Below are positions 1-64,000 of a DNA stretch of 64,000 bases, piece by piece. The DNA lies in NCBI GenBank assembly GCA_009780675.1, contig WQZP01000011.1:1-64000 (forward strand), in the 5' to 3' direction. Position 1 is the first letter of the stretch; each line of letters opens with the position of its first letter. This DNA comes from Spirochaetaceae bacterium. Lineage in GTDB: Bacteria; Spirochaetota; Spirochaetia; CADAEX01. A model generated the notes under the pieces. The model was given only the letters and a program-made list of their open reading frames with translations. It was not told where the DNA came from and ran no database searches. Position numbers and translations under genes: made by a program.

Positions 1-384
1 ATAATTGCAGGATTTGTTTTTTCATCAATACTTACAAATTATATTGCCCAATATTTTAATATATCATGGTGGAACAGGCTTATCTCGTTTTTGATTATTT
101 TTCTTGTTATTTATATTTTACTAAAATTGCTGGAAAGGCTTTTCCATAACTTGATAGAAAAAATCCAACTCGAGAGACTTGACCGTTCATTAGGGCTTTT
201 TTTAGGATTGTTTGAAGGCTGCATAATTATACTTTTTGTTGTGAGCCTTGTTGATGCGCAGCCATTTTTTTCTGCGGATAAAATTTTTTCAGACAGTATT
301 GTAGTTGAGTATGCAAGAAAAATAATTTCTGCAATACCTGAAAATAATATTATGAATCAACTTGATTTTCCTGATGGAGCATGA
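1..384 (+). CDS. cvpA: CvpA-family membrane protein, C-terminal part
   Basis: The reading frame is open from base 1 and ends at TGA 382-384, so the gene starts outside the window; a TTG at 91 is an internal codon. The translation shows hydrophobic helices broken by a basic segment (LLERLFHNLIEK), then a conserved-looking GLFLGLFEGCIIILFVV helix. This is the pattern of the CvpA (colicin V production) family of small inner-membrane proteins. The family role is poorly defined; it is linked to envelope homeostasis and purF-operon expression in Escherichia coli. The stop lies within the ribosome binding region of the next gene, so the two are probably translated from one message. Family assignment is by pattern only. 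Confidence 0.7.
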   Translation: MIAGFVFSSILTNYIAQYFNISWWNRLISFLIIFLVIYILLKLLERLFHNLIEKIQLERLDRSLGLFLGLFEGCIIILFVVSLVDAQPFFSADKIFSDSIVVEYARKIISAIPENNIMNQLDFPDGA

Positions 385-391
385 GGATATA

Positions 392-1618
392 ATGTTTGAA
401 AATATAATAGGTCATAAATCATTAGTTGAACAACTTGAAAAAGAGATAAAATCAGATTCTTTTCCATCTTCGGTTCTTATTTCCGGACCGCTTTACTCTG
501 GCAAGCAAACTATAGCGCTTGAAATTGCAAGAGCATTAACATGCGAACAGGATGCAAGCTGGAATTGTAAATGCCAGTCATGCAGGCAACACAGAGTTCT
601 TGCAAATCCACAGGTAGTGCTTCTTGGATGGGATCTGTTTATGCCCGAAATATTTGCTGTAAAAAATGTTCTTGAGAAAAAAAAAGATAATATAAGTTGT
701 TACCTTTTTATAAGGGGAGTAAGAAAACTGCTTAGAAGATTTGACTCTGTTTTATTGGAAGAAAATGATTCTAAATTTAAAAAAATTGCATTGGGCGCTG
801 GTAATGTTGAAGAACTGCTTGAAAATTTTGATCCTGAATCAAAAATAGAACCAAAAAATATTGATATTAAAGCAGCTCAAACAATTGTTGAGCAATGTAA
901 AACAATTGTTAATGAATATAATTTTACAAGTATACCTGTTGATCAAATAAGAAAAGTTAGTTACTGGATACGTTTTTCCGGGCATGGGAGTAAAAAAATC
1001 ATAATTATTGAAAACGCTGAAAATATGAATGATAGTTCCAGAAATGCTCTTTTAAAAATACTCGAAGAACCTCCGGATAATACTTTTTTTATTCTTTTAA
1101 CTTCCAGACCAGGAGAAATAATTCCTACAATAAAATCCCGATTAAGAAAATATGAAATTGCCGAGAGGTCTATACAGGAAAATAAAACAGTTATAGAAAG
1201 AATTTTTAAAGAAGAATCCGGGATATTTACAGGCATTAAAGAGTATCTTGATTCTGCAATTCCGGAAATTGCTGTAGTAAAAAAAGCTGCCAAACAGTTT
1301 ATGGTTGACCTTTATGACAACAGTAAAGAGCATAGGGGTTTATCGCACGAGATAAAAAATATTTTAAAACCACAGTTTTCAGAATATTACTTGTCTTTCC
1401 TTGCGGAAATATTAAATCTTTCAAGGGAGTTATTGCAGAATAGTGAATTTATTAATAACAATCCAGGAAATGTTATCTTTATTAAAAAAATAAATAAGCT
1501 TATTAATGAAAGCTATAAAGGCTTTGAAAAGTTAAACATAAACCAGGAGCTTCTGACCGAATCAATGTTTCTGGAGTTAAAAAGAGATTATGAAAAATTT
1601 TATAAAAAAAGCTGTTAA
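392..1618 (+). CDS. holB: DNA polymerase III delta'-like clamp-loader subunit
   Basis: This 408-residue protein looks like the delta' subunit (or a DnaX-like AAA+ subunit) of the clamp loader, which opens the sliding clamp at replication forks. It opens with FENIIGHKSLVEQL, then a P-loop-like GPLYSGKQT, a four-cysteine zinc-knuckle pattern around CKCQSC, the box NALLKILEEPP and the sensor region LTSRPGEIIPTIKSR. I chose ATG 392 because GAGG at 383-386 precedes it at good spacing; an in-frame ATG at 362 lies inside cvpA. It is longer than a usual delta' (about 330 residues) because roughly 100 residues are inserted between the zinc knuckle and the second half of the AAA domain. The next gene overlaps its end by 29 bases. 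Confidence 0.8.
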   Translation: MFENIIGHKSLVEQLEKEIKSDSFPSSVLISGPLYSGKQTIALEIARALTCEQDASWNCKCQSCRQHRVLANPQVVLLGWDLFMPEIFAVKNVLEKKKDNISCYLFIRGVRKLLRRFDSVLLEENDSKFKKIALGAGNVEELLENFDPESKIEPKNIDIKAAQTIVEQCKTIVNEYNFTSIPVDQIRKVSYWIRFSGHGSKKIIIIENAENMNDSSRNALLKILEEPPDNTFFILLTSRPGEIIPTIKSRLRKYEIAERSIQENKTVIERIFKEESGIFTGIKEYLDSAIPEIAVVKKAAKQFMVDLYDNSKEHRGLSHEIKNILKPQFSEYYLSFLAEILNLSRELLQNSEFINNNPGNVIFIKKINKLINESYKGFEKLNINQELLTESMFLELKRDYEKFYKKSC

Positions 1619-2795
1619 ACGGCTTCCAAAACTGGATTGTAATCAAATTGCAGACCTCATTAACCTTATTATCGATGAATATGAGTTACTGGAAATAGTT
1701 CTTGATTCAATGGCAGACGGAGTAATGGTTGCGGATAAAAACAATAATCTTATTCTTTTTAACACATCTGCAAAGATAATGATGCGTCTTGTTAATTTAA
1801 ATGAAAGTGTTGAGCATAAAATCTGGAAAGTTGTTAAAGACCCCCGTATAAGTGACTTTTTGTGCAAATACTTTGCAGGAAAAGAAGAAAGCAAGACAAG
1901 TATATTTGTCGATTACTCAGATAGCGAAGTAAAACTTTTTGAATTTACTATCACACCTCTTATAAAAAACGATTCAACAATAGGTAATGTAATAATAATT
2001 CAGGATATTACTGATAAAAAACTTAAAGAATCAAAATTGCGCAGAGCAGAAAGCCTTGCTTCTTTAACAACTCTTGCCGCAGGTGTTGCGCATGAAATAA
2101 AAAACCCTCTGGGTTCTATAAGTATATATCTTCAACTAATTGAAAAAACTGTAAATAAAAATAGTTCAAGTAAAGTTGCAAAAGAGATTAAAGAGAGTGT
2201 TTCCGTAATAAAAGAAGAGGTTGAGAGGCTTAATAAAGTTGTTATTGATTTTCTCTTTGCAGTTAAACCTGTAAATATGAATTTTGTGGAAGAAGACCTA
2301 AATAAATTTATTGCAGAAACTATTGATTTTCTTTTGCCTGAACTAAAAACCGAAGAAATAAAAGTTGAAACCGAGTTTTCACCTAAACTGCCTAAAGTAG
2401 CTATTGATAAGAGGTATATAAAGCAGGTGCTCATAAATCTTATAAAGAATGCTGAATTTGCCATGCGCGAAGAAGGCGGAATATTAAAAATTACAACTGA
2501 ATATAAAGATAATCAGGCTATTTTAAAAGTAAGTGATACAGGAACAGGGATACCAGACCATATTTTATCGAGAATTTTTGAACCCTATTTTACAACAAAA
2601 GATTTTGGATCAGGTATAGGCCTTACGATCAGTTATAAAATCATAAAAGAACATGGGGGAGATGTTTCTGTAATAACAAAGGAAAATAAGGGAACAACAT
2701 TTATTATTACGTTACCTGTTCCTGAGAAAGGGCAAAAGCTTATTGCATGGGATAAAAAAGGGGATGCACATGAAATTTTCGATATTAATAGCTGA
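1590..2795 (+). CDS. PAS-domain sensor histidine kinase (NtrB/AtoS type)
   Basis: A 401-residue cytoplasmic histidine kinase without transmembrane helices. A PAS domain lies at about residues 33-145 (DSMADGVMVADKNNN). The HisKA helix follows with phosphoacceptor His168 in GVAHEIKNPLG. The HATPase domain shows the N box (NLIKNAEFAM), the G1 box (VSDTGTGIPD) and a GSGIGLTISYKII G2 box. The gene begins inside the end of the clamp-loader gene and its 3' end overlaps the downstream NtrC-type regulator, so the two form a cognate, translationally coupled pair. The NtrB-like arrangement (PAS plus HEIKNPL box) fits a partner of a sigma-54 activator. The sensed signal is unknown; being soluble, it must read an internal cue. 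Confidence 0.93.
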   Translation: MKNFIKKAVKRLPKLDCNQIADLINLIIDEYELLEIVLDSMADGVMVADKNNNLILFNTSAKIMMRLVNLNESVEHKIWKVVKDPRISDFLCKYFAGKEESKTSIFVDYSDSEVKLFEFTITPLIKNDSTIGNVIIIQDITDKKLKESKLRRAESLASLTTLAAGVAHEIKNPLGSISIYLQLIEKTVNKNSSSKVAKEIKESVSVIKEEVERLNKVVIDFLFAVKPVNMNFVEEDLNKFIAETIDFLLPELKTEEIKVETEFSPKLPKVAIDKRYIKQVLINLIKNAEFAMREEGGILKITTEYKDNQAILKVSDTGTGIPDHILSRIFEPYFTTKDFGSGIGLTISYKIIKEHGGDVSVITKENKGTTFIITLPVPEKGQKLIAWDKKGDAHEIFDINS

Positions 2796-4125
2796 TGATG
2801 AAAAAAACATCAGGACAGGACTAAAACAAGCTCTTGAAAACGAAGGCTATAATATCTATCTTGCTGCAGACGGGGCAGAAGCATTACTAATAATACAAAA
2901 GCATAAAGTAGATATTGTAATAACAGATCTTAAAATGCCCGAGATGTCCGGCGAAGAGCTTTTAAAAAAAATAAACAGTGATTATAAAGGGATACCAGTA
3001 ATTGTATTGACCGGACACGGAACAGTTGAAAATGCTGTGCAGGCAATGAGGGATGGGGCGTATGACTTTATTACTAAACCTCTTAATCTGGATCACCTTT
3101 TTTTAATAATAAAAAGAGCTCTTTCAAACAGGCAACTTCAGATGCAGCATAAAGCTTTGCAGGAAGAAGTTGATAAAATCAAAAACAGAAATAAGTATCT
3201 TGATCTTATAGGTAAAAGCAGCGCAATGAAAAAAGTTGTTGAAACAATAGAGCATGTTGCAGCAACAAAAGCTTCGGTGTTGATTACAGGCGAGAGCGGT
3301 GTAGGAAAAGAGGTTGTTGCAGATGTAATACACAATCTTTCTGATCGCAAAGACAAGCCATTTATAAAAGTTCATTGCGCTGCGTTATCCGAATCTTTGC
3401 TTGAGAGTGAGCTTTTCGGGCATGAAAAAGGGGCGTTTACAGGAGCTATTGCGAGAAAAAAAGGGCGATTTGAACTTGCGGATAAAGGGACTATTTTCCT
3501 TGATGAAATCGGGGAAATAAATCAATCTTTACAAATAAAATTGCTTAGAGTTCTTCAGCAAAAAACATTTGAAAGGGTAGGGGGAGAAGAACAAATAAGC
3601 GTTGATGTAAGAATAATTTCCGCAACAAATAAAAATCTTGAAAAAGAGGTTGAAAAAGGGAATTTCAGGGAAGACCTTTACTATAGGCTTAATGTTGTAC
3701 ATCTTAATATTCCTCCATTAAGAGAGCGGCAGGAAGATATACCTTTGCTTATTGCATATTTTATAAAGGAATTTGCAGAAGAAAATAAAAAAACCATTAA
3801 TGCCATTGATACAAAAGCGCAGGCAGCTCTTTCCAATTGCAAATGGAAAGGGAATATAAGAGAACTCCGCAACTGTATAGAAAGCGCTGTTGTAATGAGC
3901 AAAAGCAATATTATTACATATGATGATCTTCCTGTTGCAATAAAAAATGAATCAAATATCGATAACATAATTATTAAACCAGGAACAGCGCTGTCCGAAG
4001 TAGAGCGTATTGTAATAAATAAAACTCTTGCCATTCTTAATGGCAATAAAAGCAAGACAGCAGAGGCACTTGGTATAGGAAGAAAAACACTTCACAGAAA
4101 ACTTGCTGAATACAATATTGAGTAA
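2770..4125 (+). CDS. NtrC-family sigma-54-dependent response regulator
   Basis: A 451-residue enhancer-binding protein with all three expected domains. The receiver has Asp53 as phosphoacceptor (ITDLKMP) and Lys103 (ITKP). The AAA+ domain has Walker A GESGVGKE (174-181), the sigma-54 contact loop GAFTGA (221-226) and Walker B IFLDEIGE. The C-terminal Fis-type helix-turn-helix reads [20 protein letters not shown]. It should drive open-complex formation by RpoN polymerase after phosphorylation by the overlapping kinase. I chose ATG 2770, preceded by AAGGGG; in-frame ATGs at 2743 and 2764 are less well placed. The intact GAFTGA means sigma-54 must exist in this genome, although rpoN is not in this window. 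A matching promoter lies at 9626. Confidence 0.96.
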
Positions 4126-4148
4126 TTGAGCGGTTTTGTTGGTGTATA

Positions 4149-4291
4149 CTTTATCCGCGATAAAGCGCAAGATATCGTAGGTTGCGACATGGACATCGCA
4201 TCCTGCGCAGCGACATTGACGCCTGCGTGCGACTTTCCATGCGCTGCAGGCGGGCAGTATCTATCGGGGATGCGCCAAGCGATAAAGCGCA
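4149..4291 (+). repeat. GC-rich intergenic insert bounded by 13-bp direct repeats
   Basis: GCGATAAAGCGCA occurs at 4157-4169 and again, exactly, at 4279-4291. The DNA between them is strikingly GC-rich (CCTGCGCAGCG, GCGCTGCAGGCGGGC) against AT-rich neighbours. The left copy is part of a perfect hairpin, CTTTATC-CGC-GATAAAG at 4149-4165. The insert lies between the convergent ends of the NtrC gene and aspartokinase and holds no credible gene. It looks like a small repeat element of foreign composition; the hairpin could also terminate the NtrC transcript. Whether it recurs elsewhere in the genome cannot be seen here. Confidence 0.55.
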
Positions 4292-4309
4292 GCGTCCATC
4301 GTTGATGTC

Positions 4310-5647
4310 TTATTCGAAAAAAGCTTTATGGATTTTTTTTATTGTATTATCAACCTCATTTTCATTTAAAACTATAGAAAGAGCTACATCAGCTGCTCCC
4401 AGAGAAATCATTTTTAACGGCACAGGTGAAAGAGTTCCAAATACCTTTGATATCAATACCGGATCTTTCCATATATTTTTGCCAACAAGGCAGACAATTC
4501 CATTATTGCTTTCTATAGTTACTTTACCTATTGGGTCAAGTTCACTTTTTATAAGATTAATATTGCTTATATCTTCAACAGTCATTGATACAGATACTTC
4601 TGTAGTTGAAATAAGATCAACAGAAGTTTTATATTTATCAAATATTGCAAAAATTTTTGAAAGAAAACCATAAGCATTTAACATCCTGAAAGATGTAATA
4701 TTTATAGATGTTATATTTTTCTTTCCCGCAATACCTACAATACCTGTTGAGTCAAGTTTCTTGGTAATATAGGTTCCGGGACAGTCAGGATTTTTTGTAT
4801 TTTTTACAATGACCGGAATCTTCTTTTTTACAGTAGGCTGTATTGTAGAAGGGTGTACAACCTTGGCGCCAAAAAATGCGAGCTCTGCTGCTTCTGCATA
4901 AGAAATGGTCTCAAGCCTTTTTGCTGCTGGCGCAATACGGGGATCTGTAGTTAGTATTCCATCTACATCTGTCCATATCTGTACTTCCTCTGCATCAAGC
5001 GCAGAACCAATAATTGATGCTGTAAAATCAGACCCTCCGCGACCCAATGTTGTTGTGATCCCATCTTCGGTAGAGCTAATAAAGCCCTGGGTAATTATTA
5101 TTTTATTTTTTTTTGGTTTTACATATTCTTGTATTTTTGGATCTGTAAGTTCAAAGTTAGGCGCTGCTGATTTAAAATTATTATCTGTTATAATAAAATC
5201 TCTTGAATCAAGAAGCTCTGAATCAATTTTTCTTTCAACAGTTCTATGATATATCAAAAGAGTTGAAAGCTTTTCTCCAAATGAAACAAGCATATCAGAA
5301 CTTTTGGGGGAACATTCACCAAGCAGAAAAAGTCCTTTGGAAAAAGATTGAAGTTGTTGAAATAAACTGTCAAGAGCTTCGATTGCGTTTTCAAGGTTTT
5401 TACCTGTAAGAAAAGCATTTGCAACATCAAAGTGCATTTTTTTAAGAGATTCAATTGTTTCAGAAATACTATCTTTACTCTTTTCTTCTGCGAATTTCCC
5501 TATATTTAGAAGTTTATCTGTAACTTTTGACATTGCGGAAGAGACAAGCACAGGAGCTCTATCTATCTGATTCAGTGTAATGTCTATGGATTTATCGATC
5601 CAGTAGCTATCTTTTACCGAAGTACCGCCGAATTTTAATACAATCAT
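4310..5647 (-). CDS. lysC: aspartokinase
   Basis: A 445-residue monofunctional aspartate kinase, which phosphorylates L-aspartate in the first step of lysine/diaminopimelate, threonine and methionine synthesis. The N-terminal KFGGTSV nucleotide motif, the catalytic-domain segment TLGRGGSDFTASIIG and the EVQIWTDVDGILTTDP stretch are clear. Two ACT-type regulatory domains follow (GIVGIAGKKNITSINIT and IVCLVGKN), ending SIVLNENEVDNTIKKIHKAFF. No homoserine dehydrogenase domain is attached, so it is not a ThrA-type fusion. The gene is convergent with the upstream two-component operon and divergent from purine nucleoside phosphorylase. ACT domains imply end-product feedback inhibition; which amino acid cannot be told from the sequence. 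Confidence 0.95.
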   Translation of the reverse strand: MIVLKFGGTSVKDSYWIDKSIDITLNQIDRAPVLVSSAMSKVTDKLLNIGKFAEEKSKDSISETIESLKKMHFDVANAFLTGKNLENAIEALDSLFQQLQSFSKGLFLLGECSPKSSDMLVSFGEKLSTLLIYHRTVERKIDSELLDSRDFIITDNNFKSAAPNFELTDPKIQEYVKPKKNKIIITQGFISSTEDGITTTLGRGGSDFTASIIGSALDAEEVQIWTDVDGILTTDPRIAPAAKRLETISYAEAAELAFFGAKVVHPSTIQPTVKKKIPVIVKNTKNPDCPGTYITKKLDSTGIVGIAGKKNITSINITSFRMLNAYGFLSKIFAIFDKYKTSVDLISTTEVSVSMTVEDISNINLIKSELDPIGKVTIESNNGIVCLVGKNIWKDPVLISKVFGTLSPVPLKMISLGAADVALSIVLNENEVDNTIKKIHKAFFE

Positions 5648-5769
5648 ACTAATTCCTACTTTTCAAATTTTAAGACTAATTGATTCTTGCTAGCATATAA
5701 TGAGATATTATGTCAATATTATTCAAGTCTGTCCATAGGGACAATAATTCAGGGAATCAGGTTTAAAAT

Positions 5770-6564
5770 ATGTTAAAAGATTATATTAAAAGAGTAGAAA
5801 ATGGTTATAACTCCCTAAACCTTGGGGCTATTTCCCCCAAAACAGCTATTATTTTGGGTTCAGGATTATCAGGAGTAAAAAACTCCATCGATGGACAAGA
5901 AATCTCTTTTAGCAAAATTGATGGCTTTCCAGCGCCTACTGTTAAAGGCCATTCAGGGGTATTAAAAATATCTGATAAAGTTGCTGTTTGCGCAGGAAGG
6001 ATCCACTACTATGAAGGCTACTCCATAGATGATGTTGTTTTTCCTATTTTTCTTTTAAACAGAATAGGGGTAAAAAATCTTATAATTACGAATGCAGCAG
6101 GCGGAATAAATCCATCATATAAGCCTGGTGAGCTTGTACTTATTTCTGACCACATAAATTTAACAGGGTGCAATCCCCTTATTGGAGAAAATAATGACTC
6201 TCTGGGGCCAAGATTCCCTGATATGAGCGAGTGTTACACTAAAGAATTTATTAACAAAGCTCTTAAAATAAAACCAGAGCTAACGCAGGGCGTATATGCA
6301 GGGCTCAAGGGACCAACGTATGAAACTCCCGCAGAAGTAAGAATGTTAAAAACCATTGGAGCAGATCTTGTAGGTATGTCCACTGTTAACGAAGTTATAG
6401 TAGCCTCTTACCTTGGCATGAAAGTTATTGGGATATCATGTGTAACAAACCTTGCCGCAGGGATAAGCGATAAAAAACTTGACCACAGTGAAGTTGTAGA
6501 AGCAGGGAAAAAAACTGAAAAAGAACTTACCTCACTTATTCTAAAGCTTATTACGGAGATATAA
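5770..6564 (+). CDS. punA: purine nucleoside phosphorylase (trimeric type)
   Basis: A 264-residue phosphorylase that cleaves inosine and guanosine with phosphate, releasing base and ribose-1-phosphate for salvage. It has the trimeric-PNP signatures: phosphate-binding IILGSGLSG, GHSGVLK and GRIHYYEGY, the NAAGGINPSYKPGELV segment, and GLKGPTYETPAEVRMLKTIGADLVGMSTV with the glutamate and methionine of the base pocket. ISCVTNLAAGI also matches the family. Length is normal. The next gene starts ten bases later on the same strand, suggesting one transcript. Salvage fits an organism relying on host or community purines, but that is inference. Confidence 0.94.
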   Translation: MLKDYIKRVENGYNSLNLGAISPKTAIILGSGLSGVKNSIDGQEISFSKIDGFPAPTVKGHSGVLKISDKVAVCAGRIHYYEGYSIDDVVFPIFLLNRIGVKNLIITNAAGGINPSYKPGELVLISDHINLTGCNPLIGENNDSLGPRFPDMSECYTKEFINKALKIKPELTQGVYAGLKGPTYETPAEVRMLKTIGADLVGMSTVNEVIVASYLGMKVIGISCVTNLAAGISDKKLDHSEVVEAGKKTEKELTSLILKLITEI

Positions 6565-6574
6565 TTATATATAA

Positions 6575-8998
6575 ATGGTCTCTACAAATGCTTCTTCCAG
6601 AATAACTCTAAATGCGCTCGAGAAAATAAAAGACGCAATAACCGAAGCAAGACAAAATGAAGTAATGTTTTGTGGCACGCTCAACAATGATGGCTTTGTA
6701 GACACAATTATTGTTGCAGCAAGAGGAAATGAATCTGCTGTCCCTGCGCTTGAAGCATTTATGGAAAAAGGTGATGTTATAATCCATAACCATCCTGGCG
6801 GTTATTTAAAACCAAGCAACGCTGATCTAAACATAGCATCAATGCTTGGGAAGCAGGGAATAGGTTTTTTCATTATAGATAACAATGCAGAAAATATATA
6901 TGTTGTCGCAGAGCCTATACTAAATAAAAAAAGAGAACCTATTGATACAGAAACTCTTGCTGAAAATCTTTTGCCTGATGGTAAGTTTTCCAAATTATTT
7001 GAATATTATGAAATAAGAGAATCTCAGGTTGATATGCTTAAAGATGTTGTTGAGAGCTTCAATAATGAAAGCATTATAATCGCAGAAGCAGGAACAGGAG
7101 TTGGAAAATCTATTGCTTATCTTTTACCATCATTCCAGTGGGCAATAAACAACGAAGAGAGAGTTGTAGTATCAACAAATACAATAAACCTTCAGCATCA
7201 GCTCCTTGAAAAAGATATACCGCTTGCCAAAAAAATTCTTAATACAGATATAAAAAGCGCATTGATCAAAGGTAGATCAAATTATCTTTGCTTTAGAAAA
7301 TACTATGAATTTATTAATGAAAATTCCCTTTTCAGCGCTACTGAAAAAAATGGAATAATAGAAGTTATTAAGGATTGGGCATCTGTTACAGAAACAGGAG
7401 ATAAAGCAGATCTGCCTATAATTACAGATTACTCTGTATGGAGCGATATATGCTCAGATTCTGACTATTGCCTTGGGTTATATTGCCACTACAGGGAAAA
7501 ATGTTTTGTAATAAAAGCAAGAAAAAATGCTGCTTTGGCATCGATCCTTGTTGTAAACCACCATCTTCTCCTTTCTGATTTATCTACAAGAAATATGGGA
7601 GCAGGTTTTAATGGAACTGCTGTACTCCCTTTGTTCCGGCACACAATAGTTGACGAAGCGCATAACCTTGAATCAGCAGCTACTTCCTATTTTTCCGAAA
7701 CCCTTTCAAAAGGGTATATAATAAAAAGTTTTCGAAAACTTTATAGCAAGTATAAAACCAGAATTTTTGGAATATATGCTTTTCTTGTTGAGAATTCAGG
7801 GATTAATGAAAAAAAAGTAACAGCAATTCCGGAAACAATTTCCGAAATAATTGAAGCTTATGATAACCTGGAAAAAGAAGCAGAAGCTCTGCTTGCAGAT
7901 AAACAGAATTTGAAAATCGAAAAAACAGGTGAGTTTGATAATTTATTTCAACTCTTTTTAATATTTAAAAAAAAGCTTTCCGGGATATATCTTGTATTGG
8001 ATGAACTTTCTCAAAATATAGAAATAACTCCGGAAGATGATTCCAGAGTTTATGAACTTTTTTTAATAAAATCAAAAGTAAAAGAGTTGATTTCAATATC
8101 TGAAATTCTTACAGATGAACGGGAAGAATATGTAAGTTGGATAGAGAAAGGTAAAAACATCTCTTTTATACTTACACCGCTTGATGTAAGCAATCTTCTA
8201 AGAGAAGCATTATATGAAAACCTTAAAACAATTGTTCTTACATCCGCAACATTAAGCATAAAAGGAGATTTTGAATTCTGGAAAAAAAGGGTAGGTATTT
8301 CAGATATTGACAGAAAAATCGCAGAAAGATTTTTCCCTTCTCCATTTGATTACGCAAAATACGTTATGCTTACTGTCCCTACAGATATAAAAGACCCATC
8401 AGATAACCTATATACAGAAGAGCTTTCGGTTTTTATAAAAAACATGGTTATTACAGCAGATGGCGGTGCGCTTATTTTGTTTACTTCATATTCAATGCTT
8501 ATGGAAGTTTATAATATAATTAAAGAAGATATAACGAAAACAGGGATTACGATTTTAAGACAGGGTGAATTTGACAGATTTAAAATCCAAAAAATTTTTA
8601 ATGAAGATAAAAGAAGTATTTTGCTTGCAACAGATTCATTTTGGGAAGGGATAGACAGCCCTGGTGAGACACTCAAAATGGTTATAATATGCAGATTGCC
8701 TTTTAAAGTGCCTTCGGATCCTGTAATAAAATCCAGAATCGATAAAATCGAAAAACAGGGGGGGAACTCTTTTAAAGATTACCTGCTGCCCGAAGCAGTA
8801 ATAAAACTTAAACAGGGATTTGGCCGTCTGATGAGAAGAAAAGATGACACTGGAATTGTTGTAATTACAGATAACCGTATAATAAAAAAATCATACGGAC
8901 AAATCTTTTTATCATCACTTCCTAAAACTTTGACATACTATTCTGAAAGCAAGAATATTGAAAACAAAGTTGAAGACTTTCTGTTTAGCAAAAAATAG
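6575..8998 (+). CDS. dinG: JAMM (RadC-like) domain fused to DinG/XPD-type helicase
   Basis: An 807-residue protein in two parts. Residues 1 to about 115 contain a complete JAMM metalloprotease-type motif: Glu29, then His71-x-His73, seven residues, Ser81, two residues, Asp84 (in HNHPGGYLKPSNAD), as in RadC/MPN proteins. From about 145 onward it is a superfamily-2 DinG/XPD helicase: Walker A GTGVGKS (173-179), four cysteines typical of the XPD/DinG iron-sulfur domain (LCFRK, then CSDSDYC, LYC and REKC), the DEAH box VDEAHNLES near 358, and C-terminal motifs TDSFWEGIDSPGE and GFGRLMRRKDD. DinG unwinds 5'-tailed DNA, D-loops and RNA-DNA hybrids. The N-terminal domain is not part of E. coli DinG. 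No strong ribosome binding site is seen, so it is probably coupled to punA. Confidence 0.9.
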   Translation: MVSTNASSRITLNALEKIKDAITEARQNEVMFCGTLNNDGFVDTIIVAARGNESAVPALEAFMEKGDVIIHNHPGGYLKPSNADLNIASMLGKQGIGFFIIDNNAENIYVVAEPILNKKREPIDTETLAENLLPDGKFSKLFEYYEIRESQVDMLKDVVESFNNESIIIAEAGTGVGKSIAYLLPSFQWAINNEERVVVSTNTINLQHQLLEKDIPLAKKILNTDIKSALIKGRSNYLCFRKYYEFINENSLFSATEKNGIIEVIKDWASVTETGDKADLPIITDYSVWSDICSDSDYCLGLYCHYREKCFVIKARKNAALASILVVNHHLLLSDLSTRNMGAGFNGTAVLPLFRHTIVDEAHNLESAATSYFSETLSKGYIIKSFRKLYSKYKTRIFGIYAFLVENSGINEKKVTAIPETISEIIEAYDNLEKEAEALLADKQNLKIEKTGEFDNLFQLFLIFKKKLSGIYLVLDELSQNIEITPEDDSRVYELFLIKSKVKELISISEILTDEREEYVSWIEKGKNISFILTPLDVSNLLREALYENLKTIVLTSATLSIKGDFEFWKKRVGISDIDRKIAERFFPSPFDYAKYVMLTVPTDIKDPSDNLYTEELSVFIKNMVITADGGALILFTSYSMLMEVYNIIKEDITKTGITILRQGEFDRFKIQKIFNEDKRSILLATDSFWEGIDSPGETLKMVIICRLPFKVPSDPVIKSRIDKIEKQGGNSFKDYLLPEAVIKLKQGFGRLMRRKDDTGIVVITDNRIIKKSYGQIFLSSLPKTLTYYSESKNIENKVEDFLFSKK

Positions 8999-9008
8999 CA
9001 GTGGTATT

Positions 9009-9043
9009 AAAAAAAGGCTACATATTCAGCAGCCTTTTATTTT
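9009..9043. terminator. bidirectional hairpin terminator
   Basis: AAAAGGCT at 9012-9019 pairs with AGCCTTTT at 9031-9038 around an 11-base loop, with A/T runs on both sides. It lies between the convergent ends of the helicase gene and groES and can serve both. Confidence 0.7.
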
Positions 9044-9093
9044 AAAAATATATTTTAAATTTTAGTAACGCAATAAAGCTAAAAATACAGTCT

Positions 9094-9360
9094 TTAATTA
9101 ACTATAGCAATAATATCACTTGCCTTAACGATCAGATATTCTTCTCCGTCGATTTTTATAGAGGTTCCAGCATATTTATCATACATTACTTTCTGTCCAA
9201 CTTTTACTTTAATAACATCTTTATCATCACCAATTGCTGCAACAGTGCCTGTTTGTGTTTTTTCCTGTGCAGTCTGAGGTATAAAAAGGCCTCCCTTTGT
9301 TTTTTCTTCGGATTCTGCGATTTTTATTAATACTCTATCGCCTAGCGGTGTGATTTTCAT
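9094..9360 (-). CDS. groES: co-chaperonin GroES
   Basis: An 88-residue GroES, the heptameric lid of the GroEL folding chamber. MKITPLGDRVLIKIAESEEKT is followed by the mobile loop KTKGGLFIPQTAQEK, then GTVAAIGDD, KVGQKVMYDKYAGTSIKIDGEEYLIVK and a DIIAIV end. All match the family over the full length. AGGAGG precedes the ATG at good spacing. groEL is not next to it: downstream is the convergent helicase gene and upstream is the sigma-factor promoter region, so this is an orphan groES, as in several spirochaetes. I saw no clear CIRCE inverted repeat upstream. Confidence 0.97.
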   Translation of the reverse strand: MKITPLGDRVLIKIAESEEKTKGGLFIPQTAQEKTQTGTVAAIGDDKDVIKVKVGQKVMYDKYAGTSIKIDGEEYLIVKASDIIAIVN

Positions 9361-9590
9361 TTTCTCCTCCTGAATATTATGGTATTTAAAATTATTTTAT
9401 TATATGTCGTAAAAAAAATATACGAATCTTAATGATAATGGTCAAGAAAAATCAGCATAAAATTATTTTATTATTTAAAAACAAAGTGTATCATTATGGG
9501 CCACAAAAATTGACTAAATTAGAACATACTGCGCACTTATGACACACTTGAAAATAAAAGTAAAAATATAGCTTTAGCTGGCAAGATAAC

Positions 9591-9607
9591 TACTTATATT
9601 GTAAGTA
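9591..9607. promoter_or_regulatory. inverted repeat upstream of the sigma-54 promoter
   Basis: TACTTA and TAAGTA form a perfect 6-bp inverted repeat around a 5-base spacer (TATTG). It sits about 45-60 bases before the predicted start of the sigma-factor transcript, so it could be an activator site. It is closer than most NtrC-type enhancers, and short AT-rich palindromes are common by chance. Confidence 0.3.
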
Positions 9608-9625
9608 ATTATTTCTTGCAAACAG

Positions 9626-9642
9626 TTGGCACAAATATTGCA
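9626..9642 (+). promoter_or_regulatory. sigma-54 (-24/-12) promoter of the alternative sigma gene
   Basis: TTGGCAC, five bases, TTGCA: GG at 9628-9629 and GC at 9640-9641 are exactly 12 bases apart. The sequence agrees with the sigma-54 consensus TGGCAC-N5-TTGCW at every defined position. Transcription should start near 9653, giving a leader of about 36 bases that contains the strong ribosome binding site GGGAGG before ATG 9689. I see no competing TTGACA/TATAAT pair of equal quality here. Confidence 0.85.
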
Positions 9643-9688
9643 TATTATTAATGTATATGTATTTACGTTCAACTGGGAGGTTTTTTAA

Positions 9689-10567
9689 ATGTTGGTAGCA
9701 GAAAAACAAAAGACAAAAAAAACAAAAGCAATAGATAATGAAAATGTACTTGCAATTTATCTCAAAGAAATAAATACCATACCTCTATTGTCAAGGGAAG
9801 ATGAAGAAAAGTATGCTCGCCTTGCTGCTAAAGGGGATAAATATAGCCGTGATATGCTTGTTAAATCAAACCTTAGATTTGTTGTAAATATTGCAAAGAA
9901 ATATAAAAATCATGGAATAGATCTTTTGGACTTGATCAATGAGGGAAATATAGGACTTCTTAATGCAATAGAAAAATATGATGTTGATAGAAAATTTCAT
10001 TTTATTTCTTATGCAGTGTGGTGGATAAGACAGGCAATCTTAAAAGCTATTGGAGAAAAGTCAAGAATGATAAGGCTTCCGCTTAACAGAGTAGGGGAAG
10101 TTGTGCAAATTGAAAGAGTAAAAAAAGAATATCTTTCTGTTAGCGGAACAGAGCCTGAAATTAAAGATATTGCATCACATCTTAGCCTTTCCGAAGAACA
10201 TATAAAAGAAATGATAAGTATCTCCAGGGAACATATCTCTCTTGAGTCTCCTGTTACTTCTTTTGATAAAAATTCTTCTACAATGGGCGACTACATTGAA
10301 GATACAATGCATAAGCAGCCAGAAGAATACCTGATCGATAAATCTTTAAAAGAAGATATAAGTAAACTTTTATCAACTCTGTCTTTTAAAGAAGCAGATA
10401 TTATTGAGCAAAGATTTGGTCTTAATGGAGAATCTCCACAATCTCTCAAAGAAATCGGAGATAAGTATAATCTTACAAAAGAACGGATAAGGCAGATAGA
10501 AAAAAAAGCTCTTGAAAGACTGCAGCATGCTTCCAGAAGTCAGTACCTTGAAGCATATATGGGTTAA
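9689..10567 (+). CDS. group 2 sigma-70 family factor (RpoS/RpoD-like)
   Basis: A 292-residue sigma factor with region 1.2 (LAIYLKEINTIPLLSREDE), region 2 (LRFVVNIAKKY, DLINEGNIGLLNAIEKYD, FISYAVWWIRQAI), region 3 and region 4 with the helix-turn-helix SLKEIGDKYNLTKERIRQIEKKALERL. It lacks region 1.1 and the long non-conserved insert of housekeeping RpoD, so it is an alternative, RpoS-like factor. It recognises -10/-35 promoters of its own regulon. It stands alone behind a sigma-54 promoter, which implies that an NtrC-type activator switches it on, as for Borrelia rpoS. The gene content of its regulon cannot be read here. Confidence 0.93.
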   Translation: MLVAEKQKTKKTKAIDNENVLAIYLKEINTIPLLSREDEEKYARLAAKGDKYSRDMLVKSNLRFVVNIAKKYKNHGIDLLDLINEGNIGLLNAIEKYDVDRKFHFISYAVWWIRQAILKAIGEKSRMIRLPLNRVGEVVQIERVKKEYLSVSGTEPEIKDIASHLSLSEEHIKEMISISREHISLESPVTSFDKNSSTMGDYIEDTMHKQPEEYLIDKSLKEDISKLLSTLSFKEADIIEQRFGLNGESPQSLKEIGDKYNLTKERIRQIEKKALERLQHASRSQYLEAYMG

Positions 10568-10708
10568 CACTCTGATATTCCCGGATATCCTCATTTTGAT
10601 AACACTTTTCCACCTAATTTGAGCATAAATTTTTTAGTTGCGTGTTTTTTTTTTATTAATTATAATGTGAAATTAGGAATAGAATATATTCTAAAGGAAC
10701 AAATAGGC

Positions 10709-11080
10709 ATGGAAAATAAGAAAATAGTCTTGGCAATTGATGATAATGTAACACAACTTGATATATTTAAAACAATTTTGGTTCCAAAATATGATCTCCG
10801 GGTTGTCAAAGCTGCTTCCGGAGCCCTCAGTTTTTTAAACAATAACAAAGTTGATATCATCCTTCTGGATATAAGTATGCCAAATATCTCTGGTTTTGAA
10901 TTTCTTGGTGATATAAGAAAAATCCCTAGTTATATGGATGTCCCAATAATTATTGTCAGTGGTAATACTGGAGAAGATTTTTTTAATGAGGCCAGAAATT
11001 CCAGCGCTGCCGATGTTTTGACTAAGCCGGTATCAGCAGAAGTATTAATTGATACAATAGAAAGAACTCTTGCACAATAA
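10709..11080 (+). CDS. stand-alone response regulator receiver (CheY-like)
   Basis: A 123-residue protein consisting only of a receiver domain: acidic pair Asp11-Asp12 (LAIDDN), phosphoacceptor Asp54 (ILLDISMPNISG), conserved Ser (IIVSGN) and Lys (VLTKPVS). There is no output domain, so it acts by protein contact, like CheY or Spo0F. I chose ATG 10709, preceded by AAAGGAAC; the frame stays open to an unlikely ATG at 10619. It lies 70 bases before the hydrogenase-chemoreceptor fusion on the same strand, which suggests that it takes part in the same signalling pathway. That link is inferred from position. Confidence 0.9.
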   Translation: MENKKIVLAIDDNVTQLDIFKTILVPKYDLRVVKAASGALSFLNNNKVDIILLDISMPNISGFEFLGDIRKIPSYMDVPIIIVSGNTGEDFFNEARNSSAADVLTKPVSAEVLIDTIERTLAQ

Positions 11081-11150
11081 CAGGCTAAAATCTTTTTATT
11101 TTTTTGAAGACTAAGACCGCGTTTTAGTAACATATGATTGAGAGGAAAAA

Positions 11151-13352
11151 ATGAGTAATATAAATACGCTTGTCCCGATTATAAAAATTGACGAAGAAAA
11201 ATGTATAAATTGTTATGCCTGTATTTTTGCTTGTCCGGTTAAATATTGTATGGATGGGTCCGGAAAAAGGTTGAAAATTAACGATAACCTGTGCATAGGC
11301 TGTGGTTACTGTATTCATGTCTGTCATCATGATGCCCGCAAGCCCATGGATGATACGGAACGTTTTTTAGGCGACTTAAAGAAGGGCGAAAAGATGGTCG
11401 CTATAGTTGCTCCGGCTGTTGCATCGGTTTTTGCCAAAAATTATCTCAGGTTGAATGGTTGCCTTAAATCTTTGGGGATCAAAGCAGTGTTTGATGTGAG
11501 TTTTGGTGCAGAGCTTACTGTTGTTTCTTATCTTAATTACATTAATGAAAAAAAACCTAGAATGGTGATTGCCCAACCTTGTCCTGCAATTGTGAGTTTC
11601 ATAGAAATTTATCATCCAAACCTGTTACCCTATCTTGCGCCTGCGGACAGCCCTATGTTGCACACTGCCAAAATGATTAGGGAGTATTACCCTGAATATA
11701 AAGATCATAAGATAGCGGTAATTTCTCCCTGTATTGCAAAAAAAAGGGAATTTATCGAAACCGGGTGGGGAGATTATAACGTTACCATGCTTGGCTTAAA
11801 AGAGGCGCTTGAGAAGCAAAAAATAGATTTAGAAAATTATCCTTCTGAGGAATACACAGGCGCGCCTGCGGAACGGGCAGTATCATTTTCCTCTCCCGGA
11901 GGTTTGCTGGATACGGCTGAACGTTTTATGCCTGGTATCAGGAGGAATACCCGTAAGATTGAAGGGGTTCATACAGTCTACCCTTATTTGAAGGGAGTTT
12001 CTGATATCTTGGACAAGCCGGACATTGAGTTTCCGCTGCTTATAGATTGCTTGAACTGCGAATTGGGTTGCAACGGAGGTCCTGGCACCGGAAACCATAA
12101 CAAAACCATGGATGAACTTGAAAGTCCGATCCGTAAACGTAGCGCCAAGCTGGAAAAAGAGCTGAATCCAAGAAAACAGGAAGGAATATACAAAAAATAT
12201 CACAAGACTTTGAGTAATTTTTGGAAGGCAGGTCTGTATAATCGTAAATATCAAGACCGTTCCAAAACTTTTGATGTAAAGTTGCCAAGCCAGGCAGAGT
12301 TAGACGAGATTTATAAAAGCCTTAAAAAATTCAGCGATGCAGATATATACGATTGCACAGCCTGCGGTTATGGATCCTGCAAGTCAATGGCAATTGCAGT
12401 TCTTAATAAACTCAACAAGCCTGCAAATTGCGCGCATTACAATATGGCGCTCCTTGAGGAAGAGAAAAAAACCACTGTGTATATCAACCAACAGCTTAAG
12501 GAACACATTGCCCGCGCTATTCAGGTAATCGAAGAGATTACTAGTTTAGTTGAAAAACTGGACACTAAAATAAACGCACAATCAGAATCAGTAAATGAGT
12601 CCTCGTCAGTTACCGGAGAAATGGTAGACGCGCTCAAAAATACTTCCGAACTTTCCAGACAAAGACGGGAAGGCATAAGAGGCTTGATTGAAAACGCAAC
12701 CAAGGGTCAGGATGCCATGAAAGAGACTATTGGAGCAGTTCAAAATATATCCCAGTCTATAGATGGTATAGGATCAGCAATAAAAATAATCAGTGTTATT
12801 GCGGCTAACACTAATCTTCTCTCAATGAACGCTGCTATTGAGGCTGCTCATGCAGGCGAAGCAGGCAAGGGTTTTGCGGTAGTAGCTGATGAAATCCGGC
12901 GCCTCTCGGAATCTACCAGAGAGAATTCGCGGAACATTTCCCAAACCTTGTCAAACATCATTGCGGGTATTAACATTTCTTCCAAGCGTGCTGGCGATGC
13001 AGGCAGCATAATCAATGAAATGTCAAATGAGATAAATGGCTTTGCAGGGACAATGACCGAGCTTATTGATACTTTAGGCGAGTTGTCCGCAAAAAGTTCC
13101 GGAGTTACCACTTCGCTGGAAAGTTTAAAGGAACAAAGCGCTGCAGTTAAGACAGATTATACACAAATGCTTTCTTTAACAGATAAAATTCGATATGACA
13201 TTAACTTCCTTGCAGCCCTGTCAGCAGACATTGTAAGGGCTATAGAGAATAATGACTATGATGTAATTTCCAAAATAACTGTTGTGGAAGCTAAAATAGA
13301 AGCTAAAATGCGTGAAAAAGAAGAGCAGGAGAAACAGAACATTAAAAACTAA
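11151..13352 (+). CDS. sensory [FeFe]-hydrogenase fused to a chemoreceptor signalling domain
   Basis: A 733-residue soluble protein. Residues 18-28 and 48-58 bind two 4Fe-4S clusters (CxxCxxCxxxC twice). The H-cluster domain follows with Cys144 (AQPCPAI), Cys194 ([10 protein letters not shown]), and Cys303 and Cys307 (NCELGCNGG). These are all four H-cluster cysteines, in diverged versions of the TSCCP, MPC and ACPGGC boxes of catalytic enzymes. A further Fe-S motif lies at 402-427 (CTACGYGSC...C). From about 440 to the end there is a methyl-accepting chemotaxis coiled coil with the hairpin tip [31 protein letters not shown] split over residues 554-585. No transmembrane segment or CheR-docking tail is present. 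It should sense hydrogen or redox state and signal through CheA/CheW. A strong terminator follows. Confidence 0.93.
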
Positions 13353-13373
13353 TTGATGTAATAATAATAAAAA

Positions 13374-13413
13374 AGGGTTGTCTGGTACGCTTTCCCCGGA
13401 CAGCCCTTTTTTT
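13374..13413 (+). terminator. Rho-independent terminator after the hydrogenase gene
   Basis: GGGTTGTCTGG at 13375-13385 pairs with CCGGACAGCCC at 13396-13406 with one mismatch region, followed by seven T residues. It ends the hydrogenase transcript about 20 bases after the stop. Confidence 0.88.
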
Positions 13414-13543
13414 ATCATCGAGATATGGGCCAAGAGACTATGTTATTCAGTTATCAGACATCTCATATTTTTTGTGGTGAATTAGTTCATCGGCTGTACG
13501 CAGTATGCCTTCAAGGCAATTACTGCGTAGGCTGGCTGTGGGC

Positions 13544-14266
13544 TTACAACCTGAATCCAATGGCAGCCCTAAAGGTTACGCCAAAACCACCACGAGGTCC
13601 GTCTATGCTGCCGCCCCAATCCCATGACTCTCTAAGCATCCAGTCAAAGATTTCAGGTGTAGCACGGTAAGACCCCAGCAACTGTGTTCTAATAAACGTA
13701 TTTCTGTCTATATCAAAATCACCGCCTACTCCAAATAAGAGCCTAAAAGAGCTATAATTTTCCCCGCGTTCAAAGGCGCGATCAAAATCAAGAAACCTTC
13801 CAACGGAGCGTACTGAGTTGTACCCAATACCCAAAAGCGGATAAATTTCAATGCCGCTTCCCAGATAAAAGGGTAGTTTTCCCAGCAAACTAATGCTTAG
13901 GGCAGTAGATGAACTGCTAAAAGTTTCGTTCCAGCTATTCTGGTAAGAGTGCATGCCCCCCGACGACGTCATCCGACCTTCATAATTCCATGTTAAAGAA
14001 CCTCTCATTAGCCCAACTGAAAGCTCAAAAAACCTTGCGTCTACAAATCCCCACACTCCAAAACCAGACTGGCTAAGTGAGAGTTCATCCTCTCCTCTAT
14101 CTGTTATCCACATCCCCCCACTTTGCCAGCTAGAATTCCAACTCTCATTCATAGAGCCCAGTCCTCCTCGCTCATACATCAATCCGCCACCAACGCTGAA
14201 TTGCGCAAAAGCCCCTCCGCTAACAAACGCTGCTAAAACCAAAACAAATAACCCTTTTTTTATCAT
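13544..14266 (-). CDS. secreted or outer-membrane beta-rich protein, family unknown
   Basis: A 240-residue protein I do not recognise. It has a signal peptide (MIKKGLFVLVLAAFVSGGAFA, cleavage near AFA-QF), then glycine- and aromatic-rich stretches with alternating hydrophobic pattern (VGGGLMYERGG, ISLLGKLPFYLGSGIEIYPLLGIGYN) and ends GVTFRAAIGFRL, with a terminal Phe-Arg-Leu. That pattern fits a small outer-membrane beta barrel. It follows a lipoprotein gene on the same strand by 27 bases, so both may reach the envelope from one transcript. Function unknown. Confidence 0.72.
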   Translation of the reverse strand: MIKKGLFVLVLAAFVSGGAFAQFSVGGGLMYERGGLGSMNESWNSSWQSGGMWITDRGEDELSLSQSGFGVWGFVDARFFELSVGLMRGSLTWNYEGRMTSSGGMHSYQNSWNETFSSSSTALSISLLGKLPFYLGSGIEIYPLLGIGYNSVRSVGRFLDFDRAFERGENYSSFRLLFGVGGDFDIDRNTFIRTQLLGSYRATPEIFDWMLRESWDWGGSIDGPRGGFGVTFRAAIGFRL

Positions 14267-14293
14267 ATATCCCTCCTATATGATTTGCTTAAG

Positions 14294-14809
14294 TTAGCGT
14301 CCTCTGCCAAGAAACCCACGAGCGCCGCGCATTGCATCATCAACAATGTTTGTGTTGCCATCGCCAGAACTTGCTCCGCTGCTACCTGTATTGCCTACAA
14401 AACTGTTTCCGGATCTAGTGGTTTGTATAGCGCCGCCAGGAGATATTGATGACGTAGTGGTCGACTCTTCCACAAGCGTTCTTTCTGTGTACCTTATGAC
14501 AACTGCTGTTGCAGTATTTATTTCCGGTTGTCGTCCCGGTATATGTCGCCAGTCTACACGAACATTGATAATATCATGACCTCCTATTGCAATTGCTCTG
14601 TCCATAAGATCTGCAATCATTGTCCGGTGTTGTACATCCCTTATTACCACTGCTCCAACAACAGTATAGTCTTTGCTGGGGATAAAGGTGTAGTCTGATA
14701 TAACAGGAAACCTGCTTGGGAAAGGCTCTGTGGTAGCGCATCCTGTCATTGAAACCCAAATTATCGCAACAACTGCGATAATTGCGAAAAGTTTGGCTTT
14801 ACTTCTCAT
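14294..14809 (-). CDS. putative lipoprotein, function unknown
   Basis: A 171-residue lipoprotein precursor: MRSKAKLFAIIAVVAIIWVS, then the lipobox SMTGC with Cys24. The mature part has SRFPVISDYTFIPSKDYTVVGAVVIRD and a segment about turnover of an AIAIGGHDIINVRVDW type found in spirochaete lipoproteins; the tail is rich in Gly, Ser and Asn and ends GARGFLGRGR. I chose the ATG at 14809 because AAGGAG precedes it; an in-frame ATG at 14845 gives a poor signal sequence. It is followed by the secreted beta-rich gene. Function unknown. Confidence 0.75.
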   Translation of the reverse strand: MRSKAKLFAIIAVVAIIWVSMTGCATTEPFPSRFPVISDYTFIPSKDYTVVGAVVIRDVQHRTMIADLMDRAIAIGGHDIINVRVDWRHIPGRQPEINTATAVVIRYTERTLVEESTTTSSISPGGAIQTTRSGNSFVGNTGSSGASSGDGNTNIVDDAMRGARGFLGRGR

Positions 14810-14933
14810 AATATTAACTCCTTTTTTGTGACACCAGCCCCCCATTTGAGCGGATGATCACATTGATTTATCCGCCCTTCATGGGCATTTCCTCCAACCA
14901 GAGGAATATAAAAATCCACGCATAAAGCCTATA

Positions 14934-14950
14934 TGCCTGGCTTGTGCCAA
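14934..14950 (-). promoter_or_regulatory. possible second sigma-54-type promoter
   Basis: Read on the minus strand, TTGGCAC is followed by five bases and AGGCA. The GG and GC dinucleotides are 12 bases apart, as in sigma-54 promoters, but the -12 box is AGGCA rather than TTGCA. It points toward the lipoprotein gene, with a leader of about 115 bases. It overlaps a small hairpin (AAGCC/GGCTT), so it is a weak candidate. Confidence 0.3.
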
Positions 14951-14998
14951 AAAAATGAGAAAAAAATAGCTATGTATTAGTTGTATTGCATAGTTTAG

Positions 14999-15029
14999 TT
15001 GACAGAGGTACTTATGTTGTGTGTATAAT
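14999..15029 (+). promoter_or_regulatory. sigma-70 promoter of the cyclase cluster
   Basis: A perfect TTGACA (14999-15004) and a perfect TATAAT (15024-15029) are separated by 19 bases, two more than optimal. The heptamer repeat tract starts at the last base of the -10 box, so it lies in the initially transcribed region. Confidence 0.6.
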
Positions 15030-15082
15030 TTGTTGTTTGTTGTTTGTTGTTTGTTGTTTGTTGTTTGTTGTTTGTTGTTTGT
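15029..15082 (+). repeat. tandem heptanucleotide repeat (TTTGTTG), 7.7 copies
   Basis: Seven exact copies of TTTGTTG plus TTTGT run from 15029 to 15082 without a mismatch. The tract lies in the presumed leader, 150 bases before the GTG start of the adenylate cyclase gene. Perfect short tandem repeats are prone to slipped-strand mutation. Confidence 0.98.
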
Positions 15083-15231
15083 GGGAGCGGTGTCTAAAAT
15101 TCAAGTTCATCATTAAAAAAATGATAACTCCTTGAGGACTTGATGTCAATAAAAATTTTACACAGCATAGATATTTGATAAGAGAGTTCAATACCCCAAT
15201 TAGATTTTAATAGGAGTACAAGAGGGAGAGC

Positions 15232-17607
15232 GTGGGAAAGCAAAGAAAAATCAGCAAAAGAAGCATTGCAATGATTATCATTGTCATGTTGTTTTTTACA
15301 ACAACACTCCTGCACTTGTCTGGGTTTTTTAATTTTCTGGAATACAAGTCTTATGATTTAAGGGTACAATTTTTTTCAAAATATAGCCGCCCCTCCGATG
15401 ATATTGTAGTAATTTTGCTGGATCAACACAGCCTTGACTGGGCTCAAAGAGAACGGGGCTGGGGATGGCCTTGGCCGCGTCAGGCTTATGCTGAAATAGT
15501 GGATTATATGCGTCAAGGAAAAGCTCATTCAGTTATTTTCGATCTTATTTTTTCAGAACCTTCGATCCATCGCAATATCAGGCAAGACGAGATCGTTGAC
15601 ACTGCAATTGGAAAGCTGGAACAAACCAGAGCCCTTATTGCAGGAGGAGAGATTCGCTCAGCAGACCCGATTTTCATGGAAATAGAAAAAACTATCCAAA
15701 GTTTAAGCGCCAGAGAGGATGATGAAATTTTTATCCAGGCAACGCAAAACTTTGACCGCGTGGTGCAAACAGTTTTTTTTAGCAGTCAAACCGGGAATAT
15801 TTTTTCCTGGCCCGAAAGTCTTAATCAACCCTTGTTTGAACTTAAAAACTTTGGTACTGTGTTGGAAAAATTTGAACTTGGCAGGGAAATAGGGGCTCAG
15901 TTTCCAATTCCGGGATTGCGGGAAGCTGCCGGGGCATTGGGAAGCGCTACAGGTATATTGGATTCAGACGGCGTTATCCGAAGGCTAAGGCTCTTTACCA
16001 TGTTTGACGGCAAAGCTGTACCCGGGCATGCTGCTGCTGCTCTGCTGGTTTCGGGGCATAAGCCGCAAATCAGTTATAATGAAAGAAGCAGAGCCATCCA
16101 GTGGGGAGATTTTTCCATTCCTGTTGACAGAAACGGCAAAACCATATTGCGATTCCGGGAAAATCTTGACCGTTATATCCCATATAGCGCCATGTACATT
16201 CTGCAAAGCGCCGAAGCGCTTGAGAGGGGCGAAACACCTCTTTTGCCTCCTGAAAATTTCCGGAATACTCATGTGTTTCTGGGGGTACATGCTCCCGGTC
16301 TTTTCGATATTTTTCGTACTCCCATTTCCGGGGCATATCCTGGCATGGGTTGTCACATTACCTTTTTGGATAATATGCTTCAGGGAGATTTTATTCGCGA
16401 AAGCCCTCAATGGCAAAACCTGCTTATTCTTTTGTCTGCGATCGCTTTAACAGTTCTGCTCGTTATGTTCTCCGGACGTATTCCTCTGGCAGTTGGCGGA
16501 ACGATTCTTATTGCGCTCTTGATCACTGTTGTTTCATTCGCAGCTTATCACTGGGGAAACCTCTGGCTTCCCATTGTGCCACATATAGCGGGAATTGCTC
16601 TGGCTTTTGCAACAGTAACTCTTTACAACTATGCCACCGAAGGCAGTCAGAAGCGGTTTATCAAATCTGCTTTTTCCCAATATCTTTCACCCAAAGTTAT
16701 TGAAAGAATAATCGCAGACCCTTCCCAGCTTAAACTTGGAGGCGAAAAACGGGAAATGACAGCGATTTTTACAGATGTCAGAGGTTTTTCCACAATTTCA
16801 GAAGCTCTTGGCGACCCTGTAAAATTGGTAGAGCTGCTTAATCTTTACCTTACCAAAATGAGCAATATTATTCTTGACAATCAGGGAACTATTGACAAGT
16901 ATGAGGGGGATGCGATTATTGCTTTTTTTGGAGCGCCGGCGCGCATGGATAATCACGCAATACTTGCGTGTCGCTCAGCAGTTCTTATGAAAAAAGCTGA
17001 AAAAGAAATCAACAGAGCAGCGCTGGAGCAGGGACTTATTTCCCAAGAGGTAATGCAAACGTTAGCTTCAAAAGGCATGCTAAAAAGCGCGGAAAATCCA
17101 ATGCCGTTATTTACCAGAATTGGAATCAATACCGGCGAAATGGTAGTAGGCAATATGGGTACTCCAAATAAAATGGACTATACCATAATGGGAAATGCTG
17201 TGAATCTGGCAGCCCGGCTTGAAGGGGTAAACAAGCAGTACAACACTGGCGGCATTCTTATAAGCGAATATACACGGGGCCATCTTGCGGATAATTTTAT
17301 TCTGCGGCCACTAAGCAGGGTTAGGGTAGTGGGTATTAGCACCCCTTTACGGCTTTACGAACTTTTGGATATTGCAGAAGAAGCATCCGTGGATATTGTT
17401 GCAGCAGTAAAGAGCTGGGAGCAGGGGTTCATGGCTTATGAAAACCGGAATTTTCTTGCTGCCCGAAATATTTTTGATACCATTTATCAGCAAAACAACG
17501 AAGATTTAGCTGCTAAAAAATACTTTGACCGCTGTGTCAAATACCTTGTTTCTCCGCCTGATGAAATTGCATGGGATGGGGGAGTAGATAATTTAACGGA
17601 AAAATAG
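15232..17607 (+). CDS. CHASE2-domain adenylate/guanylate cyclase
   Basis: A 791-residue membrane-bound class III cyclase that makes cAMP or cGMP in response to an extracytoplasmic signal. One N-terminal helix (13-32) is followed by a CHASE2 sensor domain (about 35-385: YKSYDLRVQFFSKYSRPSDDIVVILLDQHS, VIFDLIFSEP, GRIPL), then three close membrane helices (396-465). The catalytic domain (about 508-690) has metal-binding Asp515 (FTDVRGFS) and Asp560 (KYEGDAIIAFFGAP), plus GINTGEMVVGNMG and YTIMGNAVNLAARLE. The start is GTG 15232, preceded by AGAGGGAGAG. It is the first gene of a same-strand cluster with the SH3 and M48 genes. The leader carries a slippage-prone heptamer tract. Confidence 0.93.
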   Translation: MGKQRKISKRSIAMIIIVMLFFTTTLLHLSGFFNFLEYKSYDLRVQFFSKYSRPSDDIVVILLDQHSLDWAQRERGWGWPWPRQAYAEIVDYMRQGKAHSVIFDLIFSEPSIHRNIRQDEIVDTAIGKLEQTRALIAGGEIRSADPIFMEIEKTIQSLSAREDDEIFIQATQNFDRVVQTVFFSSQTGNIFSWPESLNQPLFELKNFGTVLEKFELGREIGAQFPIPGLREAAGALGSATGILDSDGVIRRLRLFTMFDGKAVPGHAAAALLVSGHKPQISYNERSRAIQWGDFSIPVDRNGKTILRFRENLDRYIPYSAMYILQSAEALERGETPLLPPENFRNTHVFLGVHAPGLFDIFRTPISGAYPGMGCHITFLDNMLQGDFIRESPQWQNLLILLSAIALTVLLVMFSGRIPLAVGGTILIALLITVVSFAAYHWGNLWLPIVPHIAGIALAFATVTLYNYATEGSQKRFIKSAFSQYLSPKVIERIIADPSQLKLGGEKREMTAIFTDVRGFSTISEALGDPVKLVELLNLYLTKMSNIILDNQGTIDKYEGDAIIAFFGAPARMDNHAILACRSAVLMKKAEKEINRAALEQGLISQEVMQTLASKGMLKSAENPMPLFTRIGINTGEMVVGNMGTPNKMDYTIMGNAVNLAARLEGVNKQYNTGGILISEYTRGHLADNFILRPLSRVRVVGISTPLRLYELLDIAEEASVDIVAAVKSWEQGFMAYENRNFLAARNIFDTIYQQNNEDLAAKKYFDRCVKYLVSPPDEIAWDGGVDNLTEK

Positions 17608-17633
17608 TATATAATTATTATTGAGGTGATGTT

Positions 17634-18107
17634 ATGAAAAAAGCAATTATTGCCTTAGGCCTGATAATGTTTGTTTGCGGACTTGTTGGGGCACAGGCTA
17701 ACAGGGGTGGAACCATGTTTGTGGCAACCAGGACTGTTGATCTCAAAGCAGGCACAGGATTTTTTGCCAGAACCAATGCTACTTTAAACTACGGAGACGC
17801 AGTTACTGTTCTTCAGGTTAGTGGTAAATGGATTGAAGTGCGAAGCGCATTGAATCCTTCGTTAAACGGATGGACAGCAACAGCCAATCTTACAGCGCGG
17901 CAGATTGTGCCAAGCAGCGGAACTACCGCAACAACAAGGGAAGTTGCTCTGGCTGGAAAAGGCTTTGACCGGGAAGTAGAGAACACCTACAGGCAGACAA
18001 GAGGTGGTCTGAATTATGCTGATGTTGACAAAATAGAGGCAATTACTGTAAACGAAGCAGCGCTTTTGCGGTTTCTTCAAGAAGGCCGCCTGCAAATAGG
18101 AGACTAA
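17634..18107 (+). CDS. secreted bacterial SH3-domain protein
   Basis: A 157-residue exported protein: signal peptide MKKAIIALGLIMFVCGLVGAQA, then one SH3b-like domain (about 28-80: FVATRTVDLKAGTGFFA, YGDAVTVLQVSGKWIEVRS, LNGWTATANLTAR). The rest is a polar segment ending FLQEGRLQIGD. SH3b domains usually bind peptidoglycan or cell-wall peptides. It sits 26 bases after the cyclase and one base before the M48 protease, so the three probably form an operon. No catalytic residues are visible. Its role may be as a wall-anchored partner of the protease, by position only. Confidence 0.82.
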   Translation: MKKAIIALGLIMFVCGLVGAQANRGGTMFVATRTVDLKAGTGFFARTNATLNYGDAVTVLQVSGKWIEVRSALNPSLNGWTATANLTARQIVPSSGTTATTREVALAGKGFDREVENTYRQTRGGLNYADVDKIEAITVNEAALLRFLQEGRLQIGD

Positions 18108-18108
18108 C

Positions 18109-19029
18109 ATGAAGAAATATACCTATATCACTATTGCAATAATATTTATTGCTATTTCAACTGTATTATTGTCATGCCAACATGCTGCACAAGCAACAGA
18201 TATTGGCAATCAGGTAGCCGGCATTGTCAGATCAATAGATCCAAACACGATCGAAGCAGCCAGAAGATCTGCGCAGGCTATTGGCAGTGCAGCAGAGCAA
18301 ATTACACCTGAGCAGGAATACTTTATCGGAAGAGCTGTAGCTGCTAATATCCTTGCCAGATATAATATCTGGAACGGAAACCCAGAGCTGACTGCTTATT
18401 TAAATCTAATTTGCAAAGCAATTGTCATTAATTCACCCAGACCAAATATTTTCAATGGTTATCGCGTGGCAATTCTGGACACTAACGAAATAAATGCCTT
18501 TGCCACTTCTGGCGGGCACATCTTTTTGACCAGAGGGCTTATTTCTGTTGCCAGATCAGAAGATGCGTTAGCTGGCGTTATTGCTCATGAGATTGCCCAT
18601 ATACAGTTGCAACATAGCATCAAAGCAATCAGGACAAGTCGCATAACCAATGCTCTGGTTATTACCGGTACAAGTGTGGCAGGAGCAATAACAGGTTATA
18701 ATGTTAATGAGCTGGCTGATGTTTTTAATGAATCTGTTGGGGAAATCGTAAGCACTCTGGTTGACAGCGGCTATTCCCAATCTCAGGAATTCGAAGCTGA
18801 TAATATTGCTTTAAGCCTTTTGGCTGCCGCAGGGTATAATCCATCAGGCTTGATCGATATGCTAAGGGAGTTGAATAATATCCAGAGCAGTCGTCCAGGC
18901 GGATTCAACAGGACTCATCCAACTCCTGCCAGGCGTATACGTAACGCAGAAAGCTCTATGAGGCAACATACTGTGGTTGATACAAGTTCGTACAGGCAGG
19001 CAAGATTCGATGCGCTAAGAATCAATTGA
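18109..19029 (+). CDS. M48-family metalloprotease, lipoprotein
   Basis: A 306-residue periplasmic zinc protease. It begins with a lipoprotein signal ending VLLSC (Cys23). The M48 core carries the HExxH motif His160-Glu161-Ile-Ala-His164 (VIAHEIAHIQLQHS), preceded by NAFATSGGHIFLTRGL and followed by the third-ligand glutamate in SQEFEADNIALSLLAAAGYNP. HPTPARRI near the end is also typical. This soluble, lipid-anchored arrangement resembles BepA/LoiP-like envelope quality-control proteases rather than membrane-integral HtpX. It follows the SH3 gene by one base. Confidence 0.93.
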   Translation: MKKYTYITIAIIFIAISTVLLSCQHAAQATDIGNQVAGIVRSIDPNTIEAARRSAQAIGSAAEQITPEQEYFIGRAVAANILARYNIWNGNPELTAYLNLICKAIVINSPRPNIFNGYRVAILDTNEINAFATSGGHIFLTRGLISVARSEDALAGVIAHEIAHIQLQHSIKAIRTSRITNALVITGTSVAGAITGYNVNELADVFNESVGEIVSTLVDSGYSQSQEFEADNIALSLLAAAGYNPSGLIDMLRELNNIQSSRPGGFNRTHPTPARRIRNAESSMRQHTVVDTSSYRQARFDALRIN

Positions 19030-19060
19030 CACATTGATTTGTGTCAGTTGGCGGTAAATT

Positions 19061-19840
19061 TTAGAAAAGAATCAAACCGCTTATTATGTTTAACAATATG
19101 ACCAGACAAAGAGCGCCCTGAAACAGGCGCTTTACGGTTTTTTCCGAGGAGATTTTGGTTAGCTTCGCGCCTATTAAGCCGCCAAAAGAGGCTGCTATTA
19201 TTACGAAGGGGAGAATTGCAAGGTCGAAGTAAAGATAGCCCACAGTTAGACCCAACGTTACCAAGCGTGAAAGGTGAGAGAATAGAATGACGACAATGGA
19301 ATAGGCTGTAGCGTCTTTGATATTCATGCCAAAGAAAATCATGAAGATGGGGACATTTAGGGGGCCGCCTCCTATACCCAGAAATGTGGCAATGGTACCC
19401 AAAAATACACCGAGGATAACAATTAGGATATTATTTCTTAGCTCGCAGCGGAGGTCATTTTTTGCAGTTAAGATTAGGGAGATGATGAGTACTATTATTG
19501 TTACTACTATTTGTATGTATTGAACAGTGGTTTCATGCTGGAAGAATGCGAGAAAGTATTCCAGCAGAAGATTGCCGATTGTGCCTCCAAAAACTGCGCC
19601 CAGAGAGACCAATATGGCGATTTTGGGGTTGATCTTCGTACCGTCCTGGATTTTTTTTATTGTGGAAACTATGGCCATAAATAAGATGGCAGAACTTGCG
19701 AAAAAGCCGATGTTCATTACATCGTGGTGTCCTATGGCATCGAAAATGGGACGAAAGAATAGCCCACCGCTAAGACCAACTATCGCGCCAAAAATGCAGG
19801 AGAGGAGAATTACTATGGAATAGGTTATACCAATAAGCAA
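19061..19840 (-). CDS. TSUP-family (TauE/SafE) membrane transporter
   Basis: A 259-residue integral membrane protein with about eight helices. It opens with SCIFGAIVGLSGGLFFRPIF and has the second half-repeat IVILGVFLGTIATFLGIGGGPLNVPIFMIFFGM, the glycine-rich signatures of the TauE/SafE/TSUP family. Members export or import sulfite, sulfoacetate or other organosulfonates; the substrate cannot be predicted here. It follows an unrecognised gene on the same strand by 29 bases, so the pair may be an operon. Confidence 0.88.
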   Translation of the reverse strand: MLIGITYSIVILLSCIFGAIVGLSGGLFFRPIFDAIGHHDVMNIGFFASSAILFMAIVSTIKKIQDGTKINPKIAILVSLGAVFGGTIGNLLLEYFLAFFQHETTVQYIQIVVTIIVLIISLILTAKNDLRCELRNNILIVILGVFLGTIATFLGIGGGPLNVPIFMIFFGMNIKDATAYSIVVILFSHLSRLVTLGLTVGYLYFDLAILPFVIIAASFGGLIGAKLTKISSEKTVKRLFQGALCLVILLNIISGLILF

Positions 19841-19869
19841 AAACTCCTCGCTTTTTATATCAAAATTAT

Positions 19870-20565
19870 CTATTTTGTGTGTGAACTAAAAAGCCCTGAA
19901 AGAAAGTCAAGTTCATCATTCGTAATGCCTTTTTTGTTTTTATGATTGTCATGAATATGTTTATGTTGGTCTGCTTCATATTGGGTTAAATGCCTGAACT
20001 TAACAGTTTTCATGTATTCTACAGCTTCCGGCATAGCAAAATGCTCTGATATAGGTACAGCCATATAACCAGGCTTGTTAAAAAGCAGCAAAGAAGATAT
20101 ATACATAAACTCATAAAAATCTTCTATAGTTTTTCGCCTTCCAACCATAGGACAGGAAGCAGGCGGTTTTGATGGGTCAGTTCTTATTATTCTTTGTTTA
20201 ATGGCTTTAATCATTGAATAGTAGAAATCAAATTCATCAAGAACCACAGAGCCTACAGCAACCCCAAGCCTTTTTTCTTCCTCTTTGACAAGAGAAGCAA
20301 ACAGATTAGGTTCAATGCTACTCCACACCTTTTCAGGGTCAAACCGCACCATCCTTATAGTTCGATTTTTTGTAGTAATAAATAAAGGTTCGCCCGCTAA
20401 ATCATTAAGCTCATCAAATATATATAACCTCTGCTTATCTATAGTTGTCGTATGAACCTCTCCGGTAATCATTATCCTTCCAATAGAAGGGTCTTTCTTT
20501 ACAGCAGCCCCAATAACCTCAAGGTCTACTGCTGTCATTTCTCCTCTTGTTGTCCAATCTTTCAT
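19870..20565 (-). CDS. uncharacterised 231-residue soluble protein
   Basis: I do not recognise this protein. It has no signal peptide or membrane helix. The N-terminal half is a mixed alpha/beta region (GRIMITGEVHTTTIDKQRLYIFDELNDLAGEPLFITTKNRTIRMVRFD split by loops), the middle has a conserved-looking CPMVGRRKTIEDFYEFMYISSLLLFNKPGYMAVPISEHFAMPEAVEYM stretch, and the end is His/Lys-rich (YEADQHKHIHDNHKNKK), which could bind metal. GGAGAAAAA precedes the ATG. It is upstream of, and likely cotranscribed with, the TSUP transporter. Confidence 0.7.
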   Translation of the reverse strand: MKDWTTRGEMTAVDLEVIGAAVKKDPSIGRIMITGEVHTTTIDKQRLYIFDELNDLAGEPLFITTKNRTIRMVRFDPEKVWSSIEPNLFASLVKEEEKRLGVAVGSVVLDEFDFYYSMIKAIKQRIIRTDPSKPPASCPMVGRRKTIEDFYEFMYISSLLLFNKPGYMAVPISEHFAMPEAVEYMKTVKFRHLTQYEADQHKHIHDNHKNKKGITNDELDFLSGLFSSHTK

Positions 20566-20757
20566 TTTTTCTCCTTTAAAAACCCCTTTATAAAAAGGAT
20601 TATACGATATTTTGCCCTGTATTTGAAGCCTTTTTAAAAACTCCTCATTAAACCTTTTATTTAACTCAAACCTAAGTTAGTCTGCCTGATTTCATGAAGG
20701 TATAATGCATTAAATCTCCAAAAAATAGCTGTTAGAGGAGAAAAGTATTTTTTCAGG

Positions 20758-21303
20758 ATGCCCTATTTAGAATATTCTAAAAAAAGCCGTAATATAGAAT
20801 ATATGAACTTTAAATCCCGTATTTTTGCAACAGTATATATATTTACAGTTGTATATCTCTCATTGTCTTTTGTTTACGGGAAAACAGGTCTATTTGCTAC
20901 AAAAGAACTTCTTGATTATAAAGAAAAAATTAATTCAAATATTACAGAGCTTATAAAAATAAATTATGATCTTACAAACAGGCTTCAGCCTTTGAATACT
21001 ATGGAAAAAATGAGACTAAAAGCAAGAGAAATGGGCTATATTGCCCCGAATGAAAGAAAAATATTTCTGGCAGGACTTGAAAGGCCAGATGTCTACCACT
21101 CTTTAGGGAATATAGTTTATGTAGATAAAGTTGTAGAAGATAATAGCCAATTTATTAGAGCAATGAGTTTTATTTTTTCATTGCTATTTTATATTCTTTC
21201 CTGCATATTATTACCAGAAAAAAATGTCGCTAAAAAAAGCAGACAACATAAGAAGCAAGATTACGGAGAAGCTGGAAAACAATGGTATAATAATACTGTG
21301 TGA
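20758..21303 (+). CDS. DivIC/FtsB-like septum formation protein
   Basis: A 181-residue protein (166 if it starts at ATG 20803, residue 16). After a short basic start come one membrane helix (FATVYIFTVVYLSLSFVY) and a coiled coil (YKEKINSNITELIKINYDLTNRLQPLNTMEKMRLKAREMGYI, in pieces), the layout of FtsB/DivIC divisome proteins, which link early and late division proteins. Unusually, a second membrane helix follows (FIRAMSFIFSLLFYILSCILL), with a lysine-rich tail. Neither start has a well-spaced ribosome binding site: GGAG lies 18 bases before 20758. The next gene is rubrerythrin, 57 bases on. Confidence 0.65.
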   Translation: MPYLEYSKKSRNIEYMNFKSRIFATVYIFTVVYLSLSFVYGKTGLFATKELLDYKEKINSNITELIKINYDLTNRLQPLNTMEKMRLKAREMGYIAPNERKIFLAGLERPDVYHSLGNIVYVDKVVEDNSQFIRAMSFIFSLLFYILSCILLPEKNVAKKSRQHKKQDYGEAGKQWYNNTV

Positions 21304-21360
21304 CAATATACAGCATTGCTTGCAGCGCCTCGAAGCGGAAAATTAAACGGAGGAATTAAA

Positions 21361-21903
21361 ATGGCAAATCTGAAAGGAACTAAAACCGAAAAAAATCTTA
21401 TGGAAGCATTTGCAGGCGAAAGTCAGGCAAGGAATAAGTATACCTATTTTGCTTCCAAGGCAAGGAAAGAAGGTTACGAACAAATTGCTGCTATCTTTGA
21501 AGAAACCGCGATCAACGAAAAAGAACACGCAAAGATTTGGTTCAAGTTGCTTTGCGGGGGCGATGTTCCCGGCACTGTTGAAAATCTCAAGGCTGCTGCT
21601 GCTGGTGAGAACGAAGAATGGACAGAAATGTACAAGAGAATGGCAACAGAGGCTCGCGAAGAAGGGTTTAACGATATAGCATTTTTATTTGAGAAAGTGG
21701 GTAACATCGAAAAAGAACATGAGGAACGTTATCTAAAATTGCTTAAAAATATTGAGAATAACGCTGTGTTTGCCAAAAAGCAAAAATCGGTCTGGATTTG
21801 CCGTAATTGTGGTCATATTGCAGACAATGAAAACGCGCCAACTAAATGCCCTGTTTGCGCGCATCCACAGGCTTACTTTGAGTTGCGGGCAGTCAATTAT
21901 TAA
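21361..21903 (+). CDS. rbr: rubrerythrin
   Basis: A 180-residue rubrerythrin, a peroxide-reducing protein of anaerobes. The diiron four-helix domain has the ExxH and E ligands in EAFAGESQARNKYTYFASKA, EETAINEKEHAKIWFKLL, EMYKRMATEAREEGF and EKVGNIEKEHEERYLKLL. The C-terminal rubredoxin domain has CRNCG and CPVCAHPQAYFE, binding one iron. I chose ATG 21361, preceded by GGAGGAATTAAA; an ORF extension to 21316 is not credible. Length is typical. It reduces hydrogen peroxide in the cytoplasm, which fits an oxygen-sensitive organism that holds Fe-S hydrogenases. Confidence 0.96.
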   Translation: MANLKGTKTEKNLMEAFAGESQARNKYTYFASKARKEGYEQIAAIFEETAINEKEHAKIWFKLLCGGDVPGTVENLKAAAAGENEEWTEMYKRMATEAREEGFNDIAFLFEKVGNIEKEHEERYLKLLKNIENNAVFAKKQKSVWICRNCGHIADNENAPTKCPVCAHPQAYFELRAVNY

Positions 21904-21935
21904 GAAGAACTGGAAATTATTCATGGGTAAGTGTT

Positions 21936-22712
21936 TCACAAGCGCCCTATTTTACTTAGAATTACAGATAATCCGGCAATAGTAGCTGTTTCTGTTTTTA
22001 AAACTCTTTTTCCCAGGCTATATAATTTAAATCCATGATTTTTAAGCAAAACTCTTTCTCTGTTACTAAAACCACGTTCTCCACCCACAGCAAGAATAAT
22101 CTCCGGAATAGAGATACTGTTTTTGGACCAGCAGTCATCTTCTGAATTTTTAACAGGGAATATTTCTTTGGGATATTCCAGCGAATCAAGCGATTTTTCT
22201 GCTTCATAATTGTCAAGAGCAGCTCTTATACTATTTTCAGGGAGATTTTTTAGACATTTATCAAGGTTTGAAAATAAAAAAATATTGGGAATATCGCAGG
22301 CGCAAGCCTGACATGCACCTTCTATCAAATATTCTTTATAATTATCATTTTTCCATAAATTACTTTCAAAATATGATTTTTCGCTTTTATCAAGAAGGGA
22401 AAGATAAATAGCTGAAACCCCAATTGTAGTACAGTTTTTGAGTATTCTTTTTGCATCAATTGGGCGGGTAATTGCTGTAAGAAGTGATACAGGATTTTTT
22501 TCAACAGTTTTTCCATCATATTGAAAAGTAAAATAAAGATAATGATTATCGATTTTATAGATTTTTGCTTTACCTGTTCCATTATTGATAACCCCACCTA
22601 AGAACATATCTTCTTCTTTTAATTTTAATATTTCAATGATATGTTTTGCCCGTTTATCATGGATTTTTAATGGAGATTTTATTTCTTCTTGAGAAAAAAG
22701 CACTATATTCAT
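21936..22712 (-). CDS. rsmE: 16S rRNA m3U1498 methyltransferase RsmE
   Basis: A 258-residue SPOUT-class methyltransferase that methylates U1498 of 16S rRNA using S-adenosylmethionine. The N-terminal PUA-like part contains KRAKHIIEILKLKEED. The SPOUT knot is at the C-terminal end: ILAVGGERGFSNRERVLLKNHGF, then LGKRVLKTETATIAGLSVI. The usual GPEGG turn reads GGERG here, an odd change at the cofactor loop, but the flanking KRVLKTETA and overall length match well. It is convergent with rubrerythrin and transcribed alone. Confidence 0.88.
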   Translation of the reverse strand: MNIVLFSQEEIKSPLKIHDKRAKHIIEILKLKEEDMFLGGVINNGTGKAKIYKIDNHYLYFTFQYDGKTVEKNPVSLLTAITRPIDAKRILKNCTTIGVSAIYLSLLDKSEKSYFESNLWKNDNYKEYLIEGACQACACDIPNIFLFSNLDKCLKNLPENSIRAALDNYEAEKSLDSLEYPKEIFPVKNSEDDCWSKNSISIPEIILAVGGERGFSNRERVLLKNHGFKLYSLGKRVLKTETATIAGLSVILSKIGRL

Positions 22713-22850
22713 TTTTTTATATCAAAAACTTGTTTTTGAAGCTTTAAAAATTAAATTCATAATTTATATTTTATGTTATAATTGCTATAATTTATAGAAA
22801 AAAATATAAATATCAGCTATTGTTTATTTTTATAGGAGAATGCGGTCTTT

Positions 22851-24008
22851 ATGGAAAAAGCAGATAATGTTTTGTTTCTTGACGAATTTAAAGAAATTGA
22901 ACCATATAGAGGCGATATTTTTACTGCTGCTTTAAAAAGGCTAAAAAACAGCAAAATTTTGATAAAAGCGCTTAGAAAAACTGTATTTTCCAAAGCTCCT
23001 TTTATATTTAATCCTATTCTCAATTTATTAATAAAAATATATATACGATATACTTTAAAAGGTGTTGATACCCCTTCCAAGTTTCAACTTACAGTTATAA
23101 AAATTATTGTAGGAACAGTAGTAAAAAAAACAATTTCAGAAATGACATATTCTGGACTGGAAAAACTGGATTTTCATAAGCACCACTCTCTTTTGATTTC
23201 TAATCATAGGGATATAACACTTGATCCTGCGCTTGCAAGCCATGCAATTGCAACAAATAATATGCCTGTTTTTGAAGTAGCGTTTGGAGATAATCTTCTT
23301 GTAAACGATCTTGTAGCAGACCTTATAAGGATCAATAAAGGATTTATTGTCAAAAGAAATCAGCCCCCAAGAGAGCAGCTTAAATCAACAGTTACACTAT
23401 CAAAATATATATGGTATGCTCTTAATACGCATGATTCTGTATGGCTTGCCCAGAGAGAAGGGAGAGCAAAAAATGGAGATGATATTACAAATCCTGCATT
23501 AATAAAAATGTTGTATCTTTCCCAGAGAAAAGATGGGCTGGAGTTTTCAGATTTTATCAATAAGCTTAAAATAGTGCCATTGGTTTTATCTTATGAATTT
23601 GATCCATGCGACAAATTAAAAGCAAGAGAGCTTTACAGACGTGATACAAATAATAATTATAAAAAAAGGAAAAATGAAGATTTTTTAAGCATGGTGCATG
23701 GAATAACAAGTTTTAAAGGGAGAGTCCATCTTGTTTTCGGAGAAGTTCTTAGAGGAACATGGAATGACCCTAAAGATGTTGCTGATGCAATAGATGCTTT
23801 TGTTCATACTAATTACAGGCTGTGGCCTTCAAATTATCTGGCTTATGATATTCTGCACTCTACAGATAAATATGCGTCAAAATATGATGCAAAATATAAA
23901 GAGTCATTTATAAAACGCTTTTGCAAACTGCCAGATAAAATAAAAATCTATGCTTACCAAGCATATTCAAAGCCGGTGGAAAATGCAGAAAAATACCAAG
24001 ACCAATAA
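22851..24008 (+). CDS. PlsC-like glycerolipid acyltransferase
   Basis: A 385-residue acyltransferase of the PlsC/GPAT superfamily, likely in phospholipid synthesis at the membrane. Motif I, usually NHxxxxD, reads SNHRDITLDPALAS; motif III-like VWLAQREGRAKNGDD and motif IV-like KLKIVPLVLSYEFDPCD follow. The long N- and C-terminal parts differ from the small bacterial PlsC (about 240 residues) and resemble larger glycerol-phosphate acyltransferase relatives. AGGAGA precedes the ATG. Its last 26 bases overlap the next gene. Acyl donor and acceptor cannot be predicted. Confidence 0.82.
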   Translation: MEKADNVLFLDEFKEIEPYRGDIFTAALKRLKNSKILIKALRKTVFSKAPFIFNPILNLLIKIYIRYTLKGVDTPSKFQLTVIKIIVGTVVKKTISEMTYSGLEKLDFHKHHSLLISNHRDITLDPALASHAIATNNMPVFEVAFGDNLLVNDLVADLIRINKGFIVKRNQPPREQLKSTVTLSKYIWYALNTHDSVWLAQREGRAKNGDDITNPALIKMLYLSQRKDGLEFSDFINKLKIVPLVLSYEFDPCDKLKARELYRRDTNNNYKKRKNEDFLSMVHGITSFKGRVHLVFGEVLRGTWNDPKDVADAIDAFVHTNYRLWPSNYLAYDILHSTDKYASKYDAKYKESFIKRFCKLPDKIKIYAYQAYSKPVENAEKYQDQ

Positions 24009-24657
24009 AATAATAAGTTATTTTACGATTTTAATTTTAACAATATTCTTACTTTCCTGCTCTGAAAACGCTCCGGAAATAAACCAGATTTTCTGGCAGA
24101 TAACAAAATTTCATGATGTTGAAAATAATGTTTTTTATGACAGGCTCTCTGTTTTTTTGGATGTTTTTGACGAAGATGGAGTTGAAGATATAAAAACAAT
24201 ATATATTATTAATGATAGAGAAGAGCTTTTCTGGAAGATAAACGAAGAAACATGGGTTTTTAGAACAATCAATAACGAAAACTGGTTTGGGTCCAACAAT
24301 ATTACAATGCATGATTTTTCGGGTTTTCCTTTTGGACAATACCGCGTTATTGTTATTGATGATGTTGGGGAACGTGCAGAAACAACTTTTACTATATCAT
24401 CTTATGACAGAAGCTTTAATCTATCTGCATTCCCATCCGCAGTTATAGAAAATAATGCAATTTCTTTTTCTGGTAATACCGACGCTCTGTGGTTTTATAA
24501 TCAGGATATGCGCTTTATGAGTGAGGTAAATGTAGGCGGTAGGGATAACAGAACAGCGGCTTTCCCTGGTAACGCAAATACTCTATTTTTATATAGATAT
24601 GACAGGGTTAGTGGTTATGGTTTAATGACCGGCCCTTTTAGAGCTGATCCTAGGTAA
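23983..24657 (+). CDS. putative lipoprotein, function unknown
   Basis: A 224-residue lipoprotein precursor. I chose ATG 23983, inside the end of the acyltransferase gene, because GGTGG precedes it and because it gives a clean signal, IISYFTILILTIFLLSC (Cys26). The mature part is beta-rich and Ig-like in feel (DRLSVFLDVFDEDGVEDIKTIYIIN, YRVIVIDDVGERAETTFTI), with many aromatic residues. I do not recognise a family. It overlaps the convergent TPR gene by eight bases. Translational coupling to the acyltransferase is likely. Confidence 0.72.
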   Translation: MQKNTKTNKIISYFTILILTIFLLSCSENAPEINQIFWQITKFHDVENNVFYDRLSVFLDVFDEDGVEDIKTIYIINDREELFWKINEETWVFRTINNENWFGSNNITMHDFSGFPFGQYRVIVIDDVGERAETTFTISSYDRSFNLSAFPSAVIENNAISFSGNTDALWFYNQDMRFMSEVNVGGRDNRTAAFPGNANTLFLYRYDRVSGYGLMTGPFRADPR

Positions 24658-26002
24658 TTTTTTTAAGCTCTTCGATTATTTGCTCTTTTGTAACAATATC
24701 AACAGGTCTGTTTTCTATAAACGCAAGAGCTTTGCGGTTAAAATCTGATGCTGAATATACAATACCTTTTATTATATTTTGCTTTTTCATCTCTTCTATA
24801 AAAGTACGCATATGTGACTCATCTACTGGATCTGTCATTCTGAAAAAATTTATTAGAGTAGATTGTACTTTAATATTTCTCCATTTCCCTGCGCTTTTAT
24901 CTACTGCGACTATCTGGCATCCATTTTTTATTATTTTTGAATCTTGCTGTGAATAACCTTTTATATCAATAATTTTAAGACACATTTCAAGAAATTTGTC
25001 ATTGCCTTCAATAAGAAAATCTTTCATAACATCTTCTGTACGAATATCCTGATATTGGGCAAGTTTTTGGGGTACATCCTTAAAATTGGGTTTTTTTGCA
25101 TTTATAGCTTCCCACTGTTCAATAGCATCTAAAACTTTTCGCTCGTTTTCAAAACAGGTTGCAAGAAAATATCTTGCATGAAGAATTTCACTCTCATTAG
25201 CTTCTTTGGAAAGCCTTATGATGCGTTCAAATTCAGTAATAGCCACATCATTTTTTCCAGATATCATTGAGCAAATGCCTTTTTCAATTATTGATTTTAT
25301 TTTTAGCTCTGGATCTTTTTGCGCTTTTTCAAAAGCCTGTATTGCTCCGGCAAAATTATGGCTATCTTTATTTATTTTCCCAATATGAAAAATAGCTTGA
25401 GAATTTTCAGGATTATATTTTACAGCTTCTTCCATTTCTGATTTTGCCTGCGGAAGCTTTTTTAAACTATAATAGAGTTTTCCAAGATAAAAATGGGCTT
25501 TGTCGTTTCTTTTATCAAGTTCTATAGCTTTTTGATAATGGCTCATAGCATTATCAACATTTCCCCTTTTTTCAAAAAGAGACCCAACAAGATACTGATA
25601 ATCTGAATTATAAGGGTCTTTCTTTATAAGAAGCAAATATTCTTTTAGAGCCTCTTCATCCTGGTTAAATTGTATAAAAAGCGCTGCAATTGCTTTTCTA
25701 AAAGCCTGTTCATTGATAATGCCTTCGAATTGACCTATCTTGTTTACTTTGTTATATTCCATTAACGCCAAGTCTGGTTTTCCGGAGAGGTTATAAGCTT
25801 GGCCAAGCAAATAGTGCAATTCAGGGTTTGATTGGTCTTTAGCTAAAAGCTGTTTGGCAATTTTTATTGCTGATTGATGTTTGCCACTTTTTATAAGATT
25901 ATTTATTGTTACCATCTTCCTTGGGAAGAGAAAGGATTTGAGTAAGAATATTATAAAAAGAATTGTGCCTATACCGACAATAGAAATAATGACAAAAGAC
26001 AT
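24650..26002 (-). CDS. membrane-anchored TPR protein with nuclease-like C-terminal domain
   Basis: A 450-residue protein. One N-terminal helix (IISIVGIGTILFIIFLLKSFLF) anchors it with the rest in the cytoplasm. Residues about 30-300 are tetratricopeptide repeats (ELHYLLGQAYNLSGKPDLALMEYNKV and SDYQYLVGSLFEKRGNVDNAMSHYQKAIELD among them). Residues about 310-450 resemble a restriction-endonuclease-like (Mrr-type) fold: GVVYSASDF-like GIVYSASDFNRKALAFIENRPVDIVTKEQIIEEL. I cannot identify a full catalytic D-ExK set in it. It is divergent from the two TPR genes that follow. Probably a scaffold; a nuclease role is only suggested. Confidence 0.75.
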   Translation of the reverse strand: MSFVIISIVGIGTILFIIFLLKSFLFPRKMVTINNLIKSGKHQSAIKIAKQLLAKDQSNPELHYLLGQAYNLSGKPDLALMEYNKVNKIGQFEGIINEQAFRKAIAALFIQFNQDEEALKEYLLLIKKDPYNSDYQYLVGSLFEKRGNVDNAMSHYQKAIELDKRNDKAHFYLGKLYYSLKKLPQAKSEMEEAVKYNPENSQAIFHIGKINKDSHNFAGAIQAFEKAQKDPELKIKSIIEKGICSMISGKNDVAITEFERIIRLSKEANESEILHARYFLATCFENERKVLDAIEQWEAINAKKPNFKDVPQKLAQYQDIRTEDVMKDFLIEGNDKFLEMCLKIIDIKGYSQQDSKIIKNGCQIVAVDKSAGKWRNIKVQSTLINFFRMTDPVDESHMRTFIEEMKKQNIIKGIVYSASDFNRKALAFIENRPVDIVTKEQIIEELKKIT

Positions 26003-26030
26003 TAAAAACCCCTATAATACAGCATATATT

Positions 26031-26741
26031 ATGAAAAAAACCTTATCAACTATCCTAATATTATTATTTTTCACTTCTTTTTTCAATCTTTATGCGCAAG
26101 AAATGATTTTTCAGGCAGCAGAGGAACTGTTTATGAATAACCAACCTGCAGATGCTATTCCTCTATTTATTTCAGCATTGCAACATGATCCAACTAATGA
26201 CAAAATATATATGATGCTTGGAATTTCTTATGCTCAGACAAGAAACTTTAACCAGGCTGTTGAAACTTTTCTGGAAGGGGCAAGGAGAGCTTCAAGAGAC
26301 AGGGATATATTTTTCTATAATGCGGGAAATATCTATTTTATTATGGGCGAATACGCGTCTGCAAATGAAATGTATTCAAGAGCTATTATGGAAAATAGGA
26401 ATAATGGGAATATTTATCTAAATAGGGCAAATGCAAGGCTTAATATGCAAATGTTTGAGGAAGCTTTGGCTGATTATAGAGTTTATCTGGTTTTTAACCC
26501 TCAATGTCATCAAAGAGAGTCGATTTTTCAACTAATAAATCTTCTTGATAACAGAGTTGCTCAGGAAAGAGAACTTAGAGAAGCAGAAGAGCAGCGCAGA
26601 CTTGCAGAAGAGAGAAGAAGGCAGGAGCTTCTTGAGGAAGTTTTGGGTTCTCTTCAAAATGTGATTGGCGAAACACGCGGCGCTTCTGCAGGGTCAGAAA
26701 GGGTAAGCGGTTATATAGAAGAACTTGATTTAGATGATTAA
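26031..26741 (+). CDS. secreted TPR protein
   Basis: A 236-residue exported protein: signal peptide MKKTLSTILILLFFTSFFNLYA before QEMIF, then about four tetratricopeptide repeats (AAEELFMNNQPADAIPLFISALQHDP, YMMLGISYAQTRNFNQAVETFLEGA, FYNAGNIYFIMGEYASANEMYSRAI, IYLNRANARLNMQMFEEALADYRVYLVFNP). A charged coiled coil (ERELREAEEQRRLAEERRRQEL, in pieces) and a short acidic tail follow. I chose ATG 26031 because the signal peptide begins there; the frame extends upstream to 25881 across the divergent gene. It likely works with the next gene, 26 bases on. Confidence 0.8.
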   Translation: MKKTLSTILILLFFTSFFNLYAQEMIFQAAEELFMNNQPADAIPLFISALQHDPTNDKIYMMLGISYAQTRNFNQAVETFLEGARRASRDRDIFFYNAGNIYFIMGEYASANEMYSRAIMENRNNGNIYLNRANARLNMQMFEEALADYRVYLVFNPQCHQRESIFQLINLLDNRVAQERELREAEEQRRLAEERRRQELLEEVLGSLQNVIGETRGASAGSERVSGYIEELDLDD

Positions 26742-26767
26742 AAATGTAAATTTAGTATTATTTTAAA

Positions 26768-28654
26768 ATGGAGAAATGGATGCTTGATCGTAAAGTTATA
26801 ATTATATCTGTAACAGCGCTTGTGTTATGTATTCTTGGTGGTGTTATTTTTTTTGGCTTTGGAGGAAGTAATGCAGCAAGAGAGATGCGCAGGGGTGAAG
26901 TTGTCTCTGAATCAGAGCAAATTAGATTAAATACAATACGGCTTGCAAGAGAATATTATGAAAAAGGTGAATATCAGAGAGCTCTTGACCTCTTGGATAA
27001 TATTTTAATCAGAAATCCTGATGATAAGCAGGCAAGAGATGTAAAAGATGCTGTTATAGCTGGCAGGAACAGGCAAGCTGCAGAAGAGCGGGAAAGAGGT
27101 CTGGCGTTTCAGGGGGATCTTAGAAGGAGCATTGATGACCTTGAAACAGCTCTGGACCGTAGAACAGCAATGCCTGCAATTCAACAACCTGCTGCACATC
27201 AAACAATCCAGCCAACAACTCAACCCGCTGCTACTGAAAGAGGAGGGTTATCAGAAGCTGAAAGAGCGAGACAGAGAGAAGTTGCTAATCTTATAAGCCA
27301 GGGGATTGAAAAAATGAATGCTGGCCAGCATGCAGCTGCACGAAGAGATTTTGATTCTGCATTAAGGCTTGATGAAAATTCCGCAGAAGCATGGGCGCGC
27401 AAAGCAGAGTCATTTCTTAATGAAAACACCTCACCAGAGAATTTAAGAGAAGCTGCTGCAAGCGCAAGAATAGCTATAGAAAAAGATCCCAATAATTGGC
27501 TTCCATACTATATACTTGGACAGGTTTTTAATGAAACAAGAGATTTCGCAAGCGCGATAGAAGAGCTTAAAAGAGCAGCCAGGCTTAATCCGCAAAATTA
27601 TTCGATCCAGTATGACCTTGGCAGAGCTCAATTTGCTGCAAGGCAGTTTCCAGATGCGAGAAATTCATTTGAGAGCGCTATTCGTCTTAACAGAAATTTT
27701 CCTAATGGGCATTTCAGGCTTGCCAGAACATTTCAGAATCTTGGAGATCAAAACAGGGCTCTTGCTGCTTATCGCGAAGCAGTCAGATTGGATAGCAATT
27801 TTCACCTTGCTCATTTTGAGATAGGAAATATTTTACTGGATAGAAATGATTATAATGGAGCGTATCAGGCTTATCTTAGGGCGTATAACTTAAATCCACA
27901 GCAGCCTGCATACGCAATACAACTTGGCACAGTTCTTTCGTGGCTTGACAGAAACAGAGAGGCAGAAGAATTATATCTTAAAGCTCTTGCATTACGTCCG
28001 GATTCTGCTATTTTAAATAATAATCTGGCTATTCTTAAAATCAATAATAGAGAGTTTTCCGAAGCTGTTAATTTTGCGCGCAGAGCTGTAAGTCTTGAGC
28101 CAAGAAATGCAGTGTTCCATTTTACGCTTGGACAGGCTGCAGAAGGGGTGGGAGATCAAAATACTGCAATACGAGCTTATAGAGATGCAATAAGTATTGA
28201 TTCAAGGTATCAGCCTCCATATATAAACCTTGGGCGAATATTCGATGAGAATAATATGCATGATCAGGCTCTTGCCTTGCTTTTAACAGCTTATGAGCTT
28301 GATGGAAGTGGTTTTGCTGTTAACAATAATCTTGGTATAGTATACCTGCATAAAGGGCTTTTTAATGACAGTATAAGGCACTTGACTGCTGCAATAAGAA
28401 TTCTTTCAAATTCATCTTCTGCAAGATTTAACCTTGGGATTGCTTATATAGAAACAGGTAATGATGAGCTTGCAATAAGAACCTTTACTGAACTTATCAG
28501 AATAGATCCAAATTACTTTGATGCTTACTATAGACTCGGCCACCTTCACATAAAAAGAGGAGAGCAAAGGCAAGCAGAAGAAATATTCCGCACCCTACTT
28601 GAAAGAAACCCAAACTATGAAAGAAGAAGCGAAATACTGAATCTTATTGGGTAA
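26768..28654 (+). CDS. large membrane-anchored TPR protein
   Basis: A 628-residue protein with one N-terminal membrane helix (VIIISVTALVLCILGGVIFFGFGG) and at least twelve tetratricopeptide repeats in two blocks. One TPR unit (SEQIRLNTIRLAREYYEKGEYQRALDLLDNIL) is separated by a coiled coil and a Gln/Pro/Thr-rich linker (about 145-165) from a long array (175-620) of units such as WLPYYILGQVFNETRDFASAIEELKRAARLNP. It belongs to the TPR scaffold class that assembles envelope complexes. Topology suggests that the repeats are extracytoplasmic. It follows the secreted TPR gene closely, so the pair may act as one complex. No enzymatic domain is visible. Confidence 0.85.
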   Translation: MEKWMLDRKVIIISVTALVLCILGGVIFFGFGGSNAAREMRRGEVVSESEQIRLNTIRLAREYYEKGEYQRALDLLDNILIRNPDDKQARDVKDAVIAGRNRQAAEERERGLAFQGDLRRSIDDLETALDRRTAMPAIQQPAAHQTIQPTTQPAATERGGLSEAERARQREVANLISQGIEKMNAGQHAAARRDFDSALRLDENSAEAWARKAESFLNENTSPENLREAAASARIAIEKDPNNWLPYYILGQVFNETRDFASAIEELKRAARLNPQNYSIQYDLGRAQFAARQFPDARNSFESAIRLNRNFPNGHFRLARTFQNLGDQNRALAAYREAVRLDSNFHLAHFEIGNILLDRNDYNGAYQAYLRAYNLNPQQPAYAIQLGTVLSWLDRNREAEELYLKALALRPDSAILNNNLAILKINNREFSEAVNFARRAVSLEPRNAVFHFTLGQAAEGVGDQNTAIRAYRDAISIDSRYQPPYINLGRIFDENNMHDQALALLLTAYELDGSGFAVNNNLGIVYLHKGLFNDSIRHLTAAIRILSNSSSARFNLGIAYIETGNDELAIRTFTELIRIDPNYFDAYYRLGHLHIKRGEQRQAEEIFRTLLERNPNYERRSEILNLIG

Positions 28655-28851
28655 CTGAAGCCATATTTCGTAATTTTAAGAATAAATTCATCTTATTTTT
28701 GCGGGATAATATGCTATTTGTGAAAAAAAACGCCTAAAATTCAGGAGATCTGACAAATGCTAAAAAAACCTTGACAAATTTCCATTTTCTAATATCATTC
28801 TTTATATATACAAATGGATTGTTTTCAAAAATGTACTTCAGGAGGTATACT

Positions 28852-29943
28852 TTGTTCTTACACGATGGCCCGCAGGAAAATGAATTTGGATTTTCATTGG
28901 CAAAAGAAGACTTGCGCAATGCAAGTAAAGGCACTTTGCCTTCAAAAACAATGACTTTTGGAAATACAAAAAAGCTTATTATTCTGATTTTAGCGCTTTT
29001 TGTACTTATTAACAGCGGGTTATATGCCCGGGATGTGTTTCCAAATACAGATTTTTGGTCACTTGATTTTGGGATTGGAGTTAGTGACATCCTTGTAGAA
29101 GGGAGTTCTTTCCAGGTTATTTTTGACCCAAAACTTAGTCTTACACACGCATTAATGATTGGAGCCAGATTTGGCGCGAATTATAGCATTGAGGAAGATA
29201 ACCGTAATATATTAACTTTTGAGAGCCAAGCCTATTTACGCTGGAATTTTCTCCGTATTGGCAGACCACATAACACGACTAATGTTTTTATTCAGGGTGG
29301 TATTGGGCTTCTTGCAGCATATAGGGGGAACCATGAGAACACTTCGCCATTTGGTGATGTAACAATGACCCGCGGTTCTATATTGTTGGATGCAGTGCTG
29401 GGAGTGACTATACCGTTATCTGAGAGGTGGCATATAGAGCCTCAGATTCGCGGTGGATATCCACATATTGCAGGTGTTCTTTTAACAGCCGGGTATAAAT
29501 TCCGGTTACCAAGGACAGTGTGTCGAGAGCTTGACCCCAGTGAAATTGTTAGGATAATAAAAATTGCTGCAATTGAATTCATCCTGTTTGGACCAGATAT
29601 AGGCAGATATAATGTAGGCATTGACCGTGACGCTCAACAGCTTAATGAGCTGGTTTTAAATTATGTGGCGCAGACTCTTAACGATAATCCTGATTATAGG
29701 GTCAGGATAGAAGGGCACGCAAACCCATATACCATAAATGTCAGCGAAGCTGAAGATCTTATGGCCCTTAGTTCAATGAGGTCAGATACAATAGCAGAAC
29801 AGCTTAGAATAAGAGGCGTAAGAGATGAGCAAATGGTAATCGTTGCTTTTGGGGGCACAAGGAATGCGACCAGCGAATGGGATGTCAGGAACAGGAACCG
29901 CAGGGTTGAATTAATGATCATCCAGGTAGATACCAACTTATAA
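28852..29943 (+). CDS. outer-membrane beta-barrel protein with OmpA-like C-terminal domain
   Basis: A 363-residue envelope protein. The best start is TTG 28852, seven bases after AGGAGG (28840-28845); it gives 33 residues ahead of a standard signal helix (KKLIILILALFVLINSGLYA). ATG 28951 would start right at that helix but has no ribosome binding site. The mature N-terminal half has beta-strand pairs (FGIGVSDILVEGSSFQVIFDPKLSLTHALMIGARFG, split by turns) and the C-terminal 140 residues form an OmpA-like domain (YRVRIEGHANPYTINVSEAEDLMALSSMRSDTIAEQLRIRG, NRNRRVELMI). OmpA-like domains bind peptidoglycan. It is followed by an OmpA-domain lipoprotein 17 bases on. Confidence 0.8.
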   Translation: MFLHDGPQENEFGFSLAKEDLRNASKGTLPSKTMTFGNTKKLIILILALFVLINSGLYARDVFPNTDFWSLDFGIGVSDILVEGSSFQVIFDPKLSLTHALMIGARFGANYSIEEDNRNILTFESQAYLRWNFLRIGRPHNTTNVFIQGGIGLLAAYRGNHENTSPFGDVTMTRGSILLDAVLGVTIPLSERWHIEPQIRGGYPHIAGVLLTAGYKFRLPRTVCRELDPSEIVRIIKIAAIEFILFGPDIGRYNVGIDRDAQQLNELVLNYVAQTLNDNPDYRVRIEGHANPYTINVSEAEDLMALSSMRSDTIAEQLRIRGVRDEQMVIVAFGGTRNATSEWDVRNRNRRVELMIIQVDTNL

Positions 29944-29960
29944 TTGAGGGAACAATAATT

Positions 29961-30797
29961 ATGAAAAAAATAAATAAAAAACTTATTTTAGGTTTGATAA
30001 TAGTATTTGTTTGTATTTCTTTTACTACTTGCGAAATGGAAAACCCAATTATGGAAAAATGGTGGGTAGAGAAAGAGCTGGGCCTTGGAACGCAGGGGGA
30101 GACAGAGTGTGAGGAAGAGGGTGATAATGAATGCATTTATTCTGACCCTCAGATAAGAATTCGTACCATTCAAGTCGTTACATTTGCGGGAAATCAAATT
30201 AAATACAATAGGCTTAATGCTGCTGATGATAAAGGGGACGACTACGACCCAAACCTAACTCCCCCAGGCCCGGGACTAGGTTCTTGGTTGACTGTAGCAG
30301 ACCAGAAAGTTAATAATGCAGCTTTATTTTATGTGGCACGAACCCTGTTTCTTAATCCTGATTTTAGGGTTTTGTTACAGGGACATGCTAATCCAACAGG
30401 CGTAGTTAATGAAGACGAATCTCTAAGGATTATTAGTGAAGGAAGGGCCAGAAGCGCAGAAGATTATCTTGTAAGAGCATATGCCCTTATTATAAATGGC
30501 CTTCCCACGGATTGGCATGATCCACATTTTCCAGCCCTTTGGCTGCCTGGTGCGGACTGGGACGGGCCCGGAGGCATATATGGAGGTCACTGGGAAGGCA
30601 CACTTAATGCGCAAGGTCAACGTGTTCTTGATCTTATGGATGAAGCCAGAGCTCTATTAGAACCGCGAATGATTACCGAGGGATATGGCGGTGATATGGC
30701 TTTTATACTACCCGGTGGTAATGGTGGTGTACAGGGTGATTATCCGTTATATAACCGCAGGGTTAATTTAGTGGTTTATACCATTATTTATAATTAG
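29961..30797 (+). CDS. OmpA-domain lipoprotein
   Basis: A 278-residue lipoprotein: signal MKKINKKLILGLIIVFVCIS, then lipobox FTTC (Cys24). After an acidic linker with EEEGDNE comes an OmpA-like domain (RTLFLNPDFRVLLQGHANPTG, SEGRARSAEDYLVRAYAL, YNRRVNLVVYTI). It differs from usual members by a 70-residue insert rich in Trp, Gly, Pro and Asp (LPTDWHDPHFPALWLPGADWDGPGG) between the second helix and the last strands. It shares the HANP motif with the preceding protein, so the two are probably paralogous in this domain and joint peptidoglycan anchors. The gap to the next gene is 31 bases. Confidence 0.8.
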   Translation: MKKINKKLILGLIIVFVCISFTTCEMENPIMEKWWVEKELGLGTQGETECEEEGDNECIYSDPQIRIRTIQVVTFAGNQIKYNRLNAADDKGDDYDPNLTPPGPGLGSWLTVADQKVNNAALFYVARTLFLNPDFRVLLQGHANPTGVVNEDESLRIISEGRARSAEDYLVRAYALIINGLPTDWHDPHFPALWLPGADWDGPGGIYGGHWEGTLNAQGQRVLDLMDEARALLEPRMITEGYGGDMAFILPGGNGGVQGDYPLYNRRVNLVVYTIIYN

Positions 30798-30828
30798 CGC
30801 CAATTGAAATAATAATCAGGAGAAACAA

Positions 30829-31863
30829 ATGAAAAAATTTATATATTTACTTATTCCCATTCTGGCGATTTTTACCCTCATTGCCTGCAACACCATTGAT
30901 CGTATAATAGGAGGGGGTAGTGGTTCTGCGAACAGAATAGTTATCTATACTTCTATGTATGATAATGTAGTTGTAGCTGTGCAGAGAGCTTTAAAAGAAG
31001 AATTTCCAAACTATGATATAGAGTTTGTTACCGGCGGGACTGGTCGTCTTCAACACCGGATTGCCACTGAACGAGCTGCTGGCAGACTTGGCGCTGACAT
31101 AATAATGTTGGCAGAGCCTGCATATTCCCTGGAATTGAAACAGAGGGGAATGCTTCATTCCTTTAGATCCAGAGAAGCTGCTAACCTTGCTTTTGAGCAT
31201 GATCCGGACGGCTACTGGTATCCAGTGCGGGTAAATAATATGGTATTGGCATTTAATCCAGCAAGAAACGCCAGAAATGCTGTCCCTAATTCTTTTCATG
31301 ACTTTGCAAATGATGCAAGAGTCAGGGGAGCAATTTCCATGAGAAATCCCAATGTGTCAGGGACAACTTTGTCAACACTTACTGCGTTAAGGGATAAGTA
31401 TGGCTTTGAGTATTTTGATGCTCTTGGCAGGCAGAATGTGCAGATCGAATATGGTGATATTGAGGCATTGAGAAAACTGGAAACTGGTGAATACGCAGTT
31501 ATTATGATACTGGAAGAATCTATTTTGCAAAGAAAGGAACAGGCAAGAGCAAATCTGGAGGTGATTTATCCTACAGATGGTACTGTTATGATCCCATCGA
31601 CCATTATGATCGTTAACAACCGCTGGAGCGCCAACGGGAATGCTCGCGCAGCAGAAACGATTGTTGATTGGTTTCTTAGTACAGAGGGGCAAAATGTTAT
31701 TGTAGATGGCTGGATGCATTCGGTCAGGAGAGATTTTTTCAGAATTCCTTTTGGCTCTAAACCCACTGCAGAAATTCGCGCTAACAGTATACCAGTGAAC
31801 TGGGAAAATAATTTACGCCATAGAGAGCAGATACTGAGCAGATTTGAAGAGCGAAGGCGATAG
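30829..31863 (+). CDS. ABC transporter substrate-binding lipoprotein (iron-type family)
   Basis: A 344-residue periplasmic binding protein: signal ending FTLIAC (Cys20), then RIVIYTSMYDNVVVAVQRALKEEFP, GGTGRLQHRIATERAAGRLGADIIMLAEP, the family signatures of Fe(III)- and 2-aminoethylphosphonate-type binding proteins (FutA/FbpA-like). GTVMIPSTIMIVNNRWSANGNAR and AAETIVDWFLSTEGQNVIVD complete it. No permease or ATPase gene is adjacent, so the transporter partner is elsewhere or the protein is an orphan receptor. Ligand iron is a family guess. The gene is followed by a strong terminator shared with mutL. Confidence 0.85.
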   Translation: MKKFIYLLIPILAIFTLIACNTIDRIIGGGSGSANRIVIYTSMYDNVVVAVQRALKEEFPNYDIEFVTGGTGRLQHRIATERAAGRLGADIIMLAEPAYSLELKQRGMLHSFRSREAANLAFEHDPDGYWYPVRVNNMVLAFNPARNARNAVPNSFHDFANDARVRGAISMRNPNVSGTTLSTLTALRDKYGFEYFDALGRQNVQIEYGDIEALRKLETGEYAVIMILEESILQRKEQARANLEVIYPTDGTVMIPSTIMIVNNRWSANGNARAAETIVDWFLSTEGQNVIVDGWMHSVRRDFFRIPFGSKPTAEIRANSIPVNWENNLRHREQILSRFEERRR

Positions 31864-31904
31864 GCGAAGCCTTTCCCGAAACAAGTACGGGACCTTCCCG
31901 AAGA

Positions 31905-31946
31905 TTCCGGATTGCTTTGCATTGCAGGCAATCCGGAAATTTTCTT
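31905..31946. terminator. hairpin terminator between the binding-protein gene and mutL
   Basis: TTCCGGATTGC (31905-31915) pairs perfectly with GCAATCCGGAA (31928-31938) around a 12-base loop and is followed by ATTTTCTT. It lies between two convergent genes and should stop the plus-strand transcript. Confidence 0.85.
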
Positions 31947-33717
31947 ATAAGATCCTGTTTATTTGTTCGAGAAGTTCACTTTTCATTATCCTTTTCCAAA
32001 TAGGCCTTCCATGAGGGCAGTAAGGTGATTTTAAACTGAATGCAGTTTCTATGATTGCTTTTGCTTCCATATCAGAAAGTATCTCTCCCCCTTTTATTGC
32101 TTTTTTGCATGCTGCTGTTGAAAAAAGTTTTTTTTGAACTTCATCAATATTACCTGGAGATTCAGATATAACAGCAATTATATCATTTTTTATATTACTT
32201 AAAATATCAGGTAAAGAATCTATAAAATAATTTCCTGTATCATCCTGTTCAATAATGATTCCAGTATTTTTATAGTCATCGATTACTTTGGGAGTAAGGG
32301 TCATGTTTTCCGGCAAATAAAGGGGAACCAGAAGTTTTTGCACTTCTGGTTTTTTACTTATAAGAGATTCATATATTGATTTTTCATGCGCTGCATGCTG
32401 GTCAATTACATAAAGAGAATCGTTTTTTTCGCAGAGAAGAAAAATATTAAAAAGCTGTCCAAGATATTTTACTGTTTCTGCCTCTTCCTGGGGAGAAAGA
32501 AAAGTGTCTGAAGGATTTAATGTTGTTGATCCTGCAGGAATACTCCTTTCTATCTCAGGCAGTACACCCTTTAAGGGTTTATCGGATCTATATATTGTAT
32601 ATGACTTATCATAAACCATATTTGTGAAATCCTGCTGTTCTGGTTTTGCAAAGCTGCGGCTAACGTTGTTGCCGGGAATATTGTTTGGAAAAAAAGTTTC
32701 GGATTTTATATTTGCTGCTGGAGAATTATTTCTAATTGTTTTTTTAAGTGTATCGGTTATAGAGTGGTGTATTTGCTGGATATTTTTTATCTTTGCTTCT
32801 TTTTTTGCAGGGTGTATGTTAAAATCAACAAGCGCAGGGTCATTTTTTATAAAAATAAATGCCAATGGAAAATGCCCACCAGGCATAAATTCCGAATACC
32901 CATATATAACTGCTTGAATCAATGAGTAATCGTGGATCCTTCTTCCATTAAGATAAATATGGATATATTTCCTGTCATTGCGATAAATTGCAGGATCTGC
33001 AGCTACCCCTTTTATAGTATATTTACCATAATCTGTTTCTTCTGTCTCATATAAGAAAACCTTATCTCTAAAAGCAGAATTGTAACATTCAAATATTCTT
33101 TCCCTTAATGTAGTAACGCCTAACATTTGTACAAGAACACCATCTATATAAAGTTTAAAGGTTATGTCTGGTTTTGCTGCAGCTTTTTCAAAAAATATAT
33201 TTTTACAAAGATTTGTCTCTGCAGAAGGGTTTTTTAAAAATTGCTTTCTTGCAGGTATTGCGTAAAAAAGGTCTTTTACAGAAATAGTTGTCCCTTTTCT
33301 CGATGCAGATGTTGCGATAGTTACTTCCCCGCTGCTGTCTGTTTTTAGCATATTGCCCATAGAGCTGTTATTTTGCGCTGTAGTGATTTCAAGTCTCGAA
33401 GAAGCTGCAATACTTGAAAGAGCTTCGCCCCTGAACCCAAGAGTATGTATATTAAATAGATCTTCAACAGTTTCAATTTTTGAAGTGGCGTGCTGCATTA
33501 CAGAAAGTTTTAAGTCTTCTTCATCCATTCCTGCGCCATTATCTATTATTCGTATCTCTTTCATCCCCGCAGATTCAATATGTACAGATATTTCGCTGCT
33601 TCCTGCATCTATGGAGTTATCCAAAAGCTCTCTTAAAACAGATGCAGGTCTGTCTATAACTTCTCCTGCTGCTATTTTTAGAGCTACATATTTTTCAAGT
33701 ATTTTTATGCTTCCCAT
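31945..33717 (-). CDS. mutL: DNA mismatch repair protein MutL
   Basis: A 590-residue MutL. The GHKL ATPase has GEVIDRPASVLRELLDNSIDAG (in two parts), DNGAGMDEEDL and HTLGFRGEALSSIAASS. The C-terminal domain keeps the endonuclease motif DQHAAHEKSIYE (the DQHAx2Ex4E pattern), ACKKAIKGGE and CPHGRPIWKR, so it should nick DNA, unlike E. coli MutL. It is recruited by MutS after mismatch recognition. It lies 66 bases after the 1608-residue envelope gene on the same strand and may be cotranscribed. No mutS is in view. Confidence 0.97.
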   Translation of the reverse strand: MGSIKILEKYVALKIAAGEVIDRPASVLRELLDNSIDAGSSEISVHIESAGMKEIRIIDNGAGMDEEDLKLSVMQHATSKIETVEDLFNIHTLGFRGEALSSIAASSRLEITTAQNNSSMGNMLKTDSSGEVTIATSASRKGTTISVKDLFYAIPARKQFLKNPSAETNLCKNIFFEKAAAKPDITFKLYIDGVLVQMLGVTTLRERIFECYNSAFRDKVFLYETEETDYGKYTIKGVAADPAIYRNDRKYIHIYLNGRRIHDYSLIQAVIYGYSEFMPGGHFPLAFIFIKNDPALVDFNIHPAKKEAKIKNIQQIHHSITDTLKKTIRNNSPAANIKSETFFPNNIPGNNVSRSFAKPEQQDFTNMVYDKSYTIYRSDKPLKGVLPEIERSIPAGSTTLNPSDTFLSPQEEAETVKYLGQLFNIFLLCEKNDSLYVIDQHAAHEKSIYESLISKKPEVQKLLVPLYLPENMTLTPKVIDDYKNTGIIIEQDDTGNYFIDSLPDILSNIKNDIIAVISESPGNIDEVQKKLFSTAACKKAIKGGEILSDMEAKAIIETAFSLKSPYCPHGRPIWKRIMKSELLEQINRIL

Positions 33718-33783
33718 ATCTTGTCCCAGTCCAGTCTTTCCGGCAAAAGCCAGAATCAGCTTATTATATAGTATTTATACAAG

Positions 33784-36700
33784 TTAGAACATTACTCTTC
33801 CGAAAATACCTGCCTGGAGCCCAAGCAGATAAACACTAGCACTATCATAAGAGTCATAGAGTTTGTGCCTTTCAAGTCCTATGGAAAGCAGTACCCGTAT
33901 ATTTCCTTTTGCCGGGAAAACAAGAGAAGACTCATGTGTTAACAAAAGAGACCAGGAGTTATGATCACTTAAACTGCTTTGAGGTTCTGTGCTGAATATG
34001 AGTGATTCAGTATGGACAAAATAGGGTGCAGGATCATTTTCTGTTGAAAGATGTCTTATTCTGATTTCATTTGTTGGTCGCGTTACCCACATAAAAGAAG
34101 CAGAGAGCGTATCGTAAAAATAAGTTCTGTTATCTGTGAACCTGTGAACATATCTGAATCTATTATCAATTACAAGCTCTGTTTCTCTGTGCCCTGCAAA
34201 ATAGAAGCTGTTTCTGATACCAAGTTCCCTGTCTTGAGGTACGGGTGTATCAACAGAGCTTGTGGTAAGTGAAATTCTTGTTATAAATTCATCTGTTCTG
34301 TAAAAAGAAAAGAGAGGGCTAAGTCCGGCAGTTCCAAACATATTTATTGCTCTTGTAACATATTCGCCCCTGATTCTGTATGTATTCATAAAAGTATCAT
34401 TTTCTTTTGAAAACTCTTTTAAGTAACGTACATTGAATTCAGAAGGTACAAAAAAATCTGCCATGGAAGGGGTTCTGCTTTTAAAAAACCTTACAAAAAC
34501 TTCCGGCGTATATCTGCTGCTTGAAAGATATTGACTTTCTTCCTGGAATTTTTTTTCAAAACTTTCAAGAAAAAATTCCGCAAAAGGGATAGCGGTATAA
34601 AAATAGGTTTGCCTTGAAAAGTCTTCAAACCATAATTGCGTATCATCCACAAAACTTGTACCGCTTATATTTCTATTTATATAGTCAAAAGATCTTGAAT
34701 ATCCAGGAGTAAGTCTCCAGCCTCCGAAAGATCTGTTGAAAAACGGAAACTGCAACTCTGCTCTTCCGCTGTTTCGCTGCCTTCTGTCGCGATCTTCTCC
34801 GGTTGATGTTGCTCCTGCATTTATAAACAGATCTACTCCAAAAGATTCGCGGGCAGCAGAAAAATTGCTTTCACTAAGTATTGTTCTATCGGGCCACGGG
34901 TCGCTGTCTACAGGCAGAATTAGTGAAAAAGAATTGACCCAGTTTGCAAGGTATGAGGAATCATGATGATCATAGTAGGTGGATGTTTTTATAAATGTAA
35001 GGTTGGTTCCCCCATGCATTTCTCTTCCTCTGTCTGATCTATATCTAAAATTCCACCTTTGCGATAAGTCACTATAAATTAAAATTGATTCTGCAGAAAC
35101 AGATGCAATTCCGCCTCTTTCTCCTATTCTTATTGCAAGTTCATCATACTTTGCAAAGGATAGAGTGTGTAGATCTCGTGATTCGCTATAGGAATCTGTA
35201 AATGTAATAAAATCAGTAAATAATGGGGACCTGTAAGTATGATCAATTGTGGAGTAGTTTTCACCTCCTGCCCATGAAAGGTCAATATTTGTTTCTAGGT
35301 TTGAATTAAAGATATCTGTTCTAAGAGTTGTTCTTGTTCTTGCGTTGCTTGCACTTGAATTATCATTAAGGTCAACGCTAAATTCTTCTGATGTGTACAT
35401 AACATATTCTCTTATGTATAAATTGCTGATTATATTTGTTTCTCCTATTGAAAGAAGAGGTCCTGGAAAGTTGTGTTCATAAGTAACAGCGATGCCTGCA
35501 GCTGTAGATACTTTGGGATCAGTAAGGTGTACTTCGTCAAGGTATAATATTCCTGCATTGGAATTAGAAGTTACTCGAAACATTGAAAGGCCAAGATTTG
35601 TTGAAGTTGTTGTTACTATGCCTCCCATGTCTACGCCCGCAAGATATATTCTTCTCCTTTCAATATCTATTTCAAATTTTTTCCATTCATAAAATGGTTC
35701 TGTTTGAAATTCAGCTGTTACCCCTCTGCTGTTAGTATCTGTAAAAGAGATTGTAAATGAAGCTGGATTAGGGCTTCCAAGGTGCGGTATTCTTATGTAC
35801 CCAGCAAGCTTTCTATACATCCCAAAGGGAACAGGGGTAGAAAACCCTGTAAGAGTATAACCTGTCCCATCCCAGCCAGATTCAAGTACTTTTTGGGTAG
35901 ATGGAATATCAGCATTTCTAAAAAATATATTTCTTACTTCTGGATATGCATCTACAAGCATTCTTGGAGGGCGACGTACAGATTGCCTTTCAAATATTTC
36001 TTGGGCATGAGCAGAGCCGCTGGCAGTTGCGCTAAAAGGGGAATCTTTTATGAAAAGTTCTCCAATAAGAATCCTTCCCGAAGATAGAGCGCCCGAGTCA
36101 TTTATATATATAAATCTTACAGCAGATGTTTGCGCAAGGCGTGTTCTTTCATCAACAGTAAAAATGTGATTTATTTTAAACCAGTTTCCATCTGCGGATA
36201 TAGCTGTGAGAGTGAGTCCTCCTTGAGCTAAAAGGGATTCGAGTTCTATTGTAACAACATTTCTGGGGTCTTCAAGATCAAGCACTCCATTCCCATCCAT
36301 ATCTTCTGATTCAAGTAATCCGTTCCCGCCTATGCGCATAACAGTTCCGTTAGCAATATCATTAAAAGCAAAACCTCTTGAATGGATAGATTCTTCTCTG
36401 TCAAGTATTCCGTCTCCATCAAGGTCTTCGCATATAGTTCCAATTTGTATAAAAAGCCTGCCGCCCATGACATTTTCAGCCTTTATTATAAATGAAATAC
36501 TCTCTGCGCCTGAAAGGTCTTGTCTGGGTGCAAATCTTCTTAAAGGTATCTGTGCACCTGCCCACCAGTTATTTGGTATTTCTTCCATATCCATAATAAG
36601 GACTTCTCCTACCACCCCATCGTTAGATGCCATTGCAGGGTATGGGCCTGGATGGTTCCCTGTTGTATAGCTGTGTATTTGGCCTGATGGAACACTCCAA

Positions 36701-38610
36701 TTGTAATTGTTAAGAGTTGCAGTTGTGAGAGAATAGCTGTGATAATCTTTATATATAAGTTTTCCCCTGTTTTCTCTTGTAGGAAGAACAGCGGGGGGGA
36801 ACCCTGAACTCATAAAATTCCATGTCTCATTATGAGGTATACTTGCAGGATAAATATGACCGAGCCCTAGTCTCAATGGTATGCCGGATTGCTGCATATC
36901 AAAAAGCCTGAGTATCCCTGTAGTATCCTGAGATGTTATGGAAAGTCCGGTATCGACTTCTATTCTGTAATTATCCCTTGTGTATGTGGCGCCCCCTGTA
37001 AAAAGCATTGACCCTTTATATTGCCCTGGAAAACGTGAATACTGGTTTTGAAGTATATTCCATTTTATTCCAAATGCAAGTTCTGTAGTTAAAAAGTCAC
37101 CTATAAAAAACCTGTTTCCTGTTGCAAAAAGAAGGTCTCCGCCATCAGTATCTATAAAAGAAGATTTATATGTTATTCTTATCCTGTCATTGGGGTGAAT
37201 GAATGTTCTGAATGTTACTACTCCGCTATGATAATCCACACTATACATTGTTTCAAGATTTCCATTGCGCATAACAACAACAGAGCCAGGAAGAACTCCG
37301 GGACCAAGCATAAAAGAGCTCACAGGCACAAGAACTTCGAGTCTTAACTCGTTTCTATAACTGCCAGGCACTATATCTCTTAATGGTCCATATACAGGAA
37401 CCGGGAATTTATCGAATAGAGGATATCTGTTTCTCATATCCCTTACACCATAGGCGTTGCGATAAACATAAATAAGGTTAAGATCTCTTTCTACCCTTAT
37501 TCTTAATCTTTCGTCTATGACTTCTGGATTATTGCTTTTTGCAGATATACCAAATCTTATTCTTGTACTATCTTCGGGTAACGGAAAAGCTGATTGATAG
37601 AATGAAAGAGATTCAAAAGGGGAGTATTCTCCTCTGTTAAAAATAAGGAGGGCTTGATTCCCATTTATTGTTACCCTGTTTCTTGTCATACTTTGTCCAG
37701 AATATATAGCGTTCCAGTGAAAATGAACAGGTGGGCCATTAGGTTGGGGAGTCCCGTTTGAATCAACAGCAACAAGAGCATCTCTCCCAAGACTATAATC
37801 ACCTATAGATACCCCACCTTTTGTATAATACACAAGTATTCTGCTTTCAGGCTGATTTCTTAATGTAATGGTTCCATCAGAAATAGAAAAAATAAAATCT
37901 GTATTATCTGCTCTTCTGTATCTTCTTCTGTCTGATCCTGTGAAATTGCCCCTGTCATCTTCTATGTAAACTTCCAGATTATCAAAATCTGTATCCGGTA
38001 ATATAAACATACGCCCTCTAAAATAATCTGTGGGCATAAATGTTTGCCTTCTTACTTCGTTACTACCTACAAACTCTTTTGTAAGCGCTACTGCAGGGTC
38101 ATAACGCAAAAGGAGTTCATGATAACTTAATCTGGTTCTAAAAGCTGCCGAAGCTCCTAGTGAATTGTTAGGTATCGAAGGTATTGATAAAAAAGCATAA
38201 TCCTCAATATCTATTCTTGTGTTTCCTATTAAAACTCTCTGGACAAATTCATTTTCTTTTCCCTGATACCCAAGAAGAAATGTATTTTGCTCTGAATCCT
38301 CTTTGATTGTGGTTTCAAAAAAATAACGATTCATAAGCCATAATGAGATAGTAAGATCAGGAATTTGGCTAAATACAAAACCAGGAGCCATTTGCGGAAA
38401 AGGTGTTTCTATAAATGTGCCTGCGCTTAAGTCATACCCTATTGAGCCTGTGACTGAGATATCCCATGAGCCTTGTATAAATAAATCTACATCTACGTCA
38501 CTAATTTGTCTCTGAAAGATTGCTGTAGCTGCTTCTTCATTAGCATAGGATGTAAGCGGAGGTAAAAGAAAAAAAAATAGCAGCAGGAGTATAAAATTTT
38601 TGCTTCTCAA
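33784..38610 (-). CDS. giant outer-membrane protein, SprA-like architecture (tentative)
   Basis: A 1608-residue exported protein: signal peptide MRSKNFILLLLFFFLLPPLTSYA, then alternating beta-strand sequence to the end (GIFGRVMF, terminal Phe). Several places resemble SprA, the type IX secretion translocon barrel: YSVDYHSGVVTFRT near residue 457, RENRGKLIYK near 610, GGRLFIQIGTICEDLDGDG near 720, and GILYLDEVHLTDP near 1025, where SprA has EVWVNELRLTD-like strands. Two Asp/Gly loops (DLDGDGILDRE, DMDGNGVLDLE) look like calcium-binding dockerin-type loops. SprA itself is much longer (about 2400 residues), and no other type IX gene is in this window. The safe call is a large barrel-rich envelope protein. 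Confidence 0.75.
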   Translation of the reverse strand: MRSKNFILLLLFFFLLPPLTSYANEEAATAIFQRQISDVDVDLFIQGSWDISVTGSIGYDLSAGTFIETPFPQMAPGFVFSQIPDLTISLWLMNRYFFETTIKEDSEQNTFLLGYQGKENEFVQRVLIGNTRIDIEDYAFLSIPSIPNNSLGASAAFRTRLSYHELLLRYDPAVALTKEFVGSNEVRRQTFMPTDYFRGRMFILPDTDFDNLEVYIEDDRGNFTGSDRRRYRRADNTDFIFSISDGTITLRNQPESRILVYYTKGGVSIGDYSLGRDALVAVDSNGTPQPNGPPVHFHWNAIYSGQSMTRNRVTINGNQALLIFNRGEYSPFESLSFYQSAFPLPEDSTRIRFGISAKSNNPEVIDERLRIRVERDLNLIYVYRNAYGVRDMRNRYPLFDKFPVPVYGPLRDIVPGSYRNELRLEVLVPVSSFMLGPGVLPGSVVVMRNGNLETMYSVDYHSGVVTFRTFIHPNDRIRITYKSSFIDTDGGDLLFATGNRFFIGDFLTTELAFGIKWNILQNQYSRFPGQYKGSMLFTGGATYTRDNYRIEVDTGLSITSQDTTGILRLFDMQQSGIPLRLGLGHIYPASIPHNETWNFMSSGFPPAVLPTRENRGKLIYKDYHSYSLTTATLNNYNWSVPSGQIHSYTTGNHPGPYPAMASNDGVVGEVLIMDMEEIPNNWWAGAQIPLRRFAPRQDLSGAESISFIIKAENVMGGRLFIQIGTICEDLDGDGILDREESIHSRGFAFNDIANGTVMRIGGNGLLESEDMDGNGVLDLEDPRNVVTIELESLLAQGGLTLTAISADGNWFKINHIFTVDERTRLAQTSAVRFIYINDSGALSSGRILIGELFIKDSPFSATASGSAHAQEIFERQSVRRPPRMLVDAYPEVRNIFFRNADIPSTQKVLESGWDGTGYTLTGFSTPVPFGMYRKLAGYIRIPHLGSPNPASFTISFTDTNSRGVTAEFQTEPFYEWKKFEIDIERRRIYLAGVDMGGIVTTTSTNLGLSMFRVTSNSNAGILYLDEVHLTDPKVSTAAGIAVTYEHNFPGPLLSIGETNIISNLYIREYVMYTSEEFSVDLNDNSSASNARTRTTLRTDIFNSNLETNIDLSWAGGENYSTIDHTYRSPLFTDFITFTDSYSESRDLHTLSFAKYDELAIRIGERGGIASVSAESILIYSDLSQRWNFRYRSDRGREMHGGTNLTFIKTSTYYDHHDSSYLANWVNSFSLILPVDSDPWPDRTILSESNFSAARESFGVDLFINAGATSTGEDRDRRQRNSGRAELQFPFFNRSFGGWRLTPGYSRSFDYINRNISGTSFVDDTQLWFEDFSRQTYFYTAIPFAEFFLESFEKKFQEESQYLSSSRYTPEVFVRFFKSRTPSMADFFVPSEFNVRYLKEFSKENDTFMNTYRIRGEYVTRAINMFGTAGLSPLFSFYRTDEFITRISLTTSSVDTPVPQDRELGIRNSFYFAGHRETELVIDNRFRYVHRFTDNRTYFYDTLSASFMWVTRPTNEIRIRHLSTENDPAPYFVHTESLIFSTEPQSSLSDHNSWSLLLTHESSLVFPAKGNIRVLLSIGLERHKLYDSYDSASVYLLGLQAGIFGRVMF

Positions 38611-38680
38611 TCTTTTACAGAGCTCCAGTTATGCTGCAATACTAAGTTATAGAAAATAAATCTTCTTCTCCCATTGGATA

Positions 38681-39376
38681 TTATTCCTCTCTGGGAAAAA
38701 TGAAAATATCTTCTAAAGTTTTTATATTAGGAAGTTGTATCGAAGTAAGAAAATTTTCTTCTGCTGTAGTGGTAATTTCAACCAATTTGATAAATTCATT
38801 AAAATCAGGGTGATTTACAGTAATTTTAAATTTAAATGTTTTTTCATCGCCTATTTTTTCTGCTTCTACAGGGTAAGGCCAGAAAGTAAACATCCCTCGA
38901 ACATGGTGGTTAAGTTTTACCGGGTTTTCCATAAGATTGGACGTCATCTGAACAGGAATATCATCCATAAATAATGCTATTTCTGCATCTGGAATTGGCT
39001 CAAATGTAGTGCCATTTATAACTTTTCCAATAATATTTGGGAAATTATGATAAGGACAATTTTTTATATCCATATCTTTAGAGTTTTGGAAATTTACACT
39101 GACCCTTTTTCTTTGAGAAACAATGGAAAATCCTTTTTTTACAAGGTACAAAATATCTGCTTCAAGTTGTATTTTCTTTGTATATTCAAGTTTATGATGG
39201 ATAATTCCCCTTGTTGATGCAGTATATTTTGGAAGCATATTATTTAATACATAACACATGGTATCCAACCTGCATTGTTCACAGACGCAGTCAGCTTTAT
39301 TATCCTCAGCGAGGCTATTAAAATATTCATTAACAGATGCCTCTACTATTTCTTCAAGAAGGTTGTGTAATTTCAT
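38681..39376 (-). CDS. ComFB-domain protein with C-terminal beta-sandwich
   Basis: A 231-residue cytoplasmic protein. Residues 1-90 match the ComFB family: MKLHNLLEEIVEASVNEYF, CVCEQCRLDTMCYVLNNMLPKYTASTRGIIHHK (cysteines C-x-C-x2-C and the LN..LP.Y..S.RG core), ending KKIQLEAD. Residues about 125-225 look like a carboxypeptidase-regulatory or Ig-like sandwich (IIGKVINGTTFEPIPDAEIALFMDD, KFKITVNHPDFNEFIKLVEI). ComFB proteins in cyanobacteria and firmicutes include cyclic-di-GMP or cAMP receptors, so a nucleotide-sensing role is possible. It is the gene next to the mobile element; left of it is the giant envelope gene, 70 bases downstream. Confidence 0.8.
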   Translation of the reverse strand: MKLHNLLEEIVEASVNEYFNSLAEDNKADCVCEQCRLDTMCYVLNNMLPKYTASTRGIIHHKLEYTKKIQLEADILYLVKKGFSIVSQRKRVSVNFQNSKDMDIKNCPYHNFPNIIGKVINGTTFEPIPDAEIALFMDDIPVQMTSNLMENPVKLNHHVRGMFTFWPYPVEAEKIGDEKTFKFKITVNHPDFNEFIKLVEITTTAEENFLTSIQLPNIKTLEDIFIFPREE

Positions 39377-39567
39377 ACTGACTATAGTTTACCAATTGTT
39401 TTCAATTACTTCAAGGATATTTTACAATTTATCAGGAAGATATTCGCTATTAACAAGTTAATGTTTTAACCTGCCATTATTTTGTTTGACATTGTTTTAT
39501 TTTTATTTATATTTCTTTACATTATAAGCATTTAACATCATTTCGTGTTTTAGCTTGTTTTACTCTA

Positions 39568-39596
39568 TTGACGTTCATTTTACTCTGTTTTATACT
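39568..39596 (+). promoter_or_regulatory. promoter of the integrase gene
   Basis: TTGACG (39568-39573), 17 bases, TATACT (39591-39596). Transcription should begin near 39603, inside the 20-bp repeat, so the promoter lies on the chromosome side of the presumed left attachment site. Confidence 0.55.
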
Positions 39597-39600
39597 ATTT

Positions 39601-39620
39601 TGGGTGAAAGGTGGGTGAAA
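39601..39620. repeat. left 20-bp direct repeat (candidate attL core)
   Basis: TGGGTGAAAGGTGGGTGAAA, identical to 52812-52831. Flanking bases differ on both sides between the copies. It overlaps the 5' end of the integrase frame (codons for Gly-Glu-Arg-Trp-Val-Lys). Confidence 0.75.
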
Positions 39621-39623
39621 ATA

Positions 39624-40700
39624 TTGAGTGTTAAGCTGAAAATAGAAAGAAATAAATACTTGTTTTTACGCATATATCAAAATGGTATCCGAAAAGTGGA
39701 AAGTTTGCCTTTGCGGTTAACTGGTGATGCTAAAGCAGATAAGGAAATAAAGCGAACCGCCGAAGAAATCAGATTGAAAAGAGAGCTTCAAGTAGTAAGA
39801 GGGGAATACGACCTAATCGATCATATTGGGGCGAAAAAGACTTTATATTCCTACATTGAAGAACTTGCAAGCAACAGAGATAACAAAGACAGTCTTTATA
39901 AAGTATTAAGATATTTAAAGCAGTATCCAGATAGTGAAACTATTCAACTTAAGCAGATAACAAGTAACTGGATAGAATCATTACAAAATTATTTATTAAA
40001 GCAAAGCGGACTGGAACGTAATTCAGTTGTACAATATATGGCTGCTATACGCTCGGCGCTTAATAGAGCAGTTAGAAACAACCTCATTTTAAAAAACCCT
40101 GCAAATTCTGTTAAAGCTATAAGCGCAGAAGAAAAAATACACAGTATTTTAACAATTGATGAAATACAGACGCTTTATAATACCCCTATGAATAGTGAGT
40201 TAGGAGAAGAAATAAAAAGAGCTTTTATATTTGGCTGTTTTTCGGGGTTACGAATATCAGACTTACAGACTCTTAAATGGGAAAATATAGAACACCGGAA
40301 TAATAAAATATATTTAATAAAAGTCCAGAAAAAGACAAAAACGAAAATAGGCAGTGAGCTGAATAAGACAGCTTATGAAATGATAAGAGATGATAAGCTG
40401 CATAATAGGAATGATTATGTATTCCCTTTTTTAAGCACTACCAAGACAAATACAAATAGGTATTTAAAGCAATGGGCTAAAAAAGCAAACATTGATAAAA
40501 GTATTGGCTGGCACACTGGGCGCAGGAGTAATGCAACACTGCTGCTTGAAAGCGGCGCTGCTATACCCACGATTCAAAAATTATTAGGACATGGCAAAAT
40601 AACTACTACGATGAAATACACGCAAACAGCAGATAGGGCAATGAATGAAGCAGCAAACGCCTTACCAGGAATTGTTATTGATAAAGAGAAGATGAACTGA
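39624..40700 (+). CDS. int: tyrosine-type integrase/recombinase
   Basis: A 358-residue site-specific recombinase. Catalytic residues are in place: Arg in FSGLRISDLQTLKW, Lys in KVQKKTKTKIG, His-x-x-Arg in GWHTGRRSNATLLL, His in LLGHGKITTTMKYTQ with Tyr as nucleophile. The N-terminal arm (KIERNKYLFLRIYQNG) and core SAM-like domain (about 85-165) precede it. Start is uncertain. TTG 39624 has AAAGGTGGG at good spacing and lies after the promoter; GTG 39615 and upstream codons to 39555 are also in frame. In a circular form the right-end bases ATGGG would supply an ATG seven codons upstream. It should catalyse insertion at the 20-bp repeat and excision with the excisionase-like gene. Confidence 0.95.
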   Translation: MSVKLKIERNKYLFLRIYQNGIRKVESLPLRLTGDAKADKEIKRTAEEIRLKRELQVVRGEYDLIDHIGAKKTLYSYIEELASNRDNKDSLYKVLRYLKQYPDSETIQLKQITSNWIESLQNYLLKQSGLERNSVVQYMAAIRSALNRAVRNNLILKNPANSVKAISAEEKIHSILTIDEIQTLYNTPMNSELGEEIKRAFIFGCFSGLRISDLQTLKWENIEHRNNKIYLIKVQKKTKTKIGSELNKTAYEMIRDDKLHNRNDYVFPFLSTTKTNTNRYLKQWAKKANIDKSIGWHTGRRSNATLLLESGAAIPTIQKLLGHGKITTTMKYTQTADRAMNEAANALPGIVIDKEKMN

Positions 40701-40713
40701 TCATGGGGGGTGT

Positions 40714-41538
40714 ATGAGCAATATATTTGGTTCACCTAGCGATTTTTTTACTCCATACACAAAAATGACAACAGGAATATTAGAGGATTTTTTATATATG
40801 GCAAGAATTTGTACTTTAAAAGAAGTATGTGATACTAATAAAACGTACAATAAAATATTAAAAGAAATATCAAGTTATGACATATTATTGATTTATCTAA
40901 ATGAAATTGATAATCATTGCGTGAATATAGAGTGTTTTTTAGAAGAATCAAAAGGAAATGATTTTTTAAAAAATACAGCAGAAAGTTATTTTCATACTGT
41001 TTATTCTATACACAAAGCAGCAGTAGATAATATTCTAACCAATATTAAAAGCATATATGAAGAATATCTTTTGAAACTAGGTAAAGAATGGGTTTTAGGT
41101 TTTTTAAAAGTTAAAAATTCTGATTTAGAATATGTATATAAAAAAAGTATAAATTCATACTCCACAAAAACCGGCATACAACACCCTTATTTAATTGATA
41201 TTTTAAATAATACATATAAAGTTATTGAATTATTTAAATCTTATATTGCTTTTTTAGAAGGAAACGGAGCAATGCCATCAGAAGCAATACAGGCAAATAA
41301 TAATGAGTCACTACCGGAATTGAACGCACTGAACGAACTTACAGAAGGAAATAATCCTATCTTGCGAAAATGGATAGGTGGAAAATACAAATGTGGAAGT
41401 CTCCCTGTTTTTGTAAAAGAATACAGAAAAAAAGCCCAGAATTTAACTTTAGCTTTAATTAACGATTATCTTATTTCTGAAAAAACAGGAAAGCCATATA
41501 AAAGAAGCGTAATTGTGAAGGATATACAAGCTCGTTAA
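40714..41538 (+). CDS. uncharacterised 274-residue element protein
   Basis: I do not recognise this protein. It is mostly helical, without signal peptide or obvious membrane helices, with charged and aromatic heptads in the middle (YDILLIYLNEIDNHCVNIECFLEESKG, AAVDNILTNIKSIYEEYLLKLGKEW). The last 70 residues have a different look, with KWIGGKYKCGSLPVFVKEYRKK and basic YLISEKTGKPYKRSVIVKDIQAR, which could be a small DNA-binding part. AT content matches the element. It follows the integrase by 13 bases with GGGGGTG before the ATG and may be in the same transcript. Confidence 0.75.
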   Translation: MSNIFGSPSDFFTPYTKMTTGILEDFLYMARICTLKEVCDTNKTYNKILKEISSYDILLIYLNEIDNHCVNIECFLEESKGNDFLKNTAESYFHTVYSIHKAAVDNILTNIKSIYEEYLLKLGKEWVLGFLKVKNSDLEYVYKKSINSYSTKTGIQHPYLIDILNNTYKVIELFKSYIAFLEGNGAMPSEAIQANNNESLPELNALNELTEGNNPILRKWIGGKYKCGSLPVFVKEYRKKAQNLTLALINDYLISEKTGKPYKRSVIVKDIQAR

Positions 41539-41608
41539 AAAAGATAACCAGAATTTGAGTGTACTTAAATAAGACGTCACAAAAAATAATACAAACAATA
41601 CTCTTATC

Positions 41609-41628
41609 ATTAGGTTATTAAACCTAAT
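41609..41628. promoter_or_regulatory. perfect 8-bp inverted repeat before the excisionase-like gene
   Basis: ATTAGGTT, four bases (ATTA), AACCTAAT: a perfect palindromic 20-mer 21 bases before the next ATG. It may be an operator or a transcript hairpin. Confidence 0.5.
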
Positions 41629-41649
41629 AACGCAAAATAGGAGTATCAC

Positions 41650-41889
41650 ATGCAAAATACAATTACTGAAAGGCCGTTAAACACGAAAGAAGCTGCTGAA
41701 TTTTTAGGCTATAGAGAGAGTTATATCTATCAGTTACTGAACAAGCGAAAATTAACTTTTTATAAGACCGGTAATAAAGTTTGCTTTAAGCGAGAAGATT
41801 TAGAGAAATACCTGTATAGGAATCGGATTGCTGCTGATTATGAAGTCGAAGAACAAGCTGAAAAAATATTGAATGGTGGTAGGAAATGA
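41650..41889 (+). CDS. excisionase-like DNA-binding protein (helix-turn-helix 17 type)
   Basis: A 79-residue MerR-type winged helix protein: PLNTKEAAEFLGYRESYIYQLLNKRKLTFYKTGNKVCFKREDLEKYL is the standard short excisionase/helix-turn-helix pattern. Such proteins bend DNA during excision or regulate early genes. AGGAG precedes the ATG. The stop overlaps the next start by four bases, so translation is coupled with the RepA-type ATPase. Excisionase is the likeliest role next to an integrase, but a replication-initiation helper is possible. Confidence 0.85.
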   Translation: MQNTITERPLNTKEAAEFLGYRESYIYQLLNKRKLTFYKTGNKVCFKREDLEKYLYRNRIAADYEVEEQAEKILNGGRK

Positions 41890-43697
41890 ATAATCCCCGA
41901 CCAGATATATCGGGGATTACAGAAACAGAAAATAATTGTTTTAGCGCATATATTAAAAACAGGATTATTCCCGAATTAAATATAACAGATATTGTCAGTT
42001 CACTCAACATGGAGACCCTTGAAGCATTAAAAATAGCACGGGAGAAAATCCCTATAGATATTTCTTTTGATGTTGCTAGTATCATAAGCGTCTTACTGCA
42101 AGAAGGTGATAAATATATTAAGGCCGTAAAGCATATTACATACTTGAACGGTTTAGATGTGTTGCCGAGTAGCGCGGATTTTTATAAAAGTCTTGTTATC
42201 AAAAATAGCAGAGACTTAAAGTTGAAAGAGCTATCAGAGCAATATTCTAAGGGCTTGTTAAATACAGAAGATTATTTAGTAAAAATAAGTGAGTTAGATA
42301 ATTTATCCACATATTCAAATAGAGACACGTTTAAACTTGTCCATATTTCAGAACTAGAAGTTAAACCGCCGGAATGGCTTATTGATTATTATATTCCAGA
42401 ACAATCTTTAGGCTCTTATTATGGAGAACCAGAAACTTTTAAAAGTTTTTTAGCTCTTGATGCTGCCTTATGTATTGCAACAGGCACACCATTTTTTAAC
42501 AGGTCAGTAAAACAAGGATTTGTTATTTATATTGCGGGTGAAGGGCAAGCCGGAATTAAGGCAAGGTGTAATGCATGGAGTATAGCGCGAGGGGCTAAGT
42601 ACGATAGCAGCCATATTTATTTTAGTACAATGCCGATTGAATTAACAAATAACAATTTTATGCAGGCAGTTGCTAAAGAAATAGAGCGCATTATAAAAGA
42701 GACAGGCAAAAACCCCTCTGTATGTTTTATTGATACATGGTCAAGAAATCTAGGGGGAGATGACTCTAGCCCTAAAGATTCAGGGGATGGAATAATGGCT
42801 ATTGATAGACTGCGAGCGCGGTTTAAAGGCTTTTCAGTAATAACTATCAATCATTCAGGACATACAGCAAAAGACAGATCAAGGGGGTGGTCAGGTTTTA
42901 GGGCTGCTTTAGATTTTGAATTTAAAGTAGAGCGTGATAATGATGTTGTGCGTATCGAATGTACGAAGTTTAAAGACGGTGAAAGGGTTGCCCCTATGGC
43001 TTTTCAAAAAGCAATTATAGAGCTTGGTACTTTTGATAAAAACGGTACTCCTGTCACTTCTCTAGTTTTTAATCCTATTGATTGGACACCTACAGAAACG
43101 CCTGTTGATGTTGGATTAGGCAAAAATCAAAAAATAGCCATAGATATACTAAAACAACTATCAGAAGAAAATGAAAATGTGCCTTTAGACCTCTGGAAAG
43201 AAAAATGCAAAGAAAACGGATTAGACAGAAACCAGATGTTTCAAGTACAGAAAAGCCTTGTAAGCAAGGATTTAATTAAAATAAATAATATATCAAACGG
43301 TGCAGCAGGTGTTGTAATGTGCGTTGTATTGCATTGCTATTATATAGCAAATGCAACAAATACAACGCTAACAAAACAACATATACCCGTTGTAAACGTT
43401 GCAAATACAACGCTTTACAACAAATGCAACGCTTTACCTGAAAATGAGACAAAACAGCATGATTTAGACCTAAGCTCTGAGCCAGCCTTGTTTGATAGAG
43501 GCATTGCAGAGGCCATTTTAAAGTATCTTGAAAATAACCAGCATAAAAACACGGATATGATTTTATTGACTCAAGAAATAAACGGCGATGCAAATGTGAT
43601 AATAGCAACAGCAAATAGATTGCTGGAAGAGGGCTATATAAAAGAGTTTAGCGGATATTTAAAAGTTGCACTGTTTGATATTGCGGTTTCGGGGTAA
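41886..43697 (+). CDS. RepA-type AAA (RecA-fold) replicative helicase-like protein
   Basis: A 603-residue protein. After an N-terminal region of about 160 residues comes a RecA-like ATPase domain of the hexameric RepA/AAA_25 group: Walker A GEPETFKS in LGSYYGEPETFKSFLAL, Walker B VCFIDTWSRN, and INHSGHTAKDRSRGWSGF. The last 170 residues carry winged-helix-like segments (LDLWKEKCKENGLDRNQMFQVQKSL, TDMILLTQEINGDANVIIATANRLLEEGYIK). It is typical of replication modules of phages, plasmids and satellites. There is no primase motif that I can recognise. A 43-bp stretch near 43340-43430 repeats CAAATGCAAC-like words in coding sequence. It overlaps the excisionase-like gene and is followed by the nuclease gene. 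Confidence 0.85.
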   Translation: MNNPRPDISGITETENNCFSAYIKNRIIPELNITDIVSSLNMETLEALKIAREKIPIDISFDVASIISVLLQEGDKYIKAVKHITYLNGLDVLPSSADFYKSLVIKNSRDLKLKELSEQYSKGLLNTEDYLVKISELDNLSTYSNRDTFKLVHISELEVKPPEWLIDYYIPEQSLGSYYGEPETFKSFLALDAALCIATGTPFFNRSVKQGFVIYIAGEGQAGIKARCNAWSIARGAKYDSSHIYFSTMPIELTNNNFMQAVAKEIERIIKETGKNPSVCFIDTWSRNLGGDDSSPKDSGDGIMAIDRLRARFKGFSVITINHSGHTAKDRSRGWSGFRAALDFEFKVERDNDVVRIECTKFKDGERVAPMAFQKAIIELGTFDKNGTPVTSLVFNPIDWTPTETPVDVGLGKNQKIAIDILKQLSEENENVPLDLWKEKCKENGLDRNQMFQVQKSLVSKDLIKINNISNGAAGVVMCVVLHCYYIANATNTTLTKQHIPVVNVANTTLYNKCNALPENETKQHDLDLSSEPALFDRGIAEAILKYLENNQHKNTDMILLTQEINGDANVIIATANRLLEEGYIKEFSGYLKVALFDIAVSG

Positions 43698-43701
43698 TGC
43701 T

Positions 43702-44034
43702 ATGAAAAAATATTCTGCGCCAGAAAAGTCAGTAAAAAATGAATGTTTGGAGTATTTGAAACTTATGAATATTTTTTGCTGGAATAACCCTTCTGGAGCT
43801 ATGAGAACAGCAGATAATAGGTTTATGTCTTTTGGCTTAAAGGGTTCTGCTGACATTATCGGGCTATTGCCAACTGGGAGATTTATTGCTGTTGAGTGTA
43901 AGAGCGATAAAGGCAAGCTATCAGAGGCGCAGCAAGCATTTTTAGACAAGGTTAAAAGCATGGGCGGCCTTGCGGTTGTTGCTAAAAGTTATAAAGACAT
44001 AGAAGCAGTATTGCTTGAAGAAAAATACATTTAG
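43702..44034 (+). CDS. VRR-NUC domain nuclease
   Basis: A 110-residue nuclease of the VRR-NUC family (PD-(D/E)XK fold): the acidic GSADIIGLLPTGRFIAVECKSDKGKLSEAQQAFLDKV carries the catalytic Asp, then Glu-x-Lys in VECK. The N-terminal helix has EKSVKNECLEYLKLMNIFCWNNPSGA, also typical. Stand-alone copies in phages and satellites are thought to process Holliday junctions or replication intermediates. I chose ATG 43702, four bases after the RepA-like stop. It should act with the replication protein. Confidence 0.92.
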   Translation: MKKYSAPEKSVKNECLEYLKLMNIFCWNNPSGAMRTADNRFMSFGLKGSADIIGLLPTGRFIAVECKSDKGKLSEAQQAFLDKVKSMGGLAVVAKSYKDIEAVLLEEKYI

Positions 44035-44047
44035 AGGAGATTTTAAC

Positions 44048-44347
44048 ATGAATGAAAAATATGAAATTGAACTTTCAGAACAGGAAAGAGAATTGCTGAA
44101 AAACAAGGGTAAAATAACAATCACGCTTTACACTACTGAAAAAATAAGCGCTATGGAAAAAAAGCTTTCTCAAAGAAAAGTATTTTACGGTATGACAAAA
44201 GACGTACTTGAAGCATGGGCGACAAAAATAGAATCAGAAAAACATGGGTTATATGATACTAATACTGTTTTAAGCTATGAGAACGAAAGCATACTTAAGC
44301 TTGAAAAGAAATTAGACTATGCAATAAATAAGGCGGTAGAGCTATGA
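44048..44347 (+). CDS. uncharacterised 99-residue protein
   Basis: I do not recognise it. I chose ATG 44048 because GAGGAG precedes it at good spacing; an ATG at 44015 lies inside the nuclease gene. The sequence is charged and helical (SEQERELLKNKGKITITLYTTEKI, KVFYGMTKDVLEAWATKIESEKHG) and ends with a coiled-coil-like SILKLEKKLDYAINKAVEL. The stop overlaps the next start (ATGA), so the two genes are coupled. Part of the early replication block of the element. Confidence 0.72.
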   Translation: MNEKYEIELSEQERELLKNKGKITITLYTTEKISAMEKKLSQRKVFYGMTKDVLEAWATKIESEKHGLYDTNTVLSYENESILKLEKKLDYAINKAVEL

Positions 44348-44637
44348 ATATTAAAAACATGATTGAGTCGGGAACAGTAAAAACTAACATAAAGCAGAAA
44401 CATGGGTTAAAAATGATTGAGGATGCTTGTTGGCTTATTATTAATCACTGCTTGATCGAGAACGATGATGAATTCAGGGAAGCAGTTTTTAATAAATTTC
44501 CAGATCAAGAATATTTTGATAAGTTAAAGGTGTTTATATTGGATTATGCAACAGAGCTTATGGATATGTTGCTACTTGCTTCGGAAAACTTTTTAAAAGA
44601 ACTGGCTGATAAACAGCGATGTAACAGAGAGGTATAA
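44344..44637 (+). CDS. uncharacterised 97-residue protein
   Basis: Unrecognised. Helical and acidic-aromatic, with WLIINHCLIENDDEFREAVFNKFP and FILDYATELMDMLLLASENFLKEL. It starts in an ATGA overlap with the preceding gene and ends two bases before the next, so it is probably translated in a chain. No motif visible. Confidence 0.7.
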   Translation: MNIKNMIESGTVKTNIKQKHGLKMIEDACWLIINHCLIENDDEFREAVFNKFPDQEYFDKLKVFILDYATELMDMLLLASENFLKELADKQRCNREV

Positions 44638-44639
44638 AC

Positions 44640-44924
44640 ATGGGTGGTAAAGGTAAACCATTTGAGAAAGGTAAATCTGGCAATCCTTCCGGTAGGCCAG
44701 TCAAGGGAACAGCAATAACAGACATCTTGAATTTTAAGCTAGACCAATTAAATGAATCAGGAATATTAAGGCGTGAAGTTATAGCGGAAAAACTTCTACA
44801 AGCAGCGGAAAGCGGTGATATAGCGGCTTTAAAATATGTTACCGATCGATTAGACGGCCGTCCTAAAGAGAGTTTAGAGCTTATGGATAATGTAGATAAC
44901 AAGCTAAAGGATTTATTAAAATGA
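44640..44924 (+). CDS. DUF5681-like protein
   Basis: A 94-residue protein with the N-terminal signature FEKGKSGNPSGRPVKG, found in phage and satellite proteins of the DUF5681 type that often accompany terminase genes. The rest is helical (LNESGILRREVIAEKLLQAAESGDIAALKYVTDRLDGRPKESLEL in pieces), a pattern also seen in small-terminase-like proteins. No large terminase follows. It starts two bases after the previous stop and overlaps the next gene by four. A packaging role is possible but unproven. Confidence 0.82.
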   Translation: MGGKGKPFEKGKSGNPSGRPVKGTAITDILNFKLDQLNESGILRREVIAEKLLQAAESGDIAALKYVTDRLDGRPKESLELMDNVDNKLKDLLK

Positions 44925-45283
44925 CTAAAACAAATGCTTTACAGGCTCTTGATGTAATTATGAGTACCATGAGAAGCAGCGCGCAACGTCAAGCTTTAGA
45001 GAGAGTAAAAGAAATGATCAAGGGTCACGTCATGGATGATATGACGTATGAAGAAAGTAAAAAATGGGTAGAAGATTACCACTTAAGAGAAAGAGAATTA
45101 ATGTCAGATAGTGAAAAGCTGGAATACTGTGTATTTCTGCTTGAAAAATTGCCTTTTGACGTTGTCTATAAGGTAAAAGCAAGTGGTCAAAAATCAGAAG
45201 TAATCATAAGGCAAGGTGAGTATGATTCTTTAGGGAGATTCATGAGAGAATCGGTTGATAAAATTGGAATTAAAATTATATAG
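44921..45283 (+). CDS. uncharacterised 120-residue protein
   Basis: Unrecognised. The N-terminal half is helical and basic (ALDVIMSTMRSSAQRQALERVKEMIKGHVMDD), the C-terminal half has beta-like strands (FDVVYKVKASGQKSEVIIRQGEYDSLGRFMR). It begins within an ATGA overlap with the DUF5681-like gene and is followed by AGGAGG and the next gene 13 bases on. Confidence 0.7.
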   Translation: MTKTNALQALDVIMSTMRSSAQRQALERVKEMIKGHVMDDMTYEESKKWVEDYHLRERELMSDSEKLEYCVFLLEKLPFDVVYKVKASGQKSEVIIRQGEYDSLGRFMRESVDKIGIKII

Positions 45284-45295
45284 GAGGAGTAAATT

Positions 45296-45643
45296 ATGGA
45301 ATTATCAGAAGAAACAAAAATCAATATGCACGCAACATATATAAGCGGGGTTATGAAAAATAAGGAGCGTTTTTTCTCATGGCAAGAAATAGCCGAAGGG
45401 GTTACAAAAACAATGCCAGAATATTCACCCGCAAACATTGATCTCGTCAACAGGGCTTTAGGTATGATGATTGACAGGAAAGAACTAGAGTATGACAACG
45501 CTTTAGGTTATAGCGTGCCTGGTTTAAAGGAAAAGCTCAAAGCACAATCAATAGCTACTACAATGACTAGCGCTGATTTTGATGCGTTATCAGATGTTGA
45601 TAAAATGGCTTATGCTACCTCTGGCGGAATAGTGCGTGACTAG
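45296..45643 (+). CDS. uncharacterised 115-residue protein, possible winged helix
   Basis: Last gene of the left block. AGGAGG precedes the ATG. SWQEIAEGVTKTMPEYSPANIDLVNRALGMMIDRKELEYD could be a winged-helix core (recognition helix then beta hairpin), so a DNA-binding role is possible; I recognise no family. The C-terminal 35 residues are Ser/Thr/Ala-rich with no motif. Confidence 0.68.
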   Translation: MELSEETKINMHATYISGVMKNKERFFSWQEIAEGVTKTMPEYSPANIDLVNRALGMMIDRKELEYDNALGYSVPGLKEKLKAQSIATTMTSADFDALSDVDKMAYATSGGIVRD

Positions 45644-46108
45644 CCCCGGATCTGTAATAGTGAGTAACGCAACATATTGTACTTTATGCTTAAACAAGTG
45701 CTTGGTTTCCGGCTATTCAACATCAGGAGTAAAGCGCAATAACAATCTCAATATGTTATACGCTGCCATAGATCCAGGATTTTACTTTGTTTAACTTTAT
45801 TTCACTTTGTTTTATACACAGAAAAATGCTGTTTTCAGGGGGTCGTGACCTATATAAAAAATCCTCTGAAATAGCATTTAACTGCATTTTAAACAATCTT
45901 CTGCTGAACTTAACTAAATCTATAGCAAACTCATGTTAAGTGGTTTAAAACGCTGATTTTAAGGGTATTTTAACGGATTGTCTTTAGTGCGTTATTGACC
46001 TTGATATATTTTAGTCTTATCCCTTGCAAAGTGACTGAATAGCGTATAACTTAAAAATAATTTTATCAGTGGTTGTAAATTTGTATCTGGTGCAAATTTG
46101 CAGAGCGT
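45644..46108. other. non-coding AT-rich region between convergent gene blocks
   Basis: About 465 bases without a credible gene. It holds an imperfect hairpin at 45824-45879, a short palindrome GGTCGTGACC (45841-45850) in its loop, and a TTAAAACGC-centred palindrome near 45944-45965 that resembles, in inverted orientation, sequence at 52780-52805 near the right end of the element. Candidate origin, terminator or recombinase arm region; nothing decides among these. Confidence 0.5.
45824..45879. other. long imperfect hairpin with nested palindrome
   Basis: AAATGCTGTTTTCAGGGG pairs imperfectly with CCTCTGAAATAGCATTT on the other side of a 20-base loop region. The loop begins with GGTCGTGACC, itself a palindrome. 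AT-rich surroundings and no T-run directly after it argue against a simple terminator. Confidence 0.5.
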
Positions 46109-46327
46109 TTAGACAGGTTGTTTTATAAGTGTTATTGAGCGTGGAATATTCTCGTTCCAGATAAGGATATTTTTCTTATCCATAGCGTGTAGATGACCCC
46201 TTAAAGTAGACGCATGAATACCTATCCCGCTGGCTATATCCTGCCTGCTTGGGGAGTAACCATTGGCGTTCTGATATTTAGCAATGAAGTTATATATTTC
46301 GCTTTGGCGTTCTGTTAGTTCTTGCAA
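46109..46327 (-). CDS. LexA-type DNA-binding domain protein, no protease domain
   Basis: A 72-residue protein equal to the LexA N-terminal domain only: LTERQSEIYNFIAKYQNANGYSPSRQDIASGIGIHASTLRGHLHAMDKKNILI. It lacks the S24 autoprotease part of LexA and phage repressors, so it cannot self-cleave. It could compete for SOS-type operators or regulate the element. It is the last gene of a minus-strand block. AAGAACTAAC upstream gives only a modest ribosome binding site. Confidence 0.82.
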   Translation of the reverse strand: MQELTERQSEIYNFIAKYQNANGYSPSRQDIASGIGIHASTLRGHLHAMDKKNILIWNENIPRSITLIKQPV

Positions 46328-46346
46328 TGTCCCCCTCCCTTTGGGT

Positions 46347-46583
46347 TTATCCTATCATAACCCTTCTTTCATTAGGAAATCCTTCGTTTATAACTTTTAC
46401 AAAATTATCTATTGCCCATTCAGATCCCATAGTATCATTATTACTAGCAACTTTGACAATCTTCGTTTCTTTAGTTTCTTTATCATATAAGATTTCTCCA
46501 GGCTCTGATTTATCACTACCCCATGCATAAGAATAAACTATGACCTTATCATTTTCTGAAATTTTAACATAAGTCCAAATCAT
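46347..46583 (-). CDS. uncharacterised 78-residue protein
   Basis: Unrecognised. Beta-rich, with VIVYSYAWGSDKSEPGEILYDKETKETKIVKV and GSEWAIDNFVKVINEGFP. It lies between the LexA-like and the next small gene, all on the minus strand. Coding is supported by composition and by a sensible protein pattern rather than by homology. Confidence 0.6.
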   Translation of the reverse strand: MIWTYVKISENDKVIVYSYAWGSDKSEPGEILYDKETKETKIVKVASNNDTMGSEWAIDNFVKVINEGFPNERRVMIG

Positions 46584-46623
46584 TTATTTAATTCCTTAAC
46601 AGGCTTCTGTAAGGCTGCAACTG

Positions 46624-46824
46624 TCATACTCTTTCGGCTGTCTTTGCTTCATCAGAAACAAAAAAATGATCTGTTGCTTTATTAAAATAAGCTGTTCTTT
46701 CTTCTGGTGTCATGTCTTTTATTTCGTCATAAATCATAAGCCGTATTGCGTGAACTTCTCGAAGCGCCATTGGTTCGTTGATAATGTCTGGATCGTTCAT
46801 ATAATCGTCAAGAGTTTTTTTCAT
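46624..46824 (-). CDS. uncharacterised 66-residue protein
   Basis: Unrecognised. Acidic and helical: MKKTLDDYMNDPDIINEPMALREVHAIRLMIYDEIKDM (in pieces) and TPEERTAYFNKATDHFFV. It ends 40 bases before the previous small gene and starts 15 bases after hicB, so it may be the last part of a hic transcript. The size and charge fit an antitoxin-like or accessory protein; there is no motif to support that. Confidence 0.6.
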   Translation of the reverse strand: MKKTLDDYMNDPDIINEPMALREVHAIRLMIYDEIKDMTPEERTAYFNKATDHFFVSDEAKTAERV

Positions 46825-46839
46825 GTTCTATTACCTCAC

Positions 46840-47241
46840 CTAAAGAGCTATGCTTAATTCTCGCCCATATACACGCGCAATTTTTTCCAGTGTCTTAATC
46901 GTTGGATTTGCTTTCCGGGGATTTTCAAGTCGCTGATATGCTTGGTATGACAAGCCGAGCTTTCTGGCTATATCGGTTTGGCTCTGTTCTCCTCTAAGTT
47001 CTCTAAGCCTTAGCGATAAAACAATATGACTTGCTACAGATATAGGATAACCTTTTTTATACTTAGGCGGTGGAATAGTCAGTCCGCGAGAAATATCGGA
47101 TTCCAGGCAACCCTCAAGGGCTTCCTTTGCCATTTCAAGAGCGTGTTCATGAGAAAGGCCAAGAGTCAAAACATTTGACATATCCGGGAAGTCAACCAAA
47201 AACTTATCGCCATCTTTTTCAATGTTACAATAATAAACCAT
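46840..47241 (-). CDS. hicB: HicB antitoxin with C-terminal helix-turn-helix
   Basis: A 133-residue HicB: partial RNase H-fold domain (VYYCNIEKDGDKFLVDFPDMSNVLTLGLSHEHALEMAKEALEGCLE split) followed by an Xre-type DNA-binding domain (SQTDIARKLGLSYQAYQRLENPRKANPTIKTLEKIARVYG). It should neutralise HicA and repress the operon through the palindrome at the promoter. It follows hicA by 11 bases on the same strand. Confidence 0.94.
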   Translation of the reverse strand: MVYYCNIEKDGDKFLVDFPDMSNVLTLGLSHEHALEMAKEALEGCLESDISRGLTIPPPKYKKGYPISVASHIVLSLRLRELRGEQSQTDIARKLGLSYQAYQRLENPRKANPTIKTLEKIARVYGRELSIAL

Positions 47242-47252
47242 TTAAAAACCTC

Positions 47253-47432
47253 CTACTTGATACCAGCCTGCTTAAGTATCCGCTTTCCAAGTATCCCTAA
47301 ATCAATGTTTCCATGAAAAGGAACGGAAACACTACGACAGCCATCTTTAATAAAAACATGGTGAGAGCCAGTAACACGATCAAGAACCCATCCATATTCT
47401 TTAAGTTTTTTCATTACTTCTTTTGCTGTCAT
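47253..47432 (-). CDS. hicA: HicA mRNA interferase toxin
   Basis: A 59-residue double-stranded-RNA-binding-fold toxin: MTAKEVMKKLKEYGWVLDRVTGSHHVFIKDGCRS, with catalytic His in GSHHVF, then SVPFHGNIDLGILGKRILKQAGI. HicA cleaves mRNA. The start is the ATG at 47432 (a TTG at 47447 is also in frame but lies upstream in the promoter). The -10 box ends seven bases before that ATG, so the mRNA is probably leaderless. Order hicA-hicB is the usual one. Confidence 0.94.
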   Translation of the reverse strand: MTAKEVMKKLKEYGWVLDRVTGSHHVFIKDGCRSVSVPFHGNIDLGILGKRILKQAGIK

Positions 47433-47438
47433 AACAAT

Positions 47439-47467
47439 AGCATACAATATATATATTGTAATGTCAA
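47439..47467 (-). promoter_or_regulatory. hicAB promoter and operator
   Basis: On the minus strand, TTGACA (47467-47462), 17 bases, TATGCT (47444-47439). Spacer and flanks hold a perfect 18-bp palindrome TACAATATATATATTGTA at 47443-47460, suited to HicB. The transcript would start near 47432, at the hicA ATG. Confidence 0.75.
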
Positions 47468-47609
47468 GGAATTTTTATGATTAGGAGTTTTCGGACGCCT
47501 ATAAAAAGACGGTGGTTATATCAATATACAAAAACCCCACAGTGGGGAATTTGCAATGGTGGTTATATTTCTTCTCTATAGGTTAGTATATAAAACATCG
47601 AAGAGGGGG

Positions 47610-47939
47610 TTAGAAGGTTTCTTTTACAAGCATTGATTCATTGGCGATTATACCAAGTTCAATAAGTTTTTGCATTTGTAATGATTCTGTTCTAATGAAC
47701 GCTTTTTGTTTTTCTCTGAAAAAACATATCTCAAGAGAAATCCATCTAATTTTTTCTGTATTTATAAAAATACTTACAAAACCAATGCAAAAAGTTATTT
47801 TACAGCTTTTTAGTCTGGAACACGGTAAGTCATATCTGTTCCAACTTGGAATGGGAACAGGACTTTCTCTGCTTGATCTTATATCATATTTCCCGACAAT
47901 TAAATTCCGGACTGATTCCATTGTGTAATAATCTATCAT
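47610..47939 (-). CDS. uncharacterised 109-residue protein
   Basis: Unrecognised. It starts in a four-base ATGA overlap with the preceding gene, so it is translationally coupled. It has beta-like (DLPCSRLKSCKITFCIGFVSIFIN) and helical (LQMQKLIELGIIANESMLV) parts. Position and size suit a toxin or partner of the HicB-like protein before it; no catalytic motif is visible. Confidence 0.62.
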   Translation of the reverse strand: MIDYYTMESVRNLIVGKYDIRSSRESPVPIPSWNRYDLPCSRLKSCKITFCIGFVSIFINTEKIRWISLEICFFREKQKAFIRTESLQMQKLIELGIIANESMLVKETF

Positions 47940-48409
47940 GCAAAAGCTGGAGTCCTGGTTAAGTCAAATTTTATAGGCTCAAACTGAAAGATTCCGTGCC
48001 ATGCTTTCATAAATATGTCTTTTTTAGATTTTATCTTTTTTTCTTTAGCGACTTTATCAAGTAAATATTGATGTTTTGCTTCTAAATATTTAGAAAAAAG
48101 TTGGGATTTCAAATCTCCAGAGGCATAGGCAACATTGATAATATCTTTAATAGCTTCTGTTATGTTGTCATTATAATTATGAACCATGTCTGCAATATAA
48201 CACAAAAGCGTTTGTTTTAGGTTATTGCAACAATCTTGAATGGTGTTTCCAACTGCATCAATTTCAATATCAATACAAATGGCTTGATATATATCTCCAT
48301 TCTTTAAAACAATGAGGTTCATATCATGTAATGCTGGGATTGAGTGATTTTTTTTGACAAAAATAACCTTCCCGAAGTCAACTACGGTTGTTTTGTCTAA
48401 GTTCAACAT
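47936..48409 (-). CDS. HicB-like/DUF1902-type protein, uncharacterised
   Basis: A 157-residue protein. The middle (VLKNGDIYQAICIDIEIDAVGNTIQDCCNNLKQTLLCYI) follows the HicB-like partial RNase H pattern (strand, strand, GxT, helix), seen in antitoxins. The rest is helical and basic, ending FDLTRTPAF. No DNA-binding domain is attached. It is the first gene of a two-gene operon whose second gene overlaps by four bases. A toxin-antitoxin pair is an inference from layout. Confidence 0.65.
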   Translation of the reverse strand: MLNLDKTTVVDFGKVIFVKKNHSIPALHDMNLIVLKNGDIYQAICIDIEIDAVGNTIQDCCNNLKQTLLCYIADMVHNYNDNITEAIKDIINVAYASGDLKSQLFSKYLEAKHQYLLDKVAKEKKIKSKKDIFMKAWHGIFQFEPIKFDLTRTPAFA

Positions 48410-48430
48410 TTTTTTATCTCTTTTTTCTTG

Positions 48431-48453
48431 TTTTACGTATTTTTCACGTAAAA
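48431..48453. promoter_or_regulatory. 8-bp inverted repeat upstream of the HicB-like gene
   Basis: TTTTACGT, seven bases, ACGTAAAA, 22 bases upstream of the HicB-like start. A candidate operator; the surrounding 48410-48861 region (about 450 bases) is AT-rich and holds no gene that I can support. Confidence 0.45.
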
Positions 48454-48861
48454 TTTAAAATACAACCTTTTGCGGTTCTTAAGAATATCCCTTACTTTAT
48501 TAAAAATAACTTTGCGGAAGAAAGTCGTTTCAGAATAGAATCAATCATTGTTAGCATTTATATTATATTTTCTTATTTTAATTTGCAATTATATTTTTTC
48601 TGCCCTAGTGTGAAGCTCTATAAATACAAATGAATATATTAACTTGCTAACTTCTTCACAAATAATAAGTTATATGGTTTTTGATAATAGTATTGGTTTT
48701 AAGCATAACACTAGCCAAAAAATATTTTTCAACTTATTTTATTATCGGCCTATAGCTTGGTTTTCTTCATAGAATGACAGATTATATCTCTTCTCCAGTG
48801 TCACGCATTATTTAATTAAACAAGCTTTCTTGTAGTCTTTCTAACTATCCACTATATTTTA

Positions 48862-49737
48862 TTATTGCCGTATCCACCTATTACTGTGGATATTGGGTCT
48901 TATATATGCTCCTGCCAGCCTTCCGTTACTATTATAAATATTTTCAAAATCGCTACCAATCGCAAGTTGATTTTGCCTTATAACATTATCAAATATTACG
49001 CTTGCACCAATAGTTATGTTGATAATCTGATTGTTGGCAAATGCCAATCTCTTAATAGTTACATTATCTCCAATAGTTATGCTAGTGAGTTGATTTTCAT
49101 AAAATGCCATTTCATCAACAGTTGTTACGCAATTTGGTATGATTATAGTAACAAGTCTGTTCCAAGCAAATGATTGATTCCCAATAAAAGTAATACTATC
49201 TGGTATAATTATACTGGTTAAATTGTTTCCATAAAACGCTCCCACCTCAATAGTTGTTATACTATTTGGTATGATTACATTAGTTAAACGGTTTTTTTGA
49301 AAAGCCCAACCTCCAATGGTTGTTACACTGTTCGGTATAGTCACGCTGGTAAGCTGATTTTCAGAAAATGCTCCTGCTCCAATATCTGTCACACTGTTTG
49401 GTATATTCACAGCTGAAAGGTTGTTATTGCGAAATGCCCCTGCTCCAATAGTTAGTACGCTATTTGGAATAGTTACGCTATTTAAACGTTTTGCTCTAAA
49501 TGCATCTTCTCCAATGCGAGTAACTGGCAACCCTTGTATTATAGGGGGAATATTAACTATTCGCTTTGTTCCTTCATAAGAAAAAATTTCTACTGCTTCA
49601 CCACCATTTAAAGGTATTATTCTAAAATCGCTTTCATTATCATATTCTGCAAATAGAGAAGCATCTTGACAGTTGGCATTATTATTAACAAAAATCACTC
49701 CAAATAATATTAAGCATATTAAAATGGTTTTTCTCAT
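48862..49737 (-). CDS. BspA-type leucine-rich repeat secreted protein
   Basis: A 291-residue exported protein: signal peptide MRKTILICLILFGVIFVNNNA, then about eight BspA-like LRR_5 units of about 23 residues with the pattern SVTIPNSVTTIGxxAFxxNxLT (for example LTSVTIPNSVTTIGGWAFQKNRL). Treponema BspA/LrrA proteins act in adhesion to host or other bacteria. It lies 21 bases after a repressor gene on the same strand with AAGGAAG before the ATG. It is cargo: not needed for the element's own replication. The C-terminal tail has no wall anchor. Confidence 0.92.
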   Translation of the reverse strand: MRKTILICLILFGVIFVNNNANCQDASLFAEYDNESDFRIIPLNGGEAVEIFSYEGTKRIVNIPPIIQGLPVTRIGEDAFRAKRLNSVTIPNSVLTIGAGAFRNNNLSAVNIPNSVTDIGAGAFSENQLTSVTIPNSVTTIGGWAFQKNRLTNVIIPNSITTIEVGAFYGNNLTSIIIPDSITFIGNQSFAWNRLVTIIIPNCVTTVDEMAFYENQLTSITIGDNVTIKRLAFANNQIINITIGASVIFDNVIRQNQLAIGSDFENIYNSNGRLAGAYIRPNIHSNRWIRQ

Positions 49738-49758
49738 AATTAACTTCCTTTTATGAAT

Positions 49759-49974
49759 TTATATCTCCTCACCTGTATCTCGAAGAACAAACCCAGCTTT
49801 AAAATCACAGTCCAGGACATCAGCAATGTTTTGTAAGTCTGATTCTGTGAAATTGTCACGCTTCATCTTTATATTAAAATTTTGTGGTAATAAATTTAGC
49901 TTTCTTGCCAATTCTGCTTCAGACATATTACTCCGTTTAACAAGTAAGATTCTTATTTTTTCAGTCATTCCCAT
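49759..49974 (-). CDS. Xre-like repressor (copy 1)
   Basis: A 71-residue helix-turn-helix protein: KIRILLVKRSNMSEAELARKLNLLPQNFNIKMKRDNFTESDLQNIADVLDCDF. AAGGGG precedes the ATG. It is about as long as, and clearly paralogous with, the protein at 50174-50386 (shared NFN-K-KRD-F pattern). Likely the maintenance repressor of the rightward promoter at 50073. It starts upstream of the BspA-like gene, which would be expressed with it. Confidence 0.88.
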   Translation of the reverse strand: MGMTEKIRILLVKRSNMSEAELARKLNLLPQNFNIKMKRDNFTESDLQNIADVLDCDFKAGFVLRDTGEEI

Positions 49975-49997
49975 TATAAAACCCCTTATTCTATATT

Positions 49998-50010
49998 GTT
50001 ATATTATAAC
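49998..50010. promoter_or_regulatory. inverted repeat near repressor 1
   Basis: GTTATATTATAAC (GTTATA, T, TATAAC), 24 bases upstream of the repressor-1 start and similar to the palindrome at 50093. A candidate autoregulatory operator. Confidence 0.5.
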
Positions 50011-50072
50011 CATTTATAGTTATATCGACAATAAAAAAAATAATAAAATAATAAAAAATCATTATAAAAGAC

Positions 50073-50107
50073 TTGACATTATCACTAAAAAAGGTTATTA
50101 TATAACC
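50073..50107 (+). promoter_or_regulatory. rightward promoter P1 with overlapping operator
   Basis: TTGACA (50073-50078), 17 bases, TATTAT (50096-50101). The -10 box lies inside a 15-bp palindrome GGTTATTATATAACC (50093-50107, 6-bp arms), so a repressor bound there would block transcription. AAGGGGG and ATG 50133 follow. Confidence 0.75.
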
Positions 50108-50132
50108 ATAAACAATGATAAGGGGGTAAGCT

Positions 50133-50185
50133 ATGGCAAACAGGGAATTAAAAAGCAAGGTGATGACTTTAGGTCAACCTATTTT
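50133..50185 (+). pseudogene. 5' end of a truncated gene after P1
   Basis: A good promoter, the ribosome binding site AAGGGGG and ATG 50133 lead to MANRELKSKVMTLGQPI, after which the DNA becomes the antisense of repressor 2. The frame stays open to 50522 but that part (LIFWLKFEGVIFIALANVAW) is the mirror of a real helix-turn-helix gene. I read it as the start of a gene cut by insertion of the second repressor unit; whether it made a longer protein is unknown. Confidence 0.45.
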
Positions 50186-50386
50186 AGTGCCATCAGGAAA
50201 TTCAAAATATGTTTTATATGAAGCTCCTAAAGCTGTTGCGATTTTCTCCAGTTCTTCTTTATTAAACGTATCCCGTTTGATTTTTTGGTTAAAATTTGAA
50301 GGGGTCATATTTATAGCCCTTGCTAATGTTGCCTGGCTTATTCCCTTGTACGCTATAGCCATATTTATTTGTTGCTCTGTATTCAT
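50174..50386 (-). CDS. Xre-like repressor (copy 2)
   Basis: A 70-residue helix-turn-helix protein: NTEQQINMAIAYKGISQATLARAINMTPSNFNQKIKRDTFNKEELEKIATALGASYKTYF. The start is the ATG at 50386; the frame extends upstream to 50500 but those residues would lie in the operator region. It is paralogous to repressor 1. It is divergent from the HIRAN-gene promoter P2 and likely represses it. Confidence 0.88.
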   Translation of the reverse strand: MNTEQQINMAIAYKGISQATLARAINMTPSNFNQKIKRDTFNKEELEKIATALGASYKTYFEFPDGTKIG

Positions 50387-50449
50387 ACTTATAATATCGC
50401 CTATTTGCTTAATAACGTCAATAAATAAATTAAAAATATTTAGAAAAAA

Positions 50450-50497
50450 CTTAATATTATGCTTGACATTGTTTAGAAAATGCTGTATGATATTAAG
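50450..50497 (+). promoter_or_regulatory. rightward promoter P2 with paired sites
   Basis: TTGACA (50463-50468), 17 bases, TATGAT (50486-50491). CTTAATATTATGC just before the -35 box and, inverted, CTTAATATCATAC over the -10 box (11 of 13 bases match) form a pair of likely operator half-regions. AGAGGG and ATG 50525 follow. Confidence 0.78.
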
Positions 50498-50524
50498 CAT
50501 AAGTGATATGAAGAGGGTTTAAAC

Positions 50525-50920
50525 ATGAATAAATCAACAGTATGCAGGATAGCAAACAGGATACCAAGAACCACAAGCAGGAGAGATGCATTTATTAAGG
50601 CATGGGAAATTGTAAAAACAGGCAGTCTTAAACTTGCGGTTAAGGGGGTTACTTTTGGTAATCGTCAAACGGCTCTTAAAAGGCTTGCGAAATATCCATG
50701 CGATAAGGTTGTAACGTTTTTAGTTCCTGAGCCTAAAAATAATTTTGATAAGAACGCTATTGCTGTAAAGGTGGGCGTTCAGTATGGGCGTGGGCTTTAT
50801 ACGCTCGGTTATGTTTCTAAAGAAATGACAGGACTTGTTAAGGCTTTAAAGCCTAAAACAATAACAACACAGATAATATCCGGGGATATTTACGGCGTAA
50901 GGCTTAGCCTTGCAGCATAA
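50525..50920 (+). CDS. HIRAN-domain protein
   Basis: A 131-residue protein. After a basic N-terminus comes a HIRAN-like domain (about 40-130): LAVKGVTFGNRQTALKRLAKYPCDKVVTFLVPEPKNNFDKNAIAVKVGV, LYTLGYVSKEMTGLVKAL. HIRAN domains bind 3' ends or damaged DNA and occur in Rad5/HLTF as well as in phage and satellite proteins. It is the first gene of the operon downstream of promoter P2. Fast, derepressed expression is likely. Confidence 0.85.
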   Translation: MNKSTVCRIANRIPRTTSRRDAFIKAWEIVKTGSLKLAVKGVTFGNRQTALKRLAKYPCDKVVTFLVPEPKNNFDKNAIAVKVGVQYGRGLYTLGYVSKEMTGLVKALKPKTITTQIISGDIYGVRLSLAA

Positions 50921-51017
50921 TTTTGATTTCCTCAAAAAGGGGAATCAAGTTCACTTAACCAAAAAGTTAAGCAAAAACAACCGAGTTGATTTCGGGAGCA
51001 TTAAACAGGAGGAAAGA

Positions 51018-51392
51018 ATGAGTAACAAGCAGGCTATTATTAAAGAGAAAAAAACGGCAATCAATAAAGAACACGAAATTAGGCAAAAATGGAGCAAGGA
51101 TAATGATTATGAGGTAACTGAATATTGCTTTTGTGTAAGTTGCAGGCACTTTAAAATTGATATTAATTATCCGTTTCATGGTGATTGTTCACTTATGGCA
51201 AAAGAAGGTGGTTATTCCGGCGTTGTGGTGGAAGCTATTTGCAACAGGTATTTATCGTCAACAGGTATGGATATAAACGGTAAACAGGTTAATCCTGCTA
51301 TCCTTGCAAAAGATTTTAAGGTTGTAAAGTTAGGCAATGGCGTATATTTGCCTAGAGACACAATATATGTAAATAAAATTGAGTTAGCATAA
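51018..51392 (+). CDS. uncharacterised 124-residue protein with Cys cluster
   Basis: Unrecognised. I chose ATG 51018 because AGGAGGAAAGA precedes it; an ATG at 50910 in the same frame would overlap the HIRAN gene. It has CFCVSCRHFKI and, further on, HGDCSLMAKEG and EAICNRYL, together a possible metal site. Lys-rich N-terminus. Part of the rightward operon. Confidence 0.75.
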   Translation: MSNKQAIIKEKKTAINKEHEIRQKWSKDNDYEVTEYCFCVSCRHFKIDINYPFHGDCSLMAKEGGYSGVVVEAICNRYLSSTGMDINGKQVNPAILAKDFKVVKLGNGVYLPRDTIYVNKIELA

Positions 51393-51403
51393 GGGGGAGA
51401 GAG

Positions 51404-51577
51404 ATGGTAAAAATTAATTGCAAAGCGAACATTGCAGAAAAACTTAATGAATTATTTAAGCTTGAGGGCTTTGTAGAAAGTCCAGCACATAAGCAAGGGG
51501 ATGTGACAATTAAAGAATATTGTCACTGTGAACGTGGAAGAGTGACAATTATTATCAACACTTCAACGGGGGAATAA
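51404..51577 (+). CDS. small 57-residue protein
   Basis: ATG 51404 is preceded by AAGGGGGAGAGAG. The product is MVKINCKANIAEKLNEL..., with EYCHCERGRVTIIIN near the end. Family unknown. It fits between the neighbours with gaps of 11 and 1 bases, as in the rest of this compact operon. Confidence 0.7.
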   Translation: MVKINCKANIAEKLNELFKLEGFVESPAHKQGDVTIKEYCHCERGRVTIIINTSTGE

Positions 51578-51578
51578 T

Positions 51579-51890
51579 ATGGAAAAAGAATCAAAATTAG
51601 AACTTTGTTTTTTAAACGAAGAGCAAGAAAATGAGATTATGAAAAAGCGATATGAATATACTGACCATGATATTGCACAACTTTGCTGTCTCTCTCAAGC
51701 CATAAAAAAATTGTCTTCTGTTACAATCTATTATCTTATGTATCAAGACAAAGACGAAGCCGCCGACCTTATTCCTATTTTTGATACTATAGAAATGCTT
51801 ATAAAGCCAATAAATTCATTTTTGTTTGAGGGCGCGCCAGTGCGAAAAGATAAAGTAAGCAGGACTGATCCTGGGGATGAAGTAGCATGA
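51579..51890 (+). CDS. small helical protein, paralogue of the gene at 52041
   Basis: A 103-residue protein, function unknown. The segment DEAADLIPIFDTIEMLIKPINSFLFEGAP matches DEAVEKAAAICHMIKVLSDPISEFLFEGAP in the gene at 52041-52355, so the two arose by duplication. It starts one base after the previous stop. Confidence 0.72.
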   Translation: MEKESKLELCFLNEEQENEIMKKRYEYTDHDIAQLCCLSQAIKKLSSVTIYYLMYQDKDEAADLIPIFDTIEMLIKPINSFLFEGAPVRKDKVSRTDPGDEVA

Positions 51891-52048
51891 ATAAAAAACA
51901 AGAGAAAACAATATCCCTTATTGAGATAAAAAAGTCAGAGCTTCCAAAACTTTTTAAAGAGTTTGATTTAGTTATAGAACAATCAAAAAAAATACAGCCT
52001 TATCAAAGCGAAAGAAAAAAAACATCAAAGGGGATAAATTATGATTAA
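51887..52048 (+). CDS. small 53-residue basic protein
   Basis: Starts in an ATGA overlap with the previous gene and its stop overlaps the next start, so it is part of a translated chain. Lysine-rich (MNKKQEKTISLIEIKKSEL, KLFKEFDLVIEQSKKIQP). No motif recognised. Confidence 0.65.
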   Translation: MNKKQEKTISLIEIKKSELPKLFKEFDLVIEQSKKIQPYQSERKKTSKGINYD

Positions 52049-52355
52049 TAAAAAAGATTTAAGACATGGGTTTTTTAAACAAGATTTTGAAGCATATAAA
52101 TATTCAGGAAAAGACATTTGCAGCCTGGATGAATGTATGCAGACAATAAGAGCTATTGCAGATATGGCAAGGGATTATTTTCTATTCTGCGAGCCTGATA
52201 GGGATGAAGCTGTTGAAAAGGCCGCAGCTATTTGCCACATGATAAAGGTACTTTCAGACCCCATATCTGAATTTCTCTTTGAGGGCGCACCAAAAGACGA
52301 TAAAAAAATGGAATCATTAACGATTGATGAAATTGAAACGGAAGAACCAGCATGA
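52041..52355 (+). CDS. small helical protein, paralogue of the gene at 51579
   Basis: A 104-residue protein that shares the C-terminal FLFEGAP block and the DEA-helix with its neighbour. The start overlaps the previous gene by eight bases and the stop overlaps the next start by four. Function unknown. Confidence 0.74.
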   Translation: MINKKDLRHGFFKQDFEAYKYSGKDICSLDECMQTIRAIADMARDYFLFCEPDRDEAVEKAAAICHMIKVLSDPISEFLFEGAPKDDKKMESLTIDEIETEEPA

Positions 52356-52531
52356 ATAATGCAGTAGAGGCGCTTGAACTGCTATTACGGCAAACAGAAG
52401 AAAACGGTGATGATATAGCCCTGATATTTACGGATGTAACAGATGATTTTATTCAGGGTTATGTTGCTGGGCAAATTGACGCTTTTAAGCTTGCATTGGC
52501 TTATGTAAAGGATATAGAGAAAATAAAATGA
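52352..52531 (+). CDS. small 59-residue acidic protein
   Basis: ATGA-linked at both ends (52352 and 52528). Product: MNNAVEALELLLRQTEENGDD, then IQGYVAGQIDAFKLALAYVKDIEK. Function unknown; amphipathic helices suggest a small regulator or subunit. Confidence 0.65.
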   Translation: MNNAVEALELLLRQTEENGDDIALIFTDVTDDFIQGYVAGQIDAFKLALAYVKDIEKIK

Positions 52532-52692
52532 AAGATGATTTATATGATTTTATAAAAAGCAGTACAGATAGGTGTATAAAGTTTGGGGTATTAAATGAAG
52601 TGCTTTATCATGCACTGGTAAGCTTGTCGAAAGGTGATGATGGGAAATTAAAGCAAGCATTGTCAGACGCTATGCATGAATGGGATGTATGA
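52528..52692 (+). CDS. small 54-residue protein
   Basis: Last gene of the chain, beginning in an ATGA overlap. Product: MKDDLYDFIKSSTDRCIKF, then LYHALVSLSKGDDGKLKQAL and HEWDV. Function unknown. The 119 bases after it to the right repeat hold no gene. Confidence 0.62.
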   Translation: MKDDLYDFIKSSTDRCIKFGVLNEVLYHALVSLSKGDDGKLKQALSDAMHEWDV

Positions 52693-52811
52693 CTTTATTC
52701 TGGAAACTATGTATACTGATAAAAATATGAATAGGACTGATACTGGGTATTGGTTAACATAGCTTTAAAAACCCTCTAAAACCGCTTAAATTGGCGTTTT
52801 AAGCAACTTTA

Positions 52812-52831
52812 TGGGTGAAAGGTGGGTGAAA
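52812..52831. repeat. right 20-bp direct repeat (candidate attR core)
   Basis: Identical to 39601-39620. It is preceded by ATG-like bases (52811 A, 52812 T, 52813 G) so that ATG GGT GAA AGG TGG GTG AAA would be in frame with the integrase after excision. Chromosomal DNA with ttcA follows. Confidence 0.75.
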
Positions 52832-52837
52832 GAGCAT

Positions 52838-52905
52838 GGCAAGTATTAAGGGTATAGGCTTTAACTTATTATTATATAAAGAGTTAAAAAAGCCTATAAC
52901 TTGCC
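52838..52905. terminator. long imperfect hairpin over the 3' end of ttcA
   Basis: Outer arms GGCAAGT (52838-52844) and ACTTGCC (52899-52905), inner arms TATAGGCTTT (52853-52862) and AAAGCCTATA (52889-52898), with an 8-base bulge on the left. It covers the ttcA stop codon and can end the ttcA/HD transcript; it may also insulate the element. Confidence 0.55.
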
Positions 52906-53658
52906 AGGCAAGTAATCGCTATTTATTTTCCAGGGAGCATCAAAAATATGTTGATAAATATGTTTATCAAGGGTATAAAGTTGTTTTAAAATAGGCTTCA
53001 TTTTTAGCCTTAAATTTGTATCTTTATAGGGGCAAATAGTGCTATAAACAGGAAGTTCAAGCCTTTCCGCAGCCAGCTTTATTTGAGGCTCTCTTGTAAG
53101 GCATAAAGGTCTTATAAGCTTAAGTTTTCCATTGAAAAACTCCTGGACAGGCATCATTGTTGAGAAATTGCCCCTTAAACAGAGGTTTATTAAGGTTGTC
53201 TCTGCAATATCATCCATGTGATGGCCTGTGGCTATTTTATTGATATTATGCTTTGCTGCATATTCAAAAAGAATCCTTTTCCTGTTTCTTGCGCAAAGAT
53301 AGCAGTTAAACCTGTTTTTAAAAGAAGATGGTTGCATATCTGCTGTGTGCGATTCAAATGGTATTTCTAATTTGTCAAAAAAAGCTGATATTTGGGCGAG
53401 CAGGGGCTCTGGCAGCGGATATTCCCTCCAGTTTACATTTAGGGCTTTTAGTTTATATTTTACAGGAAGCCATTTAAGCCTTATGGAAAGGGCAAGGGCA
53501 AGAACAAGAGAGTCTTTGCCACCAGATACTGCAAGAAGCACCTCATCGCCCTCTTGAATCATTTTAAATCTGTTTATCCCTTTTCCAACCTGTTTTACAG
53601 TCCTCATAAGCCATTTTGGGATTTTATCTGTATCGCTCGCAATTATTTGATCTATCAT
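52894..53658 (-). CDS. ttcA: TtcA-like tRNA 2-thiocytidine synthetase
   Basis: A 254-residue PP-loop ATPase: SGGKDSLVLALAL, CYLCARNRKRILFEYA (first two cysteines of the Fe-S/thiolation site) and YSTICPYKDTN (third). GHHMDDIAETTLINLCLRGNFSTMMP is the TtcA signature. It thiolates C32 of tRNA. Two bases separate it from the upstream HD gene. The mobile element is inserted just after its 3' end. Confidence 0.92.
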   Translation of the reverse strand: MIDQIIASDTDKIPKWLMRTVKQVGKGINRFKMIQEGDEVLLAVSGGKDSLVLALALSIRLKWLPVKYKLKALNVNWREYPLPEPLLAQISAFFDKLEIPFESHTADMQPSSFKNRFNCYLCARNRKRILFEYAAKHNINKIATGHHMDDIAETTLINLCLRGNFSTMMPVQEFFNGKLKLIRPLCLTREPQIKLAAERLELPVYSTICPYKDTNLRLKMKPILKQLYTLDKHIYQHIFDAPWKINSDYLPGKL

Positions 53659-53659
53659 A

Positions 53660-55003
53660 TTATTCTCCGGATGAAGTTTGCTCTGGGAGAGTTGTCTGAT
53701 CTGGCAAAGTCTGGGTGTTCATAAGAATTTCAGCTATTTCAGGCGCAGATATGTTTTTAGTAAATTTTTCACAAATATTTTCAGGCATAAAAACCCTTAT
53801 TTTTCTTAATGTTTCTGTAAATCCCTTTATTACTGTTCCATTAAAAACAGATCCGGATTCTGTAAAATTATCGAAATTATTCTTATAAAAAACAGGAAGA
53901 TTTACTTCAAATGAAATCTTCTCCGGGATATCAATTATTACAGATTCTTCTCCGCAATTTGGGAAATATTTTTTTCTTATAAATAGTAATATCTCATCCT
54001 CTTTTTCATGCCGCTTATCAAGAGATGTAAGGATATTATGATTTTTATCCTCATTGCAAAAAGGTATTTCCAAAACCATTTTGTATAATTTTCTTTCAGA
54101 AATATTTTTGAGAAGTGAAAAAGGCTTATAACTGCTTTCTCTGTAATTTGAAAATAGTGTTTCATCATCAAGATCATAAAGTTCTTCGGGATTTATTTTT
54201 TTATCCTTTAGCCCCATAAAAAGAGCTTTTTTTGCCATGGCAGTTGCACTGCGTATTGTTTTATGCCAGTAAACTGCGCGGTACATAAGATATTTTGAAA
54301 AAAGTATGTTTTCTATTGCCGGCAAACCATGTTCATAAACAGCGATCCCTTTTTCCTTGTGCGGTAATATGCTGCTGATAATAAAATCTATATCCTGCAT
54401 TCCATAGGGAACTCCGCAAAAATAGGCATCTCTGTTAAGATAATCAAGTTTATCCGGGTCAAGCACTCCAGAAAGAAGATTTCTAAAAAACATAACTTCA
54501 TTGGTTATGTTTTCTTTAATATTTTTGTCAACAATTGCTGCGACAAAAGCAGGGTCGATTTTTAAGCTCTCTTTTATTTCATTATAAAGCGGCTGCGATA
54601 ATATGATTTTTCCTGTAAGAACTTCATGGTCAATAAGAGGAAGTTCTTTTAGCGAGTGCGCATAAGGAAAGTGCCCAAGATCATGCAGTAACGCTGCGCA
54701 TAAAAATGAAACAGCTCCTTCAAGCGTTATGTCCGGACATTGCGGAGATATAACAAGCTCTCTAAGAATTCTTTTTGAAATATGAAAAACACCAATGCTA
54801 TGACTTAATCTTGTATGGGTTGCTCCTGGGTAAACAAGATAAGTAGGGCCAAGCTGTTTTATTTTATTGAGTTTTTGCATTACAGAAGAAGAGAGTATTT
54901 TTTTTATCCCCTCTGAAAGCATAATATTGTTCCAGAGAGGGTCTCTTAGTGGTTTTACATAATCTGTATCAATATGATTAAGAATTTTTGAGAGATTTGC
55001 CAT
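53660..55003 (-). CDS. HD-domain phosphohydrolase (COG1078/dNTPase-like)
   Basis: A 447-residue protein with the HD signature: YPGATHTRLSHSIGVFH, ALLHDLGHFPYAHSLK (HD), and LDPDKLDYLNRDAYFCGVPYG (distal Asp). The order and length match bacterial SAMHD1-like dNTP triphosphohydrolases. Substrate unproven. It lies between aconitase and ttcA, 15 bases after one and two before the other, so a three-gene operon is likely. Confidence 0.88.
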   Translation of the reverse strand: MANLSKILNHIDTDYVKPLRDPLWNNIMLSEGIKKILSSSVMQKLNKIKQLGPTYLVYPGATHTRLSHSIGVFHISKRILRELVISPQCPDITLEGAVSFLCAALLHDLGHFPYAHSLKELPLIDHEVLTGKIILSQPLYNEIKESLKIDPAFVAAIVDKNIKENITNEVMFFRNLLSGVLDPDKLDYLNRDAYFCGVPYGMQDIDFIISSILPHKEKGIAVYEHGLPAIENILFSKYLMYRAVYWHKTIRSATAMAKKALFMGLKDKKINPEELYDLDDETLFSNYRESSYKPFSLLKNISERKLYKMVLEIPFCNEDKNHNILTSLDKRHEKEDEILLFIRKKYFPNCGEESVIIDIPEKISFEVNLPVFYKNNFDNFTESGSVFNGTVIKGFTETLRKIRVFMPENICEKFTKNISAPEIAEILMNTQTLPDQTTLPEQTSSGE

Positions 55004-55018
55004 AACTTATCCTAATAA

Positions 55019-56959
55019 TTATACAGTTTTTTTAGTATAATTAAGCATTCCCCCTTCAAGAAGTATATCTATTGATTTTTCTGTGAGATCATGCAGAAAT
55101 ATCATCTCTTTTCCTGTTGTCTTATTTATGGCTTTTACCTCATTCCCTTTTTTTATATCATCAATAAATGATGGGAAAAATATGATGTTATCTTTTGATA
55201 TTGCATCATAATCAGATGTGTTTTTGAAGGTGAGGGGAGTTATGCCAAAATTGATAAGGTTTGCTTTGTGTATTCTCGCAAAACTTTTCACAACAACAGC
55301 TTTAACTCCAAGATACATTGGCGCAAGCGCAGCATGTTCCCTGGATGAACCCTGCCCGTAATTTTCTCCGCCAACAATTATACCTTTGCCTGCGTTTTTT
55401 GCATTTTCATAAAAACCCGGGTCCACTGCTTCAAAAGTATACTTTGCTATTTCCGGAATATTTGACCTGTATGGCAGAACTTTTGCTCCTGCTGGCATTA
55501 TGTGGTCTGTGGTTATGTTATCTCCTGTTTTGATTATTATCTTTGCTTCAAAATTGTTTTCCGCTGGAGAAGCTTTTGGGCATGGTTTTATGTTTGGACC
55601 TCTTATGATTTCAAGAGTTTTAGCTTCTGCTTCGGATGCCGGAGGAATGATCATAGAGTTATCTGATTTTGTAAATTCCGAATAATCTTTTGGCGTTATT
55701 TTTACTTTTCGCGGGTCTGTAATAACTCCAAAGAGGGCGCTTGCTGCTGCTGTTTCTGGTGAGGAAAGATACACATCCGCATCGCTTGTTCCGCTTCGGC
55801 CTTTGAAATTTCTGTTAAATGTTCTTACTGTAACTCCGCCGGATGATGGGGCAAAGCCCATCCCAATACATGGGCCGCATGAGCTTTCCAGTATTCGCGC
55901 GCCGCTCTTAACAAGTTTTTTTATTATTCCCGCATCTATAGCATTTTCAAAGACCTGTTTTGAACCCGGAGAAATCCCAAGTGATACATTTTCGCTTACT
56001 GTTTTTCCGTCAAGTATATCTGCTGCTATCCCAAGATCATTTATGGATGAGTTTGTGCAGGAGCCAATCGCAGCCTGATCGATTTTCTTCCCCTCAACTT
56101 CACGCACAGGAACAACAAGGTCAGGCATATGCGGCTGCGCGATCATTGGTTCGATTTCAGACAAATTTATTTCTATAACTTTGCTGTATTTGCAGTCGTT
56201 ATCTGCTAAAAGTTCTACCCATTCTTTTTCTCTCCCCTGGAGCTTCATAAATTCTTTTGTTATTTTATCTGATGGAAAAACGGAACTTGTAGCCCCAAGT
56301 TCTGCCCCCATATTTGTTATTGTAGCTCTCTGCGGAACTGAAAGAGTTTCAACCCCTTTGCCATAATATTCATAAACTTTTCCCACACCCCCTTTTACAG
56401 TTTCAAGCTGCAGGATTTTTAATATAACATCTTTGGAACTGCACATGGGTTTAAGCTCGCCTGTAAGATGAACCCCTATAACCTGCGGCATTACAAAAGA
56501 GAAAGGGGCTCCTGCCATTGCGCACGCAACATCAAGACCGCCTGCTCCTATTGCAAGCATCCCTATTCCGCCTCCAGTAGGGGTGTGGGAGTCTGAACCA
56601 AGAAGTGTTTTGCCTGGTATTCCAAATATTTCAAGATGTATCTGATGACATATCCCATTACCTGGTCTTGAGAAAAAAACACCATATTTTTTAGCAAAAC
56701 TTTGCAAAAACTGATGATCATCCATATTTTTGAAATCTGCCTGCTGCGTGTTGTGATCGATATAGGATACTGAAAGCTCTGTTTTTACCTTGCTTATATC
56801 CATTGCTTCAAACTGTAAGTAGACCATTGTACCTGTAGCATCTTGTGTCAATGTCTGATCAATTTTAACGCTTACTTCTTCTCCTGATTTTAGACTTCCG
56901 GAAACAAAATGATTTTCGATTATTTTTTCTGTAAGAGTTTTACCCATTCTATTCTCCAA
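55019..56959 (-). CDS. acn: aconitate hydratase, Aquifex-type
   Basis: A 646-residue aconitase, converting citrate to isocitrate through a 4Fe-4S cluster. Cluster cysteines are in GSCTNSSINDLGIAADIL and SSCGPCIGMGFAP. Family motifs include LLGSDSHTPTGGGIGMLAIGAGGLDVACAMAG, and the C-terminal swivel domain has GGENYGQGSSREHAALAP and VVKSFARIHKANLINFGI. It is shorter than bacterial AcnA/AcnB (about 890 and 865 residues) and matches the smaller archaeal/Aquifex class. GGAG precedes the ATG. Treponemes generally lack a full citric acid cycle, so a biosynthetic (glutamate) role is more likely. Confidence 0.93.
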   Translation of the reverse strand: MENRMGKTLTEKIIENHFVSGSLKSGEEVSVKIDQTLTQDATGTMVYLQFEAMDISKVKTELSVSYIDHNTQQADFKNMDDHQFLQSFAKKYGVFFSRPGNGICHQIHLEIFGIPGKTLLGSDSHTPTGGGIGMLAIGAGGLDVACAMAGAPFSFVMPQVIGVHLTGELKPMCSSKDVILKILQLETVKGGVGKVYEYYGKGVETLSVPQRATITNMGAELGATSSVFPSDKITKEFMKLQGREKEWVELLADNDCKYSKVIEINLSEIEPMIAQPHMPDLVVPVREVEGKKIDQAAIGSCTNSSINDLGIAADILDGKTVSENVSLGISPGSKQVFENAIDAGIIKKLVKSGARILESSCGPCIGMGFAPSSGGVTVRTFNRNFKGRSGTSDADVYLSSPETAAASALFGVITDPRKVKITPKDYSEFTKSDNSMIIPPASEAEAKTLEIIRGPNIKPCPKASPAENNFEAKIIIKTGDNITTDHIMPAGAKVLPYRSNIPEIAKYTFEAVDPGFYENAKNAGKGIIVGGENYGQGSSREHAALAPMYLGVKAVVVKSFARIHKANLINFGITPLTFKNTSDYDAISKDNIIFFPSFIDDIKKGNEVKAINKTTGKEMIFLHDLTEKSIDILLEGGMLNYTKKTV

Positions 56960-57158
56960 TATTTTAAATGAAACTAGTACGCTGTGAGTGTGTCATTGTA
57001 AGCATAGCGCCACAATCCAGAAATGCAAGCGTATTAGATATCCTGTATTATAGTTTTTATAATAAGGCTTGTCAAATTACTGCATCGCTGTAATATCAAT
57101 AACATGAGATAATTTCACCCTAAAATGAGTGTGTTTTCCGGGTTGGCTTTGTACTAAA

Positions 57159-57704
57159 TCACTTAATGCTTGAACCCAATTTTTTTGCCAATTCAAGTGC
57201 ATTCGTGTTTTTTATGTCACCAACATTATTCACATGAGGGACTGTTACTATTTTTTTGCTTGTCCAGCCTTTATAATTCAAAATTAACTTGTAGGATTTT
57301 ATTACCCCTTCAAAATCCTTTTTATCATCTGTTTCCGCGCAAACCATTAAAATCGCTTCTTTTATTTTTAATTTTTTCTGTGCAAAACTAAATGAATACA
57401 TTTTATCTATTGCTGATTTTAGTTGAGCCGAAAATGTAAACCAATATAATGGAGTGCAAAAAACAATAATCTCTGCTTCTTCTATCAATGGAGCAAGTTT
57501 ATTAAAATCATCGCTAACAGAGCATGCCTTTCCTGTTGAAAAACAAGTATTGCAGGCAACGCACCCTTTTATTTTCGCTTTGCCAGCGTCAAACAGCATT
57601 GTTTTATTCCCTGCTTTTTTTGCCCCTTCGATAAACGCATTTGCCAGTAAATCAGTATTTCCATCTTTTCTTGGACTCCCGGTCAATATCAAAATGTTTT
57701 TCAT
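57159..57704 (-). CDS. flavodoxin-fold NAD(P)H-dependent oxidoreductase/Fe-S flavoprotein
   Basis: A 181-residue flavoprotein: ILILTGSPRKDGNTDLLANAFIEGAKKAG (FMN phosphate loop), GCVACNTCFSTGKACSVSDDF (cysteines of an iron-sulfur flavoprotein or disulfide), EIIVFCTPLYWFTFSAQLKSAIDKMY. Likely reduces quinones, oxygen or small electrophiles. It is 39 bases before the phosphoketolase gene end on the same strand and may be read with it. Confidence 0.88.
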   Translation of the reverse strand: MKNILILTGSPRKDGNTDLLANAFIEGAKKAGNKTMLFDAGKAKIKGCVACNTCFSTGKACSVSDDFNKLAPLIEEAEIIVFCTPLYWFTFSAQLKSAIDKMYSFSFAQKKLKIKEAILMVCAETDDKKDFEGVIKSYKLILNYKGWTSKKIVTVPHVNNVGDIKNTNALELAKKLGSSIK

Positions 57705-57743
57705 AAATTACCCCTTTATAGTTTAATACTTAATAATTAAATT

Positions 57744-60119
57744 TCAGTACGGCCATTTCCAATCTTTGATTTCAGTCAAATCATCTCCATAATGATAGAT
57801 GTGCTGCTTATGCTCAATAAGTTTATTCTTCATAGCCTGTTTTACATGAGCAGCTTCTCTCTCCAGTTTTGGAACCCTGTCAATAACAGCAATAACAAGA
57901 TGAAACCTGTCAAGATCATTCATTACAGCCATATCAAACGGAGTTGTTGTTGTCCCTTCTTCTATATACCCTTTTACATGAAGATTATTATGATTTGCTC
58001 TTCTATAAGTTAATCTGTGGATAAGCCATGGATATCCATGAAATCCAAAAATAATAGGTTTATCTTTTGTGAATAGAGAATCAAAGTCTTTATCGGAAAG
58101 TCCATGTGGATGTTCTTTCTCATGCTGCAAAGTCATAAGATCAACAACATTGATGACACGCACCTTTAAGTCCGGAAAATTTTGTCTTAAAATATCAGCA
58201 GCAGCAAGAACTTCCATAGTGGGAATATCTCCTGCGCAACCCATCACAACATCAGGTTCAACACCTGCATCTGTGCTTGCCCATTTCCAGATACCTATTC
58301 CGGCAGTACAGTGGTTTATGGCAGAAGGCATATCAAGATATTGAAGGGCATTTTGCTTTCCGGCAACAATTACATTTATGTAGTTTTTACTTCTCAAACA
58401 ATGGTCGGTAACGGAAAGAAGACAGTTTGCATCCGGAGGAAGGTATATTCTTACGATTTCCGCTTTCTTGTTCACAACATGGTCTATAAATCCAGGATCC
58501 TGATGGCTAAATCCATTATGGTCCTGCCTCCAGACATGAGACGTTAATAGATAGTTAAGCGAAGCAATTGGTCTTCTCCATGGAATATGGGAACACACTT
58601 TAAGCCATTTTGCATGCTGATTAAACATGGAGTCAATTATATGTATAAATGCTTCATAGCAGGAGAAAAATCCATGCCTTCCTGTAAGAAGATACCCCTC
58701 AAGCCAACCCTGACACATATGTTCGCTAAGAACCTCCATAACACGCCCGTCAGAAGAGATGTGATCATCATCCTGATTTATTTGCGCAGCCATAACCCTG
58801 TCTGTAACTTCAAATATAGCCTGAAGCCTGTTTGATGCTGTTTCATCTGGTCCCATAATTCTGAAGTTGGCTGCTTTTAAATTAAGCTTCATTACATCGC
58901 GAAGGAATTTTCCCATAACTTTGGTAGCTTCCGCATAACTTGCACCAGGTTTTGGAACAGCTTCTGCATAATCTCTAAAATTAGGCATTTTAAGATTCTT
59001 TAATATCTTGCCTCCGTTCGCATGAGGATTTGCGCCCATTCTTCTGTCACCTTTTGGCGCAAGTTCCTTAAGATCATGTCTGAAGATTCCATTAGCATCA
59101 AAAAGCTTTTCCGGCTTGTAACTTTTTAGCCACTCTTCAAGCATTTTTAAATGATCTGGTCTTTCTGCAAGCTGGGCAAGGGGAACCTGATGTGAGCGGA
59201 ACGATCCTTCTACTTTTTCGTTATCGATATACTCAGGACATGTCCACCCTTTCGGGGTTATAAGAATAATCATGGGCCATATTGGTCTTTCGTTATACCC
59301 ATTTGTTCTGCATTTTTTCTGGATTGCCTTTATCTCTTTTATGGCTTTTTCGCTTGCCTCTACCATTTGGAGATGTGTGCTTTCACTCTCTTTTCCCTCA
59401 ACATAATATGGCTTATAACCATATCCTCGAAAGAGCATATCAAGCTCTTGCCTTGGAATACGTGCAAAAATAGTAGGATTTGCAATCTTATACCCATTAA
59501 GATGAAGTATGGGAAGAACAGCTCCATCCCTTGCCGGATTAAGGAATTTATTTGAATGCCAACTTGCAGCTAATGGGCCTGACTCTGCTTCGCCGTCACC
59601 TACCACACAGCAGGCAATAAGGTCCGGATTATCAAACACAGCTCCATAAGCGTGGAGCAGGGCATAGCCAAGTTCTCCCCCTTCATGGATAGAACCAGGA
59701 ATTTCAGGGGCAACATGGCTTGGTATTCCGCCTGGAAACGAAAACTGTTTGAATAGTTTTCTTAGCCCTTCTTCATCTTCTGAAATATCAGGATATACCT
59801 CGCTATATGTCCCTTCAAGATAAGTATTTGCAACAAGCCCGGGACCACCGTGACCAGGGCCTGTAATATACATCATATCAAGATCATATTTCTTTATTAA
59901 TCTATTCATGTGGACATAAATGAAATTAAGTCCCGGAGTTGTACCCCAGTGTCCCAAAAGCCTGGGTTTTATATGTTCAAGTTTTAGCGGTTCTTTTAAA
60001 AGGGGGTTAGCCAAAAGATATATTTGTCCTACTGAAAGATAATTTGCTGCATTCCAGTAGTCGATTGTTTTTTCAAGCTCTTCTTTAGATATAGCTGATT
60101 TTTTCTTGTTTTCTGCCAT
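57744..60119 (-). CDS. xfp: xylulose-5-phosphate/fructose-6-phosphate phosphoketolase
   Basis: A 791-residue thiamine-diphosphate enzyme: [46 protein letters not shown] (split), the ThDP site [43 protein letters not shown], and [21 protein letters not shown]. It cleaves xylulose-5-phosphate (and often fructose-6-phosphate) with phosphate to acetyl phosphate, giving extra acetate or ATP from pentoses. Full normal length. No acetate kinase is next to it. Confidence 0.97.
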
Positions 60120-60237
60120 GAATTTTTCCTTATTATCAAAAAATGTACCTAAATTTTATGACAATACCAGGAAAAACACAAGAAAAGAATTAGTTTAAAA
60201 AGGAATTTAACAAAGTTACCTGAATTTTTATTTCATT

Positions 60238-61998
60238 CTACTCACTTATCTCGCCAAGAAGAAGCTTGATTTCCCGAATTTGTTCTACCAGTTTACTCCG
60301 GTCAAGATTCTGAAATTTTTTAGGAACCATCTCCTTGCTCGTACACTCAATTACAGCAACAAGATTCTGAAGCTCAATCGCATAAGGATATGTAGGCGGC
60401 GCAAAATCCCTTATTGTTTCTTCAAGATCTTCTTTTGTAATTATTACATGATTATTCATTGTAGCATTGAATTTTGCCCTTATAAGAATTGCCTCAATAT
60501 CTGCGCCCGAAGATTCAAGCTTATATTTTTTAAGCAGATCAGATATCCCCACATTCTGCTGCACTTTTATTTTCAGCTTTTTGATAAGTGTTTCAAAAAG
60601 ATCTTCCCGCTCCTCATTTGTATCAGGGTAGAATAGGGCAAGATGTTCCTCTGCTCGTCCTTGCCTTTTTAAGTCAATTGGAAGAAGGTCTGGCCGGCTT
60701 GTTATTAAAAACCAAATTATTTTACCCCTGTAATCAGTATTTCCCATAAAAGAAGCAAGTTGGGCAAAAATCCTGTTACTTGTCCCTGAATCCACCCCAT
60801 CCTGATTTCTGCTTCCCAGAAACGCGTCTGCTTCATCAATAAGTACCCCTACCGGAGCCATTGCTTTTAAAATATTAAGAACTTTCTCAAAATTAGCTTC
60901 GCTCGCGCCCTGCCATTTTGACCTGAAATTTTTAAGCTTTACGATTGGAATCCCAATATCTCCTGCAAACGCAGTAACCATAAAAGATTTCCCTGTACCT
61001 ACAGGCCCGGAAATAAGGTACCCCATAGGAAGAACATCAAGCCTCCCTTGTTTAATTGCTTTTGCAGCGTTTTTAAACCTCTTTTTTACAAACTCATGAC
61101 CCGAAACCATTGAAAGATCATGCTCTGTCTCAATAAATTCAAGAAGCCCTAAAGCTTCATTCTCTATTATCTCTTTTTTGCGGTATTTAAGGTATTCAAG
61201 TGATATTGGCTTGTCCTCTTCAAAAGATTCAGCAGCAAGCTGATTCAGATTGATAAGATTAAGTCCGCTTGTTATTTTTGAAACACGCTCTATATTAAGT
61301 CTGTCTTCGAGAATCAAAGAGTTTTGCCTGTCTTTAAAAGTTAAAAAACTTGTACGCACTTTTTCATCAGGAATAGGGATATTTATTTTGATTGTTGATG
61401 GCGAGCGCACAAGCCTTGGGCTTATATCCGAAAGATTCTCGGTAAGGAGGATTACAGAAATATCTCCTTTTGTAAAAATAGGGTCTTGGCTCCACCTGTT
61501 AAGAGTTACGAGGCTGTATCGGTCTTCATCAGACATTCTTGCGATATCAGAATTCGCAACAATAGTTTCAGCATAATCTATAATAAGAACAATCCTGGTA
61601 TTTTTAGAAAGATTCATAAGAAAATATTTTTCAAGATACCTGAATGCCTTTGTTGGGTCTGATGATAAAAATTCTTCGGAACATATATCAGGATATGTTG
61701 TTTTTAGTGTTTTAAGATAATCTTTTTGCATATCTTGTGAAAGAAAATTAACACCAGATGATCTGTCAAAATAAATATTTATACCTTCATTTCCAAATAA
61801 AACATCAGAAATAAACTCCTGAATCCTTACGAATTCAAATTTCCCTTCATACATCTTGTTTGGAAGAAAATCGCGTATGTTTCCATTTAAAATATATAGA
61901 TTAGCGGTTTTTGAACAATATTTGATAGCCAATTCCTGCGCCCATGCAGGAAGTATTTTTATAAACTCAGAATTTTTCTTTATAAGCTGTTCACTCAT
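60238..61998 (-). CDS. AAA+ ATPase, Ycf46-like
   Basis: A 586-residue protein. The first half (LYILNGNIRDFLP) is the degenerate AAA-like domain of the Ycf46 family; the second half is a full AAA+ module: Walker A GPVGTGKS (about 333), Walker B VGVLIDEADAF, sensor and arginine finger region RQGRAEEHLALFYPD. Ycf46-type proteins may regulate photosynthesis or envelope processes in cyanobacteria; the function elsewhere is unknown. It stands alone between xfp and rnhA. Confidence 0.8.
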   Translation of the reverse strand: MSEQLIKKNSEFIKILPAWAQELAIKYCSKTANLYILNGNIRDFLPNKMYEGKFEFVRIQEFISDVLFGNEGINIYFDRSSGVNFLSQDMQKDYLKTLKTTYPDICSEEFLSSDPTKAFRYLEKYFLMNLSKNTRIVLIIDYAETIVANSDIARMSDEDRYSLVTLNRWSQDPIFTKGDISVILLTENLSDISPRLVRSPSTIKINIPIPDEKVRTSFLTFKDRQNSLILEDRLNIERVSKITSGLNLINLNQLAAESFEEDKPISLEYLKYRKKEIIENEALGLLEFIETEHDLSMVSGHEFVKKRFKNAAKAIKQGRLDVLPMGYLISGPVGTGKSFMVTAFAGDIGIPIVKLKNFRSKWQGASEANFEKVLNILKAMAPVGVLIDEADAFLGSRNQDGVDSGTSNRIFAQLASFMGNTDYRGKIIWFLITSRPDLLPIDLKRQGRAEEHLALFYPDTNEEREDLFETLIKKLKIKVQQNVGISDLLKKYKLESSGADIEAILIRAKFNATMNNHVIITKEDLEETIRDFAPPTYPYAIELQNLVAVIECTSKEMVPKKFQNLDRSKLVEQIREIKLLLGEISE

Positions 61999-62140
61999 TT
62001 CCCCTCTCCATATAAAGATTAAGCCTTATACATTTTATAAGTCAATAGATTAATATCATACTATCACTTACTTTTATTTTTTTTAAATTTATCCAACTAA
62101 GCTTGAACTCTCTTTTAGTGTGTATTAAAGTTTTACATAA

Positions 62141-62611
62141 ATGAATCAGGATAAAAACAAAATCGATATATACACAGATGGCGGGTGTTCGGGAAATCCA
62201 GGCCCAGGCGGCTGGGGTTATGTAATACTTTGCAACGAGAAAATATATAAAAACTCAGGTTGTGATAAAGAAACAACAAACAACAAAATGGAGTTGACTG
62301 CTGTAATAAAAGCTCTTGAAGCATATAAAAAATCTTTTGAAAGCAAAGCCCAGGACAATCAAGAAGTAAGAGTTTTCACAGACTCTGCGTATGTAAAAAA
62401 TGGTATAACAAGCTGGATAGTAGCATGGCTTAAAAACGGCTGGAAAACAGCAGATAAAAAAGATGTTAAAAATAAAGAATTGTGGATAGCCCTTAAAAAA
62501 CTTTCAGACCACATAAAGCCTGAATGGGTGTGGGTAAAAGGGCACTCAGGCAACAAATGGAATGAAGAGTGCGATGCACTTGTAAAAAAAGAGATAAAAA
62601 ATATTTTATAG
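62141..62611 (+). CDS. rnhA: ribonuclease HI
   Basis: A 156-residue RNase H that cuts RNA in RNA-DNA hybrids. Catalytic carboxylates are all present: Asp in IYTDGGCSGNPGPGGWG, Glu in TNNKMELTAV, Asp in VFTDSAYVKNGI, His in KGHSGNKWNEECD and final Asp in that segment. The basic loop KNGWKTADKKDVKNKELW is also there. Typical length. No hybrid-binding domain is attached. Confidence 0.96.
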   Translation: MNQDKNKIDIYTDGGCSGNPGPGGWGYVILCNEKIYKNSGCDKETTNNKMELTAVIKALEAYKKSFESKAQDNQEVRVFTDSAYVKNGITSWIVAWLKNGWKTADKKDVKNKELWIALKKLSDHIKPEWVWVKGHSGNKWNEECDALVKKEIKNIL

Positions 62612-62667
62612 ATAAAATTATTTCTGATATTTGAATCAAAACAACTTTCCTTCGTGTTACTTATTTC

Positions 62668-64000
62668 ATGAACATTATTAGCTATTCACCCGGAGGTTTT
62701 GAAGGGGACATTGTTAGTGTTGAGGCAGATTTGCGCTCCGGCATACCTGGGGTAAATCTTGTTGGTATGCCAGATACAGCAGTAAAAGAATCTGTTGAAA
62801 GAGTAAGGATCGCAATCAAAAACTCTTCTTATGATTTCCCAGGAAAACGTATTGTTGTTAATCTTGCGCCAGCAGGGATAAAAAAAGAGGGCGCGTCTTT
62901 TGATTTATCAATAGCAATTTCAATACTTCAGAAAACCGGTCTTTTGGGAGAAGACAGAGAACGTAAAATCATGGTGCTTGGAGAACTGCAACTTTCCGGC
63001 GCAATAAGGCCTATAAATGGAACACTTAGCGCTGTAATCGCAGGTCAAAGAGAAGGTGTCTATGCTTATATAGTGCCGGAAGGGAATATCGAAGAAGCAT
63101 TATCATCAAAAGCAGAAAGAATCTATCCTTGCAGCCATCTTTCAGAAGCAGTCGATCTACTTAAAAAAATATCACAAGATATTTTACCGGAGTATGATTT
63201 AAAACCACAAAATAACGAAAAAGAAGAGAGCAGTAATAAAGAAAGGAATCTTCTTTCGGATATCAAAGGGCATAAATACCTAAAGCAAGCGTTATCAGTT
63301 GCTGCAGCAGGGATGCATAATATAATTCTGTTTGGCCCTCCTGGCAGCGGGAAAACACTGGCAGGCTCTAGGCTTGTTTCCCTGCTGCCGGATCTTGACC
63401 TTGAAGATTCTATAGAAGTTACACGCATCTATTCCCTTGCAGGGCTTTTAAAAAATGGGTCGGGCTTGATAACACGTCCGCCATATAGGTCTCCTCACCA
63501 TACCTCTTCAATGGAAGGGTTAATAGGCGGGGGACGGATCATCAAACCCGGAGAAATTTCTCTTGCCCATAAAGGGGTGCTTTTTCTTGATGAAACTCCA
63601 GAGTTCCGCAAAAGTATTTTACAGTGCCTTAGGGAACCTGTTGAAAATGGAAAAGTATATCTTGCGCGGGCAGGTAAAAACTGCTGGTTTCCCGCAGATT
63701 TCCAAATTGTTATGGCTGCAAATCCATGTCCATGCGGAAACAGGGGAAAAGAAGATTCTGTGTGCTGTTGTACAGATATTGATGTTTATCGATATTGGAA
63801 AAGGATAGGCGGCGCTCTTATTGACAGGATAGATATCCGCGTGCCTGTCATGCCTGTTGAAAGTGAAATACTAACAGAAAACAGTAACGATTCAGGGGAA
63901 GAATATTACAAGATGGTCCAAAATGCTGTGGATATCCAAAAAGAAAGATTTAAAAACTTTGCGTATAAAAGAAACAGCAGGATTCCTCCATCAGAATGTA
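62668..64000 (+). CDS. comM: YifB/ComM-family Mg-chelatase-like AAA ATPase, N-terminal part
   Basis: The frame opens at ATG 62668 and runs off the right end, so the 3' part is missing. The 444 visible residues begin MNIISYSPGGFEGDIVSVEADL, the Lon-protease-like ChlI domain, with LVGMPDTAVKESVERVRIAI and KRIVVNLAPAGIKKEGASFDL. Then comes AAA+ with Walker A FGPPGSGKT, HHTSSMEGLIGGG, Walker B GVLFLDE and NPCPCGNRG. ComM promotes branch migration in natural transformation. No ribosome binding site is obvious. Confidence 0.95.
   Translation, partial: MNIISYSPGGFEGDIVSVEADLRSGIPGVNLVGMPDTAVKESVERVRIAIKNSSYDFPGKRIVVNLAPAGIKKEGASFDLSIAISILQKTGLLGEDRERKIMVLGELQLSGAIRPINGTLSAVIAGQREGVYAYIVPEGNIEEALSSKAERIYPCSHLSEAVDLLKKISQDILPEYDLKPQNNEKEESSNKERNLLSDIKGHKYLKQALSVAAAGMHNIILFGPPGSGKTLAGSRLVSLLPDLDLEDSIEVTRIYSLAGLLKNGSGLITRPPYRSPHHTSSMEGLIGGGRIIKPGEISLAHKGVLFLDETPEFRKSILQCLREPVENGKVYLARAGKNCWFPADFQIVMAANPCPCGNRGKEDSVCCCTDIDVYRYWKRIGGALIDRIDIRVPVMPVESEILTENSNDSGEEYYKMVQNAVDIQKERFKNFAYKRNSRIPPSEC

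Follow-up and report, generated by a model that had tools for sequence, protein, structure and literature searches.

An H-domain chemoreceptor of the putative chemotactic [FeFe] group C2 type in a spirochaete genome, and its relatives in genomes without detected maturases

Introduction

In termite and rumen guts, H2 serves as a key currency. A gene in the 64,000-nucleotide stretch of spirochaete DNA analyzed here (the window) joins the H-cluster domain (H-domain) of an [FeFe]-hydrogenase to the output of a methyl-accepting chemotaxis protein (MCP), which raises the question of whether such a domain carries an H-cluster and reports H2 to chemotaxis. We know of no [FeFe] chemoreceptor that has been assayed, and the literature that we searched contained neither an assay of any protein of HydDB group C2, the class to which we assign this receptor, nor studies of H2 taxis. 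Ballor, Paulsen and Leadbetter devoted a 2012 paper to H2 sensor/transducer proteins in termite-gut treponemes (cited in PMC12483993). Its abstract reportedly proposes a methylation or chemotaxis output. Those proteins share a host group and niche with the present receptor.

Results and Discussion

Architecture of the Receptor Gene

The receptor gene is open throughout its length. The features of the locus are as follows, all on the forward strand.

10709..11080 (+): lone receiver protein, 123 aa from the likely start ATG 10709, ending 70 bases upstream of the receptor gene
11140..11145 (+): ribosome-binding site GAGAGG ahead of ATG 11151, read from the sequence and rated good
11151..13352 (+): H-domain chemoreceptor gene, 733 aa (open reading frame, Pfam, orthologues)
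11178..11336 (+): two [4Fe-4S] ferredoxin motifs, residues 10-62, C18 C21 C24 C28 and C48 C51 C54 C58 (Pfam; invariant in relatives)
11391..12083 (+): H-domain Fe_hyd_lg_C, residues 81-311 (Pfam, 112.8 bits, cut-off 22.1; sensor-module model)
11571..11591 (+): L1 motif AQPCPAI, with P143 at the CpI C299 place and C144 as the first H-cluster ligand (alignments)
11724..11741 (+): L2 motif S192-P-C194-x-x-K197, with CpI M353 replaced by Ser and the ligand Cys and Lys kept (alignments)
12045..12080 (+): L3 motif D299-C300-L301-N-C303-E-L-G-C307, with CpI M497 replaced by Leu and an extra Cys300 (alignments)
12354..12431 (+): C-terminal accessory cluster motif Cx2Cx4Cx16C, C402 C405 C410 C427 (Pfam, alignments)
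12432..13247 (+): chemoreceptor coiled-coil arms, residues 428-699 (full-length model, moderate confidence)
12690..13169 (+): MCP signalling domain MCPsignal, residues 514-673 (Pfam, 99.4 bits, cut-off 34.6)
12828..12866 (+): hairpin tip, putative CheA/CheW contact region (residues mostly invariant among relatives)

The fusion of an H-domain with a chemoreceptor is a real observation and not a chance joining, since orthologues with 40-75% identity occur in many genomes. The original prediction, made from the letters of the window, described a 733-residue protein with the H-cluster cysteines 144, 194, 303, and 307, two ferredoxin clusters, an extra Fe-S motif, and a full MCP hairpin without a membrane segment, together forming a direct fusion to a cytoplasmic chemoreceptor; this description held throughout. 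The four cysteines lie at these positions and are invariant in relatives, Pfam placed Fer4 pairs at residues 11-58, and the FeS domain PF04060 at residues 400-428 scored 21.9 bits, slightly below its cut-off of 23.0, with its four cysteines conserved in relatives. MCPsignal lies in the same chain, and the highest 19-residue Kyte-Doolittle mean was 1.35, indicating no membrane segment; with the conserved hairpin tip, these features are those of a cytoplasmic methyl-accepting chemotaxis protein. The CheA/CheW contact role of the tip is our assumption from known MCP biology.

The full-length model predicted helices at residues 428-567 and 569-699 with moderate confidence, and no HAMP or PAS match was found by Pfam, so that the coiled coil joins the FeS domain directly. 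This model was only fair overall (pLDDT 68.1, pTM 0.51), and we therefore make no claim on the geometry between sensor and receptor. A strict methylation motif is absent from the receptor sequence, in which a single loose match occurs at residue 658, and adaptation may thus be weak.

The lone receiver 70 bases upstream, also noted in the original prediction, is real and likely shares an operon with the receptor gene; its linkage, however, is confined to the nearest relatives. Synteny (60-76% identity) was seen only in seven of these (L004-L008, L021, L022) and is missing from more distant ones, and we rejected the receiver as an essential partner of the receptor. One of the seven, L021, has two related receivers (7604-7969 and 10183-10545), one on each side of the receptor gene. 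Elsewhere in the window, the product of 15232-17607 (+) resembles, by eye, a CHASE2-type sensor with a class III nucleotide cyclase.

Active Site and Predicted Fold

Active-site places were set by alignment to the group A HydA of the same genome, using CpI numbers as in earlier work (PMC8163306, PMC11803613). The receptor retains Cys144, Cys194, Lys197, Cys303, and Cys307, and has Pro143 at C299, Ser192 at M353, and Leu301 at M497. In alignments of the nearest relatives, the H-cluster ligands and Lys197, which we expect to contact a diiron cyanide, are all invariant, and the extra Cys300 is typical of most of the sensor clade. The stretch bearing E279 and E282, which we place by our own reading in a gap of the alignment with the group A HydA, is absent from the receptor, and the group A proton pathway thus appears to be lost.

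The motifs AQPCPAI and ISPC read as originally reported. The accompanying view that they are typical of group C stands as to a sensory type, but Ser at M353 and Leu at M497 are closer to the group D enzyme TamHydS than to the group C enzyme TmHydS (Gly, Ser). TmHydS (Thermotoga maritima, group C, M2f) resembles the receptor in its two ferredoxin clusters, its H-domain, its Cx2Cx4Cx16C cluster, and the loss of C299, and differs in ending in a PAS domain and in having Ala/Gly/Ser where the receptor has Pro/Ser/Leu. TamHydS (Thermoanaerobacter mathranii, group D, M2e) shares Ser at M353, Leu at M497, and the same accessory clusters, whereas its C299 place is taken by Ala rather than Pro and it lacks a chemoreceptor output. 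The Cx2Cx4Cx16C motif is common to both enzymes, and sensory enzymes with such active-site changes show slow turnover (PMC8163306, PMC11803613). In a survey of HydDB sensory enzymes, Pro occupied the C299 place in ≈10% and Ser the M353 place in ≈32% (PMC10055695). Based on the substitutions, these frequencies, and the Ser/Leu match with TamHydS, the receptor pocket appears to be of a slow, sensory type that is not exactly that of TmHydS.

An AlphaFold model of the sensor module (residues 1-430), built with 23 sequences, reached a pLDDT of 90.1 and a pTM of 0.90. All 50 of the PDB matches listed were [FeFe]-hydrogenases or complexes holding one, with TM-scores by query length of 0.60-0.69. Fe_hyd_lg_C with four H-cluster cysteines and the predicted hydrogenase fold place the domain in the [FeFe]-hydrogenase H-domain superfamily. 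This predicted fold and the ligands might also suit a working catalytic hydrogenase tethered to receptor arrays, but Pro at C299, Ser at M353, Leu at M497, the missing E279/E282 stretch, and the slow turnover of sensory enzymes with such changes make that reading highly improbable.

Class Assignment and the Sensor Clade

HydDB divides the sensory enzymes considered here into C1 (histidine kinase), C2 (chemotactic), and C3 (phosphatase), and defines [FeFe] group C2 as "chemotactic (putative)", an H-domain linked to an MCP output and a putative H2 sensor (PMC5037454). The receptor has the same H-domain and methyl-accepting chemotaxis output in one chain, and we assign it to the group C2 type by architecture and motif frequencies, not by the HydDB classifier. 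Group A does not fit: AQPCP and SPC stand for TSCCP and MPC, the E279-E282 stretch is missing, and TIGR02512 scored 109.1 bits, below its cut-off of 405.95. For group B, the NCBIfam model TIGR04105 gave 142.6 bits, short of the 450 that it requires. Traits of group D (TamHydS type) are present, namely the hydroxyl residue Ser192 at M353, Cx2Cx4Cx16C (C402-C427), and no PAS match. A group D placement from active-site residues was not adopted, as the output differs, an MCP output being not reported for group D, and TamHydS is absent from our tree.

The direct chemotaxis fusion, put forward in the original prediction as a novelty, is not new, because HydDB already defines C2 and fusions of this sort are common among spirochaetes. 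C1 and C3 enzymes have been reported in Rectinema, another spirochaete (PMC6052044), and in a survey of acetogens the enzymes first called as group C2 were dropped on validation (PMC9431212).

We built a quick tree from 65 H-domains, with set labels resting on motifs and architecture and with no named HydDB reference included. It recovered one set (SH-aLRT 100) comprising the receptors, a histidine-kinase paralogue, and a Chlorobiota SpoIIE protein, distinct from groups A and B and from the PAS-type sensors. The outputs inside this set are MCP (the window, L019, and almost every spirochaete copy that we read), PAS-GAF-PAS-HisKA (L103), and PAS-SpoIIE (L020), a variety that mirrors HydDB classes C1, C2, and C3. 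L103 (1-3933 (-), G000:C9) is a second sensor of the window genome, a group C1-like sensor kinase whose gene is cut by the contig end. It belongs to the same QPCP sensor clade as the receptor, but differs in its PAS-GAF-PAS-HisKA output, in a sensor only 33% identical, and in the lack of Cys300; its long branch leaves its exact place within the clade unsure. Directly upstream of L103 lies a receiver-HD-GYP-like gene (3950-4981, read by eye). The Chlorobiota protein (L020, 453-3455) joins the same sensor module to a PAS-SpoIIE phosphatase, an output swap. A tandem pair of receptor genes from the sensor clade was seen at L145 (G381:C4:19475-22822).

Genome Context and Proposed Mechanism

The window genome is 2.4 Mb and 99% complete. 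The best matches to the receptor share its design, reach 75% identity, and come from Treponema and spirochaete MAGs. By our reading of isolate names and known sampling, many of these derive from termite guts; this suggests that the host is a relative of termite-gut Treponema. The genome encodes one HydABC-type group A hydrogenase and, away from the receptor, HydG (692.5 bits), HydF (453.4 bits), and HydE (360.2 bits), so that a search for the maturases, proposed as a check on the original prediction, found all three. CheA, a CheW-CheR fusion, CheX, and CheB are also present.

We favor, with a probability of roughly 0.6, the reading that the receptor is a group C2-type cytoplasmic chemoreceptor for H2 or redox state with a low-turnover [FeFe]-hydrogenase input module. 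HydE, HydF, and HydG, whose genes lie apart from the receptor gene, would load the H-cluster into the receptor. Binding of H2, or the redox poise set by H2 through the ferredoxin clusters, would then change the conformation of the H-domain and the C-terminal FeS domain. Continuing straight into the coiled coil, the FeS domain could alter CheA activity and thereby swimming, and in the H2-rich termite gut movement would be biased along H2 or redox gradients. In TamHydS (group D), H2 shifts the secondary structure and the C-terminal cluster stays unreduced (PMC13104023), which suggests that the signal may be conformational rather than relayed by electrons.

The receptor might instead sense H2 or redox state and drive a non-swimming output, through the lone receiver, which is linked in the nearest relatives, or through a second CheA-like hybrid kinase of the genome (Hpt, ATPase, CheW, and receiver; G000:C13). 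We regard this as improbable, given that the CheA, CheW-CheR, and CheX set usual in spirochaete chemotaxis is also present and that the receptor is conserved far more widely than the receiver. The window genome combines maturases, a single catalytic hydrogenase, and a pair of same-clade sensors that differ in output, which makes it a compact system in which to ask if H-domains signal H2 to the chemotaxis machinery.

Receptors in Genomes without Maturases

A search of 393 sampled spirochaete genomes with the sensor model found carriers in 86 genomes and 45 of 168 genera; Bacteroidota carry the sensor too. E-value cut-offs were of our own choosing (HydG 1e-90, HydE 1e-30, HydF 1e-60), at which a very divergent maturase would escape. 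Of the 393 genomes, 127 gave a match to HydG and 196 to a group A hydrogenase. The sensor is found together with HydG more often than expected by chance (odds ratio 5.4, p 4e-11, across the 393 spirochaetes with shared ancestry uncorrected): 54 of the 86 carriers have HydG and 32 are without it. Twenty-nine of these 32 come from the same class, each with a completeness of 92% or more. HydE was absent from all 29 and present in 16/16 control genomes; HydF was absent from 28, the exception being G253, and present in 9/9 controls. A group A hydrogenase was absent at our cut-off in 19 of the 32 HydG-less carriers (17 of the 29 in the same class), and the carriers examined that lack it still have another H-domain protein of ≈490-550 residues.

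We read 53 receptor copies, 31 from HydG-less and 22 from HydG-bearing genomes. Cys144, Cys194, Cys303, and Cys307 are kept in every copy, and Pro143 in 50, with Thr in two and Ser in one. The MCP output is present in 52/53, and the ferredoxin motifs are intact in 52/53, the remaining record being without the first four cysteines at its 5' end. The receptor copy of G096 is interrupted by stops. Between receptors of HydG-less genomes, dN/dS was 0.03-0.19 (13 pairs with dS estimable), and the low values indicate that these genes are under selection.

These ligand-complete receptors in 29 same-class genomes without HydG and HydE, their low dN/dS, and the lost proton path are what would be expected of an Fe-S redox or other small-molecule chemoreceptor, one that retains the fold of a hydrogenase and the cubane portion of the H-cluster site but has no diiron centre, the maturases of the window genome serving HydABC only. 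We hold this reading to be rather unlikely in view of two loci and one residue. In G245 (L160), hydE and hydG flank the receptor gene, with hydF following; in G301 (L161), the receptor gene adjoins hydE, with hydG and hydF after it. No group A hydrogenase was found in either genome at our cut-off. Receptor genes inside a hydE-G-F cluster would tie the clade to H-cluster assembly, and this gene order favors the presence of a true H-cluster, at any rate in genomes that have maturases. Lys197, presumably a contact of the diiron cyanide, is kept in receptors from maturase-free genomes. Moreover, four maturase-free genomes carry intact TSCCP group A hydrogenases, so that an unrecognised maturation route is possible.

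The preferred reading, an H2 or redox chemoreceptor with a low-turnover hydrogenase module, draws on the invariant ligands, the predicted fold, the HydEFG genes, the maturase-cluster loci, the co-occurrence, the MCP output, the Che genes, and the HydDB C2 definition; the 32 of 86 carriers without HydG, the lost proton pathway, and the lack of a strict methylation motif count against it. H2 sensing is likely for the window receptor, and may not hold across the whole family, since receptors persist in genomes without maturases. For the class at large, we give a minor share of probability to C2 chemoreceptors working without a HydEFG-made diiron centre, in many spirochaetes with cubane and accessory clusters only and sensing redox state or another ligand, or else to an unrecognised route of H-cluster maturation there. 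If there is no diiron centre, the label "H2 sensor" would misdescribe a large part of the C2 class; the maturase-free relatives are a natural test of the need for one. As far as the literature could be searched, this maturase paradox is undescribed.

The paradox is not confined to receptors. H-domain proteins occur in near-complete spirochaete genomes without detected HydE, HydF, and HydG, among them G073, G162, G166, G206, G241, G270, and G348 (loci L162-L164, L166-L180, L184-L199). These proteins include canonical TSCCP group A hydrogenases in G348, G270, G224, and G073, and HydG was not detected at our cut-off in 88 of the 196 genomes with a group A hydrogenase.
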